Origin: an uncultured Pedosphaera sp.
GTDB lineage: Bacteria; Verrucomicrobiota; Verrucomicrobiia; Limisphaerales; Pedosphaeraceae
Length of the DNA: 64,000 bases
Direction: 5' to 3'
Assembly (NCBI GenBank): GCA_903918755.1
Contig: CAIXFN010000005.1
Span: 1-64,000 of the forward strand
Made by a program: the position numbers and the translations under genes. The notes beneath the pieces are model-generated. The model was not told the origin of the DNA and ran no database searches. It saw nothing but the letters and a program-made list of their open reading frames with translations. Below, one piece after another: positions 1 through 64,000 of the stretch (its first letter is position 1; each line of letters opens with the position of its first letter).

Positions 1-755
1 CTAGCCATGTCTATGGCGAGGATACAAAAACCGAGGCCGCCGTCAACGAAAAAGAAAATGCTCCTGGAATGCGAAACTGCTCAACCCCTCGGAAACATTG
101 GCCGATCTGCTGGTTTCCTCAAATCAATGCGGAACCGCTGCCCCGGCCCGCAAAAAATAATTCCCATTCATAATCTTGTCCTGCGATCCATCCGTCGGTT
201 CACTTAAATGGACGATCAGACGGGCTTTTCATTCACCCCGCCCGAGCTCGCCGCCCCGCCACCGTCCCGGCGGTTGCCTACCACGGCGCCGAGTTTGCTC
301 GACGCACCGCCGCGTGGATTACCCGCAAATCGTGGTTCGCACAAGCTCCCATTCTATCGGCAACATCGTACCGCAGTCTTCACCGGGCCACCGGGGTAAG
401 CTGCAAATTGCTGACGGCATGCCTTTCATCGCCCCACCCCGCCCCAAACCTGTCGCCGCCTTGACAATCCCCGGCAACACGCTTAGGTTCCGGCCGGTCA
501 AGGGGCAACACTGGAGCGATTGTTTTTTGCCCTCCGCTGCCCCTGACCTTAACAATGTCTGGCTGGACTTTGAAAGTTTGCGGCAACGCTGCCGCCGCGT
601 GGACGGATTGGACGGGGCGGCAGTGGAATTGGCCCGCGCCGCTCAGATCCATCGCCCGGGCCGACGGCGGCGGCTCCCGCCCTTTGGGCGAAAATTGGCC
701 GGTCGCTTACCTTGAGCTCTCCACCTAGTCCCCAACTCGTCCCCCTCCTTATATC
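1..755. other. No supported gene; left-edge intergenic region
   Basis: No reading frame here shows a recognisable domain, signal peptide or plausible start context. Short open frames exist on both strands, but they look like random GC-rich frames. The first 160 bases might hold the tail of a plus-strand gene cut by the window edge: one frame ends in a plausible C terminus at about position 165. This cannot be settled from the sequence shown. The part nearest 755 should contain the promoter of the arylsulfotransferase-like gene, but I see no convincing -35/-10 pair. Confidence 0.5.
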
Positions 756-3191
756 ATGAAATATCCCAACCAAATCCTTGCTGCGCTCCTGATTGCGGGC
801 TTCCTGTTTTTTTTCGCCCCCCATTCCCGCGCCCAGTTGCCGGCAAATTTTCCCACGCTTTCCGTGACCACCAATTACGCTCCCGGCGTAGCCGGCGGCT
901 ATGTTTTTCTGGCGGACAATCTCATCCCTGCCAATTTGGGCTACTACCTCATGATCGTGGGCAACGATGCGGCCCCGATCTGGTACCGCAGCCTGACCAA
1001 TGCCGGTTACGATTTCAAAGTCCTCCCCAACGGTTACCTCCATTACGCCCAGCAAATCCAGGCTCTCTCTTATACTGGTGGGGGCGATGTCACGCACGAA
1101 ATTCTCGATGAAAACTACAACTCCGTTGAAACCATCACTGGCGGCAACGGCTACGTCGCCGAGGCCCACGAATTTCAAATGCTGCCCAACGGCAACGTCT
1201 TGCAGATCGGCTACTACCTCAGCGAAGTGGACATGAGCCAGGTCGTTCCGGGAGGCAACCCGGCCGCCCTCGTCTCCGGGGCAGTCATCCAGGAACTGGA
1301 TGCTCAGCGCACGGTGGTCTTTCAATGGCGGCCCTGGGACCACTATCCATTCACCAGCAACTGGGTCAATTCCACAGCGGCGGTCATCTCCAGCTTTCAT
1401 ATCAATCGGGTCATTCAGGACACGGATGGCCATCTCATTATCAGCACCCCCGACTGGGTCAAAAAGGTCAACCGCCAGACCGGGGATATTATGTGGCATT
1501 TGGGCGGCACCGAAAACCAATTCACCTTCGTCGGCGTCAGCCAGGCCCAGGGGGTCAGCGATTTTCGCACCCACGCCATTGAGCGCCTGGCCAACGGTCA
1601 CGTTTTAGTTTACAATAACAGTCTTCTCACTCCGGGCGCCACCTCCACCGTCCATGAATACGCCCTCGACGAAACCAACAAAATCGCCACTCACATCTGG
1701 ACGTATACCCCGAAACCGGCCATTCCGGGACCGTTTCAAGGCGATGCCCAGCGCTTGCCGAATGGCAACACCTTCATCGGCTGGGGCGGTTTGGGCAATC
1801 TCACTCCAGACGCTTGCACGGAAATCTCTGGCACCAACGTCGTGTTCCAGATGAAGTTTAACAATCCCAACGTTACCAGCTATCGCGCCACCCGCTCGCC
1901 TTACCCGCCCCAATCCCAGGACAATCAGGTTGGCATCACCGAGGTCGCCGCCGGCAATACCTATAACTTCGGCGGCACTGGCGTTTCCGTCGGGGTGGTC
2001 ACCGGCGGTGGCGGCTACAACCGCCTCATGGTCACCCGCAGTCCGTATGCCCCGCTCTACCCGCTGTTCCAGGACAAGCCCCCGCGGGTCCTTCCGGTCC
2101 GCGTGCAATTGTCCGAACTGGCCGTCGATGCCCTCACCGTTGACCTTGATTTCGACGTCATCAGCTTCGGCCTCGACAACCCGGCGAGCCTCACCCTGGC
2201 TTACCGGACCACCACCGGCCAGGGCCTCTTCCTCCCCCAAGCCACTCAGTATAACCCGGCCACCGGCAAACTCCGTGTCCACCTGAACCTCGCGGCTCAA
2301 TCCGGCGACCTCGGAGAGTTTATTTTCACCTATCCCGACCTGGCGGACGTAGCTTTCCCGCCCCTGCTGGCCCAAGTGGAGAATTACCGCGGCGTTCAGC
2401 TCACCAATGTGATTGCACCCAAATTGGCCGCCCCGGGCCAGCTGGATAGTGTAAATCAACAACTTCCCATCCTCCTCTCCTGGTCCCCGAAGGGGTTCTC
2501 CCGCTATTTCGAGCTTCAAATCGGCACTGAATCGGCCTTCACGAATCCCCTCGTCCAGATCCCCTACCAGACCGATGCCTTTTACGTCTGGAATGGCGCG
2601 ACCGCGGGCACCTCCTACTTTTACCGGGTGCGCACTTGGAACGACGGGGGTGTGGGTGGCTGGTCGGTCGGCTCTTTCCGTACTACTTCCCCCTTCATCA
2701 CCGCCACGGTCCCGCAAGGCGGCGAATCCTGGCAGCGTGGCCTGAACTATTTTGTGCGCTGGCATGACAACATCCCCGAGAACGTTCGTCTGGAGCTTTA
2801 TCGGGGAGGCACCCTGGTCCGGGCCATCGCCACCAATGCGCCCAGCAGCGGCGCTTTTAACTGGGCGATTCCGTTGGACCTGGCTCCCGGTAACAATTAT
2901 TCCATCCGGATCACCAGCCTAACGAACTCCGCCCTTTTCGCGGTGAGTCCGGCCGTCTTCAGCATTGACCCGCCCACCATTGTCCCACTGTCATTAGCCG
3001 CGAAAGCTGACGGCCGATTCACCTTTAACATCAGCGCCCCTGGTTCCACCCAGGTCGACGTCCTGGCCTCGACGAATTTGTTGACCTGGCAGGATTTGGG
3101 CTTGGTGCCTCTGGTCAATGGGGCCGCCTCTTTCACGGATGACGCCTCGACTAACTATTCCCGCCGTTTTTTCCGGCTCCGCTTGCCTTGA
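756..3191 (+). CDS. Exported arylsulfotransferase (ASST)-like protein with FN3-like region and C-terminal module
   Basis: 811 residues. A clear Sec signal peptide (about residues 1-27, hydrophobic core then AHSRAQ) sends it across the inner membrane. Residues about 40-360 resemble the arylsulfotransferase beta-propeller family (PF05935/PF14269). They carry repeated strand motifs such as VLPNGYLHY, MLPNGNVLQ, RLANGHVLV and RLPNGNTFI, plus conserved His in SSFHINRV and RTHAIERL. Known family members move sulfate between phenolic compounds in the periplasm, but many environmental homologues have unknown substrates. About residues 565-650 look FN3-like, followed by a second beta-sandwich. The last 45 residues form a module with STNL..W and a terminal RRFFRLRLP, shared with two other giant proteins in this window. 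The ATG at 756 is directly followed by the signal peptide. It is a single gene, convergent with the M56 gene. Confidence 0.75.
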   Translation: MKYPNQILAALLIAGFLFFFAPHSRAQLPANFPTLSVTTNYAPGVAGGYVFLADNLIPANLGYYLMIVGNDAAPIWYRSLTNAGYDFKVLPNGYLHYAQQIQALSYTGGGDVTHEILDENYNSVETITGGNGYVAEAHEFQMLPNGNVLQIGYYLSEVDMSQVVPGGNPAALVSGAVIQELDAQRTVVFQWRPWDHYPFTSNWVNSTAAVISSFHINRVIQDTDGHLIISTPDWVKKVNRQTGDIMWHLGGTENQFTFVGVSQAQGVSDFRTHAIERLANGHVLVYNNSLLTPGATSTVHEYALDETNKIATHIWTYTPKPAIPGPFQGDAQRLPNGNTFIGWGGLGNLTPDACTEISGTNVVFQMKFNNPNVTSYRATRSPYPPQSQDNQVGITEVAAGNTYNFGGTGVSVGVVTGGGGYNRLMVTRSPYAPLYPLFQDKPPRVLPVRVQLSELAVDALTVDLDFDVISFGLDNPASLTLAYRTTTGQGLFLPQATQYNPATGKLRVHLNLAAQSGDLGEFIFTYPDLADVAFPPLLAQVENYRGVQLTNVIAPKLAAPGQLDSVNQQLPILLSWSPKGFSRYFELQIGTESAFTNPLVQIPYQTDAFYVWNGATAGTSYFYRVRTWNDGGVGGWSVGSFRTTSPFITATVPQGGESWQRGLNYFVRWHDNIPENVRLELYRGGTLVRAIATNAPSSGAFNWAIPLDLAPGNNYSIRITSLTNSALFAVSPAVFSIDPPTIVPLSLAAKADGRFTFNISAPGSTQVDVLASTNLLTWQDLGLVPLVNGAASFTDDASTNYSRRFFRLRLP

Positions 3192-3217
3192 TCCTTGCCG
3201 TTATTGAACCGCTATCC

Positions 3218-3249
3218 GGCGCCACGGAGCCTCCCAGCTCCGTGGCGCC
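3218..3249. terminator. Bidirectional hairpin between convergent genes
   Basis: Perfect 13-bp inverted repeat (GGCGCCACGGAGC at 3218-3230 and its complement at 3237-3249) around a 6-nt loop. It lies between the stops of two convergent genes. There is no strong T-tract on either side, so it may act by stem strength alone. Confidence 0.6.
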
Positions 3250-3256
3250 CTGACCG

Positions 3257-5188
3257 CTACTTGCTAACCGGTAGATTCGGTCCTGCCGGCCGACCCGGAA
3301 ACACCTTGGCCAGCACTTGCGCCAACGATTCCACTTGTGCCTCGGTGAACGGACCGCCGTGCGCACTGTCGAATCCCGGCATGAGCGTCTTGGGTTTTCC
3401 CTCCCGGATGATCCCCCGCCAAAAGGTCAGGTCCGCCGGGTGATTGAGTTGATGGAGATCCGGCACCATGGTGGCCCGCTGCGGGGATTCATGACAAATG
3501 CCGCAGGCCGCCACATACAATTCCTTACCGATTTTACTCCGCGCCGGGGCCACGTGACAGCGGGCGCAATCGCCTTTGAAGATCGCTTGCGGATCGGCGT
3601 TGGCCATTTCCAGATTCTTCAGCCGCATGGCATCCGGCAGCTCCGGAATGCGTGTTTTGACATTCAAGGTCTGCTCCGCGTTGGTCGACACAATGGAAAT
3701 CTGCTTCAATAGCACCCCCGACTTTCCCAGCAAATCCACGGAGACATCAATCTTACCGTCCTCATGGGGTTTCAATACCCAGGGCACCGAGGGCATTTTG
3801 GCCACGGTACACCCGCAGGAGGTCTTGACCGCCGTGATCACCACTTCGGTGTCCTCGGAAATATTCGTCACCGCGAAGAAAAACGTCGCCCGCGCCTGAC
3901 CGTTGGTAACGACCAACTCTTTCTCAATGGCGTCCCATTTCAACAATTCTGTATCGGCAGCCGCGACCGGCCCCGGTCCGGTTCCGGCGGAGGCCCCCGC
4001 ACTGCCCACTCCGGGCTGCTGCGGCGGTGTGGCCGCCGCGGGCGCTGGGGTTTGCTCCGTTTCCACCTTGACCTTCACCGCCGCCTCCGCGGTCGTGGTT
4101 ACCGTCACCGGTTCCGCCACCGCCACCGCGGGCCGCATTTCGACGCACCACAACACCAGCGCCGCGAGCACGCCTCCCACCGCCAGCAAGCGTCCCCGCG
4201 CCAGCCGCCCCGTCGTGTCCCGGCGACCATCCAGCAACCGGCCCACCCGGCGACTGAGCTGGGTCTGCGATAACGAGGCCCCGGGGGCCAATTGCCATCC
4301 CTCCGCCTGGTGCGTTATTTCCGCCAGCCGCGTCAGGCACAAGGCATACCGCTTCACCTGCCGTGTGGTGGAAATCACCAGGTCATCGCACGCAATCTCC
4401 CGCTCAAGGACCATTTGCCGGACGATCCACAAAACCGCCGGATTGCCGCATCCCACCGCCCGCAAAATCTGCAGGAACAGGTTGGTCCAGTCGTCCCGGC
4501 GCCGCAGGTGGCCCAATTCATGCCGACAAACTTGGCTGAATTCCTCCGGGGTAAGCCGCTCGGCGAGATCTAGCGGCACCATCACCGCCGGATGCCCAAA
4601 ACCCACCGCCATCGGGCTCTTCACCTGGGCGGAAGTCAGCAGTTGCGCCGCCCGTCCCGGGCAACTTTCCTCCTGCCACTCCGCAAATCGCTCCGCCAAT
4701 GGCGTCGGCACTTCCCCGGCCGCCCGCTTCAAAGCCCGCAATCGCCAGCCACCCCACGTCAGCCGACCGAGCATCGTCAGCGTGCCCAATCCCCACCCCG
4801 CCACCACCAACACGGGCAACATCCCCTGCTCCACGCGCCACACGAGCGGGAATCTCCCCTGCGGTGAATCGTGCCAGTCCGCGTCCGGATCAGTCCCTCC
4901 GGCGATGAGGAGTCGATGTCCTCCCACCACGGCCGGGAAATTCCCCGTCCGGTGGCTTAGCAGTCCCCGTTCCGCCAGTGCCCGCACCCCCAACACCACC
5001 GGCAGTGCGGTTACCGCCACGAGCGCGATTCCCCAGGCCCAGAAACGCGAGGCCGCATTCATCCGGGGAAACGCGCGCAATATCCCCCAGATCAGCAAGC
5101 CCGCCAAGCAGCCCTGCCAGGCGCTGTTCACCATCGCTTCCGTAAGCGCCGCCGCCCCCGCATAAAGAGGTTCGATCAGTTTTGTCAT
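3257..5188 (-). CDS. BlaR1-type M56 membrane metallopeptidase fused to DUF1573 and a CxxCH cytochrome tail
   Basis: 643 residues. The N-terminal third has several hydrophobic segments (about 20-40, 48-68, 122-142) and the zinc-protease motif HELGH at residues 223-227, followed by the downstream Glu region EREIACDD (about 262-269). This is the layout of BlaR1/MecR1 M56 sensor peptidases. A further membrane segment sits near 334-350. After a Pro/Ala linker (about 380-412), residues about 413-515 match DUF1573 with its SCGCT motif (457-461). The tail has two haem-binding motifs, CARCH (541-545) and CGICH (562-566), and a Met in TLMPGF that could be the axial ligand. In known systems the sensor domain outside the membrane triggers cleavage of the BlaI repressor. 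Here the usual penicillin-binding domain is absent and a redox/haem domain takes its place. It overlaps the BlaI gene by 4 bases (ATGA), so the two are translationally coupled. Confidence 0.85.
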   Translation of the reverse strand: MTKLIEPLYAGAAALTEAMVNSAWQGCLAGLLIWGILRAFPRMNAASRFWAWGIALVAVTALPVVLGVRALAERGLLSHRTGNFPAVVGGHRLLIAGGTDPDADWHDSPQGRFPLVWRVEQGMLPVLVVAGWGLGTLTMLGRLTWGGWRLRALKRAAGEVPTPLAERFAEWQEESCPGRAAQLLTSAQVKSPMAVGFGHPAVMVPLDLAERLTPEEFSQVCRHELGHLRRRDDWTNLFLQILRAVGCGNPAVLWIVRQMVLEREIACDDLVISTTRQVKRYALCLTRLAEITHQAEGWQLAPGASLSQTQLSRRVGRLLDGRRDTTGRLARGRLLAVGGVLAALVLWCVEMRPAVAVAEPVTVTTTAEAAVKVKVETEQTPAPAAATPPQQPGVGSAGASAGTGPGPVAAADTELLKWDAIEKELVVTNGQARATFFFAVTNISEDTEVVITAVKTSCGCTVAKMPSVPWVLKPHEDGKIDVSVDLLGKSGVLLKQISIVSTNAEQTLNVKTRIPELPDAMRLKNLEMANADPQAIFKGDCARCHVAPARSKIGKELYVAACGICHESPQRATMVPDLHQLNHPADLTFWRGIIREGKPKTLMPGFDSAHGGPFTEAQVESLAQVLAKVFPGRPAGPNLPVSK

Positions 5189-5583
5189 GATTGGTTTTCT
5201 CCGGTTTCTTCGATGAGTTTTTTGAGTCGTTTTAATTCCGCATGGTCGACCTGCTCCCGCTCCAGCATGTTCAACATCAATAATTCCGGCGAATCATCAA
5301 AGAACCGGCTCACCACATAACGCACGGCCTTCGCCCGCGCCTCCGCCCGGTTCACCACCGGTTCATACACGAACGCCCGCCCTTCTTTCTCATGCCGGAG
5401 GTATCCCTTTTTCTCCAGGATCCGCAGTACCGTCAGCACCGTGGTATAGGCGAGGTCCGGCCCCTGCCCCGCGGCCTCCGCCGCCTCTGCCACTTCCCCC
5501 ACGGTCGCCCGCCCCTTCTTCCACAGGATTTCCATGAGGCGCAGTTCCGCTTCGGTCAAATTGGGTGATGGTTTTCTCGACAT
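5185..5583 (-). CDS. BlaI/MecI/CopY-family transcriptional repressor
   Basis: 132 residues, the usual length for the family. The N-terminal winged helix starts with LTEAELRLMEILWKKG and has the recognition region YTTVLTVLRILEKKGYL, typical of BlaI/MecI. The C-terminal half (about 80-125) is the dimerisation and cleavage region. The repressor is expected to bind a palindromic operator as a dimer and to be removed by proteolysis when the partner M56 peptidase is activated. It is the first gene of a two-gene operon, with its stop overlapping the start of the M56 gene. An inverted repeat 25 to 44 bases upstream of its start is a good candidate for its own operator, which would give autoregulation. 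Confidence 0.92.
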   Translation of the reverse strand: MSRKPSPNLTEAELRLMEILWKKGRATVGEVAEAAEAAGQGPDLAYTTVLTVLRILEKKGYLRHEKEGRAFVYEPVVNRAEARAKAVRYVVSRFFDDSPELLMLNMLEREQVDHAELKRLKKLIEETGENQS

Positions 5584-5607
5584 ATTGTTCTTTTACGTTT
5601 CGCCTCA

Positions 5608-5627
5608 ATTACTATTTCCGTAGTAAT
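5608..5627. promoter_or_regulatory. Candidate BlaI operator (inverted repeat)
   Basis: Perfect 7-bp inverted repeat ATTACTA-tttccg-TAGTAAT just upstream of the BlaI-family start. TACTA/TAGTA half-sites resemble the TAC..GTA core of operators bound by this repressor family. A TTGACA hexamer on the minus strand at 5661-5666 could be the -35 element, but I see no good -10 at the right spacing, so the promoter call is weak. The palindrome is directly seen; its role is inferred from position. Confidence 0.55.
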
Positions 5628-5727
5628 TACAGAGACACTTTTCCTCCGTTTTATCAAAACTGTCAACTACATATTTAATAATTCGCGAAAAAATGAATTT
5701 GCCCCCCCAAGGCACTCTCCGTCGCGC

Positions 5728-6750
5728 TTAATCCATGACCGGTTTCCAGGTTGGATCCGGATCGTAAACGGACATCCCGCGGGCGATGGCATCCGTCCTG
5801 GAACCCAGGTTCTTCTGATACACTTTGCCTCGCTGGTTGATGATGAAGGTCATGATGCCCGTGTTGCCCCATTCCGCGGGCCAGGCCACCAAAGCGAACC
5901 CGGCGATCATATGCCCGTTGATGATGTAGTGGTACTTCCCGCCCGGAGCGTGGCTGCCTTGCTGGGTCAGAATTCGGAAATAATAACCATGATACGGCGT
6001 TGTCTCCCCCTCGGTCAGGATTTTCGTCCCTTTCCGGTAACCTTCCGCATGCGCGCCCGCCACGAGCGGCCCCAGCGGACTGCGTTCCGGGTTCGTGCCC
6101 GCAGGCCAGTAAAGCCCATCCTGCTTGCCCGGCGTGCTGCGCAGATGCTGGGCATATTCCAGCACCTCCTCGCTGCCATGAAACTGACTGGCATATTCCC
6201 TTTGCGCCGCGGCATAAGCCCGCACCACGCCGATCGCCCCCAACTCATTTTCGCCAATCCGGCGATTCAAAATCTCTTCGCGCCCCGCATCGGTATCAAA
6301 AAACCATTGGCCGCCATGCGGCGCCAGAGGAATCGGAAACGGCCACCCATCCGCCCCCAATTCCAGCACCATCCGTCCATCTTTTCCCTGGATCAATTCG
6401 ACTTTGTTCGTCAGTCGTCGCACAAAGAGGGCAAAATTGTTGGAAGATTGAATGACATCCGGGTTTATCAATTCCCGGCCGGACGGTCCGAAAATGAAGT
6501 GCAAGGCATTCGTGTCATGCGTCCGGGCGGCGGCGACCAACGCGTCCGCTGCGGCTTGCGGGGTCTTGAATAGCTGCTCCCCGGCGGCCCCAACTTTCGG
6601 GCTTCCGCACATCAGCAATCCCACGACCAGCAAAATCCCGCCCCGCATTCCCCGCCCCGCACCTGCGGCCGCCGTCGGCTGTCCGGACCGCCGACTTTGG
6701 TAAAACTCGCAAAAGGTTTGTTTCATCGCCTGTTCTGGTTTCATCTTCAA
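5728..6750 (-). CDS. DUF2950 family exported protein
   Basis: 340 residues from the ATG at 6750. An internal ATG at 6648 would start right before a hydrophobic signal sequence (MRGGILLVVGLLMCG), so the true start may be there. The rest matches DUF2950: an opening FKTPQAAADALVAAA, the central WFFDTDAGREEILNRRIGENELGAI, and the C-terminal GYYFRILTQQG...GGKYHYIING...WPAEWGNTGIMTFIIN. The family is widespread in Gram-negative bacteria and of unknown function. It is commonly encoded next to DUF3300, as here: the DUF3300 stop lies 15 bases upstream and the two genes are probably co-transcribed. An envelope role is likely but not shown. Confidence 0.88.
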   Translation of the reverse strand: MKMKPEQAMKQTFCEFYQSRRSGQPTAAAGAGRGMRGGILLVVGLLMCGSPKVGAAGEQLFKTPQAAADALVAAARTHDTNALHFIFGPSGRELINPDVIQSSNNFALFVRRLTNKVELIQGKDGRMVLELGADGWPFPIPLAPHGGQWFFDTDAGREEILNRRIGENELGAIGVVRAYAAAQREYASQFHGSEEVLEYAQHLRSTPGKQDGLYWPAGTNPERSPLGPLVAGAHAEGYRKGTKILTEGETTPYHGYYFRILTQQGSHAPGGKYHYIINGHMIAGFALVAWPAEWGNTGIMTFIINQRGKVYQKNLGSRTDAIARGMSVYDPDPTWKPVMD

Positions 6751-6765
6751 ATTGCCTCACCCACG

Positions 6766-7839
6766 TTAGGGTTGCCGCCCCCGTCCGCCACCTCCGCCTC
6801 CACCGCCACCTGCCGGTCGGGGCGGTGGGGGGGCCGCATGCGCCGGGGCGGCCGGCGTCGGCCGGGCGACCTGCCGACTGGCTTGCCCCCGGGCACTGGT
6901 TTGCCGGGCCTCGTGCGCGGTCTGGTTGCCACCGATGCCACCGCCCACGGGACCGCGGGGCTGGGAATGAATTACCACGGGTGGCGAGCCCGGCCTTGCC
7001 CCGGGTCGAGTTTCCTGGCCATGGGGTAACCCCGCCGGAGCCCAACCCCGATCCAAATGGCCCGGGGCCACTCCTACCGAATGCCCTTTGGGCTGCCAGA
7101 CGCCCGCCGTGCGCACGGCCTCCGGCGAACGGCGACTCGGTGCTTGCGCCCACCAACCCGCCGGGCGGGGATGGTCCCGACTCCAGACGATCACCCGGTG
7201 ATTGTGCCAGTCAAAATCATGGTCCAACCACCGGCCGGTTCGATATCCCGGCATGAAAGTGAGAAACCGTTGACCGTAGGCGCGCTGATAAAAAATAATT
7301 CCCGGATCGTAAACCGGCACAAACAGCAGGCCCGGATCCACCGGCTGGATCTCCACCAACCCTTCATCAATGACCACCCGGGCTTCCGGAGTGGTTTGCA
7401 AATTCCCCAACCCCACCGCCTGCGCCCGCAAACTTTGGATCGCCTGCATGACATCATCCGGTTGCGCCAGAAACGCCTGCCCCACGGCCGTCGTCCACGC
7501 CAGATTGTCATCCAGATATTTCAGCACCGCCGGATAACGCGCCAGCGCCTGCACACTGGCATCCCAGGGTTGCTGGTCAATCAGGTTGGGATCCCCGTTC
7601 GCGGCGAGATAGCGATCCGCCACCACAATCTCCTCGGGAAACGTTGCCGCCGGCAGCAACTCCGAAATCAGCGGGTCCGGGTAAATGGCGATGGGCGCCA
7701 GCATTTGGCTTAATTCCTCCGGCGTGCGCAACGGATACTCCGGCGGCCCGGGCGGCGGGGTGGGATCCTGTGCCAGCGCCGGCAGGGCTAAAGCCAGGGA
7801 AAGGACCATCCGGCTCAAGAAAACAAATAGCGGCTTCAT
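6766..7839 (-). CDS. DUF3300 family exported protein
   Basis: 357 residues from the ATG at 7839. An upstream extension of the frame is rejected because this ATG is followed at once by a signal peptide (MKPLFVFLSRMVLSLALALPALAQ). Residues about 35-200 carry the DUF3300 hallmarks: LRTPEELSQMLAPIAIYPDPLISELLPAATFP, then ALARYPAVLKYLDDNLAWTTAVGQAFLAQPDDVM, and later VPVYDPGIIFY. The C-terminal 130 residues are low-complexity, rich in Pro, Arg, Gln and Ala, ending in a run of eight glycines. Function is unknown; it is probably periplasmic or outer-membrane associated. It heads the operon with DUF2950 and is divergent from the sugar kinase at 7966, so the 126-base gap should hold both promoters. 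Confidence 0.88.
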   Translation of the reverse strand: MKPLFVFLSRMVLSLALALPALAQDPTPPPGPPEYPLRTPEELSQMLAPIAIYPDPLISELLPAATFPEEIVVADRYLAANGDPNLIDQQPWDASVQALARYPAVLKYLDDNLAWTTAVGQAFLAQPDDVMQAIQSLRAQAVGLGNLQTTPEARVVIDEGLVEIQPVDPGLLFVPVYDPGIIFYQRAYGQRFLTFMPGYRTGRWLDHDFDWHNHRVIVWSRDHPRPAGWWAQAPSRRSPEAVRTAGVWQPKGHSVGVAPGHLDRGWAPAGLPHGQETRPGARPGSPPVVIHSQPRGPVGGGIGGNQTAHEARQTSARGQASRQVARPTPAAPAHAAPPPPRPAGGGGGGGGGRGRQP

Positions 7840-7965
7840 CCATCTACAATGTGGCACAGTTTCGCCCACCGGTCGAATCCGGGATTTCCCCCATTCCCAC
7901 CCGCTCTCGGCCAGGGTCGCGTCGGATTTGACAGTTCCCCGATTTTTTTGTCTGATTCTCTCACT

Positions 7966-9051
7966 ATGCCAATAAAAGTTCGCGACGGTTCCCAATGCAA
8001 ATTTGACATCCTTTCGCTCGGTGAGTGTATGGTGCGCCTCGCGCCCACTGGCCACGGCCGCATCGAATTCGCCAAAACCCTGGAAGTGGACGTGGGGGGC
8101 GGCGAGTTCAACGTCGGGTATGCCTGCGCCCGCCTCGGTCTCCGCGGCGGTTTCATCAGCAAATTGCCGGACAACCCTGTCGCCCGCATCATCTTGAACC
8201 ACGCCCGCTCGGTGGGCATGGACGTTTCTCACGTCGTCATGGAGAAATTCGACGGCGTTGGCCGGCGCAACCGTGTCGGCCTCAATTTCACGGAAGTGGG
8301 CACCGGCGTTCGCGCCAGCGTCACGATGTATGATCGCGGCAATTCCTCCATCAGCAGCATGCAACCTTCGGAAATCGACTGGACCAAAGTCTTTTCGGGC
8401 GAAGGTTCCCGCTGGCTGCATACCGGCGGTATTCTTGCCTCGCTCTCAGACAGCAGCGCCGCCGTCGTGAAAGCGGCCTGCCAGGCGGCCCGCGCCGCAG
8501 GCACCATTGTCAGCTACGATCTCAATTTCCGCAGCAAACTCTGGAGCAGCGAAAAAGCCATCGCCGTGACGAAGGAAATTGTCCCCAATCTCGACGTCCT
8601 GATCGGCAACGAGGAGGATTTCCAAAAAGTGCTCGGTTTCGAAGTCGAAGGCACGAATGCCAACCTTTCGGAACTACCTGTCGATGCCTACAAACGCATG
8701 GTGGAAAAAGTCGTGCAGACCTATCCCAACATCAAGGCCGTCTGCACCACCCTCCGCGAAGTTAAAAGCGGTCTGATCAACAACTGGGGCGGCATCCTGT
8801 GGTATGACGGCCAGTTCTTTGAAGCCCGCCAATTCAAGGATTTGGAAATCGAAGACCGCGTCGGCGGCGGGGACGGCTTCTCCAGCGGCATTGCCTATGG
8901 TTTCATCACCGGCATGAAACCCCAGGACATCGTCAACTTCGGCGCCGCCCACGGCGCGCTGCTGCAGACCACCCGCGGCGACACCTCCCAGGTCAATCTG
9001 GAAGAAGTCATGCACGTCATGAAAGGCGGCAGCGCCCGCATTCAACGCTAA
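7966..9051 (+). CDS. kdgK: PfkB-family sugar kinase, probably 2-keto-3-deoxygluconate kinase
   Basis: 361 residues from the ATG at 7966, where similarity to the family begins (KFDILSLGECMVRLAP); the open frame extends upstream without recognisable sequence. PfkB features: the glycine-rich VGGGEFNVGYACARLG near residue 45, and the C-terminal ATP/anion-hole motif, here RVGGGDGFSSG instead of the usual GAGDAF. The catalytic Asp of GGGDG is kept. KDG kinases phosphorylate 2-keto-3-deoxy-D-gluconate in uronate and pectin breakdown. That would fit the GH88-like hydrolase and the uronate epimerase-like gene elsewhere in the window, but those are not adjacent. Substrate is by family resemblance; another ketose or ketoacid sugar is possible. 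Confidence 0.75.
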   Translation: MPIKVRDGSQCKFDILSLGECMVRLAPTGHGRIEFAKTLEVDVGGGEFNVGYACARLGLRGGFISKLPDNPVARIILNHARSVGMDVSHVVMEKFDGVGRRNRVGLNFTEVGTGVRASVTMYDRGNSSISSMQPSEIDWTKVFSGEGSRWLHTGGILASLSDSSAAVVKAACQAARAAGTIVSYDLNFRSKLWSSEKAIAVTKEIVPNLDVLIGNEEDFQKVLGFEVEGTNANLSELPVDAYKRMVEKVVQTYPNIKAVCTTLREVKSGLINNWGGILWYDGQFFEARQFKDLEIEDRVGGGDGFSSGIAYGFITGMKPQDIVNFGAAHGALLQTTRGDTSQVNLEEVMHVMKGGSARIQR

Positions 9052-9065
9052 TCCACTATCCCGCG

Positions 9066-9088
9066 CCCCGGAGCCCCGCGCTCCGGGG
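9066..9088 (+). terminator. Stem-loop after the sugar kinase
   Basis: Perfect 9-bp stem (CCCCGGAGC at 9066-9074 and complement at 9080-9088) with a 5-nt loop, 15 bases after the stop. No T-run follows, so termination activity is uncertain. Confidence 0.45.
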
Positions 9089-9267
9089 CCCGGGTTCCGT
9101 CCCCGCTCGGAGTTCCGCATTTATGTTGCCGGCATGCCCGGCGTAGCTCCCAGTGAGGCCGGGTCCGGTTTCCCCTGCCCCAAACCCCGCCCCTCGCTTT
9201 CCCAAGAACCTACCCACCTCCGCTTCCCCTCCCCCCCGTAAACCACCCCCTTCCCCAAACCGCATCT

Positions 9268-10632
9268 TTGTGCCACCCTGCCTCTGTGCGTTTACCGATC
9301 CAAATCCTCGCTCCCCTCTTCGTCCTCTTTTTTTCCCTCCCCGGCAGCCTGCGCGCGGACGATTGGCCCCAATGGCTGGGCCCCCAGCACGATAGCGTTT
9401 GGCGGGAAACCGGCATCCTCGCTAAATTCCCCACCAACGGCCCCTCGATCCGCTGGCGCACGCCCATCGGCGCCGGCTATTCTGGTCCCGCCGTCGCCGC
9501 GGGTCGGGTTTACGTAATGGATCGCCTGCTCGCCAAAGACGCCAATAACCCCGCGAACCCGTTCGAACGCGGGATCATCCGGGGCACCGAACGGGTGCTC
9601 TGCCTCGACGAAGCCACCGGCCGCATCCTGTGGCAGCACGAATACGATTGCCCCTACACCATCAGCTATCCCGCCGGTCCGCGTGCCACGCCCGTCGTCC
9701 GCGATGGCAAGGTTTACACCCTCGGCGCGGAAGGCACCCTGCTGTGCCTCGACACCCGGGATGGCCGGGTCATCTGGTCCCACGATTATAAAAAAGACTA
9801 TGGCATCGTCACCCCCATGTGGGGGTTTTCCGCCAACCCGCTGCTGGACGGCCAACGCTTGATCTGCGTGGTCGGTGGCACGAACACCACTGCCGTGGCG
9901 TTTGACAAGGATGACGGTCACGAAATCTGGCATGCCCTCTCCTCCAAGGAACCCGGCTACTGCGCGCCCGCCATCTTTTCCGCCGGCGGTAAACGCCAGC
10001 TCATTGTCTGGCATCCCCAGGCTGTCAATTCCCTCAATCCGGATACCGGCGAAGTCTATTGGTCCGAGCCTTGCAACATCCGCTCCGGCATGACCATTCC
10101 CACTCCCCGTAAATTGGATGACTTCCTTTACCTCACCTGCTTCTACAATGGCTCCCTCATGCTCCGCCTGGATCCCGCCAAACCTGCCGCAACAGTCGTG
10201 TGGCAGAGCAAGAAAGTGAGCGAAATGGACACCGACGCCCTCCACTGCACTATGAACACCCCGTTTCTGGAGGACGGTCATATCTATGGGGTGTGCAGCT
10301 ACGGCCAGTTACGTTGCCTCAAAGCCGACACCGGCGAACGCCTCTGGGAAACCCTCCAGGCCACGACCCCTGACGGCAAAAAAATGCGCTGGGCCAATGC
10401 CTTCCTGGTCAAAAACGGCGACCGCTTCTTCCTCTTTAATGAAAAGGGTGACCTGATCATCGCCCACCTCAGCCCGCAAGGCTATGACGAAATCAGCCGC
10501 GCCCATCTGCTCAAACCCACCAATACTGCCGCCGGCCGCGACGTCCTCTGGTCCCACCCGGCCTTCGCGAATCGCCATATCTACGCCCGCAATGACCAGG
10601 AGATCATCGCCGCCGATCTCAGCGCCCCCTAG
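9268..10632 (+). CDS. Exported PQQ-like (BamB-like) beta-propeller protein
   Basis: 454 residues if it starts at the TTG at 9268; a GTG at 9286 gives 448 residues and is the better start because it leads straight into a signal peptide (RLPIQILAPLFVLFFSLPGSLRA). The mature protein begins DDWPQWLGP, typical of quinoprotein-like propellers in Verrucomicrobia and Planctomycetes. Repeated blades carry LDEATGRILWQHEY, LDTRDGRVIWSHDY, FDKDDGHEIWHA and LNPDTGEVYWSEP. No quinone-binding catalytic set can be assigned, so it is more likely a structural or scaffold propeller than an alcohol dehydrogenase. It stands alone between two intergenic gaps. Confidence 0.82.
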   Translation: MCHPASVRLPIQILAPLFVLFFSLPGSLRADDWPQWLGPQHDSVWRETGILAKFPTNGPSIRWRTPIGAGYSGPAVAAGRVYVMDRLLAKDANNPANPFERGIIRGTERVLCLDEATGRILWQHEYDCPYTISYPAGPRATPVVRDGKVYTLGAEGTLLCLDTRDGRVIWSHDYKKDYGIVTPMWGFSANPLLDGQRLICVVGGTNTTAVAFDKDDGHEIWHALSSKEPGYCAPAIFSAGGKRQLIVWHPQAVNSLNPDTGEVYWSEPCNIRSGMTIPTPRKLDDFLYLTCFYNGSLMLRLDPAKPAATVVWQSKKVSEMDTDALHCTMNTPFLEDGHIYGVCSYGQLRCLKADTGERLWETLQATTPDGKKMRWANAFLVKNGDRFFLFNEKGDLIIAHLSPQGYDEISRAHLLKPTNTAAGRDVLWSHPAFANRHIYARNDQEIIAADLSAP

Positions 10633-10761
10633 GTTTCCGCGCTGCGGCGCACCGCCCCCCGGCGCCCAACCGCCAACGACCTCCCAAATCCCCCGCCGAT
10701 TTATCTCCCGTAGTTGGCTAAGGTGGGTTACAGTGTCATTTGTGATTAATTGTGTCATTGA

Positions 10762-12927
10762 ATGAGTACTAAATTATTTTCCGAATTGGGCATTTCGCCG
10801 GAAGTGCTGCGCGCCATCGAAAAGATGGGCTTTGAGCAGGCTTCCCCGATCCAGGCCGAGGCCATTCCCGTGCTGCTCGAGGGCCACGATGTCGTCGGCC
10901 AGTCCCAGACCGGCTCCGGCAAAACCGCGGCTTTTGCCGTGCCCGCCGTGGAAAAGGTGGACCCCGCCCTCCGCGCCACCCAGGCCCTGATCCTCTGCCC
11001 CACCCGCGAATTGGCCGTCCAGGTCTCCGAGGAATTTCATAAGCTCGCCGCCTTCAAGCGCGGCATCAACGTCCTGCCCGTTTACGGCGGCCAGTCCTAC
11101 GAGCGCCAATTCATGGGCCTCCGCGCCGGCGCCCATATCGTCATCGGCACCCCCGGCCGCGTCATGGACCATATGCGCCGCGGCACACTCCGCCTGGACA
11201 AGGTCAAAATGGTGATTCTCGATGAGGCCGACGTCATGCTGGATATGGGCTTCCGCGACGACATCGAAACGATTCTCCAGGGCGTGCCCAAGGAACGCCA
11301 GACCGTTTTCTTCTCCGCCACCCTGCCCCGCCCGATCCAGGACCTGATCAAAAAGTACGCGAAGGAGCCTCGCAGCGTCAAAATCGAGCGCAAGGAACTC
11401 ACGGTTCCCACTGTCGAACAGATTTATTACGAGGTGGATCGCCGTTACAAAATCGAGCTGCTCACCCGCCTCATCGATATCCACGATCTCAAGCTCGGCA
11501 TCATTTTCTGCAATACCAAGCGCATGGTCGATGACCTCGTGGATCATCTCAATGCCCAGGGCTATTCCGCCGACCGCCTCCATGGCGACATGACCCAGGC
11601 CATGCGGGACCGCGTCATGAACAAGTTCCGCAAATCGGGCCTCGAATTCCTCGTCGCCACCGACGTCGCAGCGCGCGGCATCGACGTGGACGACATCGAG
11701 GTCGTCTTCAACTTCGACCTGCCCTACGACGTCGAAGACTACCTGCACCGGATCGGTCGCACCGGCCGGGCCGGGCGCAGCGGCAAGGCCATTTCCTTCG
11801 CCGCCGGCCGCGAGGTGTTCCAGATTTACAACATCGAGCGCTACACCAAGGTGAAAATGCACCATGGCCGCCCGCCCACCGCCAACGAGGTCGTGGAAGC
11901 GCGCGATAACACTTTCCTCGAAAAACTGCGCACCACCCTGCAATCCGGGGAGTTCAACCGCCAGGAACATTTGATTGAACGCCTCCTCGAGGAAGGCTTT
12001 ACCAGCACCGACATCGCCTCCGCCCTGCTCAGCCAGGTCCTCGGTGAAAGTGCCGCGCAAGCCGCCAAAAACGCGCCGCCCGCCCCTGACGCCCGTCCTC
12101 GTCGCCCGGAATTCGGTGGCGGCGAGCGTGGTCGTGAACGCGATCGGGACCGTGATTTCGATCGCGACCCGCGGGATGACCGTCGGCCCGCTCCCCCCAC
12201 CAAAAAGCCCTGGGTTGCCCGCACTGCCGCCCCTGCGCCCGCGCCGCTCTCCAAACCCCCGGTGAAGGCCCGCCCAGCCGCTCCGGCCACGCCCGCGAAC
12301 CCGCCCGCCCCAGCGGCCCCCGCAACCGCGGAGTTCGCTCCGGCTCCGGCTCCGGCTGCCTCCTCGGCTCCCGTTGCCGCCGCCGAAGCCACGGCACCCA
12401 TCGCGCCCGCTGCGCCGGCTCCGAAGGCGCGCGTCCCATTCGTTCGTTCCGCCCCGGCCGCTCCGACCGCCTCCCAGCCCTACCCCCGTTCCGTGCCACC
12501 CCGCGCGGATCGCCAGTTCCCGGCCACCTCGGGCCCGGCCCCGCGCTACGTCCCCAAGGCCCCCCGCCCCGCTCCGCCGGCTGATCCCAACACCATCGCG
12601 GCCGATGCCAACGCCCGCCTGCCGTTTGCGCCCCATGCTCCCGGCTCCGTGGCTCCGACGGCACCCGCCGTCAAACCCAGCCGCCGCACCCCTGATGAGC
12701 AAACCCGTTTGTTCATGAATGTGGGCCAGGAAATGGGCGTGGCCCCGGGTGATGTCGTCGGCGCCATCCTCGGTGAAACCGGGTTGCCTGCCACCGTGGT
12801 GGGCACCGTTGATATCCGGGAGCGTCACTTGTTCGTGGACGTCGCCACCCATCATTCGAATGCCATCATCGCCAAGATGAATCGCACCCGCATCAAGGGC
12901 AATAAGCTCAAAGTCAAGCTGGCTTGA
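10762..12927 (+). CDS. DEAD-box ATP-dependent RNA helicase with DbpA-type C-terminal domain
   Basis: 721 residues. The Q motif (FSELGISPEVLRAIEKMGFEQASPIQ), Walker A (SQTGSGKT, about 48-55), DEAD box (ILDEAD), SAT motif (FSATLP) and motif VI (HRIGRTGRAGR) are all intact, so it should unwind structured RNA using ATP in the cytoplasm. After the helicase core come about 215 residues very rich in Ala, Pro and Arg, including a charged stretch of repeated Arg-Asp near 455-475. The last 80 residues resemble the DbpA/CsdA RNA-binding domain (VGQEMGVAPGDVVGAILGE...IKGNKLKVKLA). This is the CsdA/DeaD type used in ribosome assembly and cold adaptation. The long linker is probably disordered. Confidence 0.93.
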   Translation: MSTKLFSELGISPEVLRAIEKMGFEQASPIQAEAIPVLLEGHDVVGQSQTGSGKTAAFAVPAVEKVDPALRATQALILCPTRELAVQVSEEFHKLAAFKRGINVLPVYGGQSYERQFMGLRAGAHIVIGTPGRVMDHMRRGTLRLDKVKMVILDEADVMLDMGFRDDIETILQGVPKERQTVFFSATLPRPIQDLIKKYAKEPRSVKIERKELTVPTVEQIYYEVDRRYKIELLTRLIDIHDLKLGIIFCNTKRMVDDLVDHLNAQGYSADRLHGDMTQAMRDRVMNKFRKSGLEFLVATDVAARGIDVDDIEVVFNFDLPYDVEDYLHRIGRTGRAGRSGKAISFAAGREVFQIYNIERYTKVKMHHGRPPTANEVVEARDNTFLEKLRTTLQSGEFNRQEHLIERLLEEGFTSTDIASALLSQVLGESAAQAAKNAPPAPDARPRRPEFGGGERGRERDRDRDFDRDPRDDRRPAPPTKKPWVARTAAPAPAPLSKPPVKARPAAPATPANPPAPAAPATAEFAPAPAPAASSAPVAAAEATAPIAPAAPAPKARVPFVRSAPAAPTASQPYPRSVPPRADRQFPATSGPAPRYVPKAPRPAPPADPNTIAADANARLPFAPHAPGSVAPTAPAVKPSRRTPDEQTRLFMNVGQEMGVAPGDVVGAILGETGLPATVVGTVDIRERHLFVDVATHHSNAIIAKMNRTRIKGNKLKVKLA

Positions 12928-12950
12928 CGTCCCGTTCTCTCCGTGGTGGC

Positions 12951-12976
12951 GCGCCGGCCGCAATGGCCGGCGCTTT
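12951..12976 (+). terminator. Intrinsic terminator after the RNA helicase
   Basis: Perfect 9-bp GC-only stem (GCGCCGGCC, loop GCAAT, GGCCGGCGC) followed by a short TTT, 23 bases after the helicase stop. Confidence 0.65.
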
Positions 12977-13045
12977 GCCTATCCGTTGACTAAACCGTCA
13001 AAAATTCCCACTTTCAACTTTGGGATTTTGACTTAATTTGGGCGC

Positions 13046-14320
13046 GTGAATTTAGCACAACAAATGTTGGCGCTCGCGCAGCAGGCCAAATCCGCCTCTC
13101 GCGCGTTGGCCCGCCTTTCGCCGGACGAAAAGAATCTCTGCCTCCGCGCCATGGCGGCGGCATTGGAAAACGAAGCCCCCGCGATTCAGGCGGCGAACGC
13201 CCTAGATCTGGCCGCCGGGACCGCCAGCGGATTATCCGCCGCCCTTCTGGATCGCCTCAAACTCGATGGTAAACGCATTGCCGGCATGGCCCGTGGCCTG
13301 CGCGAAGTCGCTGATCTGCCGGACCCCGTCGGCCGGATCCTCGCGGAACGCACGCGGCCCAACGGCCTGCAACTGCAAAAGATCAGCACCCCCATCGGTG
13401 TGGTGGTCATCATTTACGAATCCCGGCCCAACGTCACGGCAGACGCCGCCAGCCTTTGCTTTAAGTCCGGTAATGCCACCATCCTGCGCGGTGGCAAGGA
13501 AGCGCTGCACTCGAACCAGGCCATCGCGCAAATCATGCTCGCGGCCGCTCGCGCCGCCCTCCCCACCTTCCCGGAAAATGCCATTCAGGTCGTGGCCACC
13601 ACCGACCGCGACGCCATCCGGGAACTGCTTTCGCTCACCGCTTATGTTGACCTCTGCATGCCCCGGGGCGGCGAAGGCCTGATCCGCGCCGTGGCCGAAT
13701 GCTCCAAAGTGCCGGTAATCAAGCATTACAAGGGCGTTTGCCATGTTTACGTGGATGCCGCGGCCGATTTCAAAATGGCCGAGGAAATCGTCCTCAACGC
13801 CAAATGCCAGCGCCCGGGTGTCTGCAACGCCCTGGAAACCCTGCTGGTGGACCGCGCCATCGCGCCGGACTTTTTGCCCGCGATGGCCAAGCTCCTCCAC
13901 GCGCGGAACGTGGAACTCCGGGTCGATCCCGCCGCCGCCGCCCACCTGTCCGCCGGCCATCCCCTCAACAAACCGGCCACGGAGGACGATTGGTACGCCG
14001 AATACCTCGACTTGATCCTATCCGTCCGCCTCGTGGATGGCGTTCAGGGCGCCATTGATCACATCAATCATTACGGTTCCGCCCATTCGGACAGCATCAT
14101 CACCCGCGACGAGGCCCGCGCCCGGCAATTCCTCGCCGAGGTGGACTCCGCCGCTGTCTATTGGAACGCCTCCACCCGCTTCACCGATGGTGGTGAATTC
14201 GGCATGGGAGCGGAAATAGGTATCAGCACCGACAAGATCGGCGCCCGTGGCCCCATGGGTTTGGACGAGTTGACCACCTACAAGTGGCTGGGCATCGGCA
14301 CCGGCCAGGTCCGGGCCTGA
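13046..14320 (+). CDS. proA: Gamma-glutamyl phosphate reductase (proline biosynthesis)
   Basis: 424 residues, the standard ProA length, from a GTG start at 13046. It reduces gamma-glutamyl phosphate to glutamate-5-semialdehyde with NADPH, the second step of proline synthesis. Diagnostic segments: PIGVVVIIYESRPNVTADAASLC, then GNATILRGGKEALHSN, the catalytic-cysteine region NAKCQRPGVCNALETLLV, and the C-terminal GEFGMGAEIGISTDKIGARGPMGL. No proB is adjacent. The next gene starts 53 bases downstream and may be co-transcribed. Confidence 0.97.
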   Translation: MNLAQQMLALAQQAKSASRALARLSPDEKNLCLRAMAAALENEAPAIQAANALDLAAGTASGLSAALLDRLKLDGKRIAGMARGLREVADLPDPVGRILAERTRPNGLQLQKISTPIGVVVIIYESRPNVTADAASLCFKSGNATILRGGKEALHSNQAIAQIMLAAARAALPTFPENAIQVVATTDRDAIRELLSLTAYVDLCMPRGGEGLIRAVAECSKVPVIKHYKGVCHVYVDAAADFKMAEEIVLNAKCQRPGVCNALETLLVDRAIAPDFLPAMAKLLHARNVELRVDPAAAAHLSAGHPLNKPATEDDWYAEYLDLILSVRLVDGVQGAIDHINHYGSAHSDSIITRDEARARQFLAEVDSAAVYWNASTRFTDGGEFGMGAEIGISTDKIGARGPMGLDELTTYKWLGIGTGQVRA

Positions 14321-14373
14321 AATCGACTGCTCCAGAGCCCGGGTGCCCGCCCGGTTCGTTATCCGCCCGCCGC

Positions 14374-15708
14374 ATGGAAAACCAAATTGACCAACTCCCT
14401 CCGGATGCCGCAACCCAGGCCCGGTTCATCCAGGCCAACCTCCCGGCCCAGGGCCTGTTCTCCGGCCACGATTGGCGCATCAGCCCCACCCCTTTCCATC
14501 TCGGCCCCGAACTGGCCAAAGACCTGGAACGCCTCGGCCGCGTCCTCCTCCAGTTCAACAAAGCCGTTAACCGCCTCTACCGCCTCAGCCTCGAAGGCAA
14601 ACAACCCCGCTGGGTCGCGGAATGGCTCGACCAGGGCAAACCCGCCGGGTTGCTCGAACTCCAGCGCGCCGCCGCCTTCAAAAACGAATGGCCCCGCGTC
14701 ATCCGCCCCGATCTTCTGCTCACCGACGACGGCCTCACCGTCACCGAACTCGACAGCGTCCCCGGCGGCATTGGTCTCACGGCCTGGCTCACCCAGACCT
14801 ACTCCCGCATGGGGCAGGCAGTCCTCGGGGGCGCCAACGGCATGCTCCAGGGATTTGCCGGCATCTTCGGAAACGCTCCCCAGGTCCACCTCGTCATCTC
14901 CGAGGAAGCCGCCACCTACCGTCCCGAAATGCAATGGCTGGCCGAGCAGTTGGATCCCCAACGCTTCCATGTCCGCGATGCCGCCTTCCAGGATTTTGCC
15001 GAGGGCGACGCCGTTTACCGCTTTTTCGAACTCTTTGACACTGCCAACGTCCCTAACGCCGCAACCCTCTTCCAAAAGGCCCGCGAGCAGCATCTCCGCC
15101 TCACCCCCCCGCCCAAGCCGATTTTTGAGGAAAAGATGCTGTTCGCCCTCCTGTGGAACCGCCACTTGCGCGGCTACTGGCGCCAGGAACTCGGCGAAGG
15201 CTTTCTGAAACGGCTCCTCGAACTGGTGCCCTACACCTGGCTCATCGACCCCACGCCGCTTCCGGCTCAAGGCGCGTTTCCCCAATTGGACCTCACCGAT
15301 TGGACCCAGCTCAAAAACCTGTCCCAACGCGAGCGCGATTTGATCCTCAAAGTCTCCGGCTTTTCCCCCAAAGCCTGGGGCGCGCGCGGCGTTTTCCTCG
15401 GCAACGACCTCTCCCAAGCCGATTGGGCCGCCGCCGTGGACAGCGCCATTGCCGGCTTCGGCCACTCCCCCTCCGTCCTCCAGCGCTTCAAAAAACCGCG
15501 CCTCGTGGACTTCCAATGGTTTGACTTTGCGACCAACCAGGTCGTCCCCATGCCCGGCCGCGTCCGCCTCTGCCCCTACTACTTCGTGACCGGCGACGGC
15601 GACGCCGCCCGCGCCAACCTCGGCGGCGTCCTCGCCACCGTCTGCCCCGCCGACAAAAAAATCATCCACGGCATGACCGAAGCCATCTTCGCCCCCGCCG
15701 CCATCTGA
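14374..15708 (+). CDS. Hypothetical protein, possibly ATP-grasp-like
   Basis: 444 residues from the ATG at 14374; the frame is open further upstream but overlaps the proA end. I do not recognise a named family with certainty. The segment IRPDLLLTDDGLTVTELDSVPGGIGLTAWL (about 115-145) has the pattern of the Asp/Glu-rich metal-binding part of circularly permuted ATP-grasp and glutathionylspermidine-synthase-like proteins (acidic residue, E-x-D/N, then PGG). No signal peptide or membrane segment is visible, so it is cytosolic. It could be a peptide-ligase-like enzyme. It follows proA closely and precedes the tRNA gene. Confidence 0.5.
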   Translation: MENQIDQLPPDAATQARFIQANLPAQGLFSGHDWRISPTPFHLGPELAKDLERLGRVLLQFNKAVNRLYRLSLEGKQPRWVAEWLDQGKPAGLLELQRAAAFKNEWPRVIRPDLLLTDDGLTVTELDSVPGGIGLTAWLTQTYSRMGQAVLGGANGMLQGFAGIFGNAPQVHLVISEEAATYRPEMQWLAEQLDPQRFHVRDAAFQDFAEGDAVYRFFELFDTANVPNAATLFQKAREQHLRLTPPPKPIFEEKMLFALLWNRHLRGYWRQELGEGFLKRLLELVPYTWLIDPTPLPAQGAFPQLDLTDWTQLKNLSQRERDLILKVSGFSPKAWGARGVFLGNDLSQADWAAAVDSAIAGFGHSPSVLQRFKKPRLVDFQWFDFATNQVVPMPGRVRLCPYYFVTGDGDAARANLGGVLATVCPADKKIIHGMTEAIFAPAAI

Positions 15709-15778
15709 CGGCATCAAAAGATTTATGTTAAAATACCTTGTGTCCTTCCGCGGGATGGAACATATTATCTCATCGGAT

Positions 15779-15860
<82 letters not shown>

Positions 15861-15897
15861 GGGCCTCAAACGAAAGTTTGAGGCCCATTTTGTTTTT
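15861..15897 (+). terminator. Intrinsic terminator of the tRNA-fMet gene
   Basis: Perfect 11-bp stem (GGGCCTCAAAC and complement) capped by a GAAA tetraloop and followed by ATTTTGTTTTT. It starts 6 bases after the tRNA. Confidence 0.9.
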
Positions 15898-16217
15898 GCC
15901 ATCGCAAACCTCCCATTGCTTTTTCCGGCCCAACACCAGGGCGCCATATCCCGTTCGCCGCTTCGTTTGATCCGCCAGCCAACCGCACGTTCACACTGCG
16001 CCTTCCGCGTCCTCCGACGCTTGCGGCTACGCCGCACCACGCGCCGTCAGTGTCGTCCGTGAGCCGTTGTCGGCGCGGGACGCTGCTCTGCGCGCGCGAC
16101 GGACGCCGCAGTAATTCGAATGTCGCGGTTGCAATTCATCCGTTCTGGCTCGCGAATGCCCCTTGGCGCGCAGAGCGGCGGAAAGGGCAAGATGCTCCTT
16201 CGTCGCGCCTACGGCAG
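15898..16217. other. Intergenic region without a supported gene
   Basis: GC-rich sequence between the tRNA terminator and the stop of the minus-strand HEAT-repeat gene. I see no recognisable coding sequence. The plus-strand frame that enters the HEAT gene from here is an antisense shadow. Confidence 0.5.
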
Positions 16218-17156
16218 TCAGTTGGGGAAGTCGCAGAGTTCCGAATTGCTGGGTTCGATTTTTGCCAGGGCGCTCTTGGCCACGAGGTATTGACGGGTGC
16301 TAGACACTTGCAATTCCCCTTCAAACACCATCCGTTTCACGATTGGCAACGCCGCACGAGCCATTGGGCCGAATTCTCCCAGTGCTACGGTCACTTGGTA
16401 TGTGAGGTCGGCATTGTCGTTGCGTAGCATAGCCACCAACGCGGGGATTACGGATTCCGGTTGCGCATGCAATTCTCCCAAGGCGTCAACCGCCCTCTCT
16501 CTAACGTGGAATGCGGAGTCACTAAGGGCGGCGATAAGGGCGGGGATTACAATTTCTGTGCGCGTCGAAATCGTTCCCAGACTATACGCGATGGAGGCCC
16601 GAAGGTTATTGTCGGGCTCGTTTGCCAAGTCGTGAACGAGGTAGGGTACGGAATCCTCCGCTGCCGAGCGCATGTTGCCAAAAATAGCGACGATAGTTTG
16701 CCGTTGCTCCTGGTCGTGCGGAGTACGAGTGTACATGCGTAGCAGCCCAGGAACAGCGTCTTTGCCCAAGGGGCCTAACACAAGAAAACCATTAGAAGCG
16801 TCCATCCGCTTGCGGCTCACCGTTTCGAATCGGAACGAAACCCATGGAACATGCATCAGGAACGAATTAATTTTGCCAGTCAAAGGAGCGTCTCTCGCAG
16901 AGACCAATTTTAAGAGGGTTGGAATCGCGTTCGTTCCGATGGCTCGCACTGCGCTCTTGGCCTCAGGGCGCAGAAGGCGCCAATATCCGCCCCAAGTCAC
17001 ATCGGTATCGTGCAGCCAATAGCTCAACGATTTCCCCTGATAAACCGGCTCCGGCGCCGGCCAAAGCAGCCGTCCCGCCGCAAACACCAGCGCGGCGATG
17101 CTGATGCCAGCAACCTTCCAGCGTTTCTTTCCCTTCACAGCGCAAGGTTGCCACAT
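16218..17156 (-). CDS. HEAT-repeat protein with N-terminal membrane anchor
   Basis: 312 residues from the ATG at 17156; the frame continues upstream through low-quality sequence and is rejected there. Basic residues followed by a hydrophobic segment (about 12-30) form a signal anchor. The mature part carries the YQGKSLSYWLHD motif often found at the start of exported HEAT-repeat proteins in Verrucomicrobia. It is followed by at least four HEAT-like helical repeats: AVRAIGTNAIPTLLKL, DSVPYLVHDLANEPDNNLRASIAYSLG, VIPALIAALSDSAFHVRERAVDALGEL and VIPALVAMLRNDNADLTYQVTVALGEF. Such repeats form protein-binding solenoids. No enzymatic motif is seen. Its base composition is less GC-rich than that of its neighbours. 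Confidence 0.78.
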   Translation of the reverse strand: MWQPCAVKGKKRWKVAGISIAALVFAAGRLLWPAPEPVYQGKSLSYWLHDTDVTWGGYWRLLRPEAKSAVRAIGTNAIPTLLKLVSARDAPLTGKINSFLMHVPWVSFRFETVSRKRMDASNGFLVLGPLGKDAVPGLLRMYTRTPHDQEQRQTIVAIFGNMRSAAEDSVPYLVHDLANEPDNNLRASIAYSLGTISTRTEIVIPALIAALSDSAFHVRERAVDALGELHAQPESVIPALVAMLRNDNADLTYQVTVALGEFGPMARAALPIVKRMVFEGELQVSSTRQYLVAKSALAKIEPSNSELCDFPN

Positions 17157-17630
17157 GACAGTTGAAAATCGAGCGTGAATTGATCCGAAGGAAGCGCACC
17201 CATCCATCGGGCAGGACCGGAGGGACCGGTCCCGCCAGCCGGAGCTGTGCTGGAACGAGCCAGAACCGCCGCCGTAGCGCTTCAGCCCGGGTCGCCATAA
17301 CGGCCTGGCGACCCTCCGCTGACGCGACCGGGGCGACCCGCCAGGGGGAGAGCGGAGCCTGACTCGGAGCATGGCACCGGAGCAAGCGCCATCGCCAGCA
17401 TCCGAGACAGGCCAGAGCCAAGCACTCGGCAGCGTCGCTGGAGGACAGCGACCCAGCCTCGCAGCCCGGAACGGATCTGACCACTGACCGGCCAGCTACA
17501 CAGCATTGCGCCACCTCGAAATCAAAAGCATCACCGGACTGGGGTTTGCCCGTGCGAAGGTTGAACGCAGGATCTGGTTGCGGTGTCAATAGTCCGAGAA
17601 CGTCCTTTTGGGTATCAAACCCGAATTCCT
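17157..17630. other. Intergenic region with dispersed hairpin repeat (copy A)
   Basis: No gene is supported. It holds one copy of a repeat of about 75 bp described separately (17413-17486) and a 14-bp word, TCGGGCAGGACCGG (17207-17220), that recurs exactly at 18382-18395 on the other side of the lipoprotein gene. Confidence 0.5.
17413..17486 (+). repeat. Dispersed intergenic repeat, copy A
   Basis: A CAGA-led stretch runs into the hairpin GTCGCTG-gagga-CAGCGAC (17434-17452), a 23-nt spacer, then TCTGACCACTG (17476-17486). The same order and spacing recur at about 18251-18324. The hairpin arms and the 11-nt tail are identical in both copies, while loop and spacer differ. Confidence 0.65.
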
Positions 17631-18191
17631 ATGAACAACGATTGCAAATGCTCCCCTCGGCACCAGTTCATCCGCTCGCTGGCTTTAACCAGTGCCTTGG
17701 TGGCGGCCCTTTTGTCCGGTTGCGTCACGGCGACCCAACCGGCAAAGGATCGCGCCGGTGCAACCGCAGATGTGCCCATTGGATCAAATCATCACAAGGC
17801 GGAAACCCCTTTGCCGGCGACGCAAATTAGCTTGTTAGCGCTGGTGATCAAGGCGGCCCCGGACGATGGACTTTTAAGAGTTTTGGCTCAGGATTGGGAG
17901 GTTGTGGAAAGCAAACTAATGGAACAGGGAAGCGATCTTGGCGATGACCACCCGGATGTGCGACGCACCCGCAATATGCTGATCGATCTCGGGCGGAAAA
18001 TAAGCGGTCGAGTGGACGCCCGAATCGACATTTTGCAAGCTCGCCGGAAAGCCCAAACCAAAGCGGTACCCGTTAAATTTCAAGACCAACGCTTCAAGGA
18101 TTTAGACCGGGAACAATGTGAACAACTGAAGAAGCTCCGGGATGTTTTATCGACACGCCTGGGGCAAGCCATTTTGGCACGGATGAGCTAA
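17631..18191 (+). CDS. Putative lipoprotein, unknown function
   Basis: 186 residues from the ATG at 17631; the open frame begins 48 bases earlier, but this ATG precedes a lipoprotein signal (LTSALVAALLSGC, lipobox LSGC near residue 32). After a flexible region, residues about 60-186 are predicted helical, with LGDDHPDVRRTRNMLIDLGRKI in the middle. That phrase resembles the helical part of polysaccharide co-polymerase/Wzz-like or 'heavy-metal resistance'-type sequences, but no family can be assigned. It lies 468 bases upstream of the sigma-factor fusion on the same strand and is flanked on both sides by copies of an intergenic repeat. Confidence 0.6.
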   Translation: MNNDCKCSPRHQFIRSLALTSALVAALLSGCVTATQPAKDRAGATADVPIGSNHHKAETPLPATQISLLALVIKAAPDDGLLRVLAQDWEVVESKLMEQGSDLGDDHPDVRRTRNMLIDLGRKISGRVDARIDILQARRKAQTKAVPVKFQDQRFKDLDREQCEQLKKLRDVLSTRLGQAILARMS

Positions 18192-18658
18192 ATCTTGAAT
18201 GAGTGAGTCGGGGCGAAGGAGGCGGTAGATGCAATTCCAAGGAACCGGGCAGAACCCAGGCCGCGTCAGAGTCGCTGAAGGGACAGCGACCCTGCCCCAG
18301 CCACCCAATTCAGTCTGACCACTGCCCTCTGTCGCTGCGCTGCGGCGGCCAGGCGTCAGAACATCGTAGCCCACGCGCCCTTCGGGCAGGACCGGCAACA
18401 GCGCCGCAGTTTCCGGCTACGCGTCGCCCAAAAGCGGCGAGGCTGGGCCTCCGCACAAGGGCGACCCCGCGGCTGAACGGACAAGTCCCGGATCCGTGGT
18501 GCCGTTTCTCCTCACCCCGCCGCACGAAGTGTCAGGCCACGGAACTGCGCATCCTCCATCTCGCAAGTTGCAGCGGCCCTGTCTTCCCGGTTTCCCGTTC
18601 CCTCATTTGCCAGGCGAATGTTACCTTTTGCCGTCGGGCGGCAACTTATTGGGCGAAA
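18192..18658. other. Intergenic region with dispersed hairpin repeat (copy B)
   Basis: The sigma-factor frame is open through this stretch, but its translation is low-complexity and unlike any sigma factor until 18659. It holds copy B of the hairpin repeat and the second copy of the 14-bp word TCGGGCAGGACCGG (18382-18395). The promoter of the sigma-factor gene should lie near its 3' end. Confidence 0.5.
18251..18324 (+). repeat. Dispersed intergenic repeat, copy B
   Basis: CAGA-led stretch, hairpin GTCGCTG-aaggga-CAGCGAC (18271-18290), 23-nt spacer, TCTGACCACTG (18314-18324). It is in direct orientation relative to copy A, about 838 bases away, on the other side of the lipoprotein gene. Confidence 0.65.
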
Positions 18659-21600
18659 ATGAATGACGAACGACTCTTAAGCAAATACCGGGATCACGGG
18701 GACCAGGATGCGCTCGGCGAATTGGTGCGCCGCTACGCCGGTCTGGTTTATGGCACAGCACGTCGGCACGTCGGCGATGCTTTTGTCGCCGAAGAGATTT
18801 GCCAGCAGGCATTTTGCGCATTGGCGAACCAGGCGGGAGCGATCCGGAATCCGGCTCAACTCCCAGGCTGGCTTTACCAAACCACCCGGCAACTGGCGGC
18901 CATGCAGGTGCGCAGGGATAAACGAAGAGTCGCGCGGGAAAGGATGGCTGCCAGCATGCTTGAGATCGACCGGGAAGATAACCGCTATTGGGCCGACATC
19001 GAACCCTTGTTGAATGAAGGCTTGGACGAACTCAATGAAACCGACCGGGCTGCGGTTTTGCTGCGCTTCTTTCGCGGTCAATCGATGCTGGAGGTCGCAG
19101 AGAACTTGGGCACCACGGAGGCCGCGGCCAAAATGCGGGTGGGCCGGGCCGTGGAGAAATTGCGGACTTTTTTCTCGCAACATGGAGTGGTCTGTTCGGC
19201 GGCGGTTTTGCTTTTCCTGTTGGAACAGAACGCGGCGGCACAACCTTCTGCGGCAATAATTGGATCCGTTCTTCAAAGCGTGGGGCAAAGCCCGCCCGGA
19301 GCGAATCATTTCCGACCCCGGAGCGGCCAGAGGCTCTCGTGGTTAGCAGTGGTGCCGGCCGCAGCGGTATTCGGACTTCTTCTGCTGCTGTGGCTTGGCC
19401 GCGGGAAATCCGTGGCGTGGCACAACTCCCCGCCCCTCCGTCCGATCGCGCAGTCGACGCCCTTGCCCCCCAAAACGACACTCCTGGCCGCTGCGGCGGC
19501 TAAACCGAAGGCTGTCCGCACTCAGAGTCTGCGGCTGGTGGTGCGGGACGGGAACGCGTCTGCTCCGCTTCCGGGGGTGAAAATAATTTCCGGCAATCTG
19601 AATGCGAATCGAACAGAAACGTTCACGGATGCTACCGGACTCGCCGAGATAACCCTGCCGACTTTGGCGGCCGCCGACTTTGACTTTTGGATTCGCGCGG
19701 AAATGGACGGTTACGCGGGCATGCTGGTCAGTTGGTCGCGCTTCCAGCGAGATGATCCGGCGGATATTCCCGATTATTACGAGTTGAAACTGTTCCCAGG
19801 AATTCGCGTCGGCGGCTTGGTCACGGATGAGGCGGGTCAACCCGTGGAAGGAGTCCAGGTCCGTCTGCAGTCGACGATCCGCAACGCGGAACTTCCACCG
19901 CGACAACGTGCCCGTCTCAATTATGGCTGGGCCGAAACGGTGCTCACGGATGCGGAGGGGAGATGGAGTTGCAACCGATTACCGCCCGATTGGGAAAATC
20001 TGATTTTCCAATTGAACAGTCGGCAATTTCTACCGGCCGAATTCGTTTGCGATGCCACCAGGCACCCGCGCACCGGGCAAGTTGCGGTTCCCAAGGCCGA
20101 CTTACTCGGCGGTCAACTTCGCACCCAATTGAAAAGGGGACTTCAGGTTACCGGCCAGGTCACGGATCAAATGGGCCAGCCGATTGCCGGCGTTCGGATT
20201 GTCGAAAATCTCAAATGGTCGGACTCGTTTGCCGTCGTGACCAGTCAAAGCGACGGAACGTACAGCATTCTGAACGCCGCGCCCGGCGCTCTGAAACTTT
20301 CTTTTCAAGCCGACCATTATGCGCCCGAATCGATTACTCTCAATCTGGACGGCCCAACGAATGGTCCCGTCGTGGTTTTGAAAGTGGGACAACGCCTGCA
20401 CGGCCATGTCCTGGACAGCAATGGCCAACCGCTTGCAGGTGTTGAATTGGAAATTGATGCGGCTGCTGGCGAACTTTTCCAGTGGAGCGCCAGGACAGAC
20501 TCGAGCGGTGTGTTTTCCTGGAATGGCGCGCCCCAAAAGTCCCTGGCAATTAGGGTGTTCAAACCAGGCTTCCGGACGGCGCAAATCGCGCTAACGCCTG
20601 ACGGGAGCGATCACCTCGTCACGCTGGAGTCGGACGAGCCAGATAGCCAATTCACGCTGAAAGGTATCGTGGTGGATGCTGCCACCGGGTTACCCATCCC
20701 GGTATTCCAGGTCATCACCACCGAAGGGCCCTACAACCAGCCGGTGAACAAGGAAGGAATGGCCGGGAAATATTCCATTAGTCTGTCGCGCCAAGCCCAG
20801 CCAATGAAACTCCAGGTCCAGGCGGACGGTTATGAACCCACCAGTAAACCGATCAGCCCAACTGACGGAAACCAAACGGTGGACTTCAGGCTGCGCCGAA
20901 TCGGCAGTTGGGACGGTCAGGTTTTACTCCCCGACGGCCAACCCGCCGTTGGGGCGGAAGTGGCCCAAGGCAAACATATAGGCGGTAGCCCAATCCTTGG
21001 TCGACGCCGACTGCTGTATCGTGAAGAATGTGTTTACCGCCTGACCGATAGCGACGGACGCTTTCATTTTGACCTGCAGAAAGATGTGGCGTTGATGATT
21101 GCCGTGCATCAAACTGGCTACGCGGAGTGGACTCCGGATAGCCTGGCCACAAATCCCGTTATTCGTCTGCAACCTTGGGGGCGGATCGAAGGCCGGCTAT
21201 CCGCCTCCACCCACCGCCTGCCCGAAGAAACAATCTGGCTGCGTAAACGTGGCTGGACTCCCTGGGTGCAGGTTCACTTTCTGCCTAACGAGCCGTTTAT
21301 GGTATTGGCCGATGCCAACGGCGGGTTCGCCTTCGAGGACGTTCCGCCCGGGGACCTGGTCATTGGCAGAAATATGCTTGGGCGCTTAGCGGAAGATCGG
21401 ACCACCGTAGTGGTTCGGCCTGGAGAGACTTTGACAGTGGTGTTGGGCGGCAATGGTCGACCCGTGACCGGTCGAATCCACGCCACCAAGGTCGAAGACG
21501 GTTTCGATTTCAGCCACAGCTCGGGCATCCTGAAGATTGCTTTGCCGAAGCCGGCGGATTTACCAAATCTCGCGCGTCGCAAGGACTTCGCCACCGATGA

Positions 21601-21961
21601 AGCGTATCATGCGGCCGAACTGCTGGACGGCCTTCGGCGGCTCAATTGGTGGCAGTCGTCCGAAGGTTTGGAGGTTTGGCGAAAGACCCTGAGTTATTCG
21701 GTCTGGTTCGAGCCCGATGGCACGCTCCATGGGGACGACATTCCTGCGGGGGATTATTTCCTAAATGTTTTTCTGCGAAAGCCCGCTACGCCTCCCAAAG
21801 CCGGCGCAAATCCCGACCCACGACGCGTTTTTCCCCCGGGTGGTTTCATCCCTTTTGGCGGGCCGCAAACCGCCAAGGTCACCATTCCTGCCTCCAATTC
21901 AGCCGAATCCCAAGTTTCGGTCGACTTGGGTACGATTGAGCTGAAGGAGATTGTTTATTAA
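18659..21961 (+). CDS. ECF sigma factor fused through a membrane segment to carboxypeptidase-regulatory-like repeats
   Basis: 1100 residues from the ATG at 18659, where sigma-70 similarity starts (MNDERLLSKYRDHGDQDALG). Region 2 spans about residues 5-92 (LVRRYAGLVYGTARRHVGDAFVAEEICQQAFCAL). Region 4 spans about 118-172 (LNEGLDELNETDRAAVLLRFFRGQSMLEVAENLG...AAAKMRVGRAVEKLR). A short hydrophobic stretch follows (179-188), then a strong transmembrane segment at about 227-247 (LSWLAVVPAAAVFGLLLLLWLG). The remaining 850 residues hold at least five carboxypeptidase-regulatory-like beta-sandwich repeats with motifs such as VTDEAGQPVEGVQVRL, VTDQMGQPIAGVRIVE and VLDSNGQPLAGVELEI. If the N terminus is cytoplasmic, the repeats face the periplasm. 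No anti-sigma gene is adjacent, so the extension may itself control the sigma domain. ECF factors with long C-terminal extensions are known in the PVC superphylum. Confidence 0.85.
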   Translation: MNDERLLSKYRDHGDQDALGELVRRYAGLVYGTARRHVGDAFVAEEICQQAFCALANQAGAIRNPAQLPGWLYQTTRQLAAMQVRRDKRRVARERMAASMLEIDREDNRYWADIEPLLNEGLDELNETDRAAVLLRFFRGQSMLEVAENLGTTEAAAKMRVGRAVEKLRTFFSQHGVVCSAAVLLFLLEQNAAAQPSAAIIGSVLQSVGQSPPGANHFRPRSGQRLSWLAVVPAAAVFGLLLLLWLGRGKSVAWHNSPPLRPIAQSTPLPPKTTLLAAAAAKPKAVRTQSLRLVVRDGNASAPLPGVKIISGNLNANRTETFTDATGLAEITLPTLAAADFDFWIRAEMDGYAGMLVSWSRFQRDDPADIPDYYELKLFPGIRVGGLVTDEAGQPVEGVQVRLQSTIRNAELPPRQRARLNYGWAETVLTDAEGRWSCNRLPPDWENLIFQLNSRQFLPAEFVCDATRHPRTGQVAVPKADLLGGQLRTQLKRGLQVTGQVTDQMGQPIAGVRIVENLKWSDSFAVVTSQSDGTYSILNAAPGALKLSFQADHYAPESITLNLDGPTNGPVVVLKVGQRLHGHVLDSNGQPLAGVELEIDAAAGELFQWSARTDSSGVFSWNGAPQKSLAIRVFKPGFRTAQIALTPDGSDHLVTLESDEPDSQFTLKGIVVDAATGLPIPVFQVITTEGPYNQPVNKEGMAGKYSISLSRQAQPMKLQVQADGYEPTSKPISPTDGNQTVDFRLRRIGSWDGQVLLPDGQPAVGAEVAQGKHIGGSPILGRRRLLYREECVYRLTDSDGRFHFDLQKDVALMIAVHQTGYAEWTPDSLATNPVIRLQPWGRIEGRLSASTHRLPEETIWLRKRGWTPWVQVHFLPNEPFMVLADANGGFAFEDVPPGDLVIGRNMLGRLAEDRTTVVVRPGETLTVVLGGNGRPVTGRIHATKVEDGFDFSHSSGILKIALPKPADLPNLARRKDFATDEAYHAAELLDGLRRLNWWQSSEGLEVWRKTLSYSVWFEPDGTLHGDDIPAGDYFLNVFLRKPATPPKAGANPDPRRVFPPGGFIPFGGPQTAKVTIPASNSAESQVSVDLGTIELKEIVY

Positions 21962-21965
21962 AGAG

Positions 21966-22617
<652 letters not shown>

Positions 22618-22640
22618 CTACAATCATTTCGCCAGCACCC

Positions 22641-22654
22641 GGGGATAAATCCCC
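22641..22654. promoter_or_regulatory. GGGG-N6-CCCC palindrome upstream of the microprotein pair
   Basis: GGGGATAAATCCCC, a perfect palindrome centred 46.5 bases before the ATG at 22694. A near-identical palindrome sits at the same distance from the PRC-barrel gene at 36574. A possible -10 (TAGGGT, 22681-22686) lies between it and the start. Confidence 0.45.
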
Positions 22655-22693
22655 CCGTATCACGGCATCACGAAGGGGGATAGGGTTGAAGAT

Positions 22694-22780
22694 ATGTCAA
22701 CTGAAACTCTTTTAATCATCGTGCTGGTGGTGCTGTTGTTGGGTGGCGGGGGGTTCGTCTACCGCCGGAGAGGGCGCTGA
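22694..22780 (+). CDS. 28-residue single-pass membrane microprotein
   Basis: ATG at 22694 and TGA at 22778-22780. The peptide is MSTETLLIIVLVVLLLGGGG followed by an aromatic and then a basic tail rich in Arg. It is a single hydrophobic helix with a glycine run and positive C terminus, a layout common in small stress-induced membrane peptides (compare DUF3309-like proteins). Its stop overlaps the start of the next small gene (TGATG), which argues that both are translated. A palindromic site lies upstream. Function unknown. Confidence 0.65.
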   Translation: MSTETLLIIVLVVLLLGGGGFVYRRRGR

Positions 22781-22974
22781 TGATCGCTCCCCCGAGCATC
22801 CCGGCTCCCGAACCCCATCAAGCCGTGGATCCCAACCTTCCCGTCCGGGAGGCCGACCCCGAATTGACCCCGGCAGCCGAAGCCGCAGCGGCCAACAAAC
22901 TGCCCCGTGCCGAGGCCGAAAAGAAATTTGAAGCGGATCTGGAAGCGCATGATCCGGGAAATCAACCGGCTTGA
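22780..22974 (+). CDS. Small charged protein translationally coupled to the membrane microprotein
   Basis: 64 residues. The ATG at 22780 shares its A with the TGA stop of the preceding microprotein. The N-terminal half is Pro-rich (PPSIPAPEPHQAVDP). The C-terminal half is acidic and helical (EAAAANKLPRAEAEKKFEADLEAHDP). There is no signal peptide, so it is cytosolic. No known family. The coupling and shared palindrome suggest co-regulation with the membrane peptide and perhaps the stress island at 36.5-42.9 kb. Confidence 0.5.
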   Translation: MIAPPSIPAPEPHQAVDPNLPVREADPELTPAAEAAAANKLPRAEAEKKFEADLEAHDPGNQPA

Positions 22975-23104
22975 TGCCCAAGCCAACGATTTATTCCGTG
23001 ATCATCCCGCTACCTCGCGAACTCCGAATCGGCCAAAAAAGGGTGGGGTTTTCGCAAGCACCGTCCGGAGGGGGAGACTCTGCCCCGGCGTAGTAAACAG
23101 TGAA

Positions 23105-23121
23105 GGCGAGAGTGTCTCGCC
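23105..23121 (+). other. Short perfect hairpin upstream of the Cys-rich exported protein
   Basis: GGCGAGA-gtg-TCTCGCC, 28 bases before the next start. It could influence translation of the downstream gene or be an end-of-transcript structure for the microproteins; the role is unknown. Confidence 0.3.
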
Positions 23122-23149
23122 CGCAAAATAGAAATAGAAAACTACCAAA

Positions 23150-23539
23150 ATGAAAACGAATCGCACTTTCAAATCCTGGATGATCGGCTCCACCCTCGCC
23201 CTCGCCGTGGCGGTTGGCTTCATCGGTTCTGTGCAAGCGCAGTACAAACCCACCGGAGCGGACGGCATTACGGCTTCGCCGCGCGGTCGGCAGGCGCTGG
23301 AGGAAAGCCGGCGGGCGGGAGCACCACTCTCAGCCAAGCCGATGGCTTGCGTCTCCTGCGAGGACAAACTCGTGGCTCGCGTGGACCACTCCGCCCATGG
23401 CCCGAATCTGTCGCCCGACAAGGTGGCTCTCCACCTTTGCACCACGTGCGTGACCACCGCCAAAGCCACCGGCGTGGGCAAGGCCCAGGTGGAAGTGGCC
23501 AGTCATGGCTGCGGCGGTTGCGGCGGAGCCAAGCAGTAG
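23150..23539 (+). CDS. Small exported Cys-rich protein
   Basis: 129 residues with a signal peptide (about 1-30, ending SVQAQ). The mature region has two CxxC pairs (ACVSCED and LCTTCV) and a C-terminal glycine/cysteine tail, HGCGGCGGAKQ. The six cysteines and several histidines could bind metal or form disulfides in the periplasm. No family is recognised. Monocistronic by context; the ATG at 23150 directly begins the signal peptide. Confidence 0.65.
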   Translation: MKTNRTFKSWMIGSTLALAVAVGFIGSVQAQYKPTGADGITASPRGRQALEESRRAGAPLSAKPMACVSCEDKLVARVDHSAHGPNLSPDKVALHLCTTCVTTAKATGVGKAQVEVASHGCGGCGGAKQ

Positions 23540-23746
23540 GCCTTTCCGTCAGAGAATCCCCGGGCGGATGTCGCATTGATTCGGCATCCGCCCGTTTTAT
23601 GTACCAGGCGCTCGGGCGGCCCAACCCTGGCCACCTCATTGGCGATTTTCACGGCCTATTCGTTCCCCTTTTTCCCCGGCGACGGTTACCCAATCTCCCG
23701 CTTATTCCTCGCCCCCACGGCGGTCCCCATGCTACGTTTCGCCCAC

Positions 23747-24538
23747 ATGAATCAGCCCCCAGCGGCACTCGTTACCGGCGCCAGCCGCGGACTCGGTCGC
23801 GGCATTGCCGCGGCCTGCGCCCGCATCGGCTGGAGCGTTGCCATTCATTTTCAGGGCAATGAAGCCGCCGCCCGGGAAACCCAATTGATTTGCGCCGCCC
23901 TGGCAAACCGACCGAACCAGAAATTCCCCCTGGTGCACGGCAATCTAGCGGTCGCGGAAGATCGCCAGCGGTTGTTCGACCAAACCTTGGCGGATTTGGG
24001 CCGCCTGGATGCGCTGGTGAACAACGCCGGCATGGCGCCCCGCGTGCGGGCCGACATCACCGAGGCGGGCGAGGCCAGTTATGACGAGGTCATGACCGTG
24101 AACCTCAAAGGTCCTTATTTTCTTTCCCAACTGGCGGCCCGCCATTGGCTCCGCCATCCCGGCGCCTGCCCCCTGCCCGGCGGTTACAAGCTGGTGTTCG
24201 TCACCTCGATTTCCGCCCACACCGCCTCGGTGAATCGCGGCGAGTATTGCCTCTCCAAGGCCGGGCTCAGCATGGCGGTGCAACTCTGGGCCGCCCGGCT
24301 CGCCAACTCCGGCGCCCAGGTTTTCGAAATCCGCCCGGGCATTATGGCCACCGACATGACCGCCGGAGTGAAAGCCAAATACGACGACCTGATCGCCCAA
24401 GGCTTGGTGCCCCAGCGCCGCTGGGGTCAACCGGACGATGTGGGACTCTGTGTCGCCGCCATCCTCGGCGGCCAATTCCCCTACTCCACCGGCCAGGTCT
24501 TCGACGTGGACGGCGGCTTCCATCTCCGGACGCTTTGA
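23747..24538 (+). CDS. Short-chain dehydrogenase/reductase (FabG-like)
   Basis: 263 residues from the ATG at 23747; the upstream extension is not SDR-like. Classical SDR features: the cofactor motif TGASRGLGRG (about 10-19), NNAG (about 91), a catalytic Ser in VFVTSISAH and the YCLSK catalytic Tyr/Lys pair. The C-terminal end GQVFDVDGGFHL is typical. It reduces or oxidises a carbonyl/hydroxyl with NAD(P)H. It heads a three-gene operon with a GH88-like hydrolase (12-base gap) and an old-yellow enzyme (13-base gap), so the substrate is more likely an unsaturated uronate- or sugar-derived ketone than a fatty acyl-ACP. Confidence 0.85.
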   Translation: MNQPPAALVTGASRGLGRGIAAACARIGWSVAIHFQGNEAAARETQLICAALANRPNQKFPLVHGNLAVAEDRQRLFDQTLADLGRLDALVNNAGMAPRVRADITEAGEASYDEVMTVNLKGPYFLSQLAARHWLRHPGACPLPGGYKLVFVTSISAHTASVNRGEYCLSKAGLSMAVQLWAARLANSGAQVFEIRPGIMATDMTAGVKAKYDDLIAQGLVPQRRWGQPDDVGLCVAAILGGQFPYSTGQVFDVDGGFHLRTL

Positions 24539-24550
24539 TTTTCAAACCGT

Positions 24551-25933
24551 ATGTTCAAAATTGACTCCACGCTGAAGGCCCGCGATCTCCTCCCCGCCCT
24601 CGAGGACCTATTCACCCTTTCCGCCGACAAAATCCTGGCGCTGGAAAAGCGCTGGCCCCGGGCTTCCGGCGCGCCAGTGTTCACCGTCCGGGGCAAATAC
24701 ACCGCGCGCGGCTGGACGGAATGGACCCAGGGTTTTCAATACGGCTCCGCGCTGCTCCAGTTTGATGCCACCGATGATTCCGAGTTCTTGAATCTGGGCC
24801 GCAATGCCACCGTTAAACACATGGCCTCCCACGTCAGCCATATGGGCGTGCATGATCACGGGTTCAACAACGTCAGCACCTACGGCAATCTCTTGCGCCT
24901 GGCCCGGGACCGCCGGATCCCCGCCACGGACTGGGAGCAACATTTTTACGAACTGGCCTTGAAACTCTCCGGAGCGATCCAGGCGGCGCGCTGGACGCAA
25001 CTGACCACGGACTCCGGCTACATCTATTCCTTCAACGGCCCGCATTCTCTCTTTGCCGACACTGTCCGTTCCCTCCGTGTCCTGGCGCTCGGCCACCAAT
25101 TGGGCCACTGCCTCATGGGGGAAAGGGACACGCGGATTTCATTGCTCGGGCGCCTGCTGCAACACGCGGAAACCACCGCCCGCTACAATGTTTACTTCGG
25201 TGATGGTCGCGATTCCTACGACGTTTCCGGCCGGGTGGCCCACGAATCGATTTTCAACCTGAACGACGGGAGTTACCGGTGCCCCAGTTCCCAGCAGGGC
25301 TACTCGCCCTTCTCCACGTGGACGCGCGGCCAGGCCTGGATCCTCTGCGGCTACGCGGAGCAATTGGAGTTTCTCGCCACCCTCCCGGAAGCGGATCTCG
25401 CCCCGTACGGTGGCCGGCAGGTGATCCTCGATCGTTTCGCCGCAGTCGCCATTGCCACGGCGGAATTCTGGATCAATCGCACGCCCACCGATGGAATTCC
25501 CTATTGGGATACCGGCGCGCCCGGTCTGGCGCAGATGCCTGACCACCTGGACCGGCCGGCCGATCCGTTCAACGCGCAGGAACCGGTGGACAGTTCCGCC
25601 GCGGTCATCGCCGCCCAGGGTTTCCTCCGAATCGGTAGTTACTTGTCTTCCGTGGGCCGCCCCAAAGCGGGTCGACGTTACCGCCAGGCCGGGCTCACCC
25701 TCGCCCGGCATCTCTTTGCCGAACCCTATCTCTCCGTCAATCCCCGCCATGAAGGGCTGCTGCTGCATTCCGTTTACCATCGGCCAAACGGCTGGGATTA
25801 TGTGCCGCCCGGCCAAAAGGTGCCTTGCGGCGAATCCTCCATGTGGGGCGATTACCATGCCCGGGAACTCGGCGTCATGATTCTGCGGGCGGCGCACCGG
25901 CAACCCGGTCCCGCGTTCTTTCTCACCACTTAA
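24551..25933 (+). CDS. Glycoside hydrolase family 88-like (unsaturated glucuronyl hydrolase-like)
   Basis: 460 residues with no signal peptide, consistent with the cytosolic action usual for GH88. The (alpha/alpha)6-barrel hallmarks are present: the catalytic-Asp motif HDHGFNN (Asp about 102), SPFSTWTRGQAWILCGYAE in the core, YWDTGAPG, and the C-terminal GLLLHSVYHRP...CGESSMWGDYHARELGVMI. GH88 enzymes hydrate the 4,5-unsaturated uronic acid left by polysaccharide lyases, releasing a 5-keto sugar acid. The neighbouring SDR and old-yellow enzyme may process the product or another enone. The exact substrate (glucuronan, ulvan, pectin) cannot be told. Confidence 0.82.
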   Translation: MFKIDSTLKARDLLPALEDLFTLSADKILALEKRWPRASGAPVFTVRGKYTARGWTEWTQGFQYGSALLQFDATDDSEFLNLGRNATVKHMASHVSHMGVHDHGFNNVSTYGNLLRLARDRRIPATDWEQHFYELALKLSGAIQAARWTQLTTDSGYIYSFNGPHSLFADTVRSLRVLALGHQLGHCLMGERDTRISLLGRLLQHAETTARYNVYFGDGRDSYDVSGRVAHESIFNLNDGSYRCPSSQQGYSPFSTWTRGQAWILCGYAEQLEFLATLPEADLAPYGGRQVILDRFAAVAIATAEFWINRTPTDGIPYWDTGAPGLAQMPDHLDRPADPFNAQEPVDSSAAVIAAQGFLRIGSYLSSVGRPKAGRRYRQAGLTLARHLFAEPYLSVNPRHEGLLLHSVYHRPNGWDYVPPGQKVPCGESSMWGDYHARELGVMILRAAHRQPGPAFFLTT

Positions 25934-25946
25934 ACCCGTTTCCATC

Positions 25947-27416
25947 ATGACTCCGGCCAAAATCACCCGCCTTCCGGCGCTCAAGACAGTCTCCGCGTTC
26001 CGTGAACACCTGCGGAACCTCCGGATCGACCTGCACTGCGAGGAGCAACCGGCCACGGGATCCGCCTCCGCGCTTACTCAGCCGCTCACCTTCCGGAACC
26101 GCACCATTGGCAATCGCTGGGCCATTCACCCCATGGAAGGTTGGGACGGCACCACCTCGGGCGGCGTCACTGAGCCCATGCTGCGCCGTTGGCAACGCTT
26201 CGGTGAGAGCGGCGCCAAGCTCATTTGGGGGGGCGAAGCCATGGCGGTGCGCCCGGATGGCCGCGCCAATCCCAATCAACTCATCCTCCATGAGGCCAAC
26301 CAGGCCGGCATCGCCGGACTGCGGACAACCCTGGTCCAGGCCCATCAAGCCCGCTTCGGTCGCACGGATGATCTGTTGATCGGTTTCCAACTCACCCATT
26401 CCGGCCGGTTCTGCCGCCCGGAGGACAAAAAGCGCCTCACTCCGCGCGTGGCTTTCCGGCACCCGCTGCTGGATGCCAAATTTGGGGTCACCTCGGACTC
26501 CCTGGTATTCACCGATGGCGAACTCGGTGGGTTGGTGGAGGATTATGTGCGGGCGGCGGTGATCGCCGCAAACGCCGGCGCGGATTTCGTGGACATCAAG
26601 CACTGCCACGGTTACCTGTTGCACGAGTTCCTTGGGGCCCACACCCGCCCCGGACCCTATGGCGGTTCGCTGGCCAACCGCACCCGCTTGCTGCGGGAAA
26701 TCGTCGCCGGCATCCGCGCCGCCGTCCCGCACCTGGAAATAGGCGTGCGCCTGAGCGCCTTTGATTTCGTGCCTTTCAAACCAGATCCTTCGCAGGCGGA
26801 GCCGGGCAAGCTCGGGCCCGGGATGCCGGAGGATTTTTCCCGCTGCCTGCCCTACCACTACGGCTTCGGCGTTTGCGCAGACCATCCCATCGAATATGAT
26901 CTGACCGAAACGATTGCGTTCCTCCAAATCCTAGCCGACCTGGATATCCGGCTCGTGAATCTTTCCGCCGGCAGTCCTTATTATAATCCCCACATCCAGC
27001 GCCCGGCCATTTACCCGCCGTCGGACGGCTATCAACCACCCGAGGACCCCTTGATTGGCGTGGCGCGCCAGATCAACGTCGTCCGCCAGCTGAAGGCCCG
27101 CTTCCCGGACCTCCTCCTCGTGGGCACCGGCTACTCCTACCTGCAGGAATACCTGCCGCACGTGGCCGAGTACTACGTGCGCCATGGTCACGTGGATGTG
27201 GTCGGTCTCGGGCGGGCGGTGTTGTCGTATCCCGCCATGCTCGTGGACGCCACCACCCGGGGAAGTCTTGAGCCTCGGTTCATCTGCCGCACCTTCAGCG
27301 ATTGCACCACCGCACCCCGCAATGGTCTGCGCTCCGGCTGCTACCCGCTCGACGACTACTACAAGAACTTCGCTGATGCCCCCGCGCTCAAAGAGTTGAA
27401 AAAGCGCGGGGCCTGA
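25947..27416 (+). CDS. Old yellow enzyme family NADH:flavin oxidoreductase
   Basis: 489 residues, TIM-barrel FMN enzyme. After a 45-residue N-terminal extension the barrel begins LTFRNRTIGNRWAIHPMEGWDG. Later come FQLTHSGRF, the FMN/substrate region VDIKHCHGYLLHEFLGAHTRPGPYGGSLANRTRLLREIV, and LLVGTGYSYLQ near the end. The family reduces activated C=C bonds or demethylates. The C-terminal part (about 440-470) has several Cys, but not the full 4Fe-4S pattern of 2,4-dienoyl-CoA reductases, and the second nucleotide domain is absent. Third gene of the SDR-GH88 operon; convergent with the giant diheme protein. Confidence 0.87.
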   Translation: MTPAKITRLPALKTVSAFREHLRNLRIDLHCEEQPATGSASALTQPLTFRNRTIGNRWAIHPMEGWDGTTSGGVTEPMLRRWQRFGESGAKLIWGGEAMAVRPDGRANPNQLILHEANQAGIAGLRTTLVQAHQARFGRTDDLLIGFQLTHSGRFCRPEDKKRLTPRVAFRHPLLDAKFGVTSDSLVFTDGELGGLVEDYVRAAVIAANAGADFVDIKHCHGYLLHEFLGAHTRPGPYGGSLANRTRLLREIVAGIRAAVPHLEIGVRLSAFDFVPFKPDPSQAEPGKLGPGMPEDFSRCLPYHYGFGVCADHPIEYDLTETIAFLQILADLDIRLVNLSAGSPYYNPHIQRPAIYPPSDGYQPPEDPLIGVARQINVVRQLKARFPDLLLVGTGYSYLQEYLPHVAEYYVRHGHVDVVGLGRAVLSYPAMLVDATTRGSLEPRFICRTFSDCTTAPRNGLRSGCYPLDDYYKNFADAPALKELKKRGA

Positions 27417-27447
27417 TCAACTGCTACGGTGCCACCCGGCCGGGAGT

Positions 27448-30400
27448 TTACGGCAATTGCAGCGCGCGATAAAATCGATAGGGAACCGTCGTCGCCCCCG
27501 TGTCTTGCAGGCTGAACGGACTGACCAACGGGGTGTTGGTGAGCAGCGAAATCCAGTCGGAGAAATTCGTCGTAGCCTGCAAGACATAGCTCTTGTTCGT
27601 CGGGCCACTCAATTGCATCTGGAAGGAGTGGTCGGTCAGGAACCCGGCGCTGTTAAACCGCAGCCCAGGAAGAATGGTAAAGATGCCCTGCGCCGCGATG
27701 CTGTTCGTGTATCCCGTCGCGAACGCGCTCGCTTTGAGCGTCGCCGAACTCGTTAATCCAAAAGGCCCGTTGTAAACGAACGAATTGGTGCCCGGCAGTG
27801 TGCCATCGAGGGTGTAATAAAGCGCCGCGTTGGTCACTGGTGGTTGCAGCGTGATGTTGACCAGGCCGTAGAACGTCCCTCCTGCTGGCTGGATCGTGGG
27901 CGGCGCTAGGGCCGGGGTACCCGGCAAGCTGTTGATCCAGGCGGCCAGGACCGCCATGCCATCGGTATCCACCAGGTTTCGGGCCAGCGGCGGCATCGCC
28001 ACCCCCGTTTGGGTGGTATTGGCCCGTTGATAGAGCATGGACCGCCAGATGTCCTCCGGCGCCACCACCCGCGCATTATCGGCCCCCAGCGTCCCGCGCA
28101 CCACGGCCCCGTTGATAATGTTCTGGTTGGTCAGCGGCGTGTCGTACCGCGCGTCGAACGTCCCCCCCGCCCCGCCCGGCCGGTGACACTGCGCGCAATT
28201 GGCATCCAGATAGGAACGCACGCGGTCCACCAGCGGCGAACCAGCATTCGTCACCGCCACCATCCGGCTCAGCGCCGGAATCGCACCCTCATCAAGCGCC
28301 GGGTTCAGCAACCCCAGGTGGTTCAAGGTCCGCAATTGGTTGTCCGTCACCCCGGACGGCGCATAAGCGAGATCCCCGTTCAACTGGCGTGTCTTCACGC
28401 CCAGGACATAATTGGCTGCCGGCGTGTGACAGGTGAGGCAATCGGTCGGGCTGGGATAATACCACAATTGGGTCCGGACCCCGGTGGCATTGGTGATGAG
28501 GATGTTCTCGGTCAGGCTCGCGGTGAGCAGGTCCGCGTCAGAATTATCCGGCCGCCATTTGTAGGTGATGCCGTACACCGCCCCATTCGGGTCCCGCACC
28601 AACAGCCGCGTTTCCAACCGCCGCAGCGGGACGGCCGGGTTGGTTTCATCCGTGGTCAGATCGAAGTGTTTGACGAACACCGTGCCAGTGGGGAAATCCC
28701 ATTCCCCGGTCGGAGTGAAAGTAATCTGTTGCTCCGGCGTGATCGCTCCCCCCCGGTACGGCACCGCCAGCCAGCGGAGCTTGCTGGCCCCGTCCGACCA
28801 CAACGCCGTGTTGGGTTGATACGGAACCAATCCCGGGGCCGGCGTCAGGCTCGCAGTAGTCGTAAACACCCCCACCTGCGAAAGGGTCGGCGGCAGACTG
28901 CCCGCAATGCTGCCGGGCAGGTTAAAGTAGGCCGGCGTCACCGCCCGCGCCACCACCCCATAGGGCTGTCCGCTGCCCGCCGTGATTGTGACATTGACGG
29001 GAGCCGACGTTCCGGTAATGCCGCTGGCATCGCTCACTACGGCCGTCAGGGCGTAAGCGCCCGCCGCCAGATTGGTAGCCGTCAGGGTGTACGGACTGTT
29101 CGTCACGGTCCCCAACAAGCTGTTGTTCCCATAGAAGGACACCCCGCCAATTCGGTTGTACTGCGCCGCCGCGTTAGCCGCGATCGTCACCGCCCCGCCG
29201 GCCGTAAAATTGGCCCCATTGGTGGGGCCCGTGATCACCACCACCGGCGGCGGATTGGAGACGGGATAAAACTGGGTCTGCGGAATGATCGCCAGCGGCG
29301 AGGAGGGACTGCTCCAGGCCAGCTTGGCGACCGCCCCCCCGCCGTTCTGATAGTAATCCACCTGGATGTTGTAACGCTGTTGCGCCACCAGCGGCACCGC
29401 CGCGGTGTAGGTCGTCGGAGCCTGGTCCACCCAACCGTCGATGATTTTCTGGCCGTTGAGCCACACCCGCACGCCATCATCCGCGGTGGCGGAAAATGTA
29501 AACGTCTCCGAAAATTGCGGCTGCACCGCGCCCGTCCAGCGGACCGAATAGCCGGTCAATCCGACACTGGGATCGGGTCCGGCACTGCCCCAATCGAAAT
29601 TGATCGAGGGATCGACCCGGACCACGGTTGGCGGATCATTGAACGTCTTGAGCTGGCCGCCATAATATTTCCCCAACAAACCAGCGCCGTTACCCAGGGT
29701 AGCGCTGTTCACGAACCCGGCGCTCACCGCCCCGCTGTCGACCGCCCCCGGCTTCACCGCGATCGCATGCACGGCCAGGGAATTGGTCACCACGAACGGA
29801 GCCTGGTAGATCAGCGAATTTGTCGTCGGGGCGCTACCGTCCAGCGTGTAGTAGATCGTCGTGCCGGCCGTGGCATCCGCCAAGGTCACCGTCACCGAAT
29901 TGGTGAACACCCCGCCGTTGGGCGAAATCGTGGGCGTGGCAATGAACAGACCGTTCCCGAAAACGGACACCGCGTATTCCGTCCCGACATACACCTTGCC
30001 ATTCACAATGCTGGGCAGCGTAAACTCCACCGCCACCCCGGGATTATCGCGCGCGAGGATCTGGCTGCTGTTGTATAGTTCCTGCGCCACGTTGGTCGCG
30101 TTGTAGGCATGCAGCACCGCCGGCCCACCGCTCCCGTAGGCGTCCGACTGGACCGCCCACACGATCGCATTGTAGTTCCCGTTCGCCGAAATGCTGGGCG
30201 TCGCTCCCGGGTAGCCAAAGGCCGCCGTCCCCCGCGCCACCGGGGTCGTGCTCATGCTCGCGTTGGTCACAGTGAAGCACTTGATCACATCCCCGTTCCC
30301 GATGACATAAAAGTAGCCGTTCCAATAGGCCGGGGAACTCCACATACCGCCCACCGCATTGGGGAGCGACTGCACAATCTGACTATCGGCCGCGCTGTTG

Positions 30401-33288
30401 TAGTGCCCGAGGTTATCGCGATCCAGGAGGAAGAGGGTGTTCGCTTTGCTCCCGCCCAAAATCAAATGCCGGTGGGTGGCATTCCCGGCGGAGTCGGGCA
30501 ACAACAGCAACCCGGCCGAACCCACATCGAGGTCCGCGCTATTCAAACTGGCCTGGTTGTAGGGCGCGAAATAATCGGCCAGCTTCAGCCCGTTGGTGGT
30601 GGAAAGCTTGAGGTAGCTGTCCCCGAAATTGGTGGTGCCATCAAAATTACCGTTGCCGGTGATGAAATAAATATTGCCGTTGGTGTCGGCTGCCGGTCCA
30701 TTCCCGGTCTGCCATACTCCGCCGAGACCAGCGTTAGGGGTGGCATTGTAAACGCCCTTCTGTGCCAGGGTTTGCGCATCATACGCAAAGACCCAGCCGT
30801 AATACGGGGAAATATCGCCAGGCGACGCAAACGCCAGATAAATCATTCCATTCGCCAGCAACAACGCCGGGCGACAGTGTTCGCGCAACGGGTTCCAGAG
30901 CACATGACCCGCCCCGTCCGTATCGTTGTAGCCGGGCGTGCCCGTCCCCGGGTAATTCGTCACCGCCAGCGTGACCGGGCTGTTGAAATTGGTTCGTTCC
31001 ATCCCCGTGGTCAGGTCCAGTGCGTGCAACCGGTGCGGAAAGCTCGTCACCCCACTGATGATTTCCTTCGTGCGCGCCTCGACATAAATCGTGGCGGTCA
31101 CGGGATCGATCACCGGGGTCGCGGTGATGCCAACCTCCGGCACCACATTGCCCTGCGCATCGCCGCCCGGCACCGCGGTGATCCCCGCGGCGGGATTGAT
31201 GAAGCTCGTGGTCCAATAGGGCGTGCTCACGTAATTATCTGCGTCAAAGGCATACACCGTGTCATGCTCCGTCGCGACAATGAGGAGGTTATGAACGCCC
31301 CGCCCCGGAATCAGGACATTGGTGGCCACCAGCGGCGCGGCATACACATAACCGTCCACCGGATAACCGAACAACCGGCCAAAATTATTGGAATTCACGT
31401 TGGCCAGTGTCAACAAGGTCTCGTTCGTATTCGCCCCCGCCCGCGAATTGTCATTGTGGTAGGTCGTCAGCGCCACCAAGGCGGGGGCCGCGAGCGTTGT
31501 GAAACTGCGCGCCGGGCTGGCCCATCCCACCCCGAACGCGTTGGCAGCGGACGCGGCGAAGTAATAGGTCGTGTTGGTCGCCAACCCGGTGACGGTGACG
31601 CCGAAGGGCCCGTTTTGCGGCCCCAACGCCACATTATTGGACCAGGCCGCGGCATTCGTCCCGCCATCCACCGGCCCGTAATAAAGACTGACCACGGGAG
31701 TCTGCCCGCCAATTCCGACGACCTGGCCATTGAGGGTCGCCGCCGTGGCTTGCACATTCACCGCGGGCAGGTTGGTCACCGTCGCCACCGCCGCTGCCAG
31801 CACGGTAAGCGTGACCGGCGCGCTGGTGACTGCCCCCAGGCTGTTGGAAACCACGCAACTAAAGAGGAGTCCGTTGTGCGCCGCCACCGTGGCATTGCTC
31901 AGGACATACACGGAATTGGTCGCCGCGGGGGCGGGAATTCGCACCCCGTTCTCCAGCCACTGGTAAAACATCGGCGCCTGGTTCGTGACCACCAGCGTGA
32001 ACCAGGCATTCGTCCCCGCCACGACCGTGACATTGGTGGGCGGGACGTAGATTCCCGCCGGCGTGTCGCCCCCCTGGCAGGGAACCAGGATCGTCCCCCG
32101 ATTTCCCGTCGCGCTCAGCGGCTCCTCAAACGTGCCGTCTGGAAGCTGCCAGCGCACCGAGAGATTGTCGGCATTCGTGCTGTGTTGCATCAGCGCCTCG
32201 AGGTAATAGCGGCGCCCCGCGGTCAGGAAGATGGCGGCGGATTGCTGGTTCGCCTCCTTGTTCCATTGCCGGAATGCCGTGTAGGTGTTGACGGACGCGG
32301 CCAGCGTCTTGTTGGTGGGGAATTCGTCGGTGCTGACGTACAAAGCCGAAGTGTTATCGCTGGCCACCCCGAAGGTGTAATTGCCGTTGGTGGGCGGCAC
32401 CACGAAGGCCCGCAAGCGCTGGCCGTAATTCGTCATTCCCGAATTCGTCTCGGTTTCAAAGCTGCTAAAATATTTCGTGAAGGCGGGGCTCGGGGAGTTG
32501 GGCCACCGGGGGTTGTAGGTGGGATTGGTCAGCACGATCAGCGAATTTCCCAGGGTGGAATTGAGATTGGTCCACCATTCCCGATAAACCCCGAACGTGC
32601 CCACCAATGGGAAATTCGGCGTCGTCACATTGGTAAAAGTGCCGGTCGCCAGTAAACCGTTGTTGTGCGCGGTCACCGCCAATCCCGCCAGCGCGGAACT
32701 CGCGATCGCCAAGGTCTGCGTGGTGCCCACCTGGTTCCAGGTTGTGCCATTCGTGCTGTAATACCCCGCAAAAGTGTTTTGCGCCCGCGCCAGTTTGACC
32801 CACACGGGCGCCGTCAGACCTCCGACCGCGCTGTACCCGCACTGCCCGCCCACCGCATTCCGCCATTGAAAACTCACCCCGTTGCCGGGCGTGGCCACGA
32901 TCGCCACATTGATCGCCCCGGCCGTCGTGTCGTTCCGGAACATCAACCCGGCCTTGGCCCAGACATCCGTGTTTTGAATCGTCAACACCCGCGCCACCAA
33001 AGTGCCATCGCCCGTCCAGGTCTCGTAGGCAAAATGAAACTGATCGGCGTTATTCCAAATGTCACTGCCCCCGCCGGTCAGGCTCCAGCCGCCATTGACG
33101 TAACTGGCCGCCCCCGCATTGCCGGGTCCCCCTATATCCGCATCCACCCATCCCGGTGGCAAACTGGCCCGCACCGCCATGGGAGCCATGGCCCCTAGGA
33201 CCAACCATTGGACCAACAAAACCAAACGCCCAAAGCGCAAAGGTTTGCGGCAGGTGCAGCGCGAAACGCGTCGATGATCTGGCGTCAT
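27448..33288 (-). CDS. 1946-residue exported multidomain protein with PA14, beta-propeller and diheme cytochrome domains
   Basis: A signal sequence (about 1-42) is followed, in approximate order, by a laminin-G/DUF1349-like domain (43-245), PA14-like (250-400), Ig-like (425-510), FN3-like (515-603), PQQ-like propeller (605-1115, starting TTYHNDNSRAGANTNETLLT), chitobiase C-terminal-like (1117-1195), a second PA14 (1199-1344, GLLGKYYGGQ), Ig-like (1349-1437), an SO2930-like cytochrome region (1442-1787) with haem motifs CLTCH (1617-1621) and CAQCH (1698-1702), a second chitobiase-like domain (1796-1866), and the C-terminal module ending RFYRALQLP. It probably sits on the outside of the cell and binds glycans, with two covalently attached haems able to carry electrons. 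No catalytic site for sugar cleavage is seen. Monocistronic. Confidence 0.85.
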   Translation of the reverse strand: MTPDHRRVSRCTCRKPLRFGRLVLLVQWLVLGAMAPMAVRASLPPGWVDADIGGPGNAGAASYVNGGWSLTGGGSDIWNNADQFHFAYETWTGDGTLVARVLTIQNTDVWAKAGLMFRNDTTAGAINVAIVATPGNGVSFQWRNAVGGQCGYSAVGGLTAPVWVKLARAQNTFAGYYSTNGTTWNQVGTTQTLAIASSALAGLAVTAHNNGLLATGTFTNVTTPNFPLVGTFGVYREWWTNLNSTLGNSLIVLTNPTYNPRWPNSPSPAFTKYFSSFETETNSGMTNYGQRLRAFVVPPTNGNYTFGVASDNTSALYVSTDEFPTNKTLAASVNTYTAFRQWNKEANQQSAAIFLTAGRRYYLEALMQHSTNADNLSVRWQLPDGTFEEPLSATGNRGTILVPCQGGDTPAGIYVPPTNVTVVAGTNAWFTLVVTNQAPMFYQWLENGVRIPAPAATNSVYVLSNATVAAHNGLLFSCVVSNSLGAVTSAPVTLTVLAAAVATVTNLPAVNVQATAATLNGQVVGIGGQTPVVSLYYGPVDGGTNAAAWSNNVALGPQNGPFGVTVTGLATNTTYYFAASAANAFGVGWASPARSFTTLAAPALVALTTYHNDNSRAGANTNETLLTLANVNSNNFGRLFGYPVDGYVYAAPLVATNVLIPGRGVHNLLIVATEHDTVYAFDADNYVSTPYWTTSFINPAAGITAVPGGDAQGNVVPEVGITATPVIDPVTATIYVEARTKEIISGVTSFPHRLHALDLTTGMERTNFNSPVTLAVTNYPGTGTPGYNDTDGAGHVLWNPLREHCRPALLLANGMIYLAFASPGDISPYYGWVFAYDAQTLAQKGVYNATPNAGLGGVWQTGNGPAADTNGNIYFITGNGNFDGTTNFGDSYLKLSTTNGLKLADYFAPYNQASLNSADLDVGSAGLLLLPDSAGNATHRHLILGGSKANTLFLLDRDNLGHYNSAADSQIVQSLPNAVGGMWSSPAYWNGYFYVIGNGDVIKCFTVTNASMSTTPVARGTAAFGYPGATPSISANGNYNAIVWAVQSDAYGSGGPAVLHAYNATNVAQELYNSSQILARDNPGVAVEFTLPSIVNGKVYVGTEYAVSVFGNGLFIATPTISPNGGVFTNSVTVTLADATAGTTIYYTLDGSAPTTNSLIYQAPFVVTNSLAVHAIAVKPGAVDSGAVSAGFVNSATLGNGAGLLGKYYGGQLKTFNDPPTVVRVDPSINFDWGSAGPDPSVGLTGYSVRWTGAVQPQFSETFTFSATADDGVRVWLNGQKIIDGWVDQAPTTYTAAVPLVAQQRYNIQVDYYQNGGGAVAKLAWSSPSSPLAIIPQTQFYPVSNPPPVVVITGPTNGANFTAGGAVTIAANAAAQYNRIGGVSFYGNNSLLGTVTNSPYTLTATNLAAGAYALTAVVSDASGITGTSAPVNVTITAGSGQPYGVVARAVTPAYFNLPGSIAGSLPPTLSQVGVFTTTASLTPAPGLVPYQPNTALWSDGASKLRWLAVPYRGGAITPEQQITFTPTGEWDFPTGTVFVKHFDLTTDETNPAVPLRRLETRLLVRDPNGAVYGITYKWRPDNSDADLLTASLTENILITNATGVRTQLWYYPSPTDCLTCHTPAANYVLGVKTRQLNGDLAYAPSGVTDNQLRTLNHLGLLNPALDEGAIPALSRMVAVTNAGSPLVDRVRSYLDANCAQCHRPGGAGGTFDARYDTPLTNQNIINGAVVRGTLGADNARVVAPEDIWRSMLYQRANTTQTGVAMPPLARNLVDTDGMAVLAAWINSLPGTPALAPPTIQPAGGTFYGLVNITLQPPVTNAALYYTLDGTLPGTNSFVYNGPFGLTSSATLKASAFATGYTNSIAAQGIFTILPGLRFNSAGFLTDHSFQMQLSGPTNKSYVLQATTNFSDWISLLTNTPLVSPFSLQDTGATTVPYRFYRALQLP

Positions 33289-33428
33289 ACGTAAAAAGGG
33301 TCCCTTGATTATCGACCCAAATCGCCAAAAAGCAAGCGACCACCGGGCTGCGCGCTGCTTCCGTCCGAGATTTTACCGGACTGTGACAATCGATTCCCCA
33401 AGCCCGTCTTTTACCACCCGCTTACGTA

Positions 33429-34541
33429 TTACCGCTTTTTGGGGATGGGCACTTCTCCGCCACTCTTTCGCCACTCCTGCCAATCCTGCCTGGTCGCCGC
33501 CACCATGATCGCCGCCGCCTGTTTCAGCCACCCCGGCTTGCGCTTCCCCAAATCCCGTCGCACCGCGGGCACCGTCTTCGGACTGCCCCAGTGCACATTG
33601 GCCAATTCCCGCCCCATCGCCCGCAGCAATTTCGCTTTGTCGTGATCCCTCGGCATTTGGGATAACTCCACCCGGCTGCAATACGGCGACAACCGCCGCA
33701 CGATCCAGCGCTCCCGCACCTGCAAAAATGGGTCGGCCGTCCGCACCGCCGCCGCCAGCAGCCGGCCGTAATAAATCTCCTGGTCCGCCTTTCCGTCCGC
33801 CCACACGCAGGCGGACGGGAGCAATGCCTTGGCTTCCCGGGCAATTTTTCCGCCGCGCCAATCCGCAATGGCCAGAAAACGTTGCCGTCCCAGGCTCCCC
33901 AACCCGGCGCGCCGGTGCGCGATGCGGAAAGCCAGACCCGGCTCCGGTAGCACCGACTGGAGCAACTGGCGCACGGGTGCCGCCACCCCGCGAAGCGTGG
34001 GCAGAGCGTCCAATTTGCCCCAAAAAAGCACCGGATCCCGCCCATGGCTCGTGACGGCTTCACGCAGGCCCGAGTGCCGTTCCGAAAGCACAAAAGGTTC
34101 GCCCCCCAGTTGCAATCCCTCCGCATAACCCGCCAGAATCGCCCGCTCGGTCGCCGCCGGGGTGAAGGAGGCTTTCTCTCCTTCAATGGCCAGCCAGGCG
34201 CTGGCGGCCAGTCGGACCAGATCCGCCGTATATGGAAGCGGATAGGCCTCATCGAAGTCGTTGACTCCCCAAATCAACCGGCCTTCGGCATCCCGCCAGG
34301 TGCCAAAATTTTCCACATGCAGGTCCCCGACCGCCAGCACGGTCGGCGCCTGGGTGAGGTCCGGACACAACCGGGGAAATAATTGAATCCAGCGATAAAA
34401 AGTTGCCCGCAGGAAGCTGAAGACATCCGCCGCCATCATTTGATGCTTGGCGGCGAGATCCGCCGGCACCAAGCGCAACTCACCGGCCAGCCAGCTTTCA
34501 TAATCCCGCGTGGCCTGGAGAATCGAATTTTTTGGGGGCAT
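33429..34541 (-). CDS. DUF2252 family protein
   Basis: 370 residues from the ATG at 34541; the frame extends further upstream without similarity. DUF2252 marks are clear: FFRATFYRW-type opening (here FLRATFYRWIQLFP), then VLAVGDLHVENFGTW, and GVNDFDEAYPLPYTADLVRLAAS, followed by the C-terminal RELANVHWGSPKT. The HxEN and NDFDE motifs resemble the catalytic and metal-binding loops of aminoglycoside phosphotransferase/kinase-like folds, so a kinase-like activity is plausible but unproven. No signal peptide. No operon partner; the downstream neighbour on the same strand ends 140 bases away. Confidence 0.85.
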   Translation of the reverse strand: MPPKNSILQATRDYESWLAGELRLVPADLAAKHQMMAADVFSFLRATFYRWIQLFPRLCPDLTQAPTVLAVGDLHVENFGTWRDAEGRLIWGVNDFDEAYPLPYTADLVRLAASAWLAIEGEKASFTPAATERAILAGYAEGLQLGGEPFVLSERHSGLREAVTSHGRDPVLFWGKLDALPTLRGVAAPVRQLLQSVLPEPGLAFRIAHRRAGLGSLGRQRFLAIADWRGGKIAREAKALLPSACVWADGKADQEIYYGRLLAAAVRTADPFLQVRERWIVRRLSPYCSRVELSQMPRDHDKAKLLRAMGRELANVHWGSPKTVPAVRRDLGKRKPGWLKQAAAIMVAATRQDWQEWRKSGGEVPIPKKR

Positions 34542-34689
34542 ATTCTGGTTGCAGTCTAAGCGGACACGGCAAGGCCGGCAACCTGCTTCGGCCTCCGGTT
34601 GGGCCGCGAAGCGAAGCCGGGCGTGCCTTGCAAAGCTTCTTGGTGACGCTGGGAACACCTGATGGATCGTTTGCGCACCCTTTTCGGCC

Positions 34690-34714
34690 GGGGAAGTTGG
34701 ATTAAATGTCCGGA
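34690..34714 (+). repeat. Intergenic direct repeat, copy 1
   Basis: GGGGAAGTTGGATTAAATGT followed by CCGGA. Copy 2 lies 120 bases downstream (34810-34833) with one deletion and two substitutions. Confidence 0.55.
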
Positions 34715-34809
34715 GCCGGGACGGGGGATGGGGGCTGGGAATCGGGCCTATGGGACCGATAGGTCCCTTGGGCGGGAACTTTGGGTGAGCGGATGGCGCA
34801 GTGAACGGC

Positions 34810-34833
34810 GGGGAACTGGATTAAGTGTCCGGA
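34810..34833 (+). repeat. Intergenic direct repeat, copy 2
   Basis: GGGGAACTGGATTAAGTGTC followed by CGGA; near match to 34690-34714. Confidence 0.55.
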
Positions 34834-35118
34834 AGGGCGACCCTGCTTCCCCCTTCGCAAAAGCTTCCGTCTTCGCTAACGCAGGGCAGGAAGGTAACGA
34901 GGGGGGAAAGGCGAAAAGGATCCCGGACAGGTTGAGGGCAGGCAGCGGCGAGAGTGCGGAGAAGAGCCGGTTTGAAAGGGATTGTACCATCCGATTTTGC
35001 CTGTCTCAGCGGCGCAAATCGGTCGGGCGAATTCGGGGGCGGGTTTGGGCGGGGTGTGATGCCCGGCGCCGGGCGAGGCGGGAGCAAACTAGCCATTTGG
35101 GCCCGAAGGATCAGGTGG

Positions 35119-35739
35119 TCATTTTTTCGCTTTTTTCGGTTTATTGATGACGGCCGCGTGACCATACCCGGAGATTACGAGTTCCCGGGAACCATTGTCA
35201 CGGTCAGGGAGGCGCGACCGCGAATCCAATAAGCCAAAAACATTGTAAGTCAGATTGGAAGGGCCGGCATCCATGGGCGGCGATTCCATGAGCTTCCGGT
35301 TGATCAAAACGATACCTTTCCCGGTAGTCCAGAATCGGAACGTGAAACGGTTGGTGATGCCAGGTCGTAAATTGCCATCGCCCTGAAAATCACCGAACGT
35401 GGCACAATCCGAGCACATGGGGAAATCGATCTCGTACTGGGCCCCCTGCGCGTCGAAAAGCCGGGCGCTTTGAATGGAAATCATCAACGAGTCAGGATCG
35501 AACCGAAACGCATTGGTGCCAGCGATATCGACCTCCCCTTTAACGCGGACCTGGGCTTCGTCGTAGTGAACCGGAAGAATTTCAAAGCTCTGGATGGTAA
35601 TGCGACACCGCGGCAAGCGCAGCGCATCGTCGTCGGCATCGCCATCGCCATCGCCATCGCCACCAGTACTAAAATTAGCGGTGCCAAAGAAAGCGGCCAA
35701 CCACAAGATGGGAAGGAATCTTTGAAATCCAGTTTTCAT
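35119..35739 (-). CDS. Exported protein with Gly-Asp repeat, unknown function
   Basis: 206 residues from the ATG at 35739; a TTG at 35760 is a weaker alternative. The signal peptide is about residues 1-25 (LPILWLAAFFGTANF). The mature N terminus has GGDGDGDGDADDD, encoded by a tandem GCCATC-type hexamer (about 35630-35662), which may bind calcium or be a length-variable linker. The rest is beta-rich, with DPDSLMISIQSARLFD and a CSDC motif. No family recognised. It ends in a Lys-rich tail (KPKKAKK). It lies 13 bases downstream of the lipoprotein gene on the same strand, probably as an operon. Confidence 0.65.
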   Translation of the reverse strand: MKTGFQRFLPILWLAAFFGTANFSTGGDGDGDGDADDDALRLPRCRITIQSFEILPVHYDEAQVRVKGEVDIAGTNAFRFDPDSLMISIQSARLFDAQGAQYEIDFPMCSDCATFGDFQGDGNLRPGITNRFTFRFWTTGKGIVLINRKLMESPPMDAGPSNLTYNVFGLLDSRSRLPDRDNGSRELVISGYGHAAVINKPKKAKK

Positions 35740-35773
35740 AGTCGCTTTTGCGCAAGACAACCGCGGGTTTCGG

Positions 35774-36268
35774 TCATTTGAGGTTTTCCATTGCTTGCTT
35801 CAGTTTAAGGATATGGCCTTCCATTTCACTTTCCCGATAAAAAACCACGCTTCTTGACCAACCTGTCCCTGGTTCCGCGATGTCAAACGTAATCCCGTCC
35901 AGGCCATCGACAAACCCGACAATACTGAAGGGAGGCGCGTTTGAAGAGACCGGCGAATGATTGATAATCACTGCGCCACCACGAATTTGCCAGGAATCAA
36001 TTCGGTAAACGGACGGGACGTTGGTCCACCAAGAGCGGGCGATGAATCCACCTTTTTCCAGCAATTGAATCCGCCAGGCATAGTAGCCGCCAGCAGGACT
36101 AAACCCAACGTAGGTGCCGGCCAAGTCCGTGGGCGTGAAACTCTGCCAGAAGCAAACTATTTTGCGAGGTTCCGCGCAGCCCATCGCAGCGAACAGCAGC
36201 AAACCCACGGCCAGGTAAAGTCGTTGATTTGATGCGCCGCCCACCCGCTTGATCAGCTTTCCCATCAT
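35774..36268 (-). CDS. Putative lipoprotein, unknown function
   Basis: 164 residues from the ATG at 36268. The N terminus is basic, then YLAVGLLLFAAMGC, with Cys31 as the probable lipidated residue. The mature part is beta-rich (TPTDLAGTYVGFSPAGGYYAWRIQLLEKGG) and resembles small exported proteins with a lipocalin-like 'G-x-Y' opening, but no named family fits. It precedes the Gly-Asp exported protein and is probably co-transcribed with it. Confidence 0.65.
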   Translation of the reverse strand: MMGKLIKRVGGASNQRLYLAVGLLLFAAMGCAEPRKIVCFWQSFTPTDLAGTYVGFSPAGGYYAWRIQLLEKGGFIARSWWTNVPSVYRIDSWQIRGGAVIINHSPVSSNAPPFSIVGFVDGLDGITFDIAEPGTGWSRSVVFYRESEMEGHILKLKQAMENLK

Positions 36269-36573
36269 AATTTTTGCTGGTGCCAGTTGTTTCGCCGCCT
36301 CGTTCCACTCGACGGAGCCCCCAATGTTTCGATGGTCACGGTATTGGTATGCCCACTCCTGTCAATCCAACACTTGGGCACCTCCGATTATCAGGTGCCG
36401 TCAATCGGCGGCGGTGGGGACTGAAGCCGCCTGCCAGGCGGAAGTGCTTTGCAAAGAATGATTGATGAATAACCGGGACTGACCCTTTGGTGACTTGCCA
36501 CTTTTCAGGGGACACACCACCGGGGTAATCCCCTAATGGCCGGGACAGGATCCCGCCTTATGTTCATCATTAT
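36269..36573. other. Divergent intergenic region with regulatory palindrome
   Basis: Separates the minus-strand lipoprotein from the stress island. It contains no supported gene. The palindrome at 36522-36533 and a possible -10 (TATGTT, 36559-36564) precede the PRC-barrel gene. Confidence 0.5.
36522..36533. promoter_or_regulatory. GGGG-TAAT-CCCC palindrome upstream of the stress island
   Basis: Perfect palindrome GGGGTAATCCCC centred 46.5 bases before the ATG at 36574, the same distance as at 22641-22654. The left part in context, CCACCGGGGTAA, recurs exactly at 39911-39922 upstream of the kinase-like gene. It is a candidate response-regulator or ECF-independent activator site. Confidence 0.5.
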
Positions 36574-37860
36574 ATGAAATCAACATTACAAGTTTTCTTC
36601 GGCGCAGCGACGGTGGCGGTCATGGCCAGTTCGGCGGGCGCGCAAGAGCCACCCACAACCAAAGCGGACACCGCCGCCTATCACCGGGATAAAATGAACT
36701 CACATCAACGAATGAGCCACCTCAACGGGGCGGCCAAGACGAGTGAAATCATCGGGATGGCAGTGAAAAACTATCAGGGCGAAAAGCTCGGCAAGGTGGA
36801 GGATCTCGCGCTCGATTTGGAATCCGGACGCATTGTGCAGGTCATTCTGGCCCGGGGCGGATTTATCGGCATTGGCGATACGTTTACCGCGGTGCCACCG
36901 GGCGCGCTGCATCATGACACCGCCCAAAAGGTCCTGCATCTGGACACGAATCGGGAGCAATTCAAAAATGCGCCCAAGTTCGAAATGACCCAATGGGAGG
37001 GATTTTCCGATTCCAATCATCTGGCGGCGGTTTATGGCCATTACGGCGAGGAATCCACCTTTCATTTTGTCCAATGGAACGCGCAACCGGCGGAGGCTCA
37101 AAGCCCCCTCGCAATTCATCGCGAACGGGAACTCAATCTGACGGCCACCGGGACGGAAGGCGAGAACCGGGTGACCGGAGATCGACAGTCCATGATCCCG
37201 GAGGCCCGCCTGCTGCGCGTCCGCAAGGCCAGCACGCTGATGGGGCTGACGGTCAAAAACCTCCAGGATGAAAAACTGGGCAAGGTGGAAAACATCCTGG
37301 TGGATCTGGCCGCGGGCCGGGTTCTGGCGGTCATCATTTCCTCGGGTGGGTTTCTCGGGCTCGGGGATGAGTTGAGCGCGGTTCCCGCGGCCGCCCTGCA
37401 TTATTCCGCCGATGGAGCGAACCTCCAGTTGGATACTTCGAAAGAAATGTTGCAGCAGGCGCCCCATTTTCGGGCCAACGAATGGCCGGACGTCACCCAA
37501 CCGGATTACGCCAACGGTGTTTATCAGGCTTATCGCATCTCCCCGTACTTCACGACCAACACCGTCGCGCTCCCGGACAACACAGCGCGGAATCAGCGCG
37601 ATCGCTCGGGAGGAACGCTCACCCCGCTGGATCAGGGCGGCAGCGCAACAGATTTGGACACTACCGCCAGGATTCGCCGGGCAATCATGGCCGGGAAGGA
37701 ACTGTCGGTGAATGCCCACAATGTAAAAATCATCACCCAGGACGGTCATGTGACCCTCCGTGGGCCGGTCAACTCCGATGAAGAAAAGCGCTTTATCGGC
37801 GAACTCGCCGGCAACATCGCCCAACCGGTGAACGTGGATAATCAAATCGAGGTGAAGTAA
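36574..37860 (+). CDS. Exported protein with two PRC-barrel domains and a C-terminal BON domain
   Basis: 428 residues with a signal peptide (about 1-23, ending SSAGAQ). The first PRC barrel is at about 58-130 (SEIIGMAVKNYQGEKLGKVEDLALDL). The second is at about 220-290 (STLMGLTVKNLQDEKLGKVENILVDL), giving an internal duplication. The last 70 residues form a BON domain (DTTARIRRAIMAGKELSVNAHNVKIITQDGHVTLRGPV), as in OsmY. BON domains bind phospholipid or envelope surfaces, and OsmY-type proteins respond to osmotic stress. It is the first gene of an operon with the YflT-like and DUF892 genes (gaps of 68 and 64 bases), with a palindrome upstream. Confidence 0.88.
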   Translation: MKSTLQVFFGAATVAVMASSAGAQEPPTTKADTAAYHRDKMNSHQRMSHLNGAAKTSEIIGMAVKNYQGEKLGKVEDLALDLESGRIVQVILARGGFIGIGDTFTAVPPGALHHDTAQKVLHLDTNREQFKNAPKFEMTQWEGFSDSNHLAAVYGHYGEESTFHFVQWNAQPAEAQSPLAIHRERELNLTATGTEGENRVTGDRQSMIPEARLLRVRKASTLMGLTVKNLQDEKLGKVENILVDLAAGRVLAVIISSGGFLGLGDELSAVPAAALHYSADGANLQLDTSKEMLQQAPHFRANEWPDVTQPDYANGVYQAYRISPYFTTNTVALPDNTARNQRDRSGGTLTPLDQGGSATDLDTTARIRRAIMAGKELSVNAHNVKIITQDGHVTLRGPVNSDEEKRFIGELAGNIAQPVNVDNQIEVK

Positions 37861-37928
37861 TCCCCGGCCCACCGCTCCCTGCTCAATTTAGTCAGTCAAA
37901 CCAACATAGCCAAGAAAGCCATAATAAA

Positions 37929-38516
37929 ATGTCCCAAAAATCAGTATTCTGCATCGCCACTTCCCGCACCCAGGCGGACCAAATCGTCGACCAACTCAAA
38001 GCGGAACGATTTTCCAACAACGATATCTCCGTGCTGTTCCCGGACAAGGGGACCAGTCGTGACTTCGCCCATGAAAAGCACACGAAAGCTCCCGAAGGAG
38101 CCGTCACTGGCGCGGGCACCGGCGGGATCATCGGCGGCGCGCTCGGCTGGATCGCCGGCATTGGGGCCCTGGCCATTCCAGGAGTCGGGCCTTTCATTGC
38201 CGCCGGACCCATCATTGCCGCCCTCAGTGGCGCGGCGGTGGGCGCCACCGTGGGAGGAGTCGCCGGCGGATTGATCGGCCTCGGAATTCCGGAAATCGAA
38301 GCCAAACGTTACGAGGGCAAAATCAAGCAGGGCAACCTGCTCATTTCCGTCCATACGGAGAATTCCAAGGAAATCACGCGCGCCCGGGAAATCTTCACCA
38401 AGTGCGGCGCCCAGGACATTTGCACGACCGGCGAGGCCAGCACCCCCAAAGCAGATCAGGCCACTCCGCGCGCGGCCCACAGCGAGGAAGCGGCGATCAG
38501 TTCCGCCCACCGGTAA
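37929..38516 (+). CDS. General stress protein YflT/17M-like with glycine-zipper membrane region
   Basis: 195 residues. The N-terminal 60 residues resemble the heat-induced stress protein YflT domain (SVFCIATSRTQADQIVDQLKAERFSNNDISVLFPD). The middle (about 60-120) is a long run of Gly, Ala and Ile (GAVTGAGTGGIIGGALGWIAG) that forms glycine-zipper helices able to insert in membranes. The segment GKIKQGNLLISVHTENSKEITRAREIFTKCGAQD closes a ferredoxin-like fold. Such proteins are stress-induced and of unknown mechanism. Second gene of the stress operon. Confidence 0.8.
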   Translation: MSQKSVFCIATSRTQADQIVDQLKAERFSNNDISVLFPDKGTSRDFAHEKHTKAPEGAVTGAGTGGIIGGALGWIAGIGALAIPGVGPFIAAGPIIAALSGAAVGATVGGVAGGLIGLGIPEIEAKRYEGKIKQGNLLISVHTENSKEITRAREIFTKCGAQDICTTGEASTPKADQATPRAAHSEEAAISSAHR

Positions 38517-38580
38517 CCAGCCATGCGCCCGCCGGGGGAAAAGTCCGGCGAGCGCAACCAAAACCCAAAAAGGGACCCCA

Positions 38581-39177
38581 ATGAAAACTCTCAAAGACTT
38601 GTTTCTTGACGAAGTTGCCGACATTTACGACGCGGAACACCGGCTCTTGAAAGCGTTGCCCAAAATGGCCAAGGCGGCCACTGGCAAAAAACTGCCAAAG
38701 GCGCTGCTGGCGCATTTGAAGCAGACGGAAGGTCATGTCCTCAAGTTGGAGTACGTCTTCCAATGCTTCGACCAACCCGCGAAGCGAACCACCTGCCAGG
38801 CCACCGTCGGTTTGCTGACGGAAGGCGACGAACTCGCTTTGGAATACAAAGGCTCGCCCGCCCTCAACGCGGCCCTGATCGCGGCGGCACAAAAGGTGGA
38901 GCATCACGAGATTGCGACCTATGGCTGCCTGCGCGAGTGGGCGGACTTGCTGGGTAACCACGAGGCGGCGGGACGGCTGCAGGCCATCCTGGATGAAGAA
39001 AAGGCCGCCAATGAGACATTGACAGAATTGGCCAAGGACGCCGCCAATAACGAAGCGCTGGATCAGCAGGTGGCGAAGGCATCCATCAAGGTGATGGGGA
39101 AGTCCCAAGCCGCTTCACGGCGCGCAATTCAACCCGCCAAGGCCACTCGTAAACGCGCCAGGGTCTCGGCGATGTAA
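38581..39177 (+). CDS. DUF892 (YciE/YciF-type) ferritin-like protein
   Basis: 198 residues. Matches the DUF892 four-helix fold: MKTLKDLFLDEVADIYDAEHRLLKALPKMAKAA at the start, LAHLKQTEGHVLKLEYVFQ, then KVEHHEIATYGCLREWADLLG. The spaced Glu and His (E..H in DAEH, EGH, EHHE, DEEKA) can form a diiron site. In Salmonella and E. coli the related YciE/YciF are stress-induced. The C-terminal 30 residues are Lys/Arg/Ala-rich, as in DNA-binding tails. Third gene of the operon. Confidence 0.9.
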   Translation: MKTLKDLFLDEVADIYDAEHRLLKALPKMAKAATGKKLPKALLAHLKQTEGHVLKLEYVFQCFDQPAKRTTCQATVGLLTEGDELALEYKGSPALNAALIAAAQKVEHHEIATYGCLREWADLLGNHEAAGRLQAILDEEKAANETLTELAKDAANNEALDQQVAKASIKVMGKSQAASRRAIQPAKATRKRARVSAM

Positions 39178-39252
39178 TTATCCGGGCCTTGCAATCGCAA
39201 TGAGTGGATTGCAAGGCATCTCCGTCGGACTGGCCTGAACGGGGATACCCGA

Positions 39253-39405
39253 TCAACCCTGTCCCCGACGACCACCGATGAAGTTGACGAGCACCATGAT
39301 CAGGGCCACGACCAGCAGGATGTGGAGGACGCCGCCCATGGTGTAATTGCTGACCATGCCCAGCAGCCAGAGGATGATCAGAACGACCGCAATGGTGTAT
39401 AACAT
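39253..39405 (-). CDS. lmo0937-type small membrane protein
   Basis: 50 residues from the ATG at 39405 (MLYTIAVVLIILWLLGMVSN). There are two hydrophobic segments with a YTMGG turn and the ending GRRGQG, matching the lmo0937 family of short membrane proteins. The longer upstream frame is not used because the family always starts with this Met-Leu-Tyr/Trp segment. These peptides are common next to stress genes in many phyla; function unknown. It is convergent with the DUF892 gene, whose stop lies 75 bases away. Confidence 0.85.
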   Translation of the reverse strand: MLYTIAVVLIILWLLGMVSNYTMGGVLHILLVVALIMVLVNFIGGRRGQG

Positions 39406-39572
39406 AGTATGTGCCTTTTCTTTCCGCGGTCGCCAAAACGGGTCCGCGAATGCCCGGCTGGATGCAAGGACAGCCAATTTCCACCGAGCGGGACTCCCGG
39501 TGCGAATCTGGCCGCGCCGTTTTGGGCTAACCGCTATGGTTAAGATAATCTTTGAAAAGGCATCTGCCAGTC

Positions 39573-39585
39573 GGGGGTATCCCCC
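39573..39585. promoter_or_regulatory. GGGGG-TAT-CCCCC palindrome in the divergent gap
   Basis: Perfect palindrome GGGGGTATCCCCC flanked by CCAG and CTGG arms. It belongs to the same style as the sites at 22641 and 36522, but lies 168 bases from the lmo0937-type start and about 390 bases from the kinase-like start, so the target is unclear. Confidence 0.4.
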
Positions 39586-39910
39586 CTGGGAGCGAGGTCT
39601 TTATGGCGGAGAAGTTGGGGTTTTAAAAGACCGCCCTCACCCTCCCCGCCTCCTTGAGCTCATGGTGCATCCAGCTGTGGGCCAGGGTGTTAGCTGCGGG
39701 TTTGATTGCACTTTCCTGGGATATCCGCGAGCTGGGCGCCACCACCACCCGGGGGAGGAGCAGCCAGCAGACCGGGTTCCCTGGAGGAGCACGGGAGCGG
39801 GTTGGATTCGGCATTGGGAAAGCTTTTGGCTGGGGACTTCCCCCATCGACAGACGCATTCCGTGAGTCGATACTTATGATAGCTCGTTGGCCCGACAGCG
39901 GTCCCGGACG

Positions 39911-39922
39911 CCACCGGGGTAA
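39911..39922 (+). promoter_or_regulatory. Half-site CCACCGGGGTAA before the kinase-like gene
   Basis: Exact 12-base match to 36517-36528, the left half of the palindrome before the PRC-barrel gene. The right CCCC half is missing. It may allow weaker autoregulation of the kinase-regulator operon. Confidence 0.35.
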
Positions 39923-39976
39923 CGGAAGAGACGGCGTCACCAATGTCCGGGCGGGGCGTGGAACGTTCGCAAAGAA

Positions 39977-40684
39977 ATGAAGCGCAAGTTAAACGTCCTG
40001 TCGCAACACTATGTGGCGGCCTTGAAGCAACACCTGCAAGCCGGGTCGGCGACGGGCTTGCAAGCGGCCCGTGAACTGGGCCGGCAGGCCGTGGATCTGG
40101 GCTTGGAAACTCTGAGCATGGCCAGGATCCATGACGAATCCCTCGCCGCTTTGAAAGCCGCGGGTGGCACCGCCCCCACCGAGAAGCAAGCCAAGACATT
40201 TTTCATTGAGGTGCTCGCCCCCATCGAAAGGACCCATCAGGTGGCCATCCAGGCAGGCAGCCAGTTACGCGCCTTGAACCAGACCCTGGGACGGCGCGAC
40301 GTGGCGCTGGCGGTTTCCCGGAAATCGCTGCGGCAGGGAATCGCCGGGCGCAAAGCGGCGGAAAAGGCCCTGGCGCGCAGCGTGCGCCACTCCCAAAAAC
40401 TTCTGCGAGAATCCCATCGACTGCAACGCCATCTGCAACTGCTGGCCCACCGGATCCTGTCGGCCCAGGAGAAAAAGCGGCAGAAAATCAGCCTCCAATT
40501 GCAGGATGAAATCGCCCAGACCTTGCTGGGCATCAATGTCCGGTTGCTCTCGCTGAAACGGGAGGCCGGGAGGCACGCCGCCGGATTGCGGCGGGAGATC
40601 GCCGTCACCCGCCGGGTGGTCAATGACTCTCTGCAGACCCTTAACGGCTTCGCGAGTCAATTCCGGACCGGCCATGAATCCTGA
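39977..40684 (+). CDS. Degenerate histidine-kinase paralogue (no acceptor His, no ATPase domain)
   Basis: 235 residues, cytosolic. It aligns end to end with the first part of the next gene's product: SQHYVAALKQHLQAGSATGLQAARELGRQAVDLGLE matches SRHYATVLQKHLRPGSDTGFTAARGLGRRAMTLGLE. This N-terminal helical domain resembles RsbR-type sensor domains. After a coiled coil comes a HisKA_3-like dimerisation helix, HRILSAQEKKRQKISLQLQDEIAQTLLGINVRL. The position of the phospho-accepting His is Gln176 (LQLQDE instead of RELHD). The protein stops soon after, with no HATPase domain. It cannot autophosphorylate, but it can still dimerise, possibly with the downstream kinase. The genes overlap by 11 bases, which favours joint production. 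Confidence 0.8.
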   Translation: MKRKLNVLSQHYVAALKQHLQAGSATGLQAARELGRQAVDLGLETLSMARIHDESLAALKAAGGTAPTEKQAKTFFIEVLAPIERTHQVAIQAGSQLRALNQTLGRRDVALAVSRKSLRQGIAGRKAAEKALARSVRHSQKLLRESHRLQRHLQLLAHRILSAQEKKRQKISLQLQDEIAQTLLGINVRLLSLKREAGRHAAGLRREIAVTRRVVNDSLQTLNGFASQFRTGHES

Positions 40685-41807
40685 CCTCGCACCCTTTTCC
40701 CGGCATTATGCGACGGTCCTGCAAAAGCATTTGCGCCCGGGTTCGGACACTGGATTTACCGCCGCCCGGGGGCTGGGACGCCGGGCCATGACCCTGGGGT
40801 TGGAAATGCTGGATTTGGCGCATATCCACGAATTGGCATTAATCAGCCTGGCGCTGCCTGGTGACTCGCCCGCCGGTCGCGAGGCCAGGGTGCGCCGGGC
40901 GGGAAGGTTCTTTGCCGAGTCGATTACTCCGATTGAAAAAACGCATCGCACGGCCCGGCAAGCCAATGTCAGCCTGGGGCGCGCCAATCAAGTCTTGCGG
41001 CAGCGTTGCGCCGACCTGACCACCGCCACCGGGCAGTTGCGCGAGGAGGTCGCCCAACGCGTCACCGCCGAACAATCCCGCCAGCGAAGCGAGCGCCATT
41101 ATGCGGAATTGCTGGCGCAGTCCCACGGCATGCAGGAACAATTGCGCCAGCTTTCGCGCGAATTGCTCGCCGCCCAGGAAGCGGAACGCAAAAAAATCAG
41201 CCGGGAATTGCATGATGTCGTCGCGCAAATGCTGGCCAGCATCAATCTCCGCCTCGGGGATTTGAAGCAGGCCGCCGCCAGCAATACCGGCGGTTTCGTG
41301 AAAAGCATCACTTCCACCCAGCAACTGGTGCAGAACTCCGTGGAGATGGTCCACCAGTTTGCCCGGGAATTGCGCCCCACGGTACTGGATGATTTGGGCC
41401 TGATTCCGGCCCTGCACACCCTGTTAAAATCGTTCCAAAGGGAGACGGGGGTGCGCGTCCGCCTGTCCGCCGAGGCGGCGGTTGGGCAAGTGAGCGGAGA
41501 CAATCGCACCACCCTTTACCGGGTCGCCCAGGCAGCCCTGGCCAATGTGGCCCGCCACGCCCGGGCCACCAGGGTGGCCGTAATTATTCACAAAAAGGCG
41601 GACACTGTGGTAATGTCCATCAGGGACGATGGCTGCGGCTTCCAACTCGAAGGCGGGTCCCGGCGAAAGCAGACGCACCGCCTCGGGTTGCTTGGCATGA
41701 AAGAACGCTTGGAAATGGTCGGCGGCAGCCTATCCCTGACTTCCACTCTGGGCAAAGGAACCACGGTCGCAGCTCGAGTGCCGGGGTCCGCCCCAGCGAA
41801 AAAATAG
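40674..41807 (+). CDS. Soluble NarL-type sensor histidine kinase
   Basis: 377 residues from the ATG at 40674, overlapping the preceding stop by 11 bases. The N-terminal helical sensor domain (about 1-95) is shared with the preceding paralogue, followed by a coiled coil (about 100-160). The HisKA_3 domain has the intact SRELHDVVAQMLASINLRL with His180, and the HATPase has the N box (QAALANVARHARATRVAV), G1 (SIRDDGCGF) and G2 (LGLLGMKERLEMVGG...GKGTTV). There is no membrane segment, so it senses a cytosolic cue or a partner protein. It should phosphorylate the NarL/FixJ regulator encoded 42 bases downstream. Confidence 0.92.
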   Translation: MNPDLAPFSRHYATVLQKHLRPGSDTGFTAARGLGRRAMTLGLEMLDLAHIHELALISLALPGDSPAGREARVRRAGRFFAESITPIEKTHRTARQANVSLGRANQVLRQRCADLTTATGQLREEVAQRVTAEQSRQRSERHYAELLAQSHGMQEQLRQLSRELLAAQEAERKKISRELHDVVAQMLASINLRLGDLKQAAASNTGGFVKSITSTQQLVQNSVEMVHQFARELRPTVLDDLGLIPALHTLLKSFQRETGVRVRLSAEAAVGQVSGDNRTTLYRVAQAALANVARHARATRVAVIIHKKADTVVMSIRDDGCGFQLEGGSRRKQTHRLGLLGMKERLEMVGGSLSLTSTLGKGTTVAARVPGSAPAKK

Positions 41808-41849
41808 AATTTTCCCCTTCCCTCAACCAAACCAACTAATTGCCATTTT

Positions 41850-42527
41850 ATGAAACCCATCACCATCCTCCTGGCCGAAGATCATCAGATTGTCCGCGAG
41901 GGGTTCCGCAGTCTGTTGCGCAACGAGACCGACCTCACCGTCATTGGTGAAGCGGAAAAAGGCCGCAAAGCCGTGGAAATGATCGGCAAACTACGCCCCG
42001 ATGTCGTGGTCATGGACATCGCCATGCCGCTGCTCAATGGGCTGGAGGCCACCCGGCAAATTCGCCGGGAGTATCCGGAAGTCAAGGTGCTGATCCTCTC
42101 CGCCCACAGCGACGATTCCTACATCGAACAGGTGGCGGAACTGGGCGCAGCCGGGTTCCTCCTCAAACAAACCTCCTCGGATGTACTGGCCACCGCCATC
42201 CGCGAAGTGCACAAGGGGAAGAAATTTTTCAGCGCCACCATCTCCAAACGCCTCACCAGTCGCGGCTCTCCCAAGGCCGCCCGCCCCGGGCAAATCGGCA
42301 AAAAGATGAATCAACTGAGTTCGCGGGAAACGGAGGTCCTCCAACTGATCGCCGAAGGCAAAGCCAACAAGCAGATCGCGGAGGAGTTGGGCATCAGTTT
42401 CAAGACCGTGGACAAGCATCGCCAGCACCTCATGGCCAAGTTGAACATCCATGACACGGCGGGTCTGACCCGGCACGCGATCAGCGCGGGCATCATCGAG
42501 AACAGCGTCCAGGTGACGATAACTTGA
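41850..42527 (+). CDS. NarL/FixJ-family response regulator
   Basis: 225 residues. The receiver domain (1-120) has acidic residues D11/E10, the phospho-acceptor Asp56 (VVVMDIAMP) and the Lys after LLKQTS. The LuxR-type helix-turn-helix (about 153-215) has LSSRETEVLQLIAEGKANKQIAEELGISFKTVDKHRQHLMAKLNI. It pairs with the upstream kinase, and its dimeric DNA-binding domain would fit the short GC-rich palindromes found before stress genes in this window. Confidence 0.95.
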   Translation: MKPITILLAEDHQIVREGFRSLLRNETDLTVIGEAEKGRKAVEMIGKLRPDVVVMDIAMPLLNGLEATRQIRREYPEVKVLILSAHSDDSYIEQVAELGAAGFLLKQTSSDVLATAIREVHKGKKFFSATISKRLTSRGSPKAARPGQIGKKMNQLSSRETEVLQLIAEGKANKQIAEELGISFKTVDKHRQHLMAKLNIHDTAGLTRHAISAGIIENSVQVTIT

Positions 42528-42557
42528 ACGGAGCGGCCGCGTCCCCATCCGCGCCCC

Positions 42558-42584
42558 GCCCCGCCCCCTTTGGGCGGGGCTTTT
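42558..42584 (+). terminator. Intrinsic terminator after the response regulator
   Basis: 9-bp stem GCCCCGCCC / GGGCGGGGC with a 5-nt loop followed by TTTT, about 30 bases after the stop. Confidence 0.75.
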
Positions 42585-42637
42585 CATTGGCGACATGGAT
42601 AAATCCGGTGAAAGTTCGACTCCCGATTTCCCCCCAC

Positions 42638-42646
42638 GGGATTCCC
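42638..42646. promoter_or_regulatory. Weak GGG-ATT-CCC site upstream of small lipoprotein
   Basis: GGGATTCCC, centred 44 bases before the ATG at 42686. It is shorter than the other palindromes of this style and lies in C-rich sequence, so it may be chance. Confidence 0.25.
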
Positions 42647-42685
42647 CCCCGTGGCACCCGCCCCGGGTCTGAGCGAGCTTGGAGT

Positions 42686-42850
42686 ATGAAAATCTTATTG
42701 CTCCTGTTAGTTGCCTCCCTCGCCCTTGCCGGTTGCGCCACCAGCGACAGCGCCGGAAAAGACCGGACCACCCCCGGGGCCAACAATGATCCCCAAAATA
42801 AGGGAATGGTGGATCGCGAAAGCGGCGTCGGCATCTCCCACGCCCATTAA
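42686..42850 (+). CDS. Small lipoprotein (54 residues)
   Basis: ATG at 42686, preceded by a GGAG. The N terminus MKILLLLLVASLALAGC is a lipoprotein signal with lipobox LAGC (Cys17). The mature 38 residues are hydrophilic (ATSDSAGKDRTTPGANNDPQ) and end in HAH. It resembles small entericidin-like or stress lipoproteins in general layout, without a firm family match. It stands after the kinase-regulator pair and has its own terminator. Confidence 0.75.
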   Translation: MKILLLLLVASLALAGCATSDSAGKDRTTPGANNDPQNKGMVDRESGVGISHAH

Positions 42851-42876
42851 TTGGCCTGGGCCACCTTCCTCCACCA

Positions 42877-42908
42877 CCCCGGCGACTAACGCCGGGGTTC
42901 TTTTTTTT
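42877..42908 (+). terminator. Intrinsic terminator after the small lipoprotein
   Basis: CCCCGGCG-actaa-CGCCGGGG stem followed by TTC and a run of eight or more T: a classical Rho-independent terminator. Confidence 0.92.
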
Positions 42909-43077
42909 ATATGGGGGGCACCCGGGCGCGGCAATTCCGGGTTCCCCGACCGACCGGGCAATCGCGGCAGCATCCGGTCGCGGAAGCCGGGCCTGCCCCG
43001 ACCACCGAAAAGAAAGACGCGGCCGACGCATTTTTGGGTTTCCCTGCGGGCGGATTCACAGGCAGGATGGGGGCATC

Positions 43078-44331
43078 ATGTTAACGTTGGAACGATTTTC
43101 TTTCGGCGTGGGTGACCGGTTCGGCCAGCAGGCCCGGGCGCAATTGCAGGCGTTCATCCGGCTCGCGGAACAGGGCGTGGAGGTGGTTCCCGTGTGGAAC
43201 AAGTCGAACCGGGAGCACACTTTCATCGGCTCCGAGCCGCAAAGCGTGCGGGACGCCGCGCAGACGGCGGTGACGGCCCTGGGCTGGCAGGGGGGCTGGC
43301 ATGTGGATGCGGATCATATCCGGCTGGCGACCGTGGGCCGATTCCTCCCCTGCTCCGACTTTTTCACGATTGACGTGGCCGATAGCATCGGTCACGCCCC
43401 CGCCCCCAGCGTGGTCGAGGACTTCGTGGGCCGGCATCCGGAACTGATCGGGGAAGTGGCCATCCCGGGCATTGTCAGCCCGTTTGAGATCAGCCCTGCC
43501 GAGGTGGCCCGGGTGGCGCGAAAATATCTGCTGGCGGCGGCGGATGCCGGGGAGATTTACCGGCATATTGTCACCAAAAAGGGCGGGCCGGATAAATTCA
43601 TCGCGGAAGTCTCGATGGACGAAACCGACGCGCCCCAAACCCCGCCGGAGTTATTGATTATTTTGGCGGCCCTCGCCGATCAGGGGGTCCGGGCGCAGAC
43701 CATCGCCCCCAAATTCACCGGCCGGTTCAACAAGGGGGTGGATTACCAGGGCGACGTGGCCCAGTTTGAGCATGAATTTAACGCGGATTTGGCGGTCATT
43801 GCCTACGCGGTCAACCGGTATCCGCTGCCCAAAAACCTGAAACTCAGCGTGCACAGCGGGAGTGACAAGTTTTCGCTTTACCCGGCCATCCGCCGGGCGT
43901 TGCGCCGGACCGGGGCCGGGCTCCATCTGAAAACCGCCGGCACCACCTGGCTGGAGGAAATGATCGGGCTGGCGGAAGCCGGCGGCGAAGGGCTGGCACT
44001 GGCGCAGGAATTATATGCGCAGGCCCTGGACCACGTGGAGGAATTGTGCGCGCCCTATGCCAGCGTCATCGACATCGACCGCGCCGCCCTCCCTTCCGCG
44101 GCCACGGTCGCGCACTGGACCGGCCGCCAATATGCGGACGCCCTGCGGCATGTGCCGGGCCAGCTCGCGTTCAATCCCAATTTCCGCCAACTCCTGCATG
44201 TGGCCTTCAAACTCGCCGCCAAGGCGGGTCCGCGTTATCTGGAGCTGGTGAGCCGCAACGAGGCCGTGGTGGCGCGGAACGTCACGGAAAATATTTACGA
44301 ACGCCATCTCCGTCCCCTCTTCCTCGGATGA
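43078..44331 (+). CDS. UxaE-like uronate epimerase family protein
   Basis: 417 residues, cytosolic. It resembles tagaturonate epimerase (UxaE), which interconverts D-tagaturonate and D-fructuronate in galacturonate catabolism. Family-like segments: WHVDADHIRLATVGRFLPCSDFFTIDVADSIG, APKFTGRFNKGVDYQGD, LKLSVHSGSDKFSLYP and HLKTAGTTWLEEM. The DADH, HSGSDK and KTAGT residues are likely metal and substrate contacts. It is the first gene of a six-gene operon whose other members look like L-fucose-type oxidative catabolism, so the real substrate may be a related ketoacid sugar. The stop overlaps the next start by 4 bases (ATGA). Confidence 0.75.
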   Translation: MLTLERFSFGVGDRFGQQARAQLQAFIRLAEQGVEVVPVWNKSNREHTFIGSEPQSVRDAAQTAVTALGWQGGWHVDADHIRLATVGRFLPCSDFFTIDVADSIGHAPAPSVVEDFVGRHPELIGEVAIPGIVSPFEISPAEVARVARKYLLAAADAGEIYRHIVTKKGGPDKFIAEVSMDETDAPQTPPELLIILAALADQGVRAQTIAPKFTGRFNKGVDYQGDVAQFEHEFNADLAVIAYAVNRYPLPKNLKLSVHSGSDKFSLYPAIRRALRRTGAGLHLKTAGTTWLEEMIGLAEAGGEGLALAQELYAQALDHVEELCAPYASVIDIDRAALPSAATVAHWTGRQYADALRHVPGQLAFNPNFRQLLHVAFKLAAKAGPRYLELVSRNEAVVARNVTENIYERHLRPLFLG

Positions 44332-45146
44332 AAACGGCGGTCACCATTTCCCTCGTCACGGAAGCCCGCGGCGGTCCCTTTGTATTTTGGGACGGCTTGG
44401 AAGATGGTTGCGCGCAGGCCGCCCGCCTGGGTTTTGACGCGGTCGAAATCTTCCCGCCGGGTCCGGAAGCACTGCCGGCCGCCGAAATCCGCGAACTGTT
44501 GGACCGCCACGGACTGGCGCTGGCGGCGGTGGGCACCGGGGCGGGTTGGGTGAAGCACAAGTTGCGGCTGACCGACCCGGATGCCGGAATCCGCGCGCGC
44601 GCGCGGGAGTTCGCCGCTTCCTTGATTGCCGCCGCCGGCACCCTCGGAGCGCCGGCCATCATCGGCTCGATGCAGGGACGCTGCGATTCGGGAGTCACGC
44701 GAGCCCAGGTGCTGGACTGGCTCGGCGAAGGCCTCCGGGAGCTCGGAAGCCGCGCGGCCGACCACGGACAACCGTTGTTCTATGAACCGCTCAACCGCTA
44801 TGAAAGCGATGTTTTTACCCGCCAGGGAGACGCGGCGCAGTTTTTGCAGGAACAAGCCGGGGACAACGTGAAAGTGCTTGCTGATTTGTTCCACATGAAC
44901 ATTGAAGAGCAGTCCCTGGCAGAGGCGTTACGCAGCCTAGGTTCGCGCTTGGGGCATGTCCATTGGGCGGATACGAACCGTCGGGCGGTGGGCTTCGGCC
45001 ATCTTGATCCCGCCCCGCTCCTGGCCGCGTTGCGCGCCATCGGCTATTCCGGTTATCTCTCGGCCGAAGTGCTCCCGCTGCCAGACAGCCTGGGGGCCGC
45101 CCGGCAGAGTGTCGAAAGCATGCGGCATTGGATCAACCAGAGCTGA
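44328..45146 (+). CDS. Sugar isomerase/epimerase, TIM-barrel (AP endonuclease 2 family)
   Basis: 272 residues from the ATG at 44328, overlapping the previous stop. Xylose-isomerase-like TIM barrel: GFDAVEIFPPG early, LAAVGTGAGW, PLFYEPLNRYESD with the metal-binding Glu, VKVLADLFHMNIEEQS with Asp and His, LGHVHWADTNR, and the final GYSGYLSAEVLPLPD. These four acidic/His positions are the usual divalent-metal site. It likely isomerises a keto sugar. The exact reaction is not deducible; hydroxypyruvate isomerase-like and tagatose/psicose epimerase-like members look similar. Confidence 0.85.
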   Translation: MKTAVTISLVTEARGGPFVFWDGLEDGCAQAARLGFDAVEIFPPGPEALPAAEIRELLDRHGLALAAVGTGAGWVKHKLRLTDPDAGIRARAREFAASLIAAAGTLGAPAIIGSMQGRCDSGVTRAQVLDWLGEGLRELGSRAADHGQPLFYEPLNRYESDVFTRQGDAAQFLQEQAGDNVKVLADLFHMNIEEQSLAEALRSLGSRLGHVHWADTNRRAVGFGHLDPAPLLAALRAIGYSGYLSAEVLPLPDSLGAARQSVESMRHWINQS

Positions 45147-45156
45147 GAGATTCACG

Positions 45157-45612
45157 ATGTTATACCACCAATTGGTTCACCCCAAGATCAACGAAGTGCT
45201 CGCGCGCGCCGGACATCATGCGCGCGTCCTCATAGCGGACGGCAATTACCCGGCGTCCACCAAGCGCGGCCCCAACGCGGAATTGGTTTGCCTGAATCTC
45301 TCGCCCGGCGTGGTAACGGTCGCCCAGGTGTTGCGCGCGATTCTCAGCGCCGCGCCCATCGACGCGGTGAACACGATGGGCATCCCCGCGGATGACCCGT
45401 ATGCCCAGGCAGGCGATCCGCCGGTCTGGGAGGAATACCGGGGCGTGATCCGGGAATCCGGCCGGAGCTTGGAATTGAAACCCATTCAAAAGTGGGATTT
45501 TTACGAAGCAGTCAATTCCCCCGACCACGTGCTCACGGTTCAGACGGCCGATCAATCCCTCTGGGCCAACGTGCTGCTCACGCTGGGCTGCCGGCTGCCC
45601 TCCTCCCGCTGA
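45157..45612 (+). CDS. fucU: RbsD/FucU-family sugar mutarotase
   Basis: 151 residues, the usual FucU length. The signature GHHARVLIADGNYPAS carries the catalytic His20, and the C-terminal part has KWDFYEAVNSPDHVLTVQTAD, as in fucose mutarotases. It interconverts alpha and beta anomers of L-fucose or a similar sugar to feed the dehydrogenase. It lies 10 bases after the isomerase gene and 8 before the lactonase gene. The fucose-type neighbours support FucU over RbsD. Confidence 0.88.
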   Translation: MLYHQLVHPKINEVLARAGHHARVLIADGNYPASTKRGPNAELVCLNLSPGVVTVAQVLRAILSAAPIDAVNTMGIPADDPYAQAGDPPVWEEYRGVIRESGRSLELKPIQKWDFYEAVNSPDHVLTVQTADQSLWANVLLTLGCRLPSSR

Positions 45613-45620
45613 ACCCCGCC

Positions 45621-46448
45621 ATGCGCCTCGACAGTCACCAGCATTTCTGGAATTACGACGAGCAGCAATACCCTTGGATCCAACACGGCTGGCCCATCCG
45701 GCGAAGTTACGGGCCGGAGGACCTGGCCCCGGAACTGGCCCAGTGCGGACTGGCCGGTTCCGTCGCCGTGCAGGCCCGCCAATCTTTGACCGAATCCCGC
45801 TGGCTGCTGGAATTGGCGGAGCGATCCCCGCTGATCAAAGGCGTGGTGGGCTGGGTGGATTTGCGTTCGCCGGAATTGCCCGGCCAATTGGCGGAATTCA
45901 GCCCCCATCCGAAATTTGTGGGTGTGCGGCATGTCGTGCAGGATGAACCGGACGATGAATTCATGCTCACCGTGCCGTTCCAACGCGGCATCGGCCGACT
46001 GCGCGAGTTCGACCTGACTTACGACCTCCTGGTTTATCCCCGCCAACTGATGGCCGCCGGGGAACTGGCCCACGCGTTTCCCCACCAACCCTTCGTCCTC
46101 GATCACATCGCGAAACCACTGATCCGGAAAGGCGAAATCAGCGATTGGGCCGCGACGATCCGGGAACTGGCCGCCCTGCCCAACGTCAGTTGCAAAGTTT
46201 CGGGCATGGTCACCGAAGCCGACTGGCGGAGCTGGCAACCCGCGGATTTCAAACCCTACCTGGATGTGGTTTTCGCCGCCTTTGGACCGGAGCGGGTCAT
46301 GTACGGGTCCGACTGGCCCGTCTGCCTGCTGGCCGGCGACTATGGGCGGGTGTTTGAGCTGGCACAGCAATACGTCCGCCCCCTGGGTGCCGAGGCTGAA
46401 GCCCGATTTTTCGGCGGCAATGCCGCGGCATTTTATGGTCTCACCTGA
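45621..46448 (+). CDS. Amidohydrolase 2 family lactonase, probably L-fuconolactonase
   Basis: 275 residues from the ATG at 45621. The amidohydrolase-2 fold begins MRLDSHQHFW with metal-binding His6 and His8. Later come VVGWVDLRSPEL, FVGVRHVVQDE, PFVLDHIAKP and the C-terminal VMYGSDWPVCLLAGDY with the catalytic Asp. This set is characteristic of L-fuconolactonase/L-rhamnono-lactonase-like proteins that open sugar-1,5-lactones. It fits between the mutarotase and the aldo/keto reductase that would make the lactone. Confidence 0.88.
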   Translation: MRLDSHQHFWNYDEQQYPWIQHGWPIRRSYGPEDLAPELAQCGLAGSVAVQARQSLTESRWLLELAERSPLIKGVVGWVDLRSPELPGQLAEFSPHPKFVGVRHVVQDEPDDEFMLTVPFQRGIGRLREFDLTYDLLVYPRQLMAAGELAHAFPHQPFVLDHIAKPLIRKGEISDWAATIRELAALPNVSCKVSGMVTEADWRSWQPADFKPYLDVVFAAFGPERVMYGSDWPVCLLAGDYGRVFELAQQYVRPLGAEAEARFFGGNAAAFYGLT

Positions 46449-46452
46449 TTTT

Positions 46453-47385
46453 ATGGAAAAAAGAAAGCTGGGAAAAACCGGCCTGGAATTGCCGGTGCTG
46501 AGTTTCGGAGCCTCCTCAATTGGCCAGGAATTCCGCAGTGTGAAAGTGGACGAGGCCCTCGCCAGTGTGCGGGTGGCGCTTGACTGTGGTTTGAATTTCA
46601 TCGACACCTCTCCATTCTACGGCCGGGGCATGAGCGAAGTGCTGCTGGGCATGGCGTTGCGCGGCGTCCCACGTGACCAATACATCCTCGGAACCAAGCT
46701 CGGCCGTTACGACCTTGGCCATTTTGATTTCAGCGCCCGGCGCGTCGCGGAAAGTGTGGATGTAAGCCTGCACCGCTTGGGCACGGATCACCTGGATATC
46801 ATGCTGTGCCATGACATCGAATTCGTGCCGATGCAGCAGATCGTGGACGAGACGATCCCCGCGTTGCGCCGCATCCAACAGGCGGGCAAAGTCCGGTTCA
46901 TTGGGTTCAGTGGCTATCCACAGAAGATTTTTCGTTTCATCGCCGACCAGACGGACGTGGATTGCGTGCTGAGCTACAACCAATACACCTTGCAAAACAC
47001 CCGCTTCGCGGACGAGACCGTGCCCTACCTGAAATCCAAGGGTATCGGCGTCATGAACGCCGGCCCGTTCAGCGCGCGCCTGCTCACCAACGCCCCCCTG
47101 CCCGCCTGGCTGAAGGAACCGGAGGAAGTCAAGGCGGCCGCCCGCAGCGTCGCCGCGCTCTGCGCGGCCCGCGGCTCGGACATTGCAAAACTGGCCCTGC
47201 AATTCTCGCTGGCCAACCCGGATATCACCACCACGGTGGCCGGCAGCGCCAATCCGGAGAATATTCGCAACTGGGCCCGCTGGGCCGGGGAACCCCTGGA
47301 CCAGGCGCTACTGGCGGAGGTTCAAGCCATCTTTGCACCGGTCAAGAACCTGGGCCACCGCGAAGGTTTGCCGGAAAACAACTGA
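46453..47385 (+). CDS. Aldo/keto reductase, L-fucose/L-galactose dehydrogenase-like
   Basis: 310 residues from the ATG at 46453, 4 bases after the lactonase stop. The AKR catalytic tetrad is present: Asp51 and Tyr56 (FIDTSPFYG), Lys82 (LGTKLGRYD) and a His near 115 (IMLCHDIEF). It most resembles L-galactose/L-fucose dehydrogenases (EKRKLGKTGLELPVLSFGASSIG), which oxidise the anomeric carbon to the lactone with NAD(P)+. Together with fucU and the lactonase it forms the first three steps of non-phosphorylating L-fucose breakdown. Confidence 0.88.
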   Translation: MEKRKLGKTGLELPVLSFGASSIGQEFRSVKVDEALASVRVALDCGLNFIDTSPFYGRGMSEVLLGMALRGVPRDQYILGTKLGRYDLGHFDFSARRVAESVDVSLHRLGTDHLDIMLCHDIEFVPMQQIVDETIPALRRIQQAGKVRFIGFSGYPQKIFRFIADQTDVDCVLSYNQYTLQNTRFADETVPYLKSKGIGVMNAGPFSARLLTNAPLPAWLKEPEEVKAAARSVAALCAARGSDIAKLALQFSLANPDITTTVAGSANPENIRNWARWAGEPLDQALLAEVQAIFAPVKNLGHREGLPENN

Positions 47386-47402
47386 TCCCCTCCCCCCTTT
47401 CC

Positions 47403-48434
47403 ATGAAAGCCATACAGCTCGAAAAACCCAAGCATTTCCGCACCATCGAGATTCCCGAATCGCCGGACCCCGGACCGGGCGAGGCCCTGGTGCGGGTGCA
47501 TACGGTCGGCATTTGCGGCACTGATCTGGGCGGCTACCTGGGCAAAATGCCCTTTTTCAGTTATCCCCGAATTCCAGGCCATGAGTTGGGCATCGAAGTG
47601 CTCGCGGTGGGTGCGGGCGTGACCAATGTGAAGCCCGGCGACCGCGGCTCCGTGGAACCCTACCTGAATTGCCAGCACTGTTATTCCTGCCGTTGTGGTC
47701 ACACCAATTGCTGCGAGAGCAACCAAACTTTGGGCGTCCATTGCGATGGCGGATTACGGCCGCGCTTCCTCGTTCCGGCCCGCAAAGTGCACACCTCCCA
47801 AAAACTGACTTTTGAACAACTAGCCTTGGTGGAAACCCTGGCCATCGGCTGCCATGCGATCTACCGCGGCCAACCGGATCCCAAGGGACATGTGCTTGTG
47901 ATCGGCGCCGGACCCATCGGGCTGTCGGCCATTGAGTTCGCCCGTCTGAGCGGGGCCCGGACCATTGTGATGGACATGAACGAAGGCCGCCTGGCGTTTG
48001 TCCGCGAAAAAATGCGGGTGCCGGACACGATTTGCCTGCGCCACGACGGGACCGAATTGCAACAACTCCTCGCCCTCACCAACGGGCAACTGGCCGATGT
48101 CGTGATCGACGCGACCGGGAGCAACCAGAGCATGAGTCAGGCTTTGAATTATTGCGCATTTGGCGGGCGGCTGGTGTATGTGGGCATCACCCAGCAGGAA
48201 GTCTCCTTCCTGCACGCGCCCATCATGCACCGGCGGGAACTCAGCATCCTCGCCAGCCGCAACGCCCTGCCGCCGGATTTCACCCGCATCATCGGGCTGA
48301 TTGAAACCGGCGAAATTGACACCCGACCATGGATTACGCATCGGGCGGAATTTGCCGATATGATCGCGGCCTTTCCGAGCTGGTTGCTGCCGGAAACTGG
48401 TGTGATCAAAGCCGTGGTGAACGTGGGTGAATAG
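47403..48434 (+). CDS. Zinc-dependent medium-chain alcohol dehydrogenase
   Basis: 343 residues. Catalytic zinc ligands Cys38 (ICGTD), His60 and Glu61 (GHE); structural zinc cysteines 90, 93, 96 and 104 (CQHCYSCRCGHTNCC); nucleotide-binding VLVIGAGPIGLSAIE. Last gene of the operon, 17 bases after the AKR. In L-fucose pathways a late step oxidises 2-keto-3-deoxy-L-fuconate, and a zinc dehydrogenase could do this, but the true substrate is unknown. A fuconate dehydratase is not encoded nearby. Confidence 0.9.
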   Translation: MKAIQLEKPKHFRTIEIPESPDPGPGEALVRVHTVGICGTDLGGYLGKMPFFSYPRIPGHELGIEVLAVGAGVTNVKPGDRGSVEPYLNCQHCYSCRCGHTNCCESNQTLGVHCDGGLRPRFLVPARKVHTSQKLTFEQLALVETLAIGCHAIYRGQPDPKGHVLVIGAGPIGLSAIEFARLSGARTIVMDMNEGRLAFVREKMRVPDTICLRHDGTELQQLLALTNGQLADVVIDATGSNQSMSQALNYCAFGGRLVYVGITQQEVSFLHAPIMHRRELSILASRNALPPDFTRIIGLIETGEIDTRPWITHRAEFADMIAAFPSWLLPETGVIKAVVNVGE

Positions 48435-48476
48435 GCCGGAAACGGGGAGGCTTGACGCGCGGCTTATGCTGCCCGC

Positions 48477-49205
48477 ATGAACAAGCTCACGGTCCTGGTT
48501 GTGCTTTTGATTTTGGGATTGGCCGCCCTTTTTGCCCTGACCCAATTCCCGTCTGGTAGCGATAAGGTCGCGGCGACAAATACTCCGCCCGCCGCAATCC
48601 CCCAACCTCCTCCCGATGTGGAGGCCCTCAAGGCGCAGGCGGCTAAAGGCGAGACAGCCGCCCAAATCCGGCTCGCCAAGTGCTATCAGACCGGCCAGGG
48701 CGTGAAGCGGGATGCGAAGGCCGCAGTGGAATTATACCGCCAGGCGGCGAATTCCGGCGAGGCGGAAGCCCAGTTTGCGTTGGGCGAGCTTTCGGAAGCG
48801 GGCCAGGGCCTTCCCAAGGACATTCCCGCAGCGGTCCAATGGTACCTGAAGGCCGCGACCAATGGTCACACGGGCGCGCAATACAATCTGGCCTTCATGA
48901 ATGAATCCGGACGGATCGGCAAGGTGGACCACAAAGAGGCGGCGCGTTGGTATCAACTGGCGGCGGAGGGGGGCGAAGCCCTGGCCCAATACGATTTAGG
49001 CCAACGCTACGAACTAGGTGTCGGTGTCTCCGTCGATTTGGTGGAAGCCTGGAAGTGGCTCAGTCTGGCGGCCACCCAGGGTCAGAGTGACGCGCAGGAC
49101 CGATTGACCAAGGTGAAAGCAAAAATGACCGGAGCACAACTTACGGAGGCAAAAAGCCGGGTCGCCTCCTTCGTCCCCCGTCGTCCGCCAGCGACCAAGC
49201 AGTAG
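48477..49205 (+). CDS. SEL1-repeat protein with N-terminal membrane anchor
   Basis: 242 residues. The hydrophobic N-terminal segment (about 5-24) is a signal or anchor. After a Pro-rich spacer come four SEL1/TPR-like repeats of about 36 residues: AAQIRLAKCYQTGQGVKRDAKAAVELYRQAA, AEAQFALGELSEAGQGLPKDIPAAVQWYLKAA, GAQYNLAFMNESGRIGKVDHKEAARWYQLAA and LAQYDLGQRYELGVGVSVDLVEAWKWLSLAA. These form protein-interaction solenoids, here probably in the periplasm. Monocistronic. Confidence 0.9.
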   Translation: MNKLTVLVVLLILGLAALFALTQFPSGSDKVAATNTPPAAIPQPPPDVEALKAQAAKGETAAQIRLAKCYQTGQGVKRDAKAAVELYRQAANSGEAEAQFALGELSEAGQGLPKDIPAAVQWYLKAATNGHTGAQYNLAFMNESGRIGKVDHKEAARWYQLAAEGGEALAQYDLGQRYELGVGVSVDLVEAWKWLSLAATQGQSDAQDRLTKVKAKMTGAQLTEAKSRVASFVPRRPPATKQ

Positions 49206-49631
49206 ACACCTTTAGTTCGCTACCGAGTCGGAAATAGCCCGCGGATTCAATCCGGGAGGTCGCCACCAGGAGCGCCCCCGGACGAGGCGAAACGCGTGCC
49301 AAAAATTGCTTCACTTCAAGCAAATAAAGTGTTGCCAACGTAACACTTTTCCGCCAAACTCCGGCAGTTCCGTGCCAAATTATTAATCCGTCCCTTCAGT
49401 TGCCCGTATACAACGGTAGTTTCGAAGGTGAAGCTTGCCGATATTAATAATGAATAACGATAAAGTCACCTAATTGCCACCGGGCTGACGCTTTCATTTA
49501 ACAGTAATAGCCTTGTTAACTCCACGACGCGCCTGCTACAATGCGCGCGGTTAGACAAATGGCCACCATCATCGGATGCCGTTTCCTGAACCAGCGGTTG
49601 TGACTCTCCGCAATTCGAGTCATGTATTACA
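49206..49631. other. AT-richer intergenic region before the pseudopilin
   Basis: No gene is supported. It is less GC-rich than the rest and holds an 8-bp inverted repeat (49326-49349). It probably carries the pseudopilin promoter, but no clear -35/-10 pair at a sensible distance was found. Confidence 0.5.
49326..49349. promoter_or_regulatory. Inverted repeat AAAGTGTT-N8-AACACTTT
   Basis: Perfect 8-bp arms with an 8-nt spacer, 121 bases after the SEL1 stop and about 280 bases before the pseudopilin start. It could be an operator or a weak terminator followed by TTTT. Confidence 0.4.
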
Positions 49632-50501
49632 ATGATCGACCGAACCACTCACGCCACTCGTCCTTGCTCGCAAACCACTTCCGCTCGCCACCCCAGTGCC
49701 TTCACGCTGATTGAATTGCTGGTGGTGATTGCCATCATTGCTATTTTGGCGGGGATGCTGCTACCCGTCCTGGCCAAAGCCAAGGAGAAGGCCAAGCTGA
49801 CCCAGTGCATCAACAACCAGCGGCAAATCGGCATTTCCGCACATGTTTATGCGGATGACAATCGCGACACTTATTTCTGCAATCCGCCGGGGAGTCCGCT
49901 TTTGCCGAATGGCGGTGAGTGGACCCTCAATCCACGCTCCTCGGTGATGCTCACTCCGGACAACAATGACGCCTATTGGGCGCTCGGCTATTTGTCGTAT
50001 TTTGGGGGCAATCCGAAACTTTTCGCCTGTCCGAACGGCAAAGTGGTGGACGAATGGCACGATGCCGGTCTCAATTATCCCCACGATTTTTGGGCCAATT
50101 CGTGTTATGGCATGTGCCAGTACCTGATTACTCCGTACACCGGTTCAGGAAGCCAATACGGAATCGGGATGAAGGCTCCCCTGCGGTTGTCGACTTATAT
50201 CAGCCCCGGGACCACAATTTTTTGCCAGGATTCCGCGGAACAATTGAATGAAGGACCCGATGATACCTTGGGCTTGTTCCCGGGTCGCACCACCATCCTT
50301 GATCAATGGGGTCCCGAGGGAAACCTGCAACCACTCTATGGCGGCACCGACCTGCTGGGCGGATGGTGGCGGCACAATGATCAATGCGTGACCCTGTGGG
50401 TGGCGGGAAACGTGAGCCGGATTAAGAAAATGCCCCGAACCCAAGGCGTGGATTACCGTTGGTACACCGGCGAAGCGCCACAATCCTCCCCGGGTTTCTA
50501 G
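49632..50501 (+). CDS. Type II secretion-type pseudopilin (prepilin-like exported protein)
   Basis: 289 residues. The prepilin N-terminal motif [20 protein letters not shown] begins about residue 24, after a short basic leader; cleavage is before the Phe, with the Glu at +5. The globular part follows the PVC-superphylum pattern: [27 protein letters not shown], and late [16 protein letters not shown], where most homologues have the H.G.....F.DGHV phrase. Such genes are present in large numbers in Verrucomicrobia, mostly away from secretion operons, and their roles are unknown. The next gene begins 28 bases downstream. Confidence 0.9.
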
Positions 50502-50529
50502 TACGAACTCACCTCGCATCCCAAAAAGC

Positions 50530-50913
50530 ATGAAACTTTCCTCCCCTTGCTGCCCGGCTTTTCCGATTCTTGGCGCTGCCCTGCTGATGTTCGCCGGCTG
50601 CTCCCGCGAAGCCGCCGCTCCGGCCCCGCTCCCCATGGAGCAAGTGCCGACCGCGGTCACCACCGCCTTTGACAATGCAACGCCCGAGATCAAAGCCGCG
50701 GCGGCCGACTTTGCTGCCTCCGTCAAGGGCAACGAAATACCCACCGCTTTTGAGCAACTGCAGGATGTCACATCCCGTCCCGACCTGACTCCGTCCCAAA
50801 GGGCGACGGCGGCCCGGGCCATGATGTCGGTAGCCCAACAACTCCAGGCCGCGGCGGCCAACGGTGATCCGAAAGCCGCCGAAGCGCTCAAGCGCTACCA
50901 GGGCAGCCGCTAG
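50530..50913 (+). CDS. Putative lipoprotein, unknown function
   Basis: 127 residues. N-terminal hydrophobic segment ending in the lipobox MFAGC (Cys24). The mature part is Ala-rich and helical (VTTAFDNATPEIKAAAADFAASVKGNEIPTAFEQLQDV), similar to small Verrucomicrobial lipoproteins found next to pseudopilins. It lies between the pseudopilin and the large LamG protein on the same strand, so the three may form an operon. Confidence 0.7.
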   Translation: MKLSSPCCPAFPILGAALLMFAGCSREAAAPAPLPMEQVPTAVTTAFDNATPEIKAAAADFAASVKGNEIPTAFEQLQDVTSRPDLTPSQRATAARAMMSVAQQLQAAAANGDPKAAEALKRYQGSR

Positions 50914-51028
50914 TGCCAGCCTCGGAAAGCCGCCGGGTGGCAGTCGATTGAGGCTCCGCCTCCGACTTTTTGTCTCTACAGTAACCGCTAAAACAACGCA
51001 AATGATCGACCTCAGTGAAAACGAAACC

Positions 51029-54000
51029 ATGAAAACCACCAGTACCCAATCGAGAATAATCGGGGCCCTGGGCGCGATGCTGCTCTCAGCATCCAGCCTC
51101 CTCGGCCAAAGCAATGTCGGCCAGTGGGATTTTGACGCCGGCAATTTGACGCAGACCGCCGGCGCGAACCTCGGCGATCTGTCCTATATTGACGGTCCGA
51201 CCGGTGCCACCAAATTGGCCACCCAGTTTGGCACCACCACCTCCTTCGGTATCCCGAATATCAAAGGCACACCCGCCCAGGTCATGCATTTTACGAACGG
51301 GTTGCCGGGCACCGGCTATCTCATGCCCACGCCCCCGGGCAACGTGGGCTCCCTGTGCAACAATTACACGGTCATTTTCGATGTGCTCTATCCGACGAGT
51401 GGTCAGTTCCGCCCCTTGGTGGAAAACGATGACGCCACCCAGGACCGGATTTATTGCTTTCTGGCCGTGGGCGCGAACAATTCCCTGCAAGCCACCAACA
51501 CCTCCGGGAGTTCGGTTCCTTCCGCCTACGCGGGAACCATCCAGCCCAACACCTGGTACCGGGTTGGCTTTGTAGTGGATCAGGCCGACGGCGTGATCAA
51601 CATCTACACCAACGGCGTGAAAGCCGGCCTGCTGACGGTCGGAACCGGCGTGGACGGCCCCTACGCGCTCCTCGGGAGCACGCTCATTCCGGTGTTGAGC
51701 AGCACCGTCACGAACGCCGAAGGTTATGTGAACAGCATCCAGATTAAGGATTTTGCCCTGAACGCCGGCCAGATGCAGGCGTTGGGCGGGCCGTCCGCCG
51801 CGGGCATCCCCATTACCATCCCCCCGGTCTCGACCTTTATCGCGAGTCGCACTCCCGATGTGGGAGCCGTGGATCTCCCCCCCTCCCCGGTCATTAATGT
51901 GACCCTGAACCAAGGCGACTCCACCTTGAACCAGGCCACCCTGGCCCTCCTCCTGGACGGAGCGGTGATTCCCGCCTCGGTGACGGATTTGGGCGGCGGC
52001 ATCCTCAGCCTGGACTACACGGTGACCAATTATCTCTCCCCGCTCTCCGTGCATCAGCTTCGTCTGGTCAGTCAGGATAACCTGGCGGGCACCACGACCA
52101 ACACCTGGGCTTTCACCATCGCCAACTACCAAGTCGCTTTCCTGCCAGCCACTTCGCTCTATAGCGAGGATTTCAACCTGGTTCCCGAAGGTGCCATTCC
52201 CGCCGGGTGGACCGCCACCAACTGGACGGACACCCTGACCGCCGGGTTGAATCTGGACGACACCGCATCCGATTCCTACAAGGATTGGGTGACCATCGAA
52301 GTCGGGCATTATGCCAGCGTGTATGGCGACACGCAGACCTACAAATCCCCGGGCGAACCGGTCGTTTCCGGCAACCGCCGGGAAATGATCCCCCCGATCC
52401 TTTTGAACGGCAATCTGCTCACTGGTTTGGCGGACGGGAATCTCATCACCGCCGAATCCGATCAACGCGACGGCAGCCAGGTCCAGGTCCTGTTCACCCC
52501 CGACTACAATCTGGTGGGAAAAACCAACGTCTATCTCTCGTTCTTCCATATCAACGAGCAAAACCAGGACAATATTTGCTCCGTGGAGTACTCCATCGAC
52601 CAGGGTGCCACCTGGTTGCCCATGCTGTACATGCTGGATGACGGCACCACGGATGGCGACGGGTCGGATGTGGTCACCAATTCCGCGACCGGCAAGATCG
52701 ATGTGTTCGCGACGTTCGGGACCGCCCGCGGCGATCAGGCACATGGTCTGGCGTACAGCAACTTCATCGGCGCCGTGGTTTCGACCAACTTGATCCCCTT
52801 CATCCGCCCCTGCCGCAACGATGACCCCGTGCAACAGAAGCGCATCGAAATCCTGCGCGCCGCCAAGGCGGATGGCCAGGCCAACGTCCGTTTCCGTTTA
52901 GGTCAGGCCGGCACCGGCAGCTGGTTCTTTGCGATCGACAATTTCGCCATCTATTCGATCAACACCCCCGTGATCACCTCCCAACCCGCCTCGTTGACCG
53001 TGGACGCCAATACCCCGGCGACCTTCACCGTGGTGGCCAGCGGCAATCCTCCCCTCGCCTACCAATGGCAGTTCAACGGGGTGAACATCCCCAACGCGAC
53101 CAATGCCACCTACACCATCAGCAATTCCCTGCCGGCCAACGTCGGTCAATATGTCGTACGGGTGAGCAACTCCGACGGCCCCGTCACCAGCACCCCGGCC
53201 AACTTGGCGGTCACCACCACCCCGACCATTACGGGTCAGATCGTGGGTGAAATCGTGGATCCGAACGGCAGTGTCACCTTCACTCCTTCCGCCACCGGCG
53301 GCCGACCGCTGACTTTCCTTTGGTATCTCAACGGCAGCCTCCAACTCGCCGCCAACACCAACGCCTTGACGCTTAACAACGTGCAAGTCGCGAACGCGGG
53401 CACTTATACCTTCGTGGTGACGAATGTGTACGGCGCCGTGACCAGCGCCCCCACGGTCCTGAAGGTCTATTCCGGCCCGTTGACCAATGCCCTGGTGGTT
53501 CACCTGCCCTTTGACGGGGACATGACTGACACCTCGGGCCGCGGCAATGACGCCCAGTACCAATACCAAGGCGCGGCCGCCCCCACCCCCACGTTTATCG
53601 CGGGCAAGCTCGGCCAGGCCTTCCAATTCAACGTGTTGAAGGATAGCTCTTCGTTCGCCTATGCGACGCTGGGTTACCCCACCGACCTCCAGTTCGGCGA
53701 TACCAATGACTTCTCGGTCTCCCTCTGGATCAACTACACGAACCAAAGCGATGACCTGCCGTTCGTTTCCAACAAGGACTGGAATAGCAGCAACAATCAA
53801 GGTTGGGGTCTCTTCACCCAATCGGCCGGCGACTATCGGGTCAACCTGACCGGCCCCAATCGCGGCTCGGACAAGTTCGATGTGCATCCCACCACGAAAC
53901 TCCGTGACGGCACCTGGCACAACCTCGTCGTCAGCTTCCTGCACGCGCCGTTCCTCCAATCGGCCTATGTTTACTGCTATGTCGATGGCGTGCTCTCGAA

Positions 54001-54469
54001 CAAGAAGGCCGCCAGCGTCGCCGGCACCTGGGATACGTCCGCGATTCCGTTCAGTCACACCGGCGGTCCCGCCACGCCGTTGCAGACCGCCTTCGCCGTG
54101 AACATCGGGGAAGATGGCTCCGGCATCTACACCGACGGTGGCAGCGCCTACAACATCAACGCGCTCGTTGACGATCTCGGCATCTGGCGCCGCGCCCTCA
54201 CGGCCAATGAAGCCGCCCTCATTTACAACTCGGGCCTCGCGGGCGCTGACCTGGCCCACGCCGTTCCCCGCGTCCCCGCTGTGGCGTTGAGCATCACCCG
54301 GAATGGCAGCAATATCACCATCACCTGGGCCGGGAGTCCCACGATCAAGCTGCAAAAGACCTCCAGTCTGGTTCCCGCCAACTGGACGGATGTGCCGGCC
54401 ACCCTGGGCGCCAGCTCGGCCACCCTGCCGATCGGGAACGCGGGCGCTTACTTCCGCCTGACCCAATAA
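51029..54469 (+). CDS. 1146-residue exported LamG/Ig-domain protein
   Basis: Start chosen at the ATG at 51029, which begins a signal peptide (TQSRIIGALGAMLLSASSLLGQ); the frame is open from 50864 but overlaps the lipoprotein gene. The N-terminal LamG-like domain (about 25-250) begins VGQWDFDAGNL. A second jelly-roll region (about 380-640) begins LYSEDFNLVPEGAIPAGW. Two Ig-like domains (about 645-815) contain PPLAYQWQFNGVNIPNATNATY and PLTFLWYLNGSLQLAANTNAL. A C-terminal LamG (about 825-1080) has VVHLPFDGDMTDTSGRGND and ends DDLGIWRRALTANEAALIYNSG. The last 45 residues resemble the C-terminal module of the other giant proteins (SSLVPANWTDV...AYFRLTQ). It is likely a surface-exposed glycan or protein adhesin. 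Confidence 0.85.
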   Translation: MKTTSTQSRIIGALGAMLLSASSLLGQSNVGQWDFDAGNLTQTAGANLGDLSYIDGPTGATKLATQFGTTTSFGIPNIKGTPAQVMHFTNGLPGTGYLMPTPPGNVGSLCNNYTVIFDVLYPTSGQFRPLVENDDATQDRIYCFLAVGANNSLQATNTSGSSVPSAYAGTIQPNTWYRVGFVVDQADGVINIYTNGVKAGLLTVGTGVDGPYALLGSTLIPVLSSTVTNAEGYVNSIQIKDFALNAGQMQALGGPSAAGIPITIPPVSTFIASRTPDVGAVDLPPSPVINVTLNQGDSTLNQATLALLLDGAVIPASVTDLGGGILSLDYTVTNYLSPLSVHQLRLVSQDNLAGTTTNTWAFTIANYQVAFLPATSLYSEDFNLVPEGAIPAGWTATNWTDTLTAGLNLDDTASDSYKDWVTIEVGHYASVYGDTQTYKSPGEPVVSGNRREMIPPILLNGNLLTGLADGNLITAESDQRDGSQVQVLFTPDYNLVGKTNVYLSFFHINEQNQDNICSVEYSIDQGATWLPMLYMLDDGTTDGDGSDVVTNSATGKIDVFATFGTARGDQAHGLAYSNFIGAVVSTNLIPFIRPCRNDDPVQQKRIEILRAAKADGQANVRFRLGQAGTGSWFFAIDNFAIYSINTPVITSQPASLTVDANTPATFTVVASGNPPLAYQWQFNGVNIPNATNATYTISNSLPANVGQYVVRVSNSDGPVTSTPANLAVTTTPTITGQIVGEIVDPNGSVTFTPSATGGRPLTFLWYLNGSLQLAANTNALTLNNVQVANAGTYTFVVTNVYGAVTSAPTVLKVYSGPLTNALVVHLPFDGDMTDTSGRGNDAQYQYQGAAAPTPTFIAGKLGQAFQFNVLKDSSSFAYATLGYPTDLQFGDTNDFSVSLWINYTNQSDDLPFVSNKDWNSSNNQGWGLFTQSAGDYRVNLTGPNRGSDKFDVHPTTKLRDGTWHNLVVSFLHAPFLQSAYVYCYVDGVLSNKKAASVAGTWDTSAIPFSHTGGPATPLQTAFAVNIGEDGSGIYTDGGSAYNINALVDDLGIWRRALTANEAALIYNSGLAGADLAHAVPRVPAVALSITRNGSNITITWAGSPTIKLQKTSSLVPANWTDVPATLGASSATLPIGNAGAYFRLTQ

Positions 54470-54480
54470 GTTGATCTCGT

Positions 54481-54512
54481 CCGGGGTGGGCGGGAAAATC
54501 CGCCCGCCCCGG
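54481..54512 (+). terminator. Stem-loop after the LamG/Ig protein
   Basis: CCGGGGTGGGCGG-gaaaat-CCGCCCGCCCCGG, 13 bp with one G:U pair, 12 bases after the stop. No T-run follows. Confidence 0.6.
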
Positions 54513-54535
54513 TGCGAAATCCCGAATCTTTCATC

Positions 54536-54563
54536 CACCGCCCGTCAGTCTTGACGGGCGGTG
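54536..54563 (+). other. Perfect hairpin in the phosphonate operon leader
   Basis: 12-bp perfect stem CACCGCCCGTCA-gtct-TGACGGGCGGTG, ending 32 bases before the start of the transporter gene. It could be a second termination structure or a regulatory leader stem. No T-tract follows. Confidence 0.4.
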
Positions 54564-54595
54564 TCATTAAAGCCCAGAATTCCCCACCAGTAATA

Positions 54596-55912
54596 ATGGC
54601 AAATCCAGACTCCGACACCTGCAGTCCGGCCCATCCGCTCCCCGCTTCGTCTCCCCGGGGATCGGATTGGCCGGTCGCCCCCGGTCGCGCCGCCACCTAT
54701 CTGGCGTGCGCAATGCTGGGCTACATCGGCATCTATCTCTGCCGGAAAAACCTGTCCGTCGCGATCCCGATGATCCAGCAGGATCTCGGCGTCACCAAGG
54801 CCCAACTCGGCGTGGTGGCCAGCTATAGCACCATCGCCTACGCCGTCGGAAAAATCTTCTTCGGCCCCATCATCGATCGCGTCGGCGGACGCATCTGTTT
54901 TCTCTTCGCGCTCCTGGCGGTGGCGGTGCTTGGGGGCTTGGGGTCACTGTCCAGCTCCATCCCCATGCTAACCCTCTGTTACAGCGCCAACCGGTTCGCG
55001 GGCGCCGCCGGGTGGGGTTCCATGGTCAAGCAAGTACCGGATTGGTTCCCGGGCCGGCGACTCGCCCTCGCCATGGCGTTTCTTTCCCTGAGTTTCGTTT
55101 TTGGCGGGGTGGCGGCGCTGCTGGTGGCCGGGCGGATTTCCTCTCTCACCGGAAATAATTGGCGGGCCGTCATGGGCCTGCCGGCCATCCTGCTGGTGCT
55201 GATTCTCCTGGTGAACTGGTTGGTCCTACCCCGCCCGGCTGTCCTCAGTCCCGCGGCCGCCGCCAGCGCTCGAAAGCCGGAATCCCGCCTCACCCAATTC
55301 TTGTCTCTGGCCGCCATTCCCCAGTTTTGGGTGGTTTGCGGTTTGAGTTTCCTCATCACCATAACCCGCGAAACGTTTAATACCTGGACGGTTGATTTTA
55401 TGAAAACGGAGGGCGGCCCGCACATGAGCACGGAAGTAGCCGCCTTCCTCTCCACACCCTTCGACGCCGCGGGGGCCGTGGGGATTCTCCTCATGGGGTG
55501 GATCCTCGATCGGCTCTCCGCCCGGCGGAGGACCATCGTCCTCTTTGGTAATCTGGCCGCGCTGGCGGTATTGATCTATTTTTTGCCGGCCCTTTTGCAC
55601 CAGGGCTTGACCCAGGCCGCGGTCGCCATTGGCGTCATTGGTTTCCTCTCGTACGGACCTTACAGTCTCCTGGCGGGCATTCTGGCCTTGGAAATCCGCG
55701 GCAAGGAGTTTGTCGCCACTGTCGCCGGGTTTGTGGATGCCTCCGGTTACCTGGCGGGGATCGTCTCCGGTTATTATTTTGGCCGCATCGTGGATCACGG
55801 TGGCTACCTGATGGGTTTTCATTTCCTGGCTGCCGTCACCTTCCTTGCGGCCGTGCTTTCCCTGGCGCTCCGCCGCGCCAACCCTTCGCATTCCACTCCC
55901 GCAACTTCCTGA
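54596..55912 (+). CDS. MFS transporter, organophosphate/OPA-type, probable phosphonate uptake
   Basis: 438 residues from the ATG at 54596, with about 12 membrane segments. The motif YLCRKNLSVAIPMIQQDLGVTKAQLGVVASYSTIAYAVGKIFFGPIIDRVGGR matches the GlpT/UhpT-type organophosphate:phosphate antiporter family. W..MVKQVPDWFPGRRL marks the A-loop of the family. It is the first gene of a six-gene operon for 2-aminoethylphosphonate breakdown, so the likely cargo is an aminophosphonate or a related phosphonate. Gap to the next gene is 5 bases. Confidence 0.87.
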   Translation: MANPDSDTCSPAHPLPASSPRGSDWPVAPGRAATYLACAMLGYIGIYLCRKNLSVAIPMIQQDLGVTKAQLGVVASYSTIAYAVGKIFFGPIIDRVGGRICFLFALLAVAVLGGLGSLSSSIPMLTLCYSANRFAGAAGWGSMVKQVPDWFPGRRLALAMAFLSLSFVFGGVAALLVAGRISSLTGNNWRAVMGLPAILLVLILLVNWLVLPRPAVLSPAAAASARKPESRLTQFLSLAAIPQFWVVCGLSFLITITRETFNTWTVDFMKTEGGPHMSTEVAAFLSTPFDAAGAVGILLMGWILDRLSARRRTIVLFGNLAALAVLIYFLPALLHQGLTQAAVAIGVIGFLSYGPYSLLAGILALEIRGKEFVATVAGFVDASGYLAGIVSGYYFGRIVDHGGYLMGFHFLAAVTFLAAVLSLALRRANPSHSTPATS

Positions 55913-55917
55913 ATTCT

Positions 55918-56832
55918 ATGAATTGGAACACCTTTTCCCGCGCCTGCGTGGGAACACTTTGCTTGCTTTTCCCGGTCCTAACCGCCCTCGCCCAAATCCC
56001 CGGCGTCAGTCACGTCGTGGTGATTGGCTGCGACGGCATGAGTCCGGATGGCGTGCGCCATGGCAAAGTGCCGAACATGGAGCAGTTGATGCATGAAGGC
56101 GCTTACACACTTCATGCCCGCGGCGTCATGCCCACGGTCAGCAGCCCAAATTGGGCGTCGATGATCATGGGCGCCGGTCCGGAGCAGCACGGCGTGACCT
56201 CCAACGACTGGGAAACCAACAAATTTGAGATCGCCCCGACCGTGGTGGGTCCCGGCGGGATGTTCCCCACCATTTTTGGAGCCTTGCGGGCGCAACAACC
56301 CGCCTCCGTGATCGTTTGCTACCACGATTGGGACGGTTTCGGACGCTTATTCGAACGCGCGGCGGCGGATGTGATCGAGCATCCCGAAGGGCCGACCAAC
56401 ACCATCGTGCGGGCCATCGCATCCTTTAAGCTCCGCCGGCCCACCTTCACGTTCATCCACCTCGATCATGTGGATCACGCCGGTCACCACTTTGGACATG
56501 GCACGCCGGAATATTATGACTCGGTGGGCGTGGCCGACGAGCTGATCGGCCGCGCCATCCAGGGACTCAAGGATGCCGGGATGTGGGAGAAGACGATTCT
56601 AATCGTGACCGCGGATCATGGCGGCAAAGACAAGGGGCACGGCGGTGCAACGATGGGCGAGTTGGAAATTCCCTGGATCATCCGCGGGCCGGGCGTGGCC
56701 AAAGGCCATGAATTGACCGCGCCCGTCAATACTTACGATACCGCAGCCACCATCGCGTACGTCCTGGGGGTGCGCCCGCCCGCAGCCTGGATCGCCCAAC
56801 CCGTGAAGGAAGCCTTTACCACCACGCCTTGA
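55918..56832 (+). CDS. Exported alkaline-phosphatase-superfamily phosphodiesterase-like enzyme
   Basis: 304 residues with a signal peptide (about 1-26). It belongs to the type I phosphodiesterase/nucleotide pyrophosphatase family. The two-metal site is complete: Asp39 (VIGCDGM), nucleophile position Ser75 (PTVSSPNWASMIMG), Asp186 and His190 (DHAGHHFGH), Asp233 and His234 (TADHGG), His241 (GHGG). The nucleophile is Ser where most relatives have Thr. Phosphonoacetate hydrolase PhnA is in this superfamily and would complete the pathway formed by the neighbours. However, this protein is exported and its DHAGH motif is more phosphodiesterase-like. It may release phosphonates from esters or phosphonolipids outside the cytoplasm. 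Sits between the transporter and phnW, 10-base gap. Confidence 0.85.
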   Translation: MNWNTFSRACVGTLCLLFPVLTALAQIPGVSHVVVIGCDGMSPDGVRHGKVPNMEQLMHEGAYTLHARGVMPTVSSPNWASMIMGAGPEQHGVTSNDWETNKFEIAPTVVGPGGMFPTIFGALRAQQPASVIVCYHDWDGFGRLFERAAADVIEHPEGPTNTIVRAIASFKLRRPTFTFIHLDHVDHAGHHFGHGTPEYYDSVGVADELIGRAIQGLKDAGMWEKTILIVTADHGGKDKGHGGATMGELEIPWIIRGPGVAKGHELTAPVNTYDTAATIAYVLGVRPPAAWIAQPVKEAFTTTP

Positions 56833-56842
56833 AAGCCAGCCC

Positions 56843-57991
56843 ATGAACCCCGCATCACCCAATCTCTCACCCGCCCGGGATCCTCTGCTCTTCACCCCCG
56901 GGCCATTAACCACCAGTCTAAGCGTGAAAATGGCCATGCTGCACGACGCGGGCTCGTGGCATGCGGACTTTAATGCCCTGGTCGCGCGCCTCCGGGAGGA
57001 AATCCTGGCGCTCGGAGGAGTCTCCCGGGAAATGGGTTACGAATGCATCCCGCTCCAGGGCACGGGCACCTTCGGCGTGGAGGCGGTCTTCGCCTCCGCC
57101 CTGCCGGAAAACGGCAAGCTGCTCATCCTGGCGAATGGCGCCTATGGCGACCGCATGGTCCAGATGGCCAAAGCCTTGCGCCGGCCCCATACCGTATTGA
57201 CGAGCGCGGAATCTGCGACGCCGGATTTGTCGGCCGTGCAGGCCGCTTTGAACGAAGATGCCACCATCACGCATGTGAGTGTGGTGCATTGCGAAACCAC
57301 CACGGGCATTCTGAATCCCATCCCCGAAATCGGCGGGGTGGTGCGCGCCGCGGGGCGGCGTTACATTGTGGACGCTATGAGCAGCTTCGGGGCCTTGCCT
57401 ATTGATATCCCGGGCAGCGGCATCGATTTTTTGATTTCCTCGGCCAACAAATGCCTTGAAGGCGTGCCTGGCTTCTCGTTTGTCCTCGCCCGGCGCGCGG
57501 CCCTGCTGGAGGCGGAAGGCTGCGCCCGCAGCCTGAGTCTGGACTTGCTGGGCCAGTTGCGGGGCTTTGAACGCAACGGCCAGTTTCGCTATACTCCCCC
57601 GACCCACGCCGTGCTGGCGTTTTCGCAGGCGTTGCGGGAATTGGCGGACGAGGGCGGCATCCCGGCGCGCCGGGCGCGCTATGAAAGGAATCATGCGGTG
57701 TTGCTGGCGGGAATGGCCCGGCTCGGCTGGCAGCCGTTTCTGGATCCGGCGGTGCAAAGTTGCATCATCACTTCCTTCCCGTACCCCGCAGCCCCGGGTT
57801 TTTCGTTCCCCGTCTTTTATGAATTTCTCAGCCGGCGCGGATTTATCATTTACCCCGGGAAACTGACCAAGGTGGATACCTTCCGGATCGGCACCATCGG
57901 CCGCCTTTTTGAGGCGGACATCCTGGGACTCCTTGGGGCGATCCGCGAATCGTTGCGGGAAATGAACGTGCCCTTGAATGGCGCTGATTAA
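56843..57991 (+). CDS. phnW: 2-aminoethylphosphonate--pyruvate transaminase
   Basis: 382 residues; usual PhnW length is about 365. Fold-type I PLP enzyme: LLFTPGPLTTSLSVKMAMLHDAGSWHADF at the start, LQGTGTFGVEA, HCETTTGILNP, VDAMSSFGALP, and the PLP-binding Lys203 in SSANKCLEGVPGFSF. It moves the amino group of 2-aminoethylphosphonate to pyruvate, giving phosphonoacetaldehyde and alanine in the cytosol. The following genes supply a second entry route and the oxidation of phosphonoacetaldehyde. Confidence 0.95.
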   Translation: MNPASPNLSPARDPLLFTPGPLTTSLSVKMAMLHDAGSWHADFNALVARLREEILALGGVSREMGYECIPLQGTGTFGVEAVFASALPENGKLLILANGAYGDRMVQMAKALRRPHTVLTSAESATPDLSAVQAALNEDATITHVSVVHCETTTGILNPIPEIGGVVRAAGRRYIVDAMSSFGALPIDIPGSGIDFLISSANKCLEGVPGFSFVLARRAALLEAEGCARSLSLDLLGQLRGFERNGQFRYTPPTHAVLAFSQALRELADEGGIPARRARYERNHAVLLAGMARLGWQPFLDPAVQSCIITSFPYPAAPGFSFPVFYEFLSRRGFIIYPGKLTKVDTFRIGTIGRLFEADILGLLGAIRESLREMNVPLNGAD

Positions 57992-58011
57992 TCCACGTCC
58001 AATAAGCTCTC

Positions 58012-59424
58012 ATGGAACTCCATTGTTTTCTGGCCGGCCGCAAAATCGCTGCGGCGCAATTTCTTGAAGTCCGCAGTCCTTACGACCGTCGGCTCGTCGG
58101 CCGCGTCGGCCTGGCCAATCGGGCGCATGTCGAGTCGGCGATCACGATCGCCCGCGCGGGCGGCGAACCGCTTACCCGGCACGCGCGGTTCCAGATCCTG
58201 GAACGCACGCGCGTCCTGCTGGAGCAACGCCGCGAGGAATTCGCGCAATTCATGTCCGCCGAATCCGGCCTGTGCCTGCGGGAAACCCGCTACGAAACCG
58301 GCCGGACGCTGGATGTGCTGACTTCCGCGGCCCATGAGGCGCTGCGGGACGATGGCCAAATGTTTGCCGGCGATGTGTCCGCCCAAGGCAAGAGTCGGCG
58401 TATCTTCACCCTGCGCGAGCCACTGGCACTGGCGGTGGCCATCACTCCGTTCAACCATCCGTTGAACCAGGTGGCGCACAAGTTGGCCCCCGCCATTGCG
58501 GCTGGCACGCCCCTCATTCTCAAGCCTTCGGAAAAGACGCCGCTCACCGCGCTCCGTTTTGCCGAATTGCTTTATGAAGCCGGGCTGCCCGGCCGGATGT
58601 TGAGCGTATTGCTCGGCCCCACCGCTGAAGTCGCCGCTCCTTTGGTCAGCGATCCCCGCGTGGAACTGGTCACCTTCACCGGCAGCGCCGCCGTGGGGAA
58701 AAGCATCGCCGCCAATGCCGGCTATAAACGGGTGGTCTTGGAACTCGGTGGCAACGATCCGCTCATTGTGCTGGCCGATGCCGATCTGGACCTGGCCGTC
58801 ACTCTGGCGGCGGAGGGCTCCTATCGCAATTCCGGCCAGCGTTGCACCGCCGTCAAGCGCATCCTGGTGGCGGAATCGTTACTCGAAGAATTCACCCGCC
58901 GGTTGGTGGCCAGGACGCAGGAATATCGTTCCGGCGATCCAGCGGATCCGGAGACGCGTGTCGGCACGGTGATCGATGAGGCTTCCGCCATTCATTTGGA
59001 AAAGGTGCTGCACCTCGCCGTACAGGCTGGGGCGCGCGTCCTCACGGGCGGAACCCGGCGGGGCGCCCTGCTCGCCCCTACCGTGGTGGATCGGGTGCCG
59101 CGGGATGCCGAGATGGTCGTGTGTGAATCGTTCGGCCCGCTCGCGCCGATCATGGGGGTGCGGGATCTGGACGACGCGATTGCGCTGGCCAACAGCACCG
59201 CCTACGGTCTGTCCGCCGGCGTGGTGACCAATAACCTGCAACAGGCGTTGCAGGCCGTCCGCCAATTGCGGGGCGGCACGGTGAACATCAACGAAGTACC
59301 CGGCTACCGGGTGGAGAGCTCCCCGTTCGGAGGGATCAAGGATTCCGGCCTGGGCATCAAAGAAGGAGTCATCGAATCCATCAAGACGATGACCACCGTC
59401 AAAACGTTTTCGCTTCCCTGGTAA
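58012..59424 (+). CDS. phnY: Phosphonoacetaldehyde dehydrogenase
   Basis: 470 residues, aldehyde dehydrogenase family. Catalytic residues are intact: Asn148 (TPFNHPLN), Glu244 (LELGGNDP) and Cys278 (NSGQRCTAVK); the NAD site is TFTGSAAVGK. The assignment as PhnY rather than a generic aldehyde dehydrogenase rests on its place between phnW and the lyase and on family resemblance. It oxidises phosphonoacetaldehyde to phosphonoacetate with NAD+. The next step needs a phosphonoacetate hydrolase, which is not obvious in the operon. Confidence 0.9.
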   Translation: MELHCFLAGRKIAAAQFLEVRSPYDRRLVGRVGLANRAHVESAITIARAGGEPLTRHARFQILERTRVLLEQRREEFAQFMSAESGLCLRETRYETGRTLDVLTSAAHEALRDDGQMFAGDVSAQGKSRRIFTLREPLALAVAITPFNHPLNQVAHKLAPAIAAGTPLILKPSEKTPLTALRFAELLYEAGLPGRMLSVLLGPTAEVAAPLVSDPRVELVTFTGSAAVGKSIAANAGYKRVVLELGGNDPLIVLADADLDLAVTLAAEGSYRNSGQRCTAVKRILVAESLLEEFTRRLVARTQEYRSGDPADPETRVGTVIDEASAIHLEKVLHLAVQAGARVLTGGTRRGALLAPTVVDRVPRDAEMVVCESFGPLAPIMGVRDLDDAIALANSTAYGLSAGVVTNNLQQALQAVRQLRGGTVNINEVPGYRVESSPFGGIKDSGLGIKEGVIESIKTMTTVKTFSLPW

Positions 59425-59433
59425 TTCCACGCC

Positions 59434-60813
59434 ATGTCCATCGACCCGCGGCACCTTGATCATTTACGTTCTGAGGGAGACTTAAACATCTCCGCCCATC
59501 GGCAAGCCTGGCAGCAGGAACAGCTTGATGCCGCAACCCGGCATTGGCTGGAGGAGGATGCGCGTTATTTCCTGCACCAATCCCTTTCGACGCCCTGTTT
59601 GAATGTGCTGGCCGGGTCCGGCGGCGCGTCGATTCAGGATTTGCAAGGCCGCAAGTATCTCGATTTTCACGGGAACAATGTGCATCAGGCCGGCTTTGGC
59701 AATCCCGAGGTGATCGCGGCCATTACCCGGCAGTTGCACGAACTTTCGTTCTGCACCCGCCGTTACACCAACGTGCCGGCCATCCAACTCGCCAAAAAGC
59801 TGACGGAGTTGGCGCCGGGCAAGCTCAAACGGGTGCTGTTTGCACCCGGCGGCGCCACGGCGGTGGGGATGGCGCTCAAACTCGCCCGGGCCGCCACCGG
59901 CCGCTTCAAGATGATCTCCATGTGGGACTCCTTTCACGGCGCCGGCCTGGACACCATCTCGGTGGGCGGCGAGGCGATTTTCCGCGGGGGTATCGGCCCG
60001 CTTCTGCCCGGTTGTGAGCATGTGCCACCGCCCGACAACCGGCACTGCCCGTTCTCCTGCGGCGCGGCGTGTAATTTGAAATGCGCCGACTATATCGAGT
60101 ATGTGCTGGAAAAGGAGGGGGATGTCGCCGCGGTCATTGGCGAGACGGTGCGCAGCACCCCTTTTATCCCGCCCAAGGATTATTGGCGCAAAGTCCGCGC
60201 AGCCTGTGACAAGCACGGCGCGCTTTTGATCCTGGACGAAATTCCGCATTGCCTGGGCCGGACGGGCAAAATGTTCACCTGCGAGCATTACGACGTGGTG
60301 CCGGACATGCTGGTCATCGGCAAGGGCCTGGGCGGGGGAATTTTTCCGCTGGCAGCGTTGATCGCCCGCGAGGATTTGAACGTGATGGCGGACAAGGCGC
60401 TGGGGCATTACACCCACGAGAAGAATCCCGTGGCGGCCGCGGCCGGATTGGCGACCATCGAATTCCTGGAGCGGGAAAACATTCTCGAACACACGCGAAC
60501 TTTGGGCGAATACACCCTCAACCGGCTGCGCGAAATGCAGGCGGAACATCCCCTGATCGGCGACGTGCGGGGACTCGGCCTCCTGATCGGCGTGGAACTG
60601 GTGCGGGATCACGTCACCCGGGAAAGGGCCACGGACGAAGCCGAACAAGTCATGTACGAGGCATTGCGACAGGGGCTGAACTTCAAGCTGACCATGGGCA
60701 GCATTCTGACGTTGACCCCGGCGCTCACCATCACCCGGGAGGAAATGGACGAAGCCCTGGCAATTCTGGATCGCTGCTTGCGAAAGATTGGGGGAGCGGG
60801 AAAACCGGCTTAA
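59434..60813 (+). CDS. pbfA: PbfA-like (R)-1-hydroxy-2-aminoethylphosphonate ammonia-lyase
   Basis: 459 residues, class III aminotransferase fold. PLP Lys297 (VIGKGLGGGIF) and Asp268 (LLILDEIPHCLGRTG); SMWDSFHGAGLDTISVGGE shapes the cofactor phosphate site. Four closely spaced cysteines (205, 209, 213, 217) could bind a metal or are a family feature. In phosphonate clusters with PhnW and PhnY this class III enzyme is known as PbfA, which eliminates ammonia from hydroxylated aminoethylphosphonate to give phosphonoacetaldehyde. This assignment rests on context and fold; an ordinary omega-transaminase is the main alternative. Gap to phnY is 9 bases. Confidence 0.83.
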   Translation: MSIDPRHLDHLRSEGDLNISAHRQAWQQEQLDAATRHWLEEDARYFLHQSLSTPCLNVLAGSGGASIQDLQGRKYLDFHGNNVHQAGFGNPEVIAAITRQLHELSFCTRRYTNVPAIQLAKKLTELAPGKLKRVLFAPGGATAVGMALKLARAATGRFKMISMWDSFHGAGLDTISVGGEAIFRGGIGPLLPGCEHVPPPDNRHCPFSCGAACNLKCADYIEYVLEKEGDVAAVIGETVRSTPFIPPKDYWRKVRAACDKHGALLILDEIPHCLGRTGKMFTCEHYDVVPDMLVIGKGLGGGIFPLAALIAREDLNVMADKALGHYTHEKNPVAAAAGLATIEFLERENILEHTRTLGEYTLNRLREMQAEHPLIGDVRGLGLLIGVELVRDHVTRERATDEAEQVMYEALRQGLNFKLTMGSILTLTPALTITREEMDEALAILDRCLRKIGGAGKPA

Positions 60814-60838
60814 TCCACCCATCGAATTATCCTGATTT

Positions 60839-63517
60839 ATGAAACTCCTGACTCGCTGGCTCGCGGGCGCAATGCTGCCCGCGTTATTGTCCCTCACAGC
60901 GGTGGCGCAGGAAGATCCGAATCAGTTTGAACTCCCTGACCGGGTCGGGCGGTCCCCCGCGGGCAAAGTCGTGACACCCGTCAACCAGGTATTGACCCCG
61001 GCCGGGATCCAGGTGGAATTGCCCCTCCTGCGCCCCCAGGTGCTGGCGCTCAGCCCGGACGGCAAGTTGCTCCTCACTTCCGGCAAGAGCCATGATCTGG
61101 TGGTGCTCGATCCCGCCACCGGCGAGATCCGGCAACGCTTGAGTTTGCCGGGCGATGGATTGGAGGATACCAACGCCGCGGTTTCGACCCATATTCTTAA
61201 ACCGGAAAAGGAGGATCAAGTCAGCTTCACCGGCTTGGTCTTTTCTCCGGACGGTTCCCGCATCTATCTCTCGAACGCCAAAGGCAGCATCAAACTGTTC
61301 GCGGTGGATGCCGACCACAAAGTCACGGCGCTCGGCGGTTTCCCCCTGCCGGAAGCGGGCGCTCCCCGCCGGAAAAAGGAGATTCCGGCGGGTTTGGCGG
61401 TGTCACCCGATGGCCGGAAACTTTATGTGGCGCTGAATCTCGGCAACCGCCTCGCGGAATTGGACGCCCGCACGGGCGCGGTCCTCCGCACTTTTGACGT
61501 CGGCGCACTGCCGTATGATGTCGTGCTGGCAGGGCATAAAGCGTATGTCAGCAATTGGGGTGGTCGGCGACCCGCTCCTGACAGCCTGACTGGTCCAGCG
61601 GGTCGGGGCACAACGGTGCGCGTGGATCCCGTCCGTTTTATTGCCAACGAGGGCTCGGTGTCGGTCGTGGACCTCGCCGCCGGCAAGGTGCTCGCCGAAA
61701 TCCCGGTGGGGCTCCACGCCTCCGCGCTGGCACTTACTCCCGATGGGCGGCACTTGTTTGTCGCCAATGCCGGCAGCGACACCGTCAGTGTGATTGATAC
61801 GCGAAAGGACACCGTCAGCGAGACGATCTCTTTGCGCTGGGAACCGAACGATGTTTTCGGCTGCAGCCCGAACGCCCTCGCCGTCGATGCCGGCGGCAAA
61901 ACCCTGTACGTCTGTCATGGCACGCAAAACGCCGTCGGCGTGGTGGCTTTCAACCCCGGAAAATCGAAATTAATCGGGCTCATTCCCACGGGTTGGTTTC
62001 CCGGGGCGATCGTGCTGGACCCTGTCCGCCACCAGTTGGACGTGGCCAATATCAAGGGAAGCACGGCTGGCAAAGCGATCCCCCCCGGCGAAAAAATCAA
62101 ACACAACTCCCACCAGTATTTTGGCACGCTTTCACTCATGCCCGTTCCGCAGCCGGCCAAACTGGAGCAGCTCACGGCGGCGGTGTTTCGCAATTACCGC
62201 CGGGCGGTCGCCCGGGAGGTACTCCTGCCCGCGCGCCCGGATCGCGCCCCCCAGCCGGTTCCCGAACGGACGGGTGAACCATCTCCCATCAAACATGTGG
62301 TTTACATTATCAAAGAGAACCGGACCTACGATCAGGTGTTGGGCGACGTCAAGGAAGGGAATGGCGACGCCTCCCTCTGCGTCTTTGGTGAAAAGGAAAG
62401 CCCCAACCAGCACAAAATGGTGCGGGAGTTCACATTGCTGGACAACACCTACTGCTCCGGCATTCTGAGCGCGGACGGACATCAGTGGGCGACCACGGCG
62501 TTCGCCACGGATTACATGGAGAAGTCCTTCGCCGGTTTTCCCCGGAGCTACCCGGATGGGATGGATGAGGACGGGGTGGATGCGATGGCGTATTCCCCGG
62601 CCGGATTCATTTGGGACAACGCCCTCGCCCACGGAAAGACCTTCCGGGATTACGGCGAATTCACCATGCAGGTGACCGGCTGGGTGAACCCGGCTGGAAA
62701 ACGGAAACCAAAATTCCTGGATTTCTACCACGATTTCACCCAACAGACCGGGCTGCTCCACCTTGGTTCGGTGCCGGCCATTGAGTCCGTCCGGCCCTAC
62801 CTGATGACCAACACCGTCGGTTGGAATTTGGCCGTGCCCGACGTCTTCCGGGCGGCCCAATTCATCAAAGAATTGCACCAGTTTGAAGCCACCGGCAATC
62901 TGCCCCAACTCAGCATTATCTGCCTCCCCAACGACCACACTTCGGGGACGAGTGTCGGCTCCCCCACCCCGGCCGCCCAAGTGGCGGATAATGACCTGGC
63001 CTTCGGGCAGATCGTCGAAGCCATCAGTCACAGTGCCTTCTGGAAGGACACCTGCATTTTTGCCATTGAGGATGACCCCCAAGCCGGCTGGGATCATGTC
63101 AGCGGCTACCGCACTACCGCCTATGTGATCAGCCCCTACACCCGGCGCCACGCGGTGGTAAGTGTCAACTACAACCAAACTGGCCTGCTGCGGACCATGG
63201 AGTTGATCCTGGGCCTGCCGCCCATGAATCAATTTGATGCCACCGCCACCCCCTGGTTCGAATGCTTCACGAACCAGCCGGACTTCACCCCCTTCAGCGC
63301 CGTGCCGAACAACATTCCCCTGGACCAGATGAACCCCGACCCGCGGGCCCTCCGGGACCCCATCGAACTACGCTACGCGAAGGCTTCGGCGAATCTCCGC
63401 CTCGACCAACCGGATCAATGCCCGGAGGACGTTTTGAATCATATCATCTGGTTCGCGCAAAAGGGTCGCAGCACGCCGTATCCCAATTGGGCCGTGCAAT
63501 TCAAAGACAGCGATTAA
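60839..63517 (+). CDS. Exported YVTN-type beta-propeller fused to phosphoesterase domain
   Basis: 892 residues with a signal peptide (about 1-23, ending TAVAQ). Residues about 50-440 form a YVTN/surface-layer-type seven-bladed propeller with LALSPDGKLLLTSGKSHDLVVLDPATGEI, GLAVSPDGRKLYVALNLGNRLAELDARTGAVL and HLFVANAGSDTVSVIDTRKDTV. Residues about 480-870 match the alkaline-phosphatase-superfamily phosphoesterase domain (IKHVVYIIKENRTYDQVLGD, LLDNTYCSGILSADGHQWATTAFATDY, IICLPNDHTSG, IFAIEDDPQAGWDHVSGYRT). It probably cleaves a phospho- or phosphonoester outside the cytoplasm. It closes the phosphonate operon, 25 bases after pbfA, and is the second exported phosphoesterase of the cluster. Confidence 0.87.
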   Translation: MKLLTRWLAGAMLPALLSLTAVAQEDPNQFELPDRVGRSPAGKVVTPVNQVLTPAGIQVELPLLRPQVLALSPDGKLLLTSGKSHDLVVLDPATGEIRQRLSLPGDGLEDTNAAVSTHILKPEKEDQVSFTGLVFSPDGSRIYLSNAKGSIKLFAVDADHKVTALGGFPLPEAGAPRRKKEIPAGLAVSPDGRKLYVALNLGNRLAELDARTGAVLRTFDVGALPYDVVLAGHKAYVSNWGGRRPAPDSLTGPAGRGTTVRVDPVRFIANEGSVSVVDLAAGKVLAEIPVGLHASALALTPDGRHLFVANAGSDTVSVIDTRKDTVSETISLRWEPNDVFGCSPNALAVDAGGKTLYVCHGTQNAVGVVAFNPGKSKLIGLIPTGWFPGAIVLDPVRHQLDVANIKGSTAGKAIPPGEKIKHNSHQYFGTLSLMPVPQPAKLEQLTAAVFRNYRRAVAREVLLPARPDRAPQPVPERTGEPSPIKHVVYIIKENRTYDQVLGDVKEGNGDASLCVFGEKESPNQHKMVREFTLLDNTYCSGILSADGHQWATTAFATDYMEKSFAGFPRSYPDGMDEDGVDAMAYSPAGFIWDNALAHGKTFRDYGEFTMQVTGWVNPAGKRKPKFLDFYHDFTQQTGLLHLGSVPAIESVRPYLMTNTVGWNLAVPDVFRAAQFIKELHQFEATGNLPQLSIICLPNDHTSGTSVGSPTPAAQVADNDLAFGQIVEAISHSAFWKDTCIFAIEDDPQAGWDHVSGYRTTAYVISPYTRRHAVVSVNYNQTGLLRTMELILGLPPMNQFDATATPWFECFTNQPDFTPFSAVPNNIPLDQMNPDPRALRDPIELRYAKASANLRLDQPDQCPEDVLNHIIWFAQKGRSTPYPNWAVQFKDSD

Positions 63518-63562
63518 GACCGGCCCGGACGGTCACCGCCGTGAATTCCGCGGCGGTTTGCA

Positions 63563-63591
63563 TTGACATCCCCTGCCCGGCACGGTAGTAA
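63563..63591 (+). promoter_or_regulatory. Sigma70-type promoter before the pseudopilin
   Basis: TTGACA at 63563-63568, exactly 17 nt, then TAGTAA at 63586-63591. The start codon is at 63604, so the leader would be only a few bases long and translation probably needs no Shine-Dalgarno sequence. Confidence 0.6.
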
Positions 63592-63603
63592 ACCGAGCGC
63601 GAA

Positions 63604-64000
63604 ATGGACATCAAGCTCACAAATAAGCGCGCCGCCTTCACCCTGATCGAATTGCTGGTGGTGATCGCGATCATTGCCATCCTGGCCGGCATGTTGCTAC
63701 CCGCGCTGGCCCGCGCCAAAATCCGGGCGCAGAGCATCCAGTGCATGAACAATCTCCGGCAGTTGCAGATGGTCTTCCTGATCTATCCGGACGATAATCA
63801 GGACCGCCTCACCTCCTCCGGCTACACCTCCCCGGTGGAAGACACCGCCTGGGTGAATGGCTGGGAGGATTTCAATGGTGGCAACCTCGATAACACCGAC
63901 CCCGGCACCTTGACGGACCCGAAACGGGCCAAATTTGCCCCTTACCTGCAAGGAATCGGGGTTTACAAATGTCCTGCAGACCGCAGCAGCGTCATGGTCG
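63604..64000 (+). CDS. Type II secretion-type pseudopilin (partial, runs off the window)
   Basis: At least 132 residues, open to the window end. The prepilin motif [20 protein letters not shown] begins at residue 12, followed by [38 protein letters not shown], the common Verrucomicrobial pattern, and a CPAD motif near the edge. It is similar to the pseudopilin at 49632 in the N-terminal half. The membrane helix should be processed by a prepilin peptidase. It is preceded by a clear promoter and is separate from the phosphonate operon. Confidence 0.9.

Follow-up and report, generated by a model that had tools for sequence, protein, structure and literature searches.

Which signal does a BlaI-type repressor system convey when its membrane protease carries a cytochrome in the place of a penicillin sensor? 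The question is raised by a gene pair of an uncultured Pedosphaera sp. at positions 3257-5583 of the window, the 64,000-nucleotide stretch of contig CAIXFN010000005.1 that was analysed. The signals read by BlaR1-like proteases outside antibiotic resistance are largely unknown. The outer domain found here has a readable chemistry (two predicted haems and a CGC pair), so that its report to BlaI is amenable to experiment.

Both genes lie on the minus strand. The repressor gene (5185..5583) encodes a 132-aa protein of the BlaI/CopY type (PF03965, Penicillinase_R, E 4.9e-32) and shares four bases, ATGA, with the M56 gene (3257..5188), an overlap that indicates translational coupling. The M56 gene is a single uninterrupted open frame of 643 aa. 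The earlier note had claimed both the coupled repressor and a peptidase extended by DUF1573 and two CxxCH motifs, and HELGH, CGC, CARCH and CGICH proved to be in the places it gave; the Pfam search that it recommended matched M56, DUF1573 and cytochrome c, and all Pfam domain calls on the repressor and the fusion protein are above the curated cut-offs. The fusion protein begins with a Peptidase_M56 domain (residues 21-315, 4244..5128; PF05569, E 3.8e-24), whose zinc/catalytic motif HELGH (residues 223-227, 4508..4522) aligns with the BlaR1 HExxH region of 8exs. There follow the last transmembrane helix on the M56 side (residues 333-351, 4136..4192; hydropathy peak 1.89, helix 332-349 in the structure model), a Pro/Ala/Thr-rich linker (residues 352-414, 3947..4135; pLDDT <50 for residues 345-406), and a DUF1573 beta-sandwich of ASH/PapD-like fold (residues 429-510, 3659..3904; PF07610, E 1.1e-11) with the thiol motif CGC (C458-C460, 3809..3817), both cysteines of which are invariant in a 37-row alignment of tails. 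The cytochrome half, which resembles CcoP and cytochrome c6 in profile comparison, contains the cytochrome c domain (residues 552-622, 3323..3535; PF13442, Cytochrome_CBB3, E 2.6e-8). Cys and His of its two haem motifs, CARCH (541-545, 3554..3568) and CGICH (562-566, 3491..3505), are invariant across the tail family, as are Met and Pro of LMPGF, in which Met603 (3380..3382) is the probable axial haem ligand by analogy with class I cytochromes c. Up to E 1, Pfam matched no transpeptidase or class D (beta-lactam-binding) domain in the fusion protein, in agreement with the claim that its C terminus holds no beta-lactam sensor.

The attachment of c-type haem is periplasmic, and cytochrome c assembly proteins are encoded in the same genome. 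Hydropathy analysis of the fusion protein yields four main membrane segments (19-37, 54-72, 122-140, and 333-351) and a weaker extra peak within the peptidase part. In the predicted structure the long helices match the hydropathy segments, residues 345-406 of the linker region are disordered, and the tail is well ordered, folding on its own with a mean pLDDT of 91.9; the relative placement of M56 and tail is of low confidence (pTM 0.38). The four hydrophobic helices, the last at 333-351, together with the BlaR1 arrangement place the tail outside the cytoplasm. We infer its periplasmic location from hydropathy, haem chemistry, homologues bearing signal peptides, and the arrangement of BlaR1, and the transmembrane layout presumed previously is thereby supported by both hydropathy and the model helices. 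In BlaR1 the peptidase is cytoplasmic and the C-terminus is outside, where the outer domain acts as the sensor and passes the signal on to the peptidase (PMC7593790).

With BlaI-BlaR1 and MecI-MecR1 of staphylococci and Bacillus licheniformis, the pair shares the adjacent BlaI-type repressor, the membrane HExxH peptidase of the M56 family, an outer C-terminal domain, and palindromic operators at its own promoter. It differs in the DUF1573-cytochrome that replaces the penicillin-binding/class D domain and in the operator, ACTA-N6-TAGT here versus the TACA-N2-TGTA type of the two classical systems. Against the BlaR1 equivalog NF000326, the fusion protein scores 76.8 bits, the cut-off being 400. 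Since the defining sensor domain is missing and the protein stays far below the curated cut-off, the fusion is not a BlaR1 or MecR1 in the strict sense; by analogy it would work like them in outline. Another BlaI/BlaR1-type pair that serves electron-transfer metabolism, not antibiotic resistance, is PetR/PetP, which exerts copper control of the plastocyanin/cytochrome c6 swap in Synechocystis (PMC7896320; as a copper precedent also in PMC10141476). It acts on the separate targets petE and petJ, whereas here the cytochrome sits in the protease itself and the motif searches revealed no target elsewhere.

At 15 public-genome loci the tail homologues are secreted stand-alone DUF1573-dihaem cytochromes, and all tail matches in seven further genomes from the family stand alone as well. 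They are homologous to the fused tail over its whole length (40-59% identity), with CGC, two CxxCH and Met-Pro at homologous positions, and differ in being separate proteins of ~260-420 aa that start with signal-peptide-like stretches; the fused tail is not a separate secreted protein, whereas the cytochrome stands alone in all other cases examined. The tail family has a match in at least 228 of the 320 genomes of the order (about 70%), and such DUF1573-dihaem cytochromes (for example at loci L022, L023, and L006) usually occur as two paralogues per genome in the window's family. The genome studied carries three copies: one is fused, the other two stand alone and are 59% and 46% identical to it, and no stand-alone homologue exceeds 57-59% identity to the fused tail. 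Selenoproteins, which are for the most part redox proteins, include DUF1573 homologues that have selenocysteine in the CGC position (PMC9312934, PMC2398784), and this supports a redox role of the CGC motif.

When conserved columns are defined as those kept in at least 90% of the other tails, the fused tail keeps 38 of 40, including CGC, both CxxCH motifs and Met603. In a tree of 40 tails it groups, with support 99/93, as sister to a stand-alone copy of its own genome together with a copy from a congener; its branch measures 0.44, versus 0.19-0.22 for the nearest stand-alone relatives. By its sequence, the fused tail is a divergent paralogue of the stand-alone cytochromes. Its position in the tree and the 38 columns kept indicate that it probably arose as a copy of a cytochrome present in its own lineage and then stayed intact, and part of the constraint acting on it may predate the fusion. 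No informative conserved neighbours of the stand-alone cytochrome were found, the clusters being mostly antisense shadow frames.

A second M56-cytochrome fusion was found neither in ~320 genomes of the order, among the matches listed, nor in 388 genomes of the phylum, in which the best three candidates per genome were scored. Eleven long open frames of tail homologues (461-895 aa) were considered as possible fusions; none has the M56 HExxH, and all are open frames extending upstream of a stand-alone secreted gene. The cytochrome of locus L017, with a match starting at residue 281, was considered likewise and is stand-alone too. A literature search, thin on subscription journals, yielded no description of an M56-cytochrome fusion. 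The earlier note had made its reading depend on homologues that keep the tail with the peptidase; in all other genomes surveyed the tail is never kept so and is normally a separate secreted protein. As the fusion is private to one genome, its conservation drops out as evidence for function, and selection on the combination of M56 and tail cannot be shown. The gene itself is left standing, with its haem, thiol and peptidase motifs all kept: this is a genuine fusion, to all appearances intact, that is known from one genome and may have rare counterparts elsewhere.

After the last helix, verrucomicrobial M56 proteins carry outer domains that include coiled coil (judged by eye), OmpA/ExbD/SLBB, secretin, Kelch, LamG, and carboxypeptidase-regulatory domains; that of the closest M56 relative (43% over residues 117-359) is of the OmpA/ExbD/SLBB kind. 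These proteins share the membrane/peptidase part with the fusion and, within the same clade, also the adjacent blaI and the operator layout, whereas their outer domains are unrelated, CxxCH and CGC being absent from all 47 other distinct M56 frames compared. The cytochrome tail thus represents one of many domain swaps in M56 proteins, and the differing outer domains, as expected of an exchangeable module, suggest that the outer part behaves as one. The many unrelated outer domains on blaI-adjacent M56 proteins, combined in this clade with a constant two-operator promoter, suggest that M56-BlaI serves in Verrucomicrobiota as a general swap-in sensor/effector platform; no paper on such a platform was found. 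Examples of M56 proteins with secretin, Kelch, LamG, carboxypeptidase-regulatory or OmpA-ExbD-SLBB domains, nearly all beside blaI, are seen at loci L080, L086, L087, L091, L092, L093, L094, L097, and L099.

Between blaI and the next gene upstream lies the palindrome AATTACTACGGAAATAGTAATT, with 8-base arms and a spacer of 6. Motif search and promoter comparison delimit the core of this 22-base element as ACTA-N6-TAGT (operator 2, 5611..5624). A perfect ACTA-N6-TAGT occurs within 100 bases in 21 of 23 distinct blaI promoters (the window's own and 22 of related blaI-M56 genes) versus 0.075 expected from shuffles, which bears out the palindromic operator proposed just upstream of the pair and places the pair with the presumably autoregulated BlaI-M56 pairs that share an operator at their blaI promoters. 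Most of the 22 relatives have one copy over a -35-like TTGAC and a second, weaker copy ~45-50 bases on. The same two-site layout is present in the window, with a spacing of 55 bases and a degenerate first copy (operator 1, ATTA-N6-TAGT, 5666..5679) that occupies the position of the relatives' perfect operator and runs into a -35-like TTGACA (5661-5666); no good -10 box was seen at this blaI promoter.

The strict motif WWACTA-N6-TAGTWW occurs once in the genome, at this blaI promoter, and the loose ACTA-N6-TAGT has six sites in 7.2 Mb, two of which are at blaI-M56 promoters (this one and that of a pair on contig C28). The other four were considered as a regulon and rejected, since none of them is at a blaI-M56 gene and they fall within or next to reading frames of unrelated genes. 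Neither motif was found genome-wide at other electron-carrier genes, a search by which weaker sites would be missed. Because ACTA-N6-TAGT is present at the pair's own promoter and the remaining sites lie away from blaI-M56 genes, the pair probably controls its own expression and has a very small regulon, apart from any weaker target sites that would escape the motif search. One of the four loose sites, ACTACTTTGGTAGT at position 1501-1514 of locus L133 (G000:C79), is near glycoside-hydrolase-like and rhamnose-mutarotase-like frames and may serve a different regulator of the BlaI type. Upstream of blaI at locus L093 (G004:C47), a 38-base inverted repeat, TGCTACACTTGTAGCA-N6-TGCTACAAGTGTAGCA, looks like two stacked operators of a different BlaI class.

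In the mechanism that we propose, BlaI would occupy the two operators over its own promoter, and the cytoplasm-facing M56 domain, once activated, would cleave or inactivate it. The outer part would be a captured copy of the stand-alone DUF1573-dihaem cytochrome widespread in the order; the haem loading or redox status of this captured copy, or the thiol state of CGC, would alter how the last membrane helix is contacted and thereby tune the peptidase, as beta-lactam acylation does in BlaR1. We infer that BlaI is the substrate of M56, that the tail binds haem, that the pair is autoregulated, and that the outer part senses. An autoregulated BlaI-M56 loop, with the periplasmic haem/thiol module as its most likely input, has in our judgement an even chance of being correct. 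It is a more tentative proposal, possible rather than probable, that the dihaem cytochrome/thiol module is the sensor and that periplasmic redox or haem status reaches the DNA via regulated cleavage of the repressor; if true, the switch would be of the BlaR1 type with haem as its sensor, an arrangement described in none of the papers searched. Redox sensing by the fusion is plausible and unproven. Against it speak the tail family, whose members are of the electron-carrier kind and are not known to sense, and the strict operator, which is present at the pair's own promoter only and so points to no target gene in redox or respiratory metabolism; further such points are the single genome, the pTM of 0.38, the degenerate operator 1, and the lack of a good -10 box. 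Of the redox-, haem- or respiration-responsive proteolytic switch proposed in the earlier note, the BlaI/M56 pair, the non-beta-lactam outer domain, the operator, and the periplasmic topology hold, and the weak side is a fusion private to this genome.

The main rival of the sensor reading is that the tail is a product: M56 would anchor a tethered cytochrome, its amount set by the BlaI loop, and the signal would enter elsewhere, in the membrane part or at a zinc or copper site. The confinement of the strict operator to the pair's promoter would fit, as the regulated output may then be the protein itself, and so would the effector- or scaffold-like outer domains of relatives (secretin, OmpA/ExbD/SLBB, Kelch, LamG) and a tail that retains all an electron carrier needs. 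However, two stand-alone copies are already in the genome and the outer domain is the sensor in BlaR1/MecR1, and we regard this explanation as rather doubtful. It is unlikely that the fusion is a recent accident, with the tail tolerated as inert cargo and M56 working via its other parts: the occurrence in one genome and the longer branch would agree with this, but 38 of 40 conserved columns and both haem motifs are intact despite that branch.

A copper switch like PetR/PetP, with a metal at the outer CGC or in the membrane, not haem, as the signal, appears very improbable. The best NCBIfam match of the repressor is CopY/TcrY (61.5 bits, below the cut-off of 121.95), PetP-PetR provides a precedent (PMC7896320, PMC10141476), and CGC should be able to bind metal; yet CGC is general to the whole DUF1573 tail family, and the adjacent genes (DUF2950/DUF3300 and ASST-like) are not copper genes. 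That an assembly or frame artefact has joined two genes is hardly credible, even with a single genome and a draft assembly of 118 contigs. A frame error hiding two separate genes, raised beforehand as a danger to the reading, was looked for and the frame proved uninterrupted; the join is in frame directly after the last helix, with a linker, and GC3 is even across it (0.78 / 0.76 / 0.72), giving no sign of a frame error or chimaeric join. The locus lies inside a 170-kb contig, and a mis-joined copy can be dismissed because the fused tail differs from both stand-alone copies of the genome.

Directly upstream of the pair, a DUF2950 gene (5728-6750) and a DUF3300 gene (~6766-7872) lie side by side on the minus strand. 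The place beside DUF2950 was considered as the ancestral location of the pair and rejected, since the DUF2950 genes of relatives have no blaI-M56 within ~1.5 kb on either side; for this reason, the blaI-M56 pair is probably a lineage-specific arrival beside DUF2950/DUF3300. Convergent to the fusion gene, the plus strand encodes at 756-3191 a secreted ASST-like arylsulfotransferase with Kre9/KNH and fn3-like domains.
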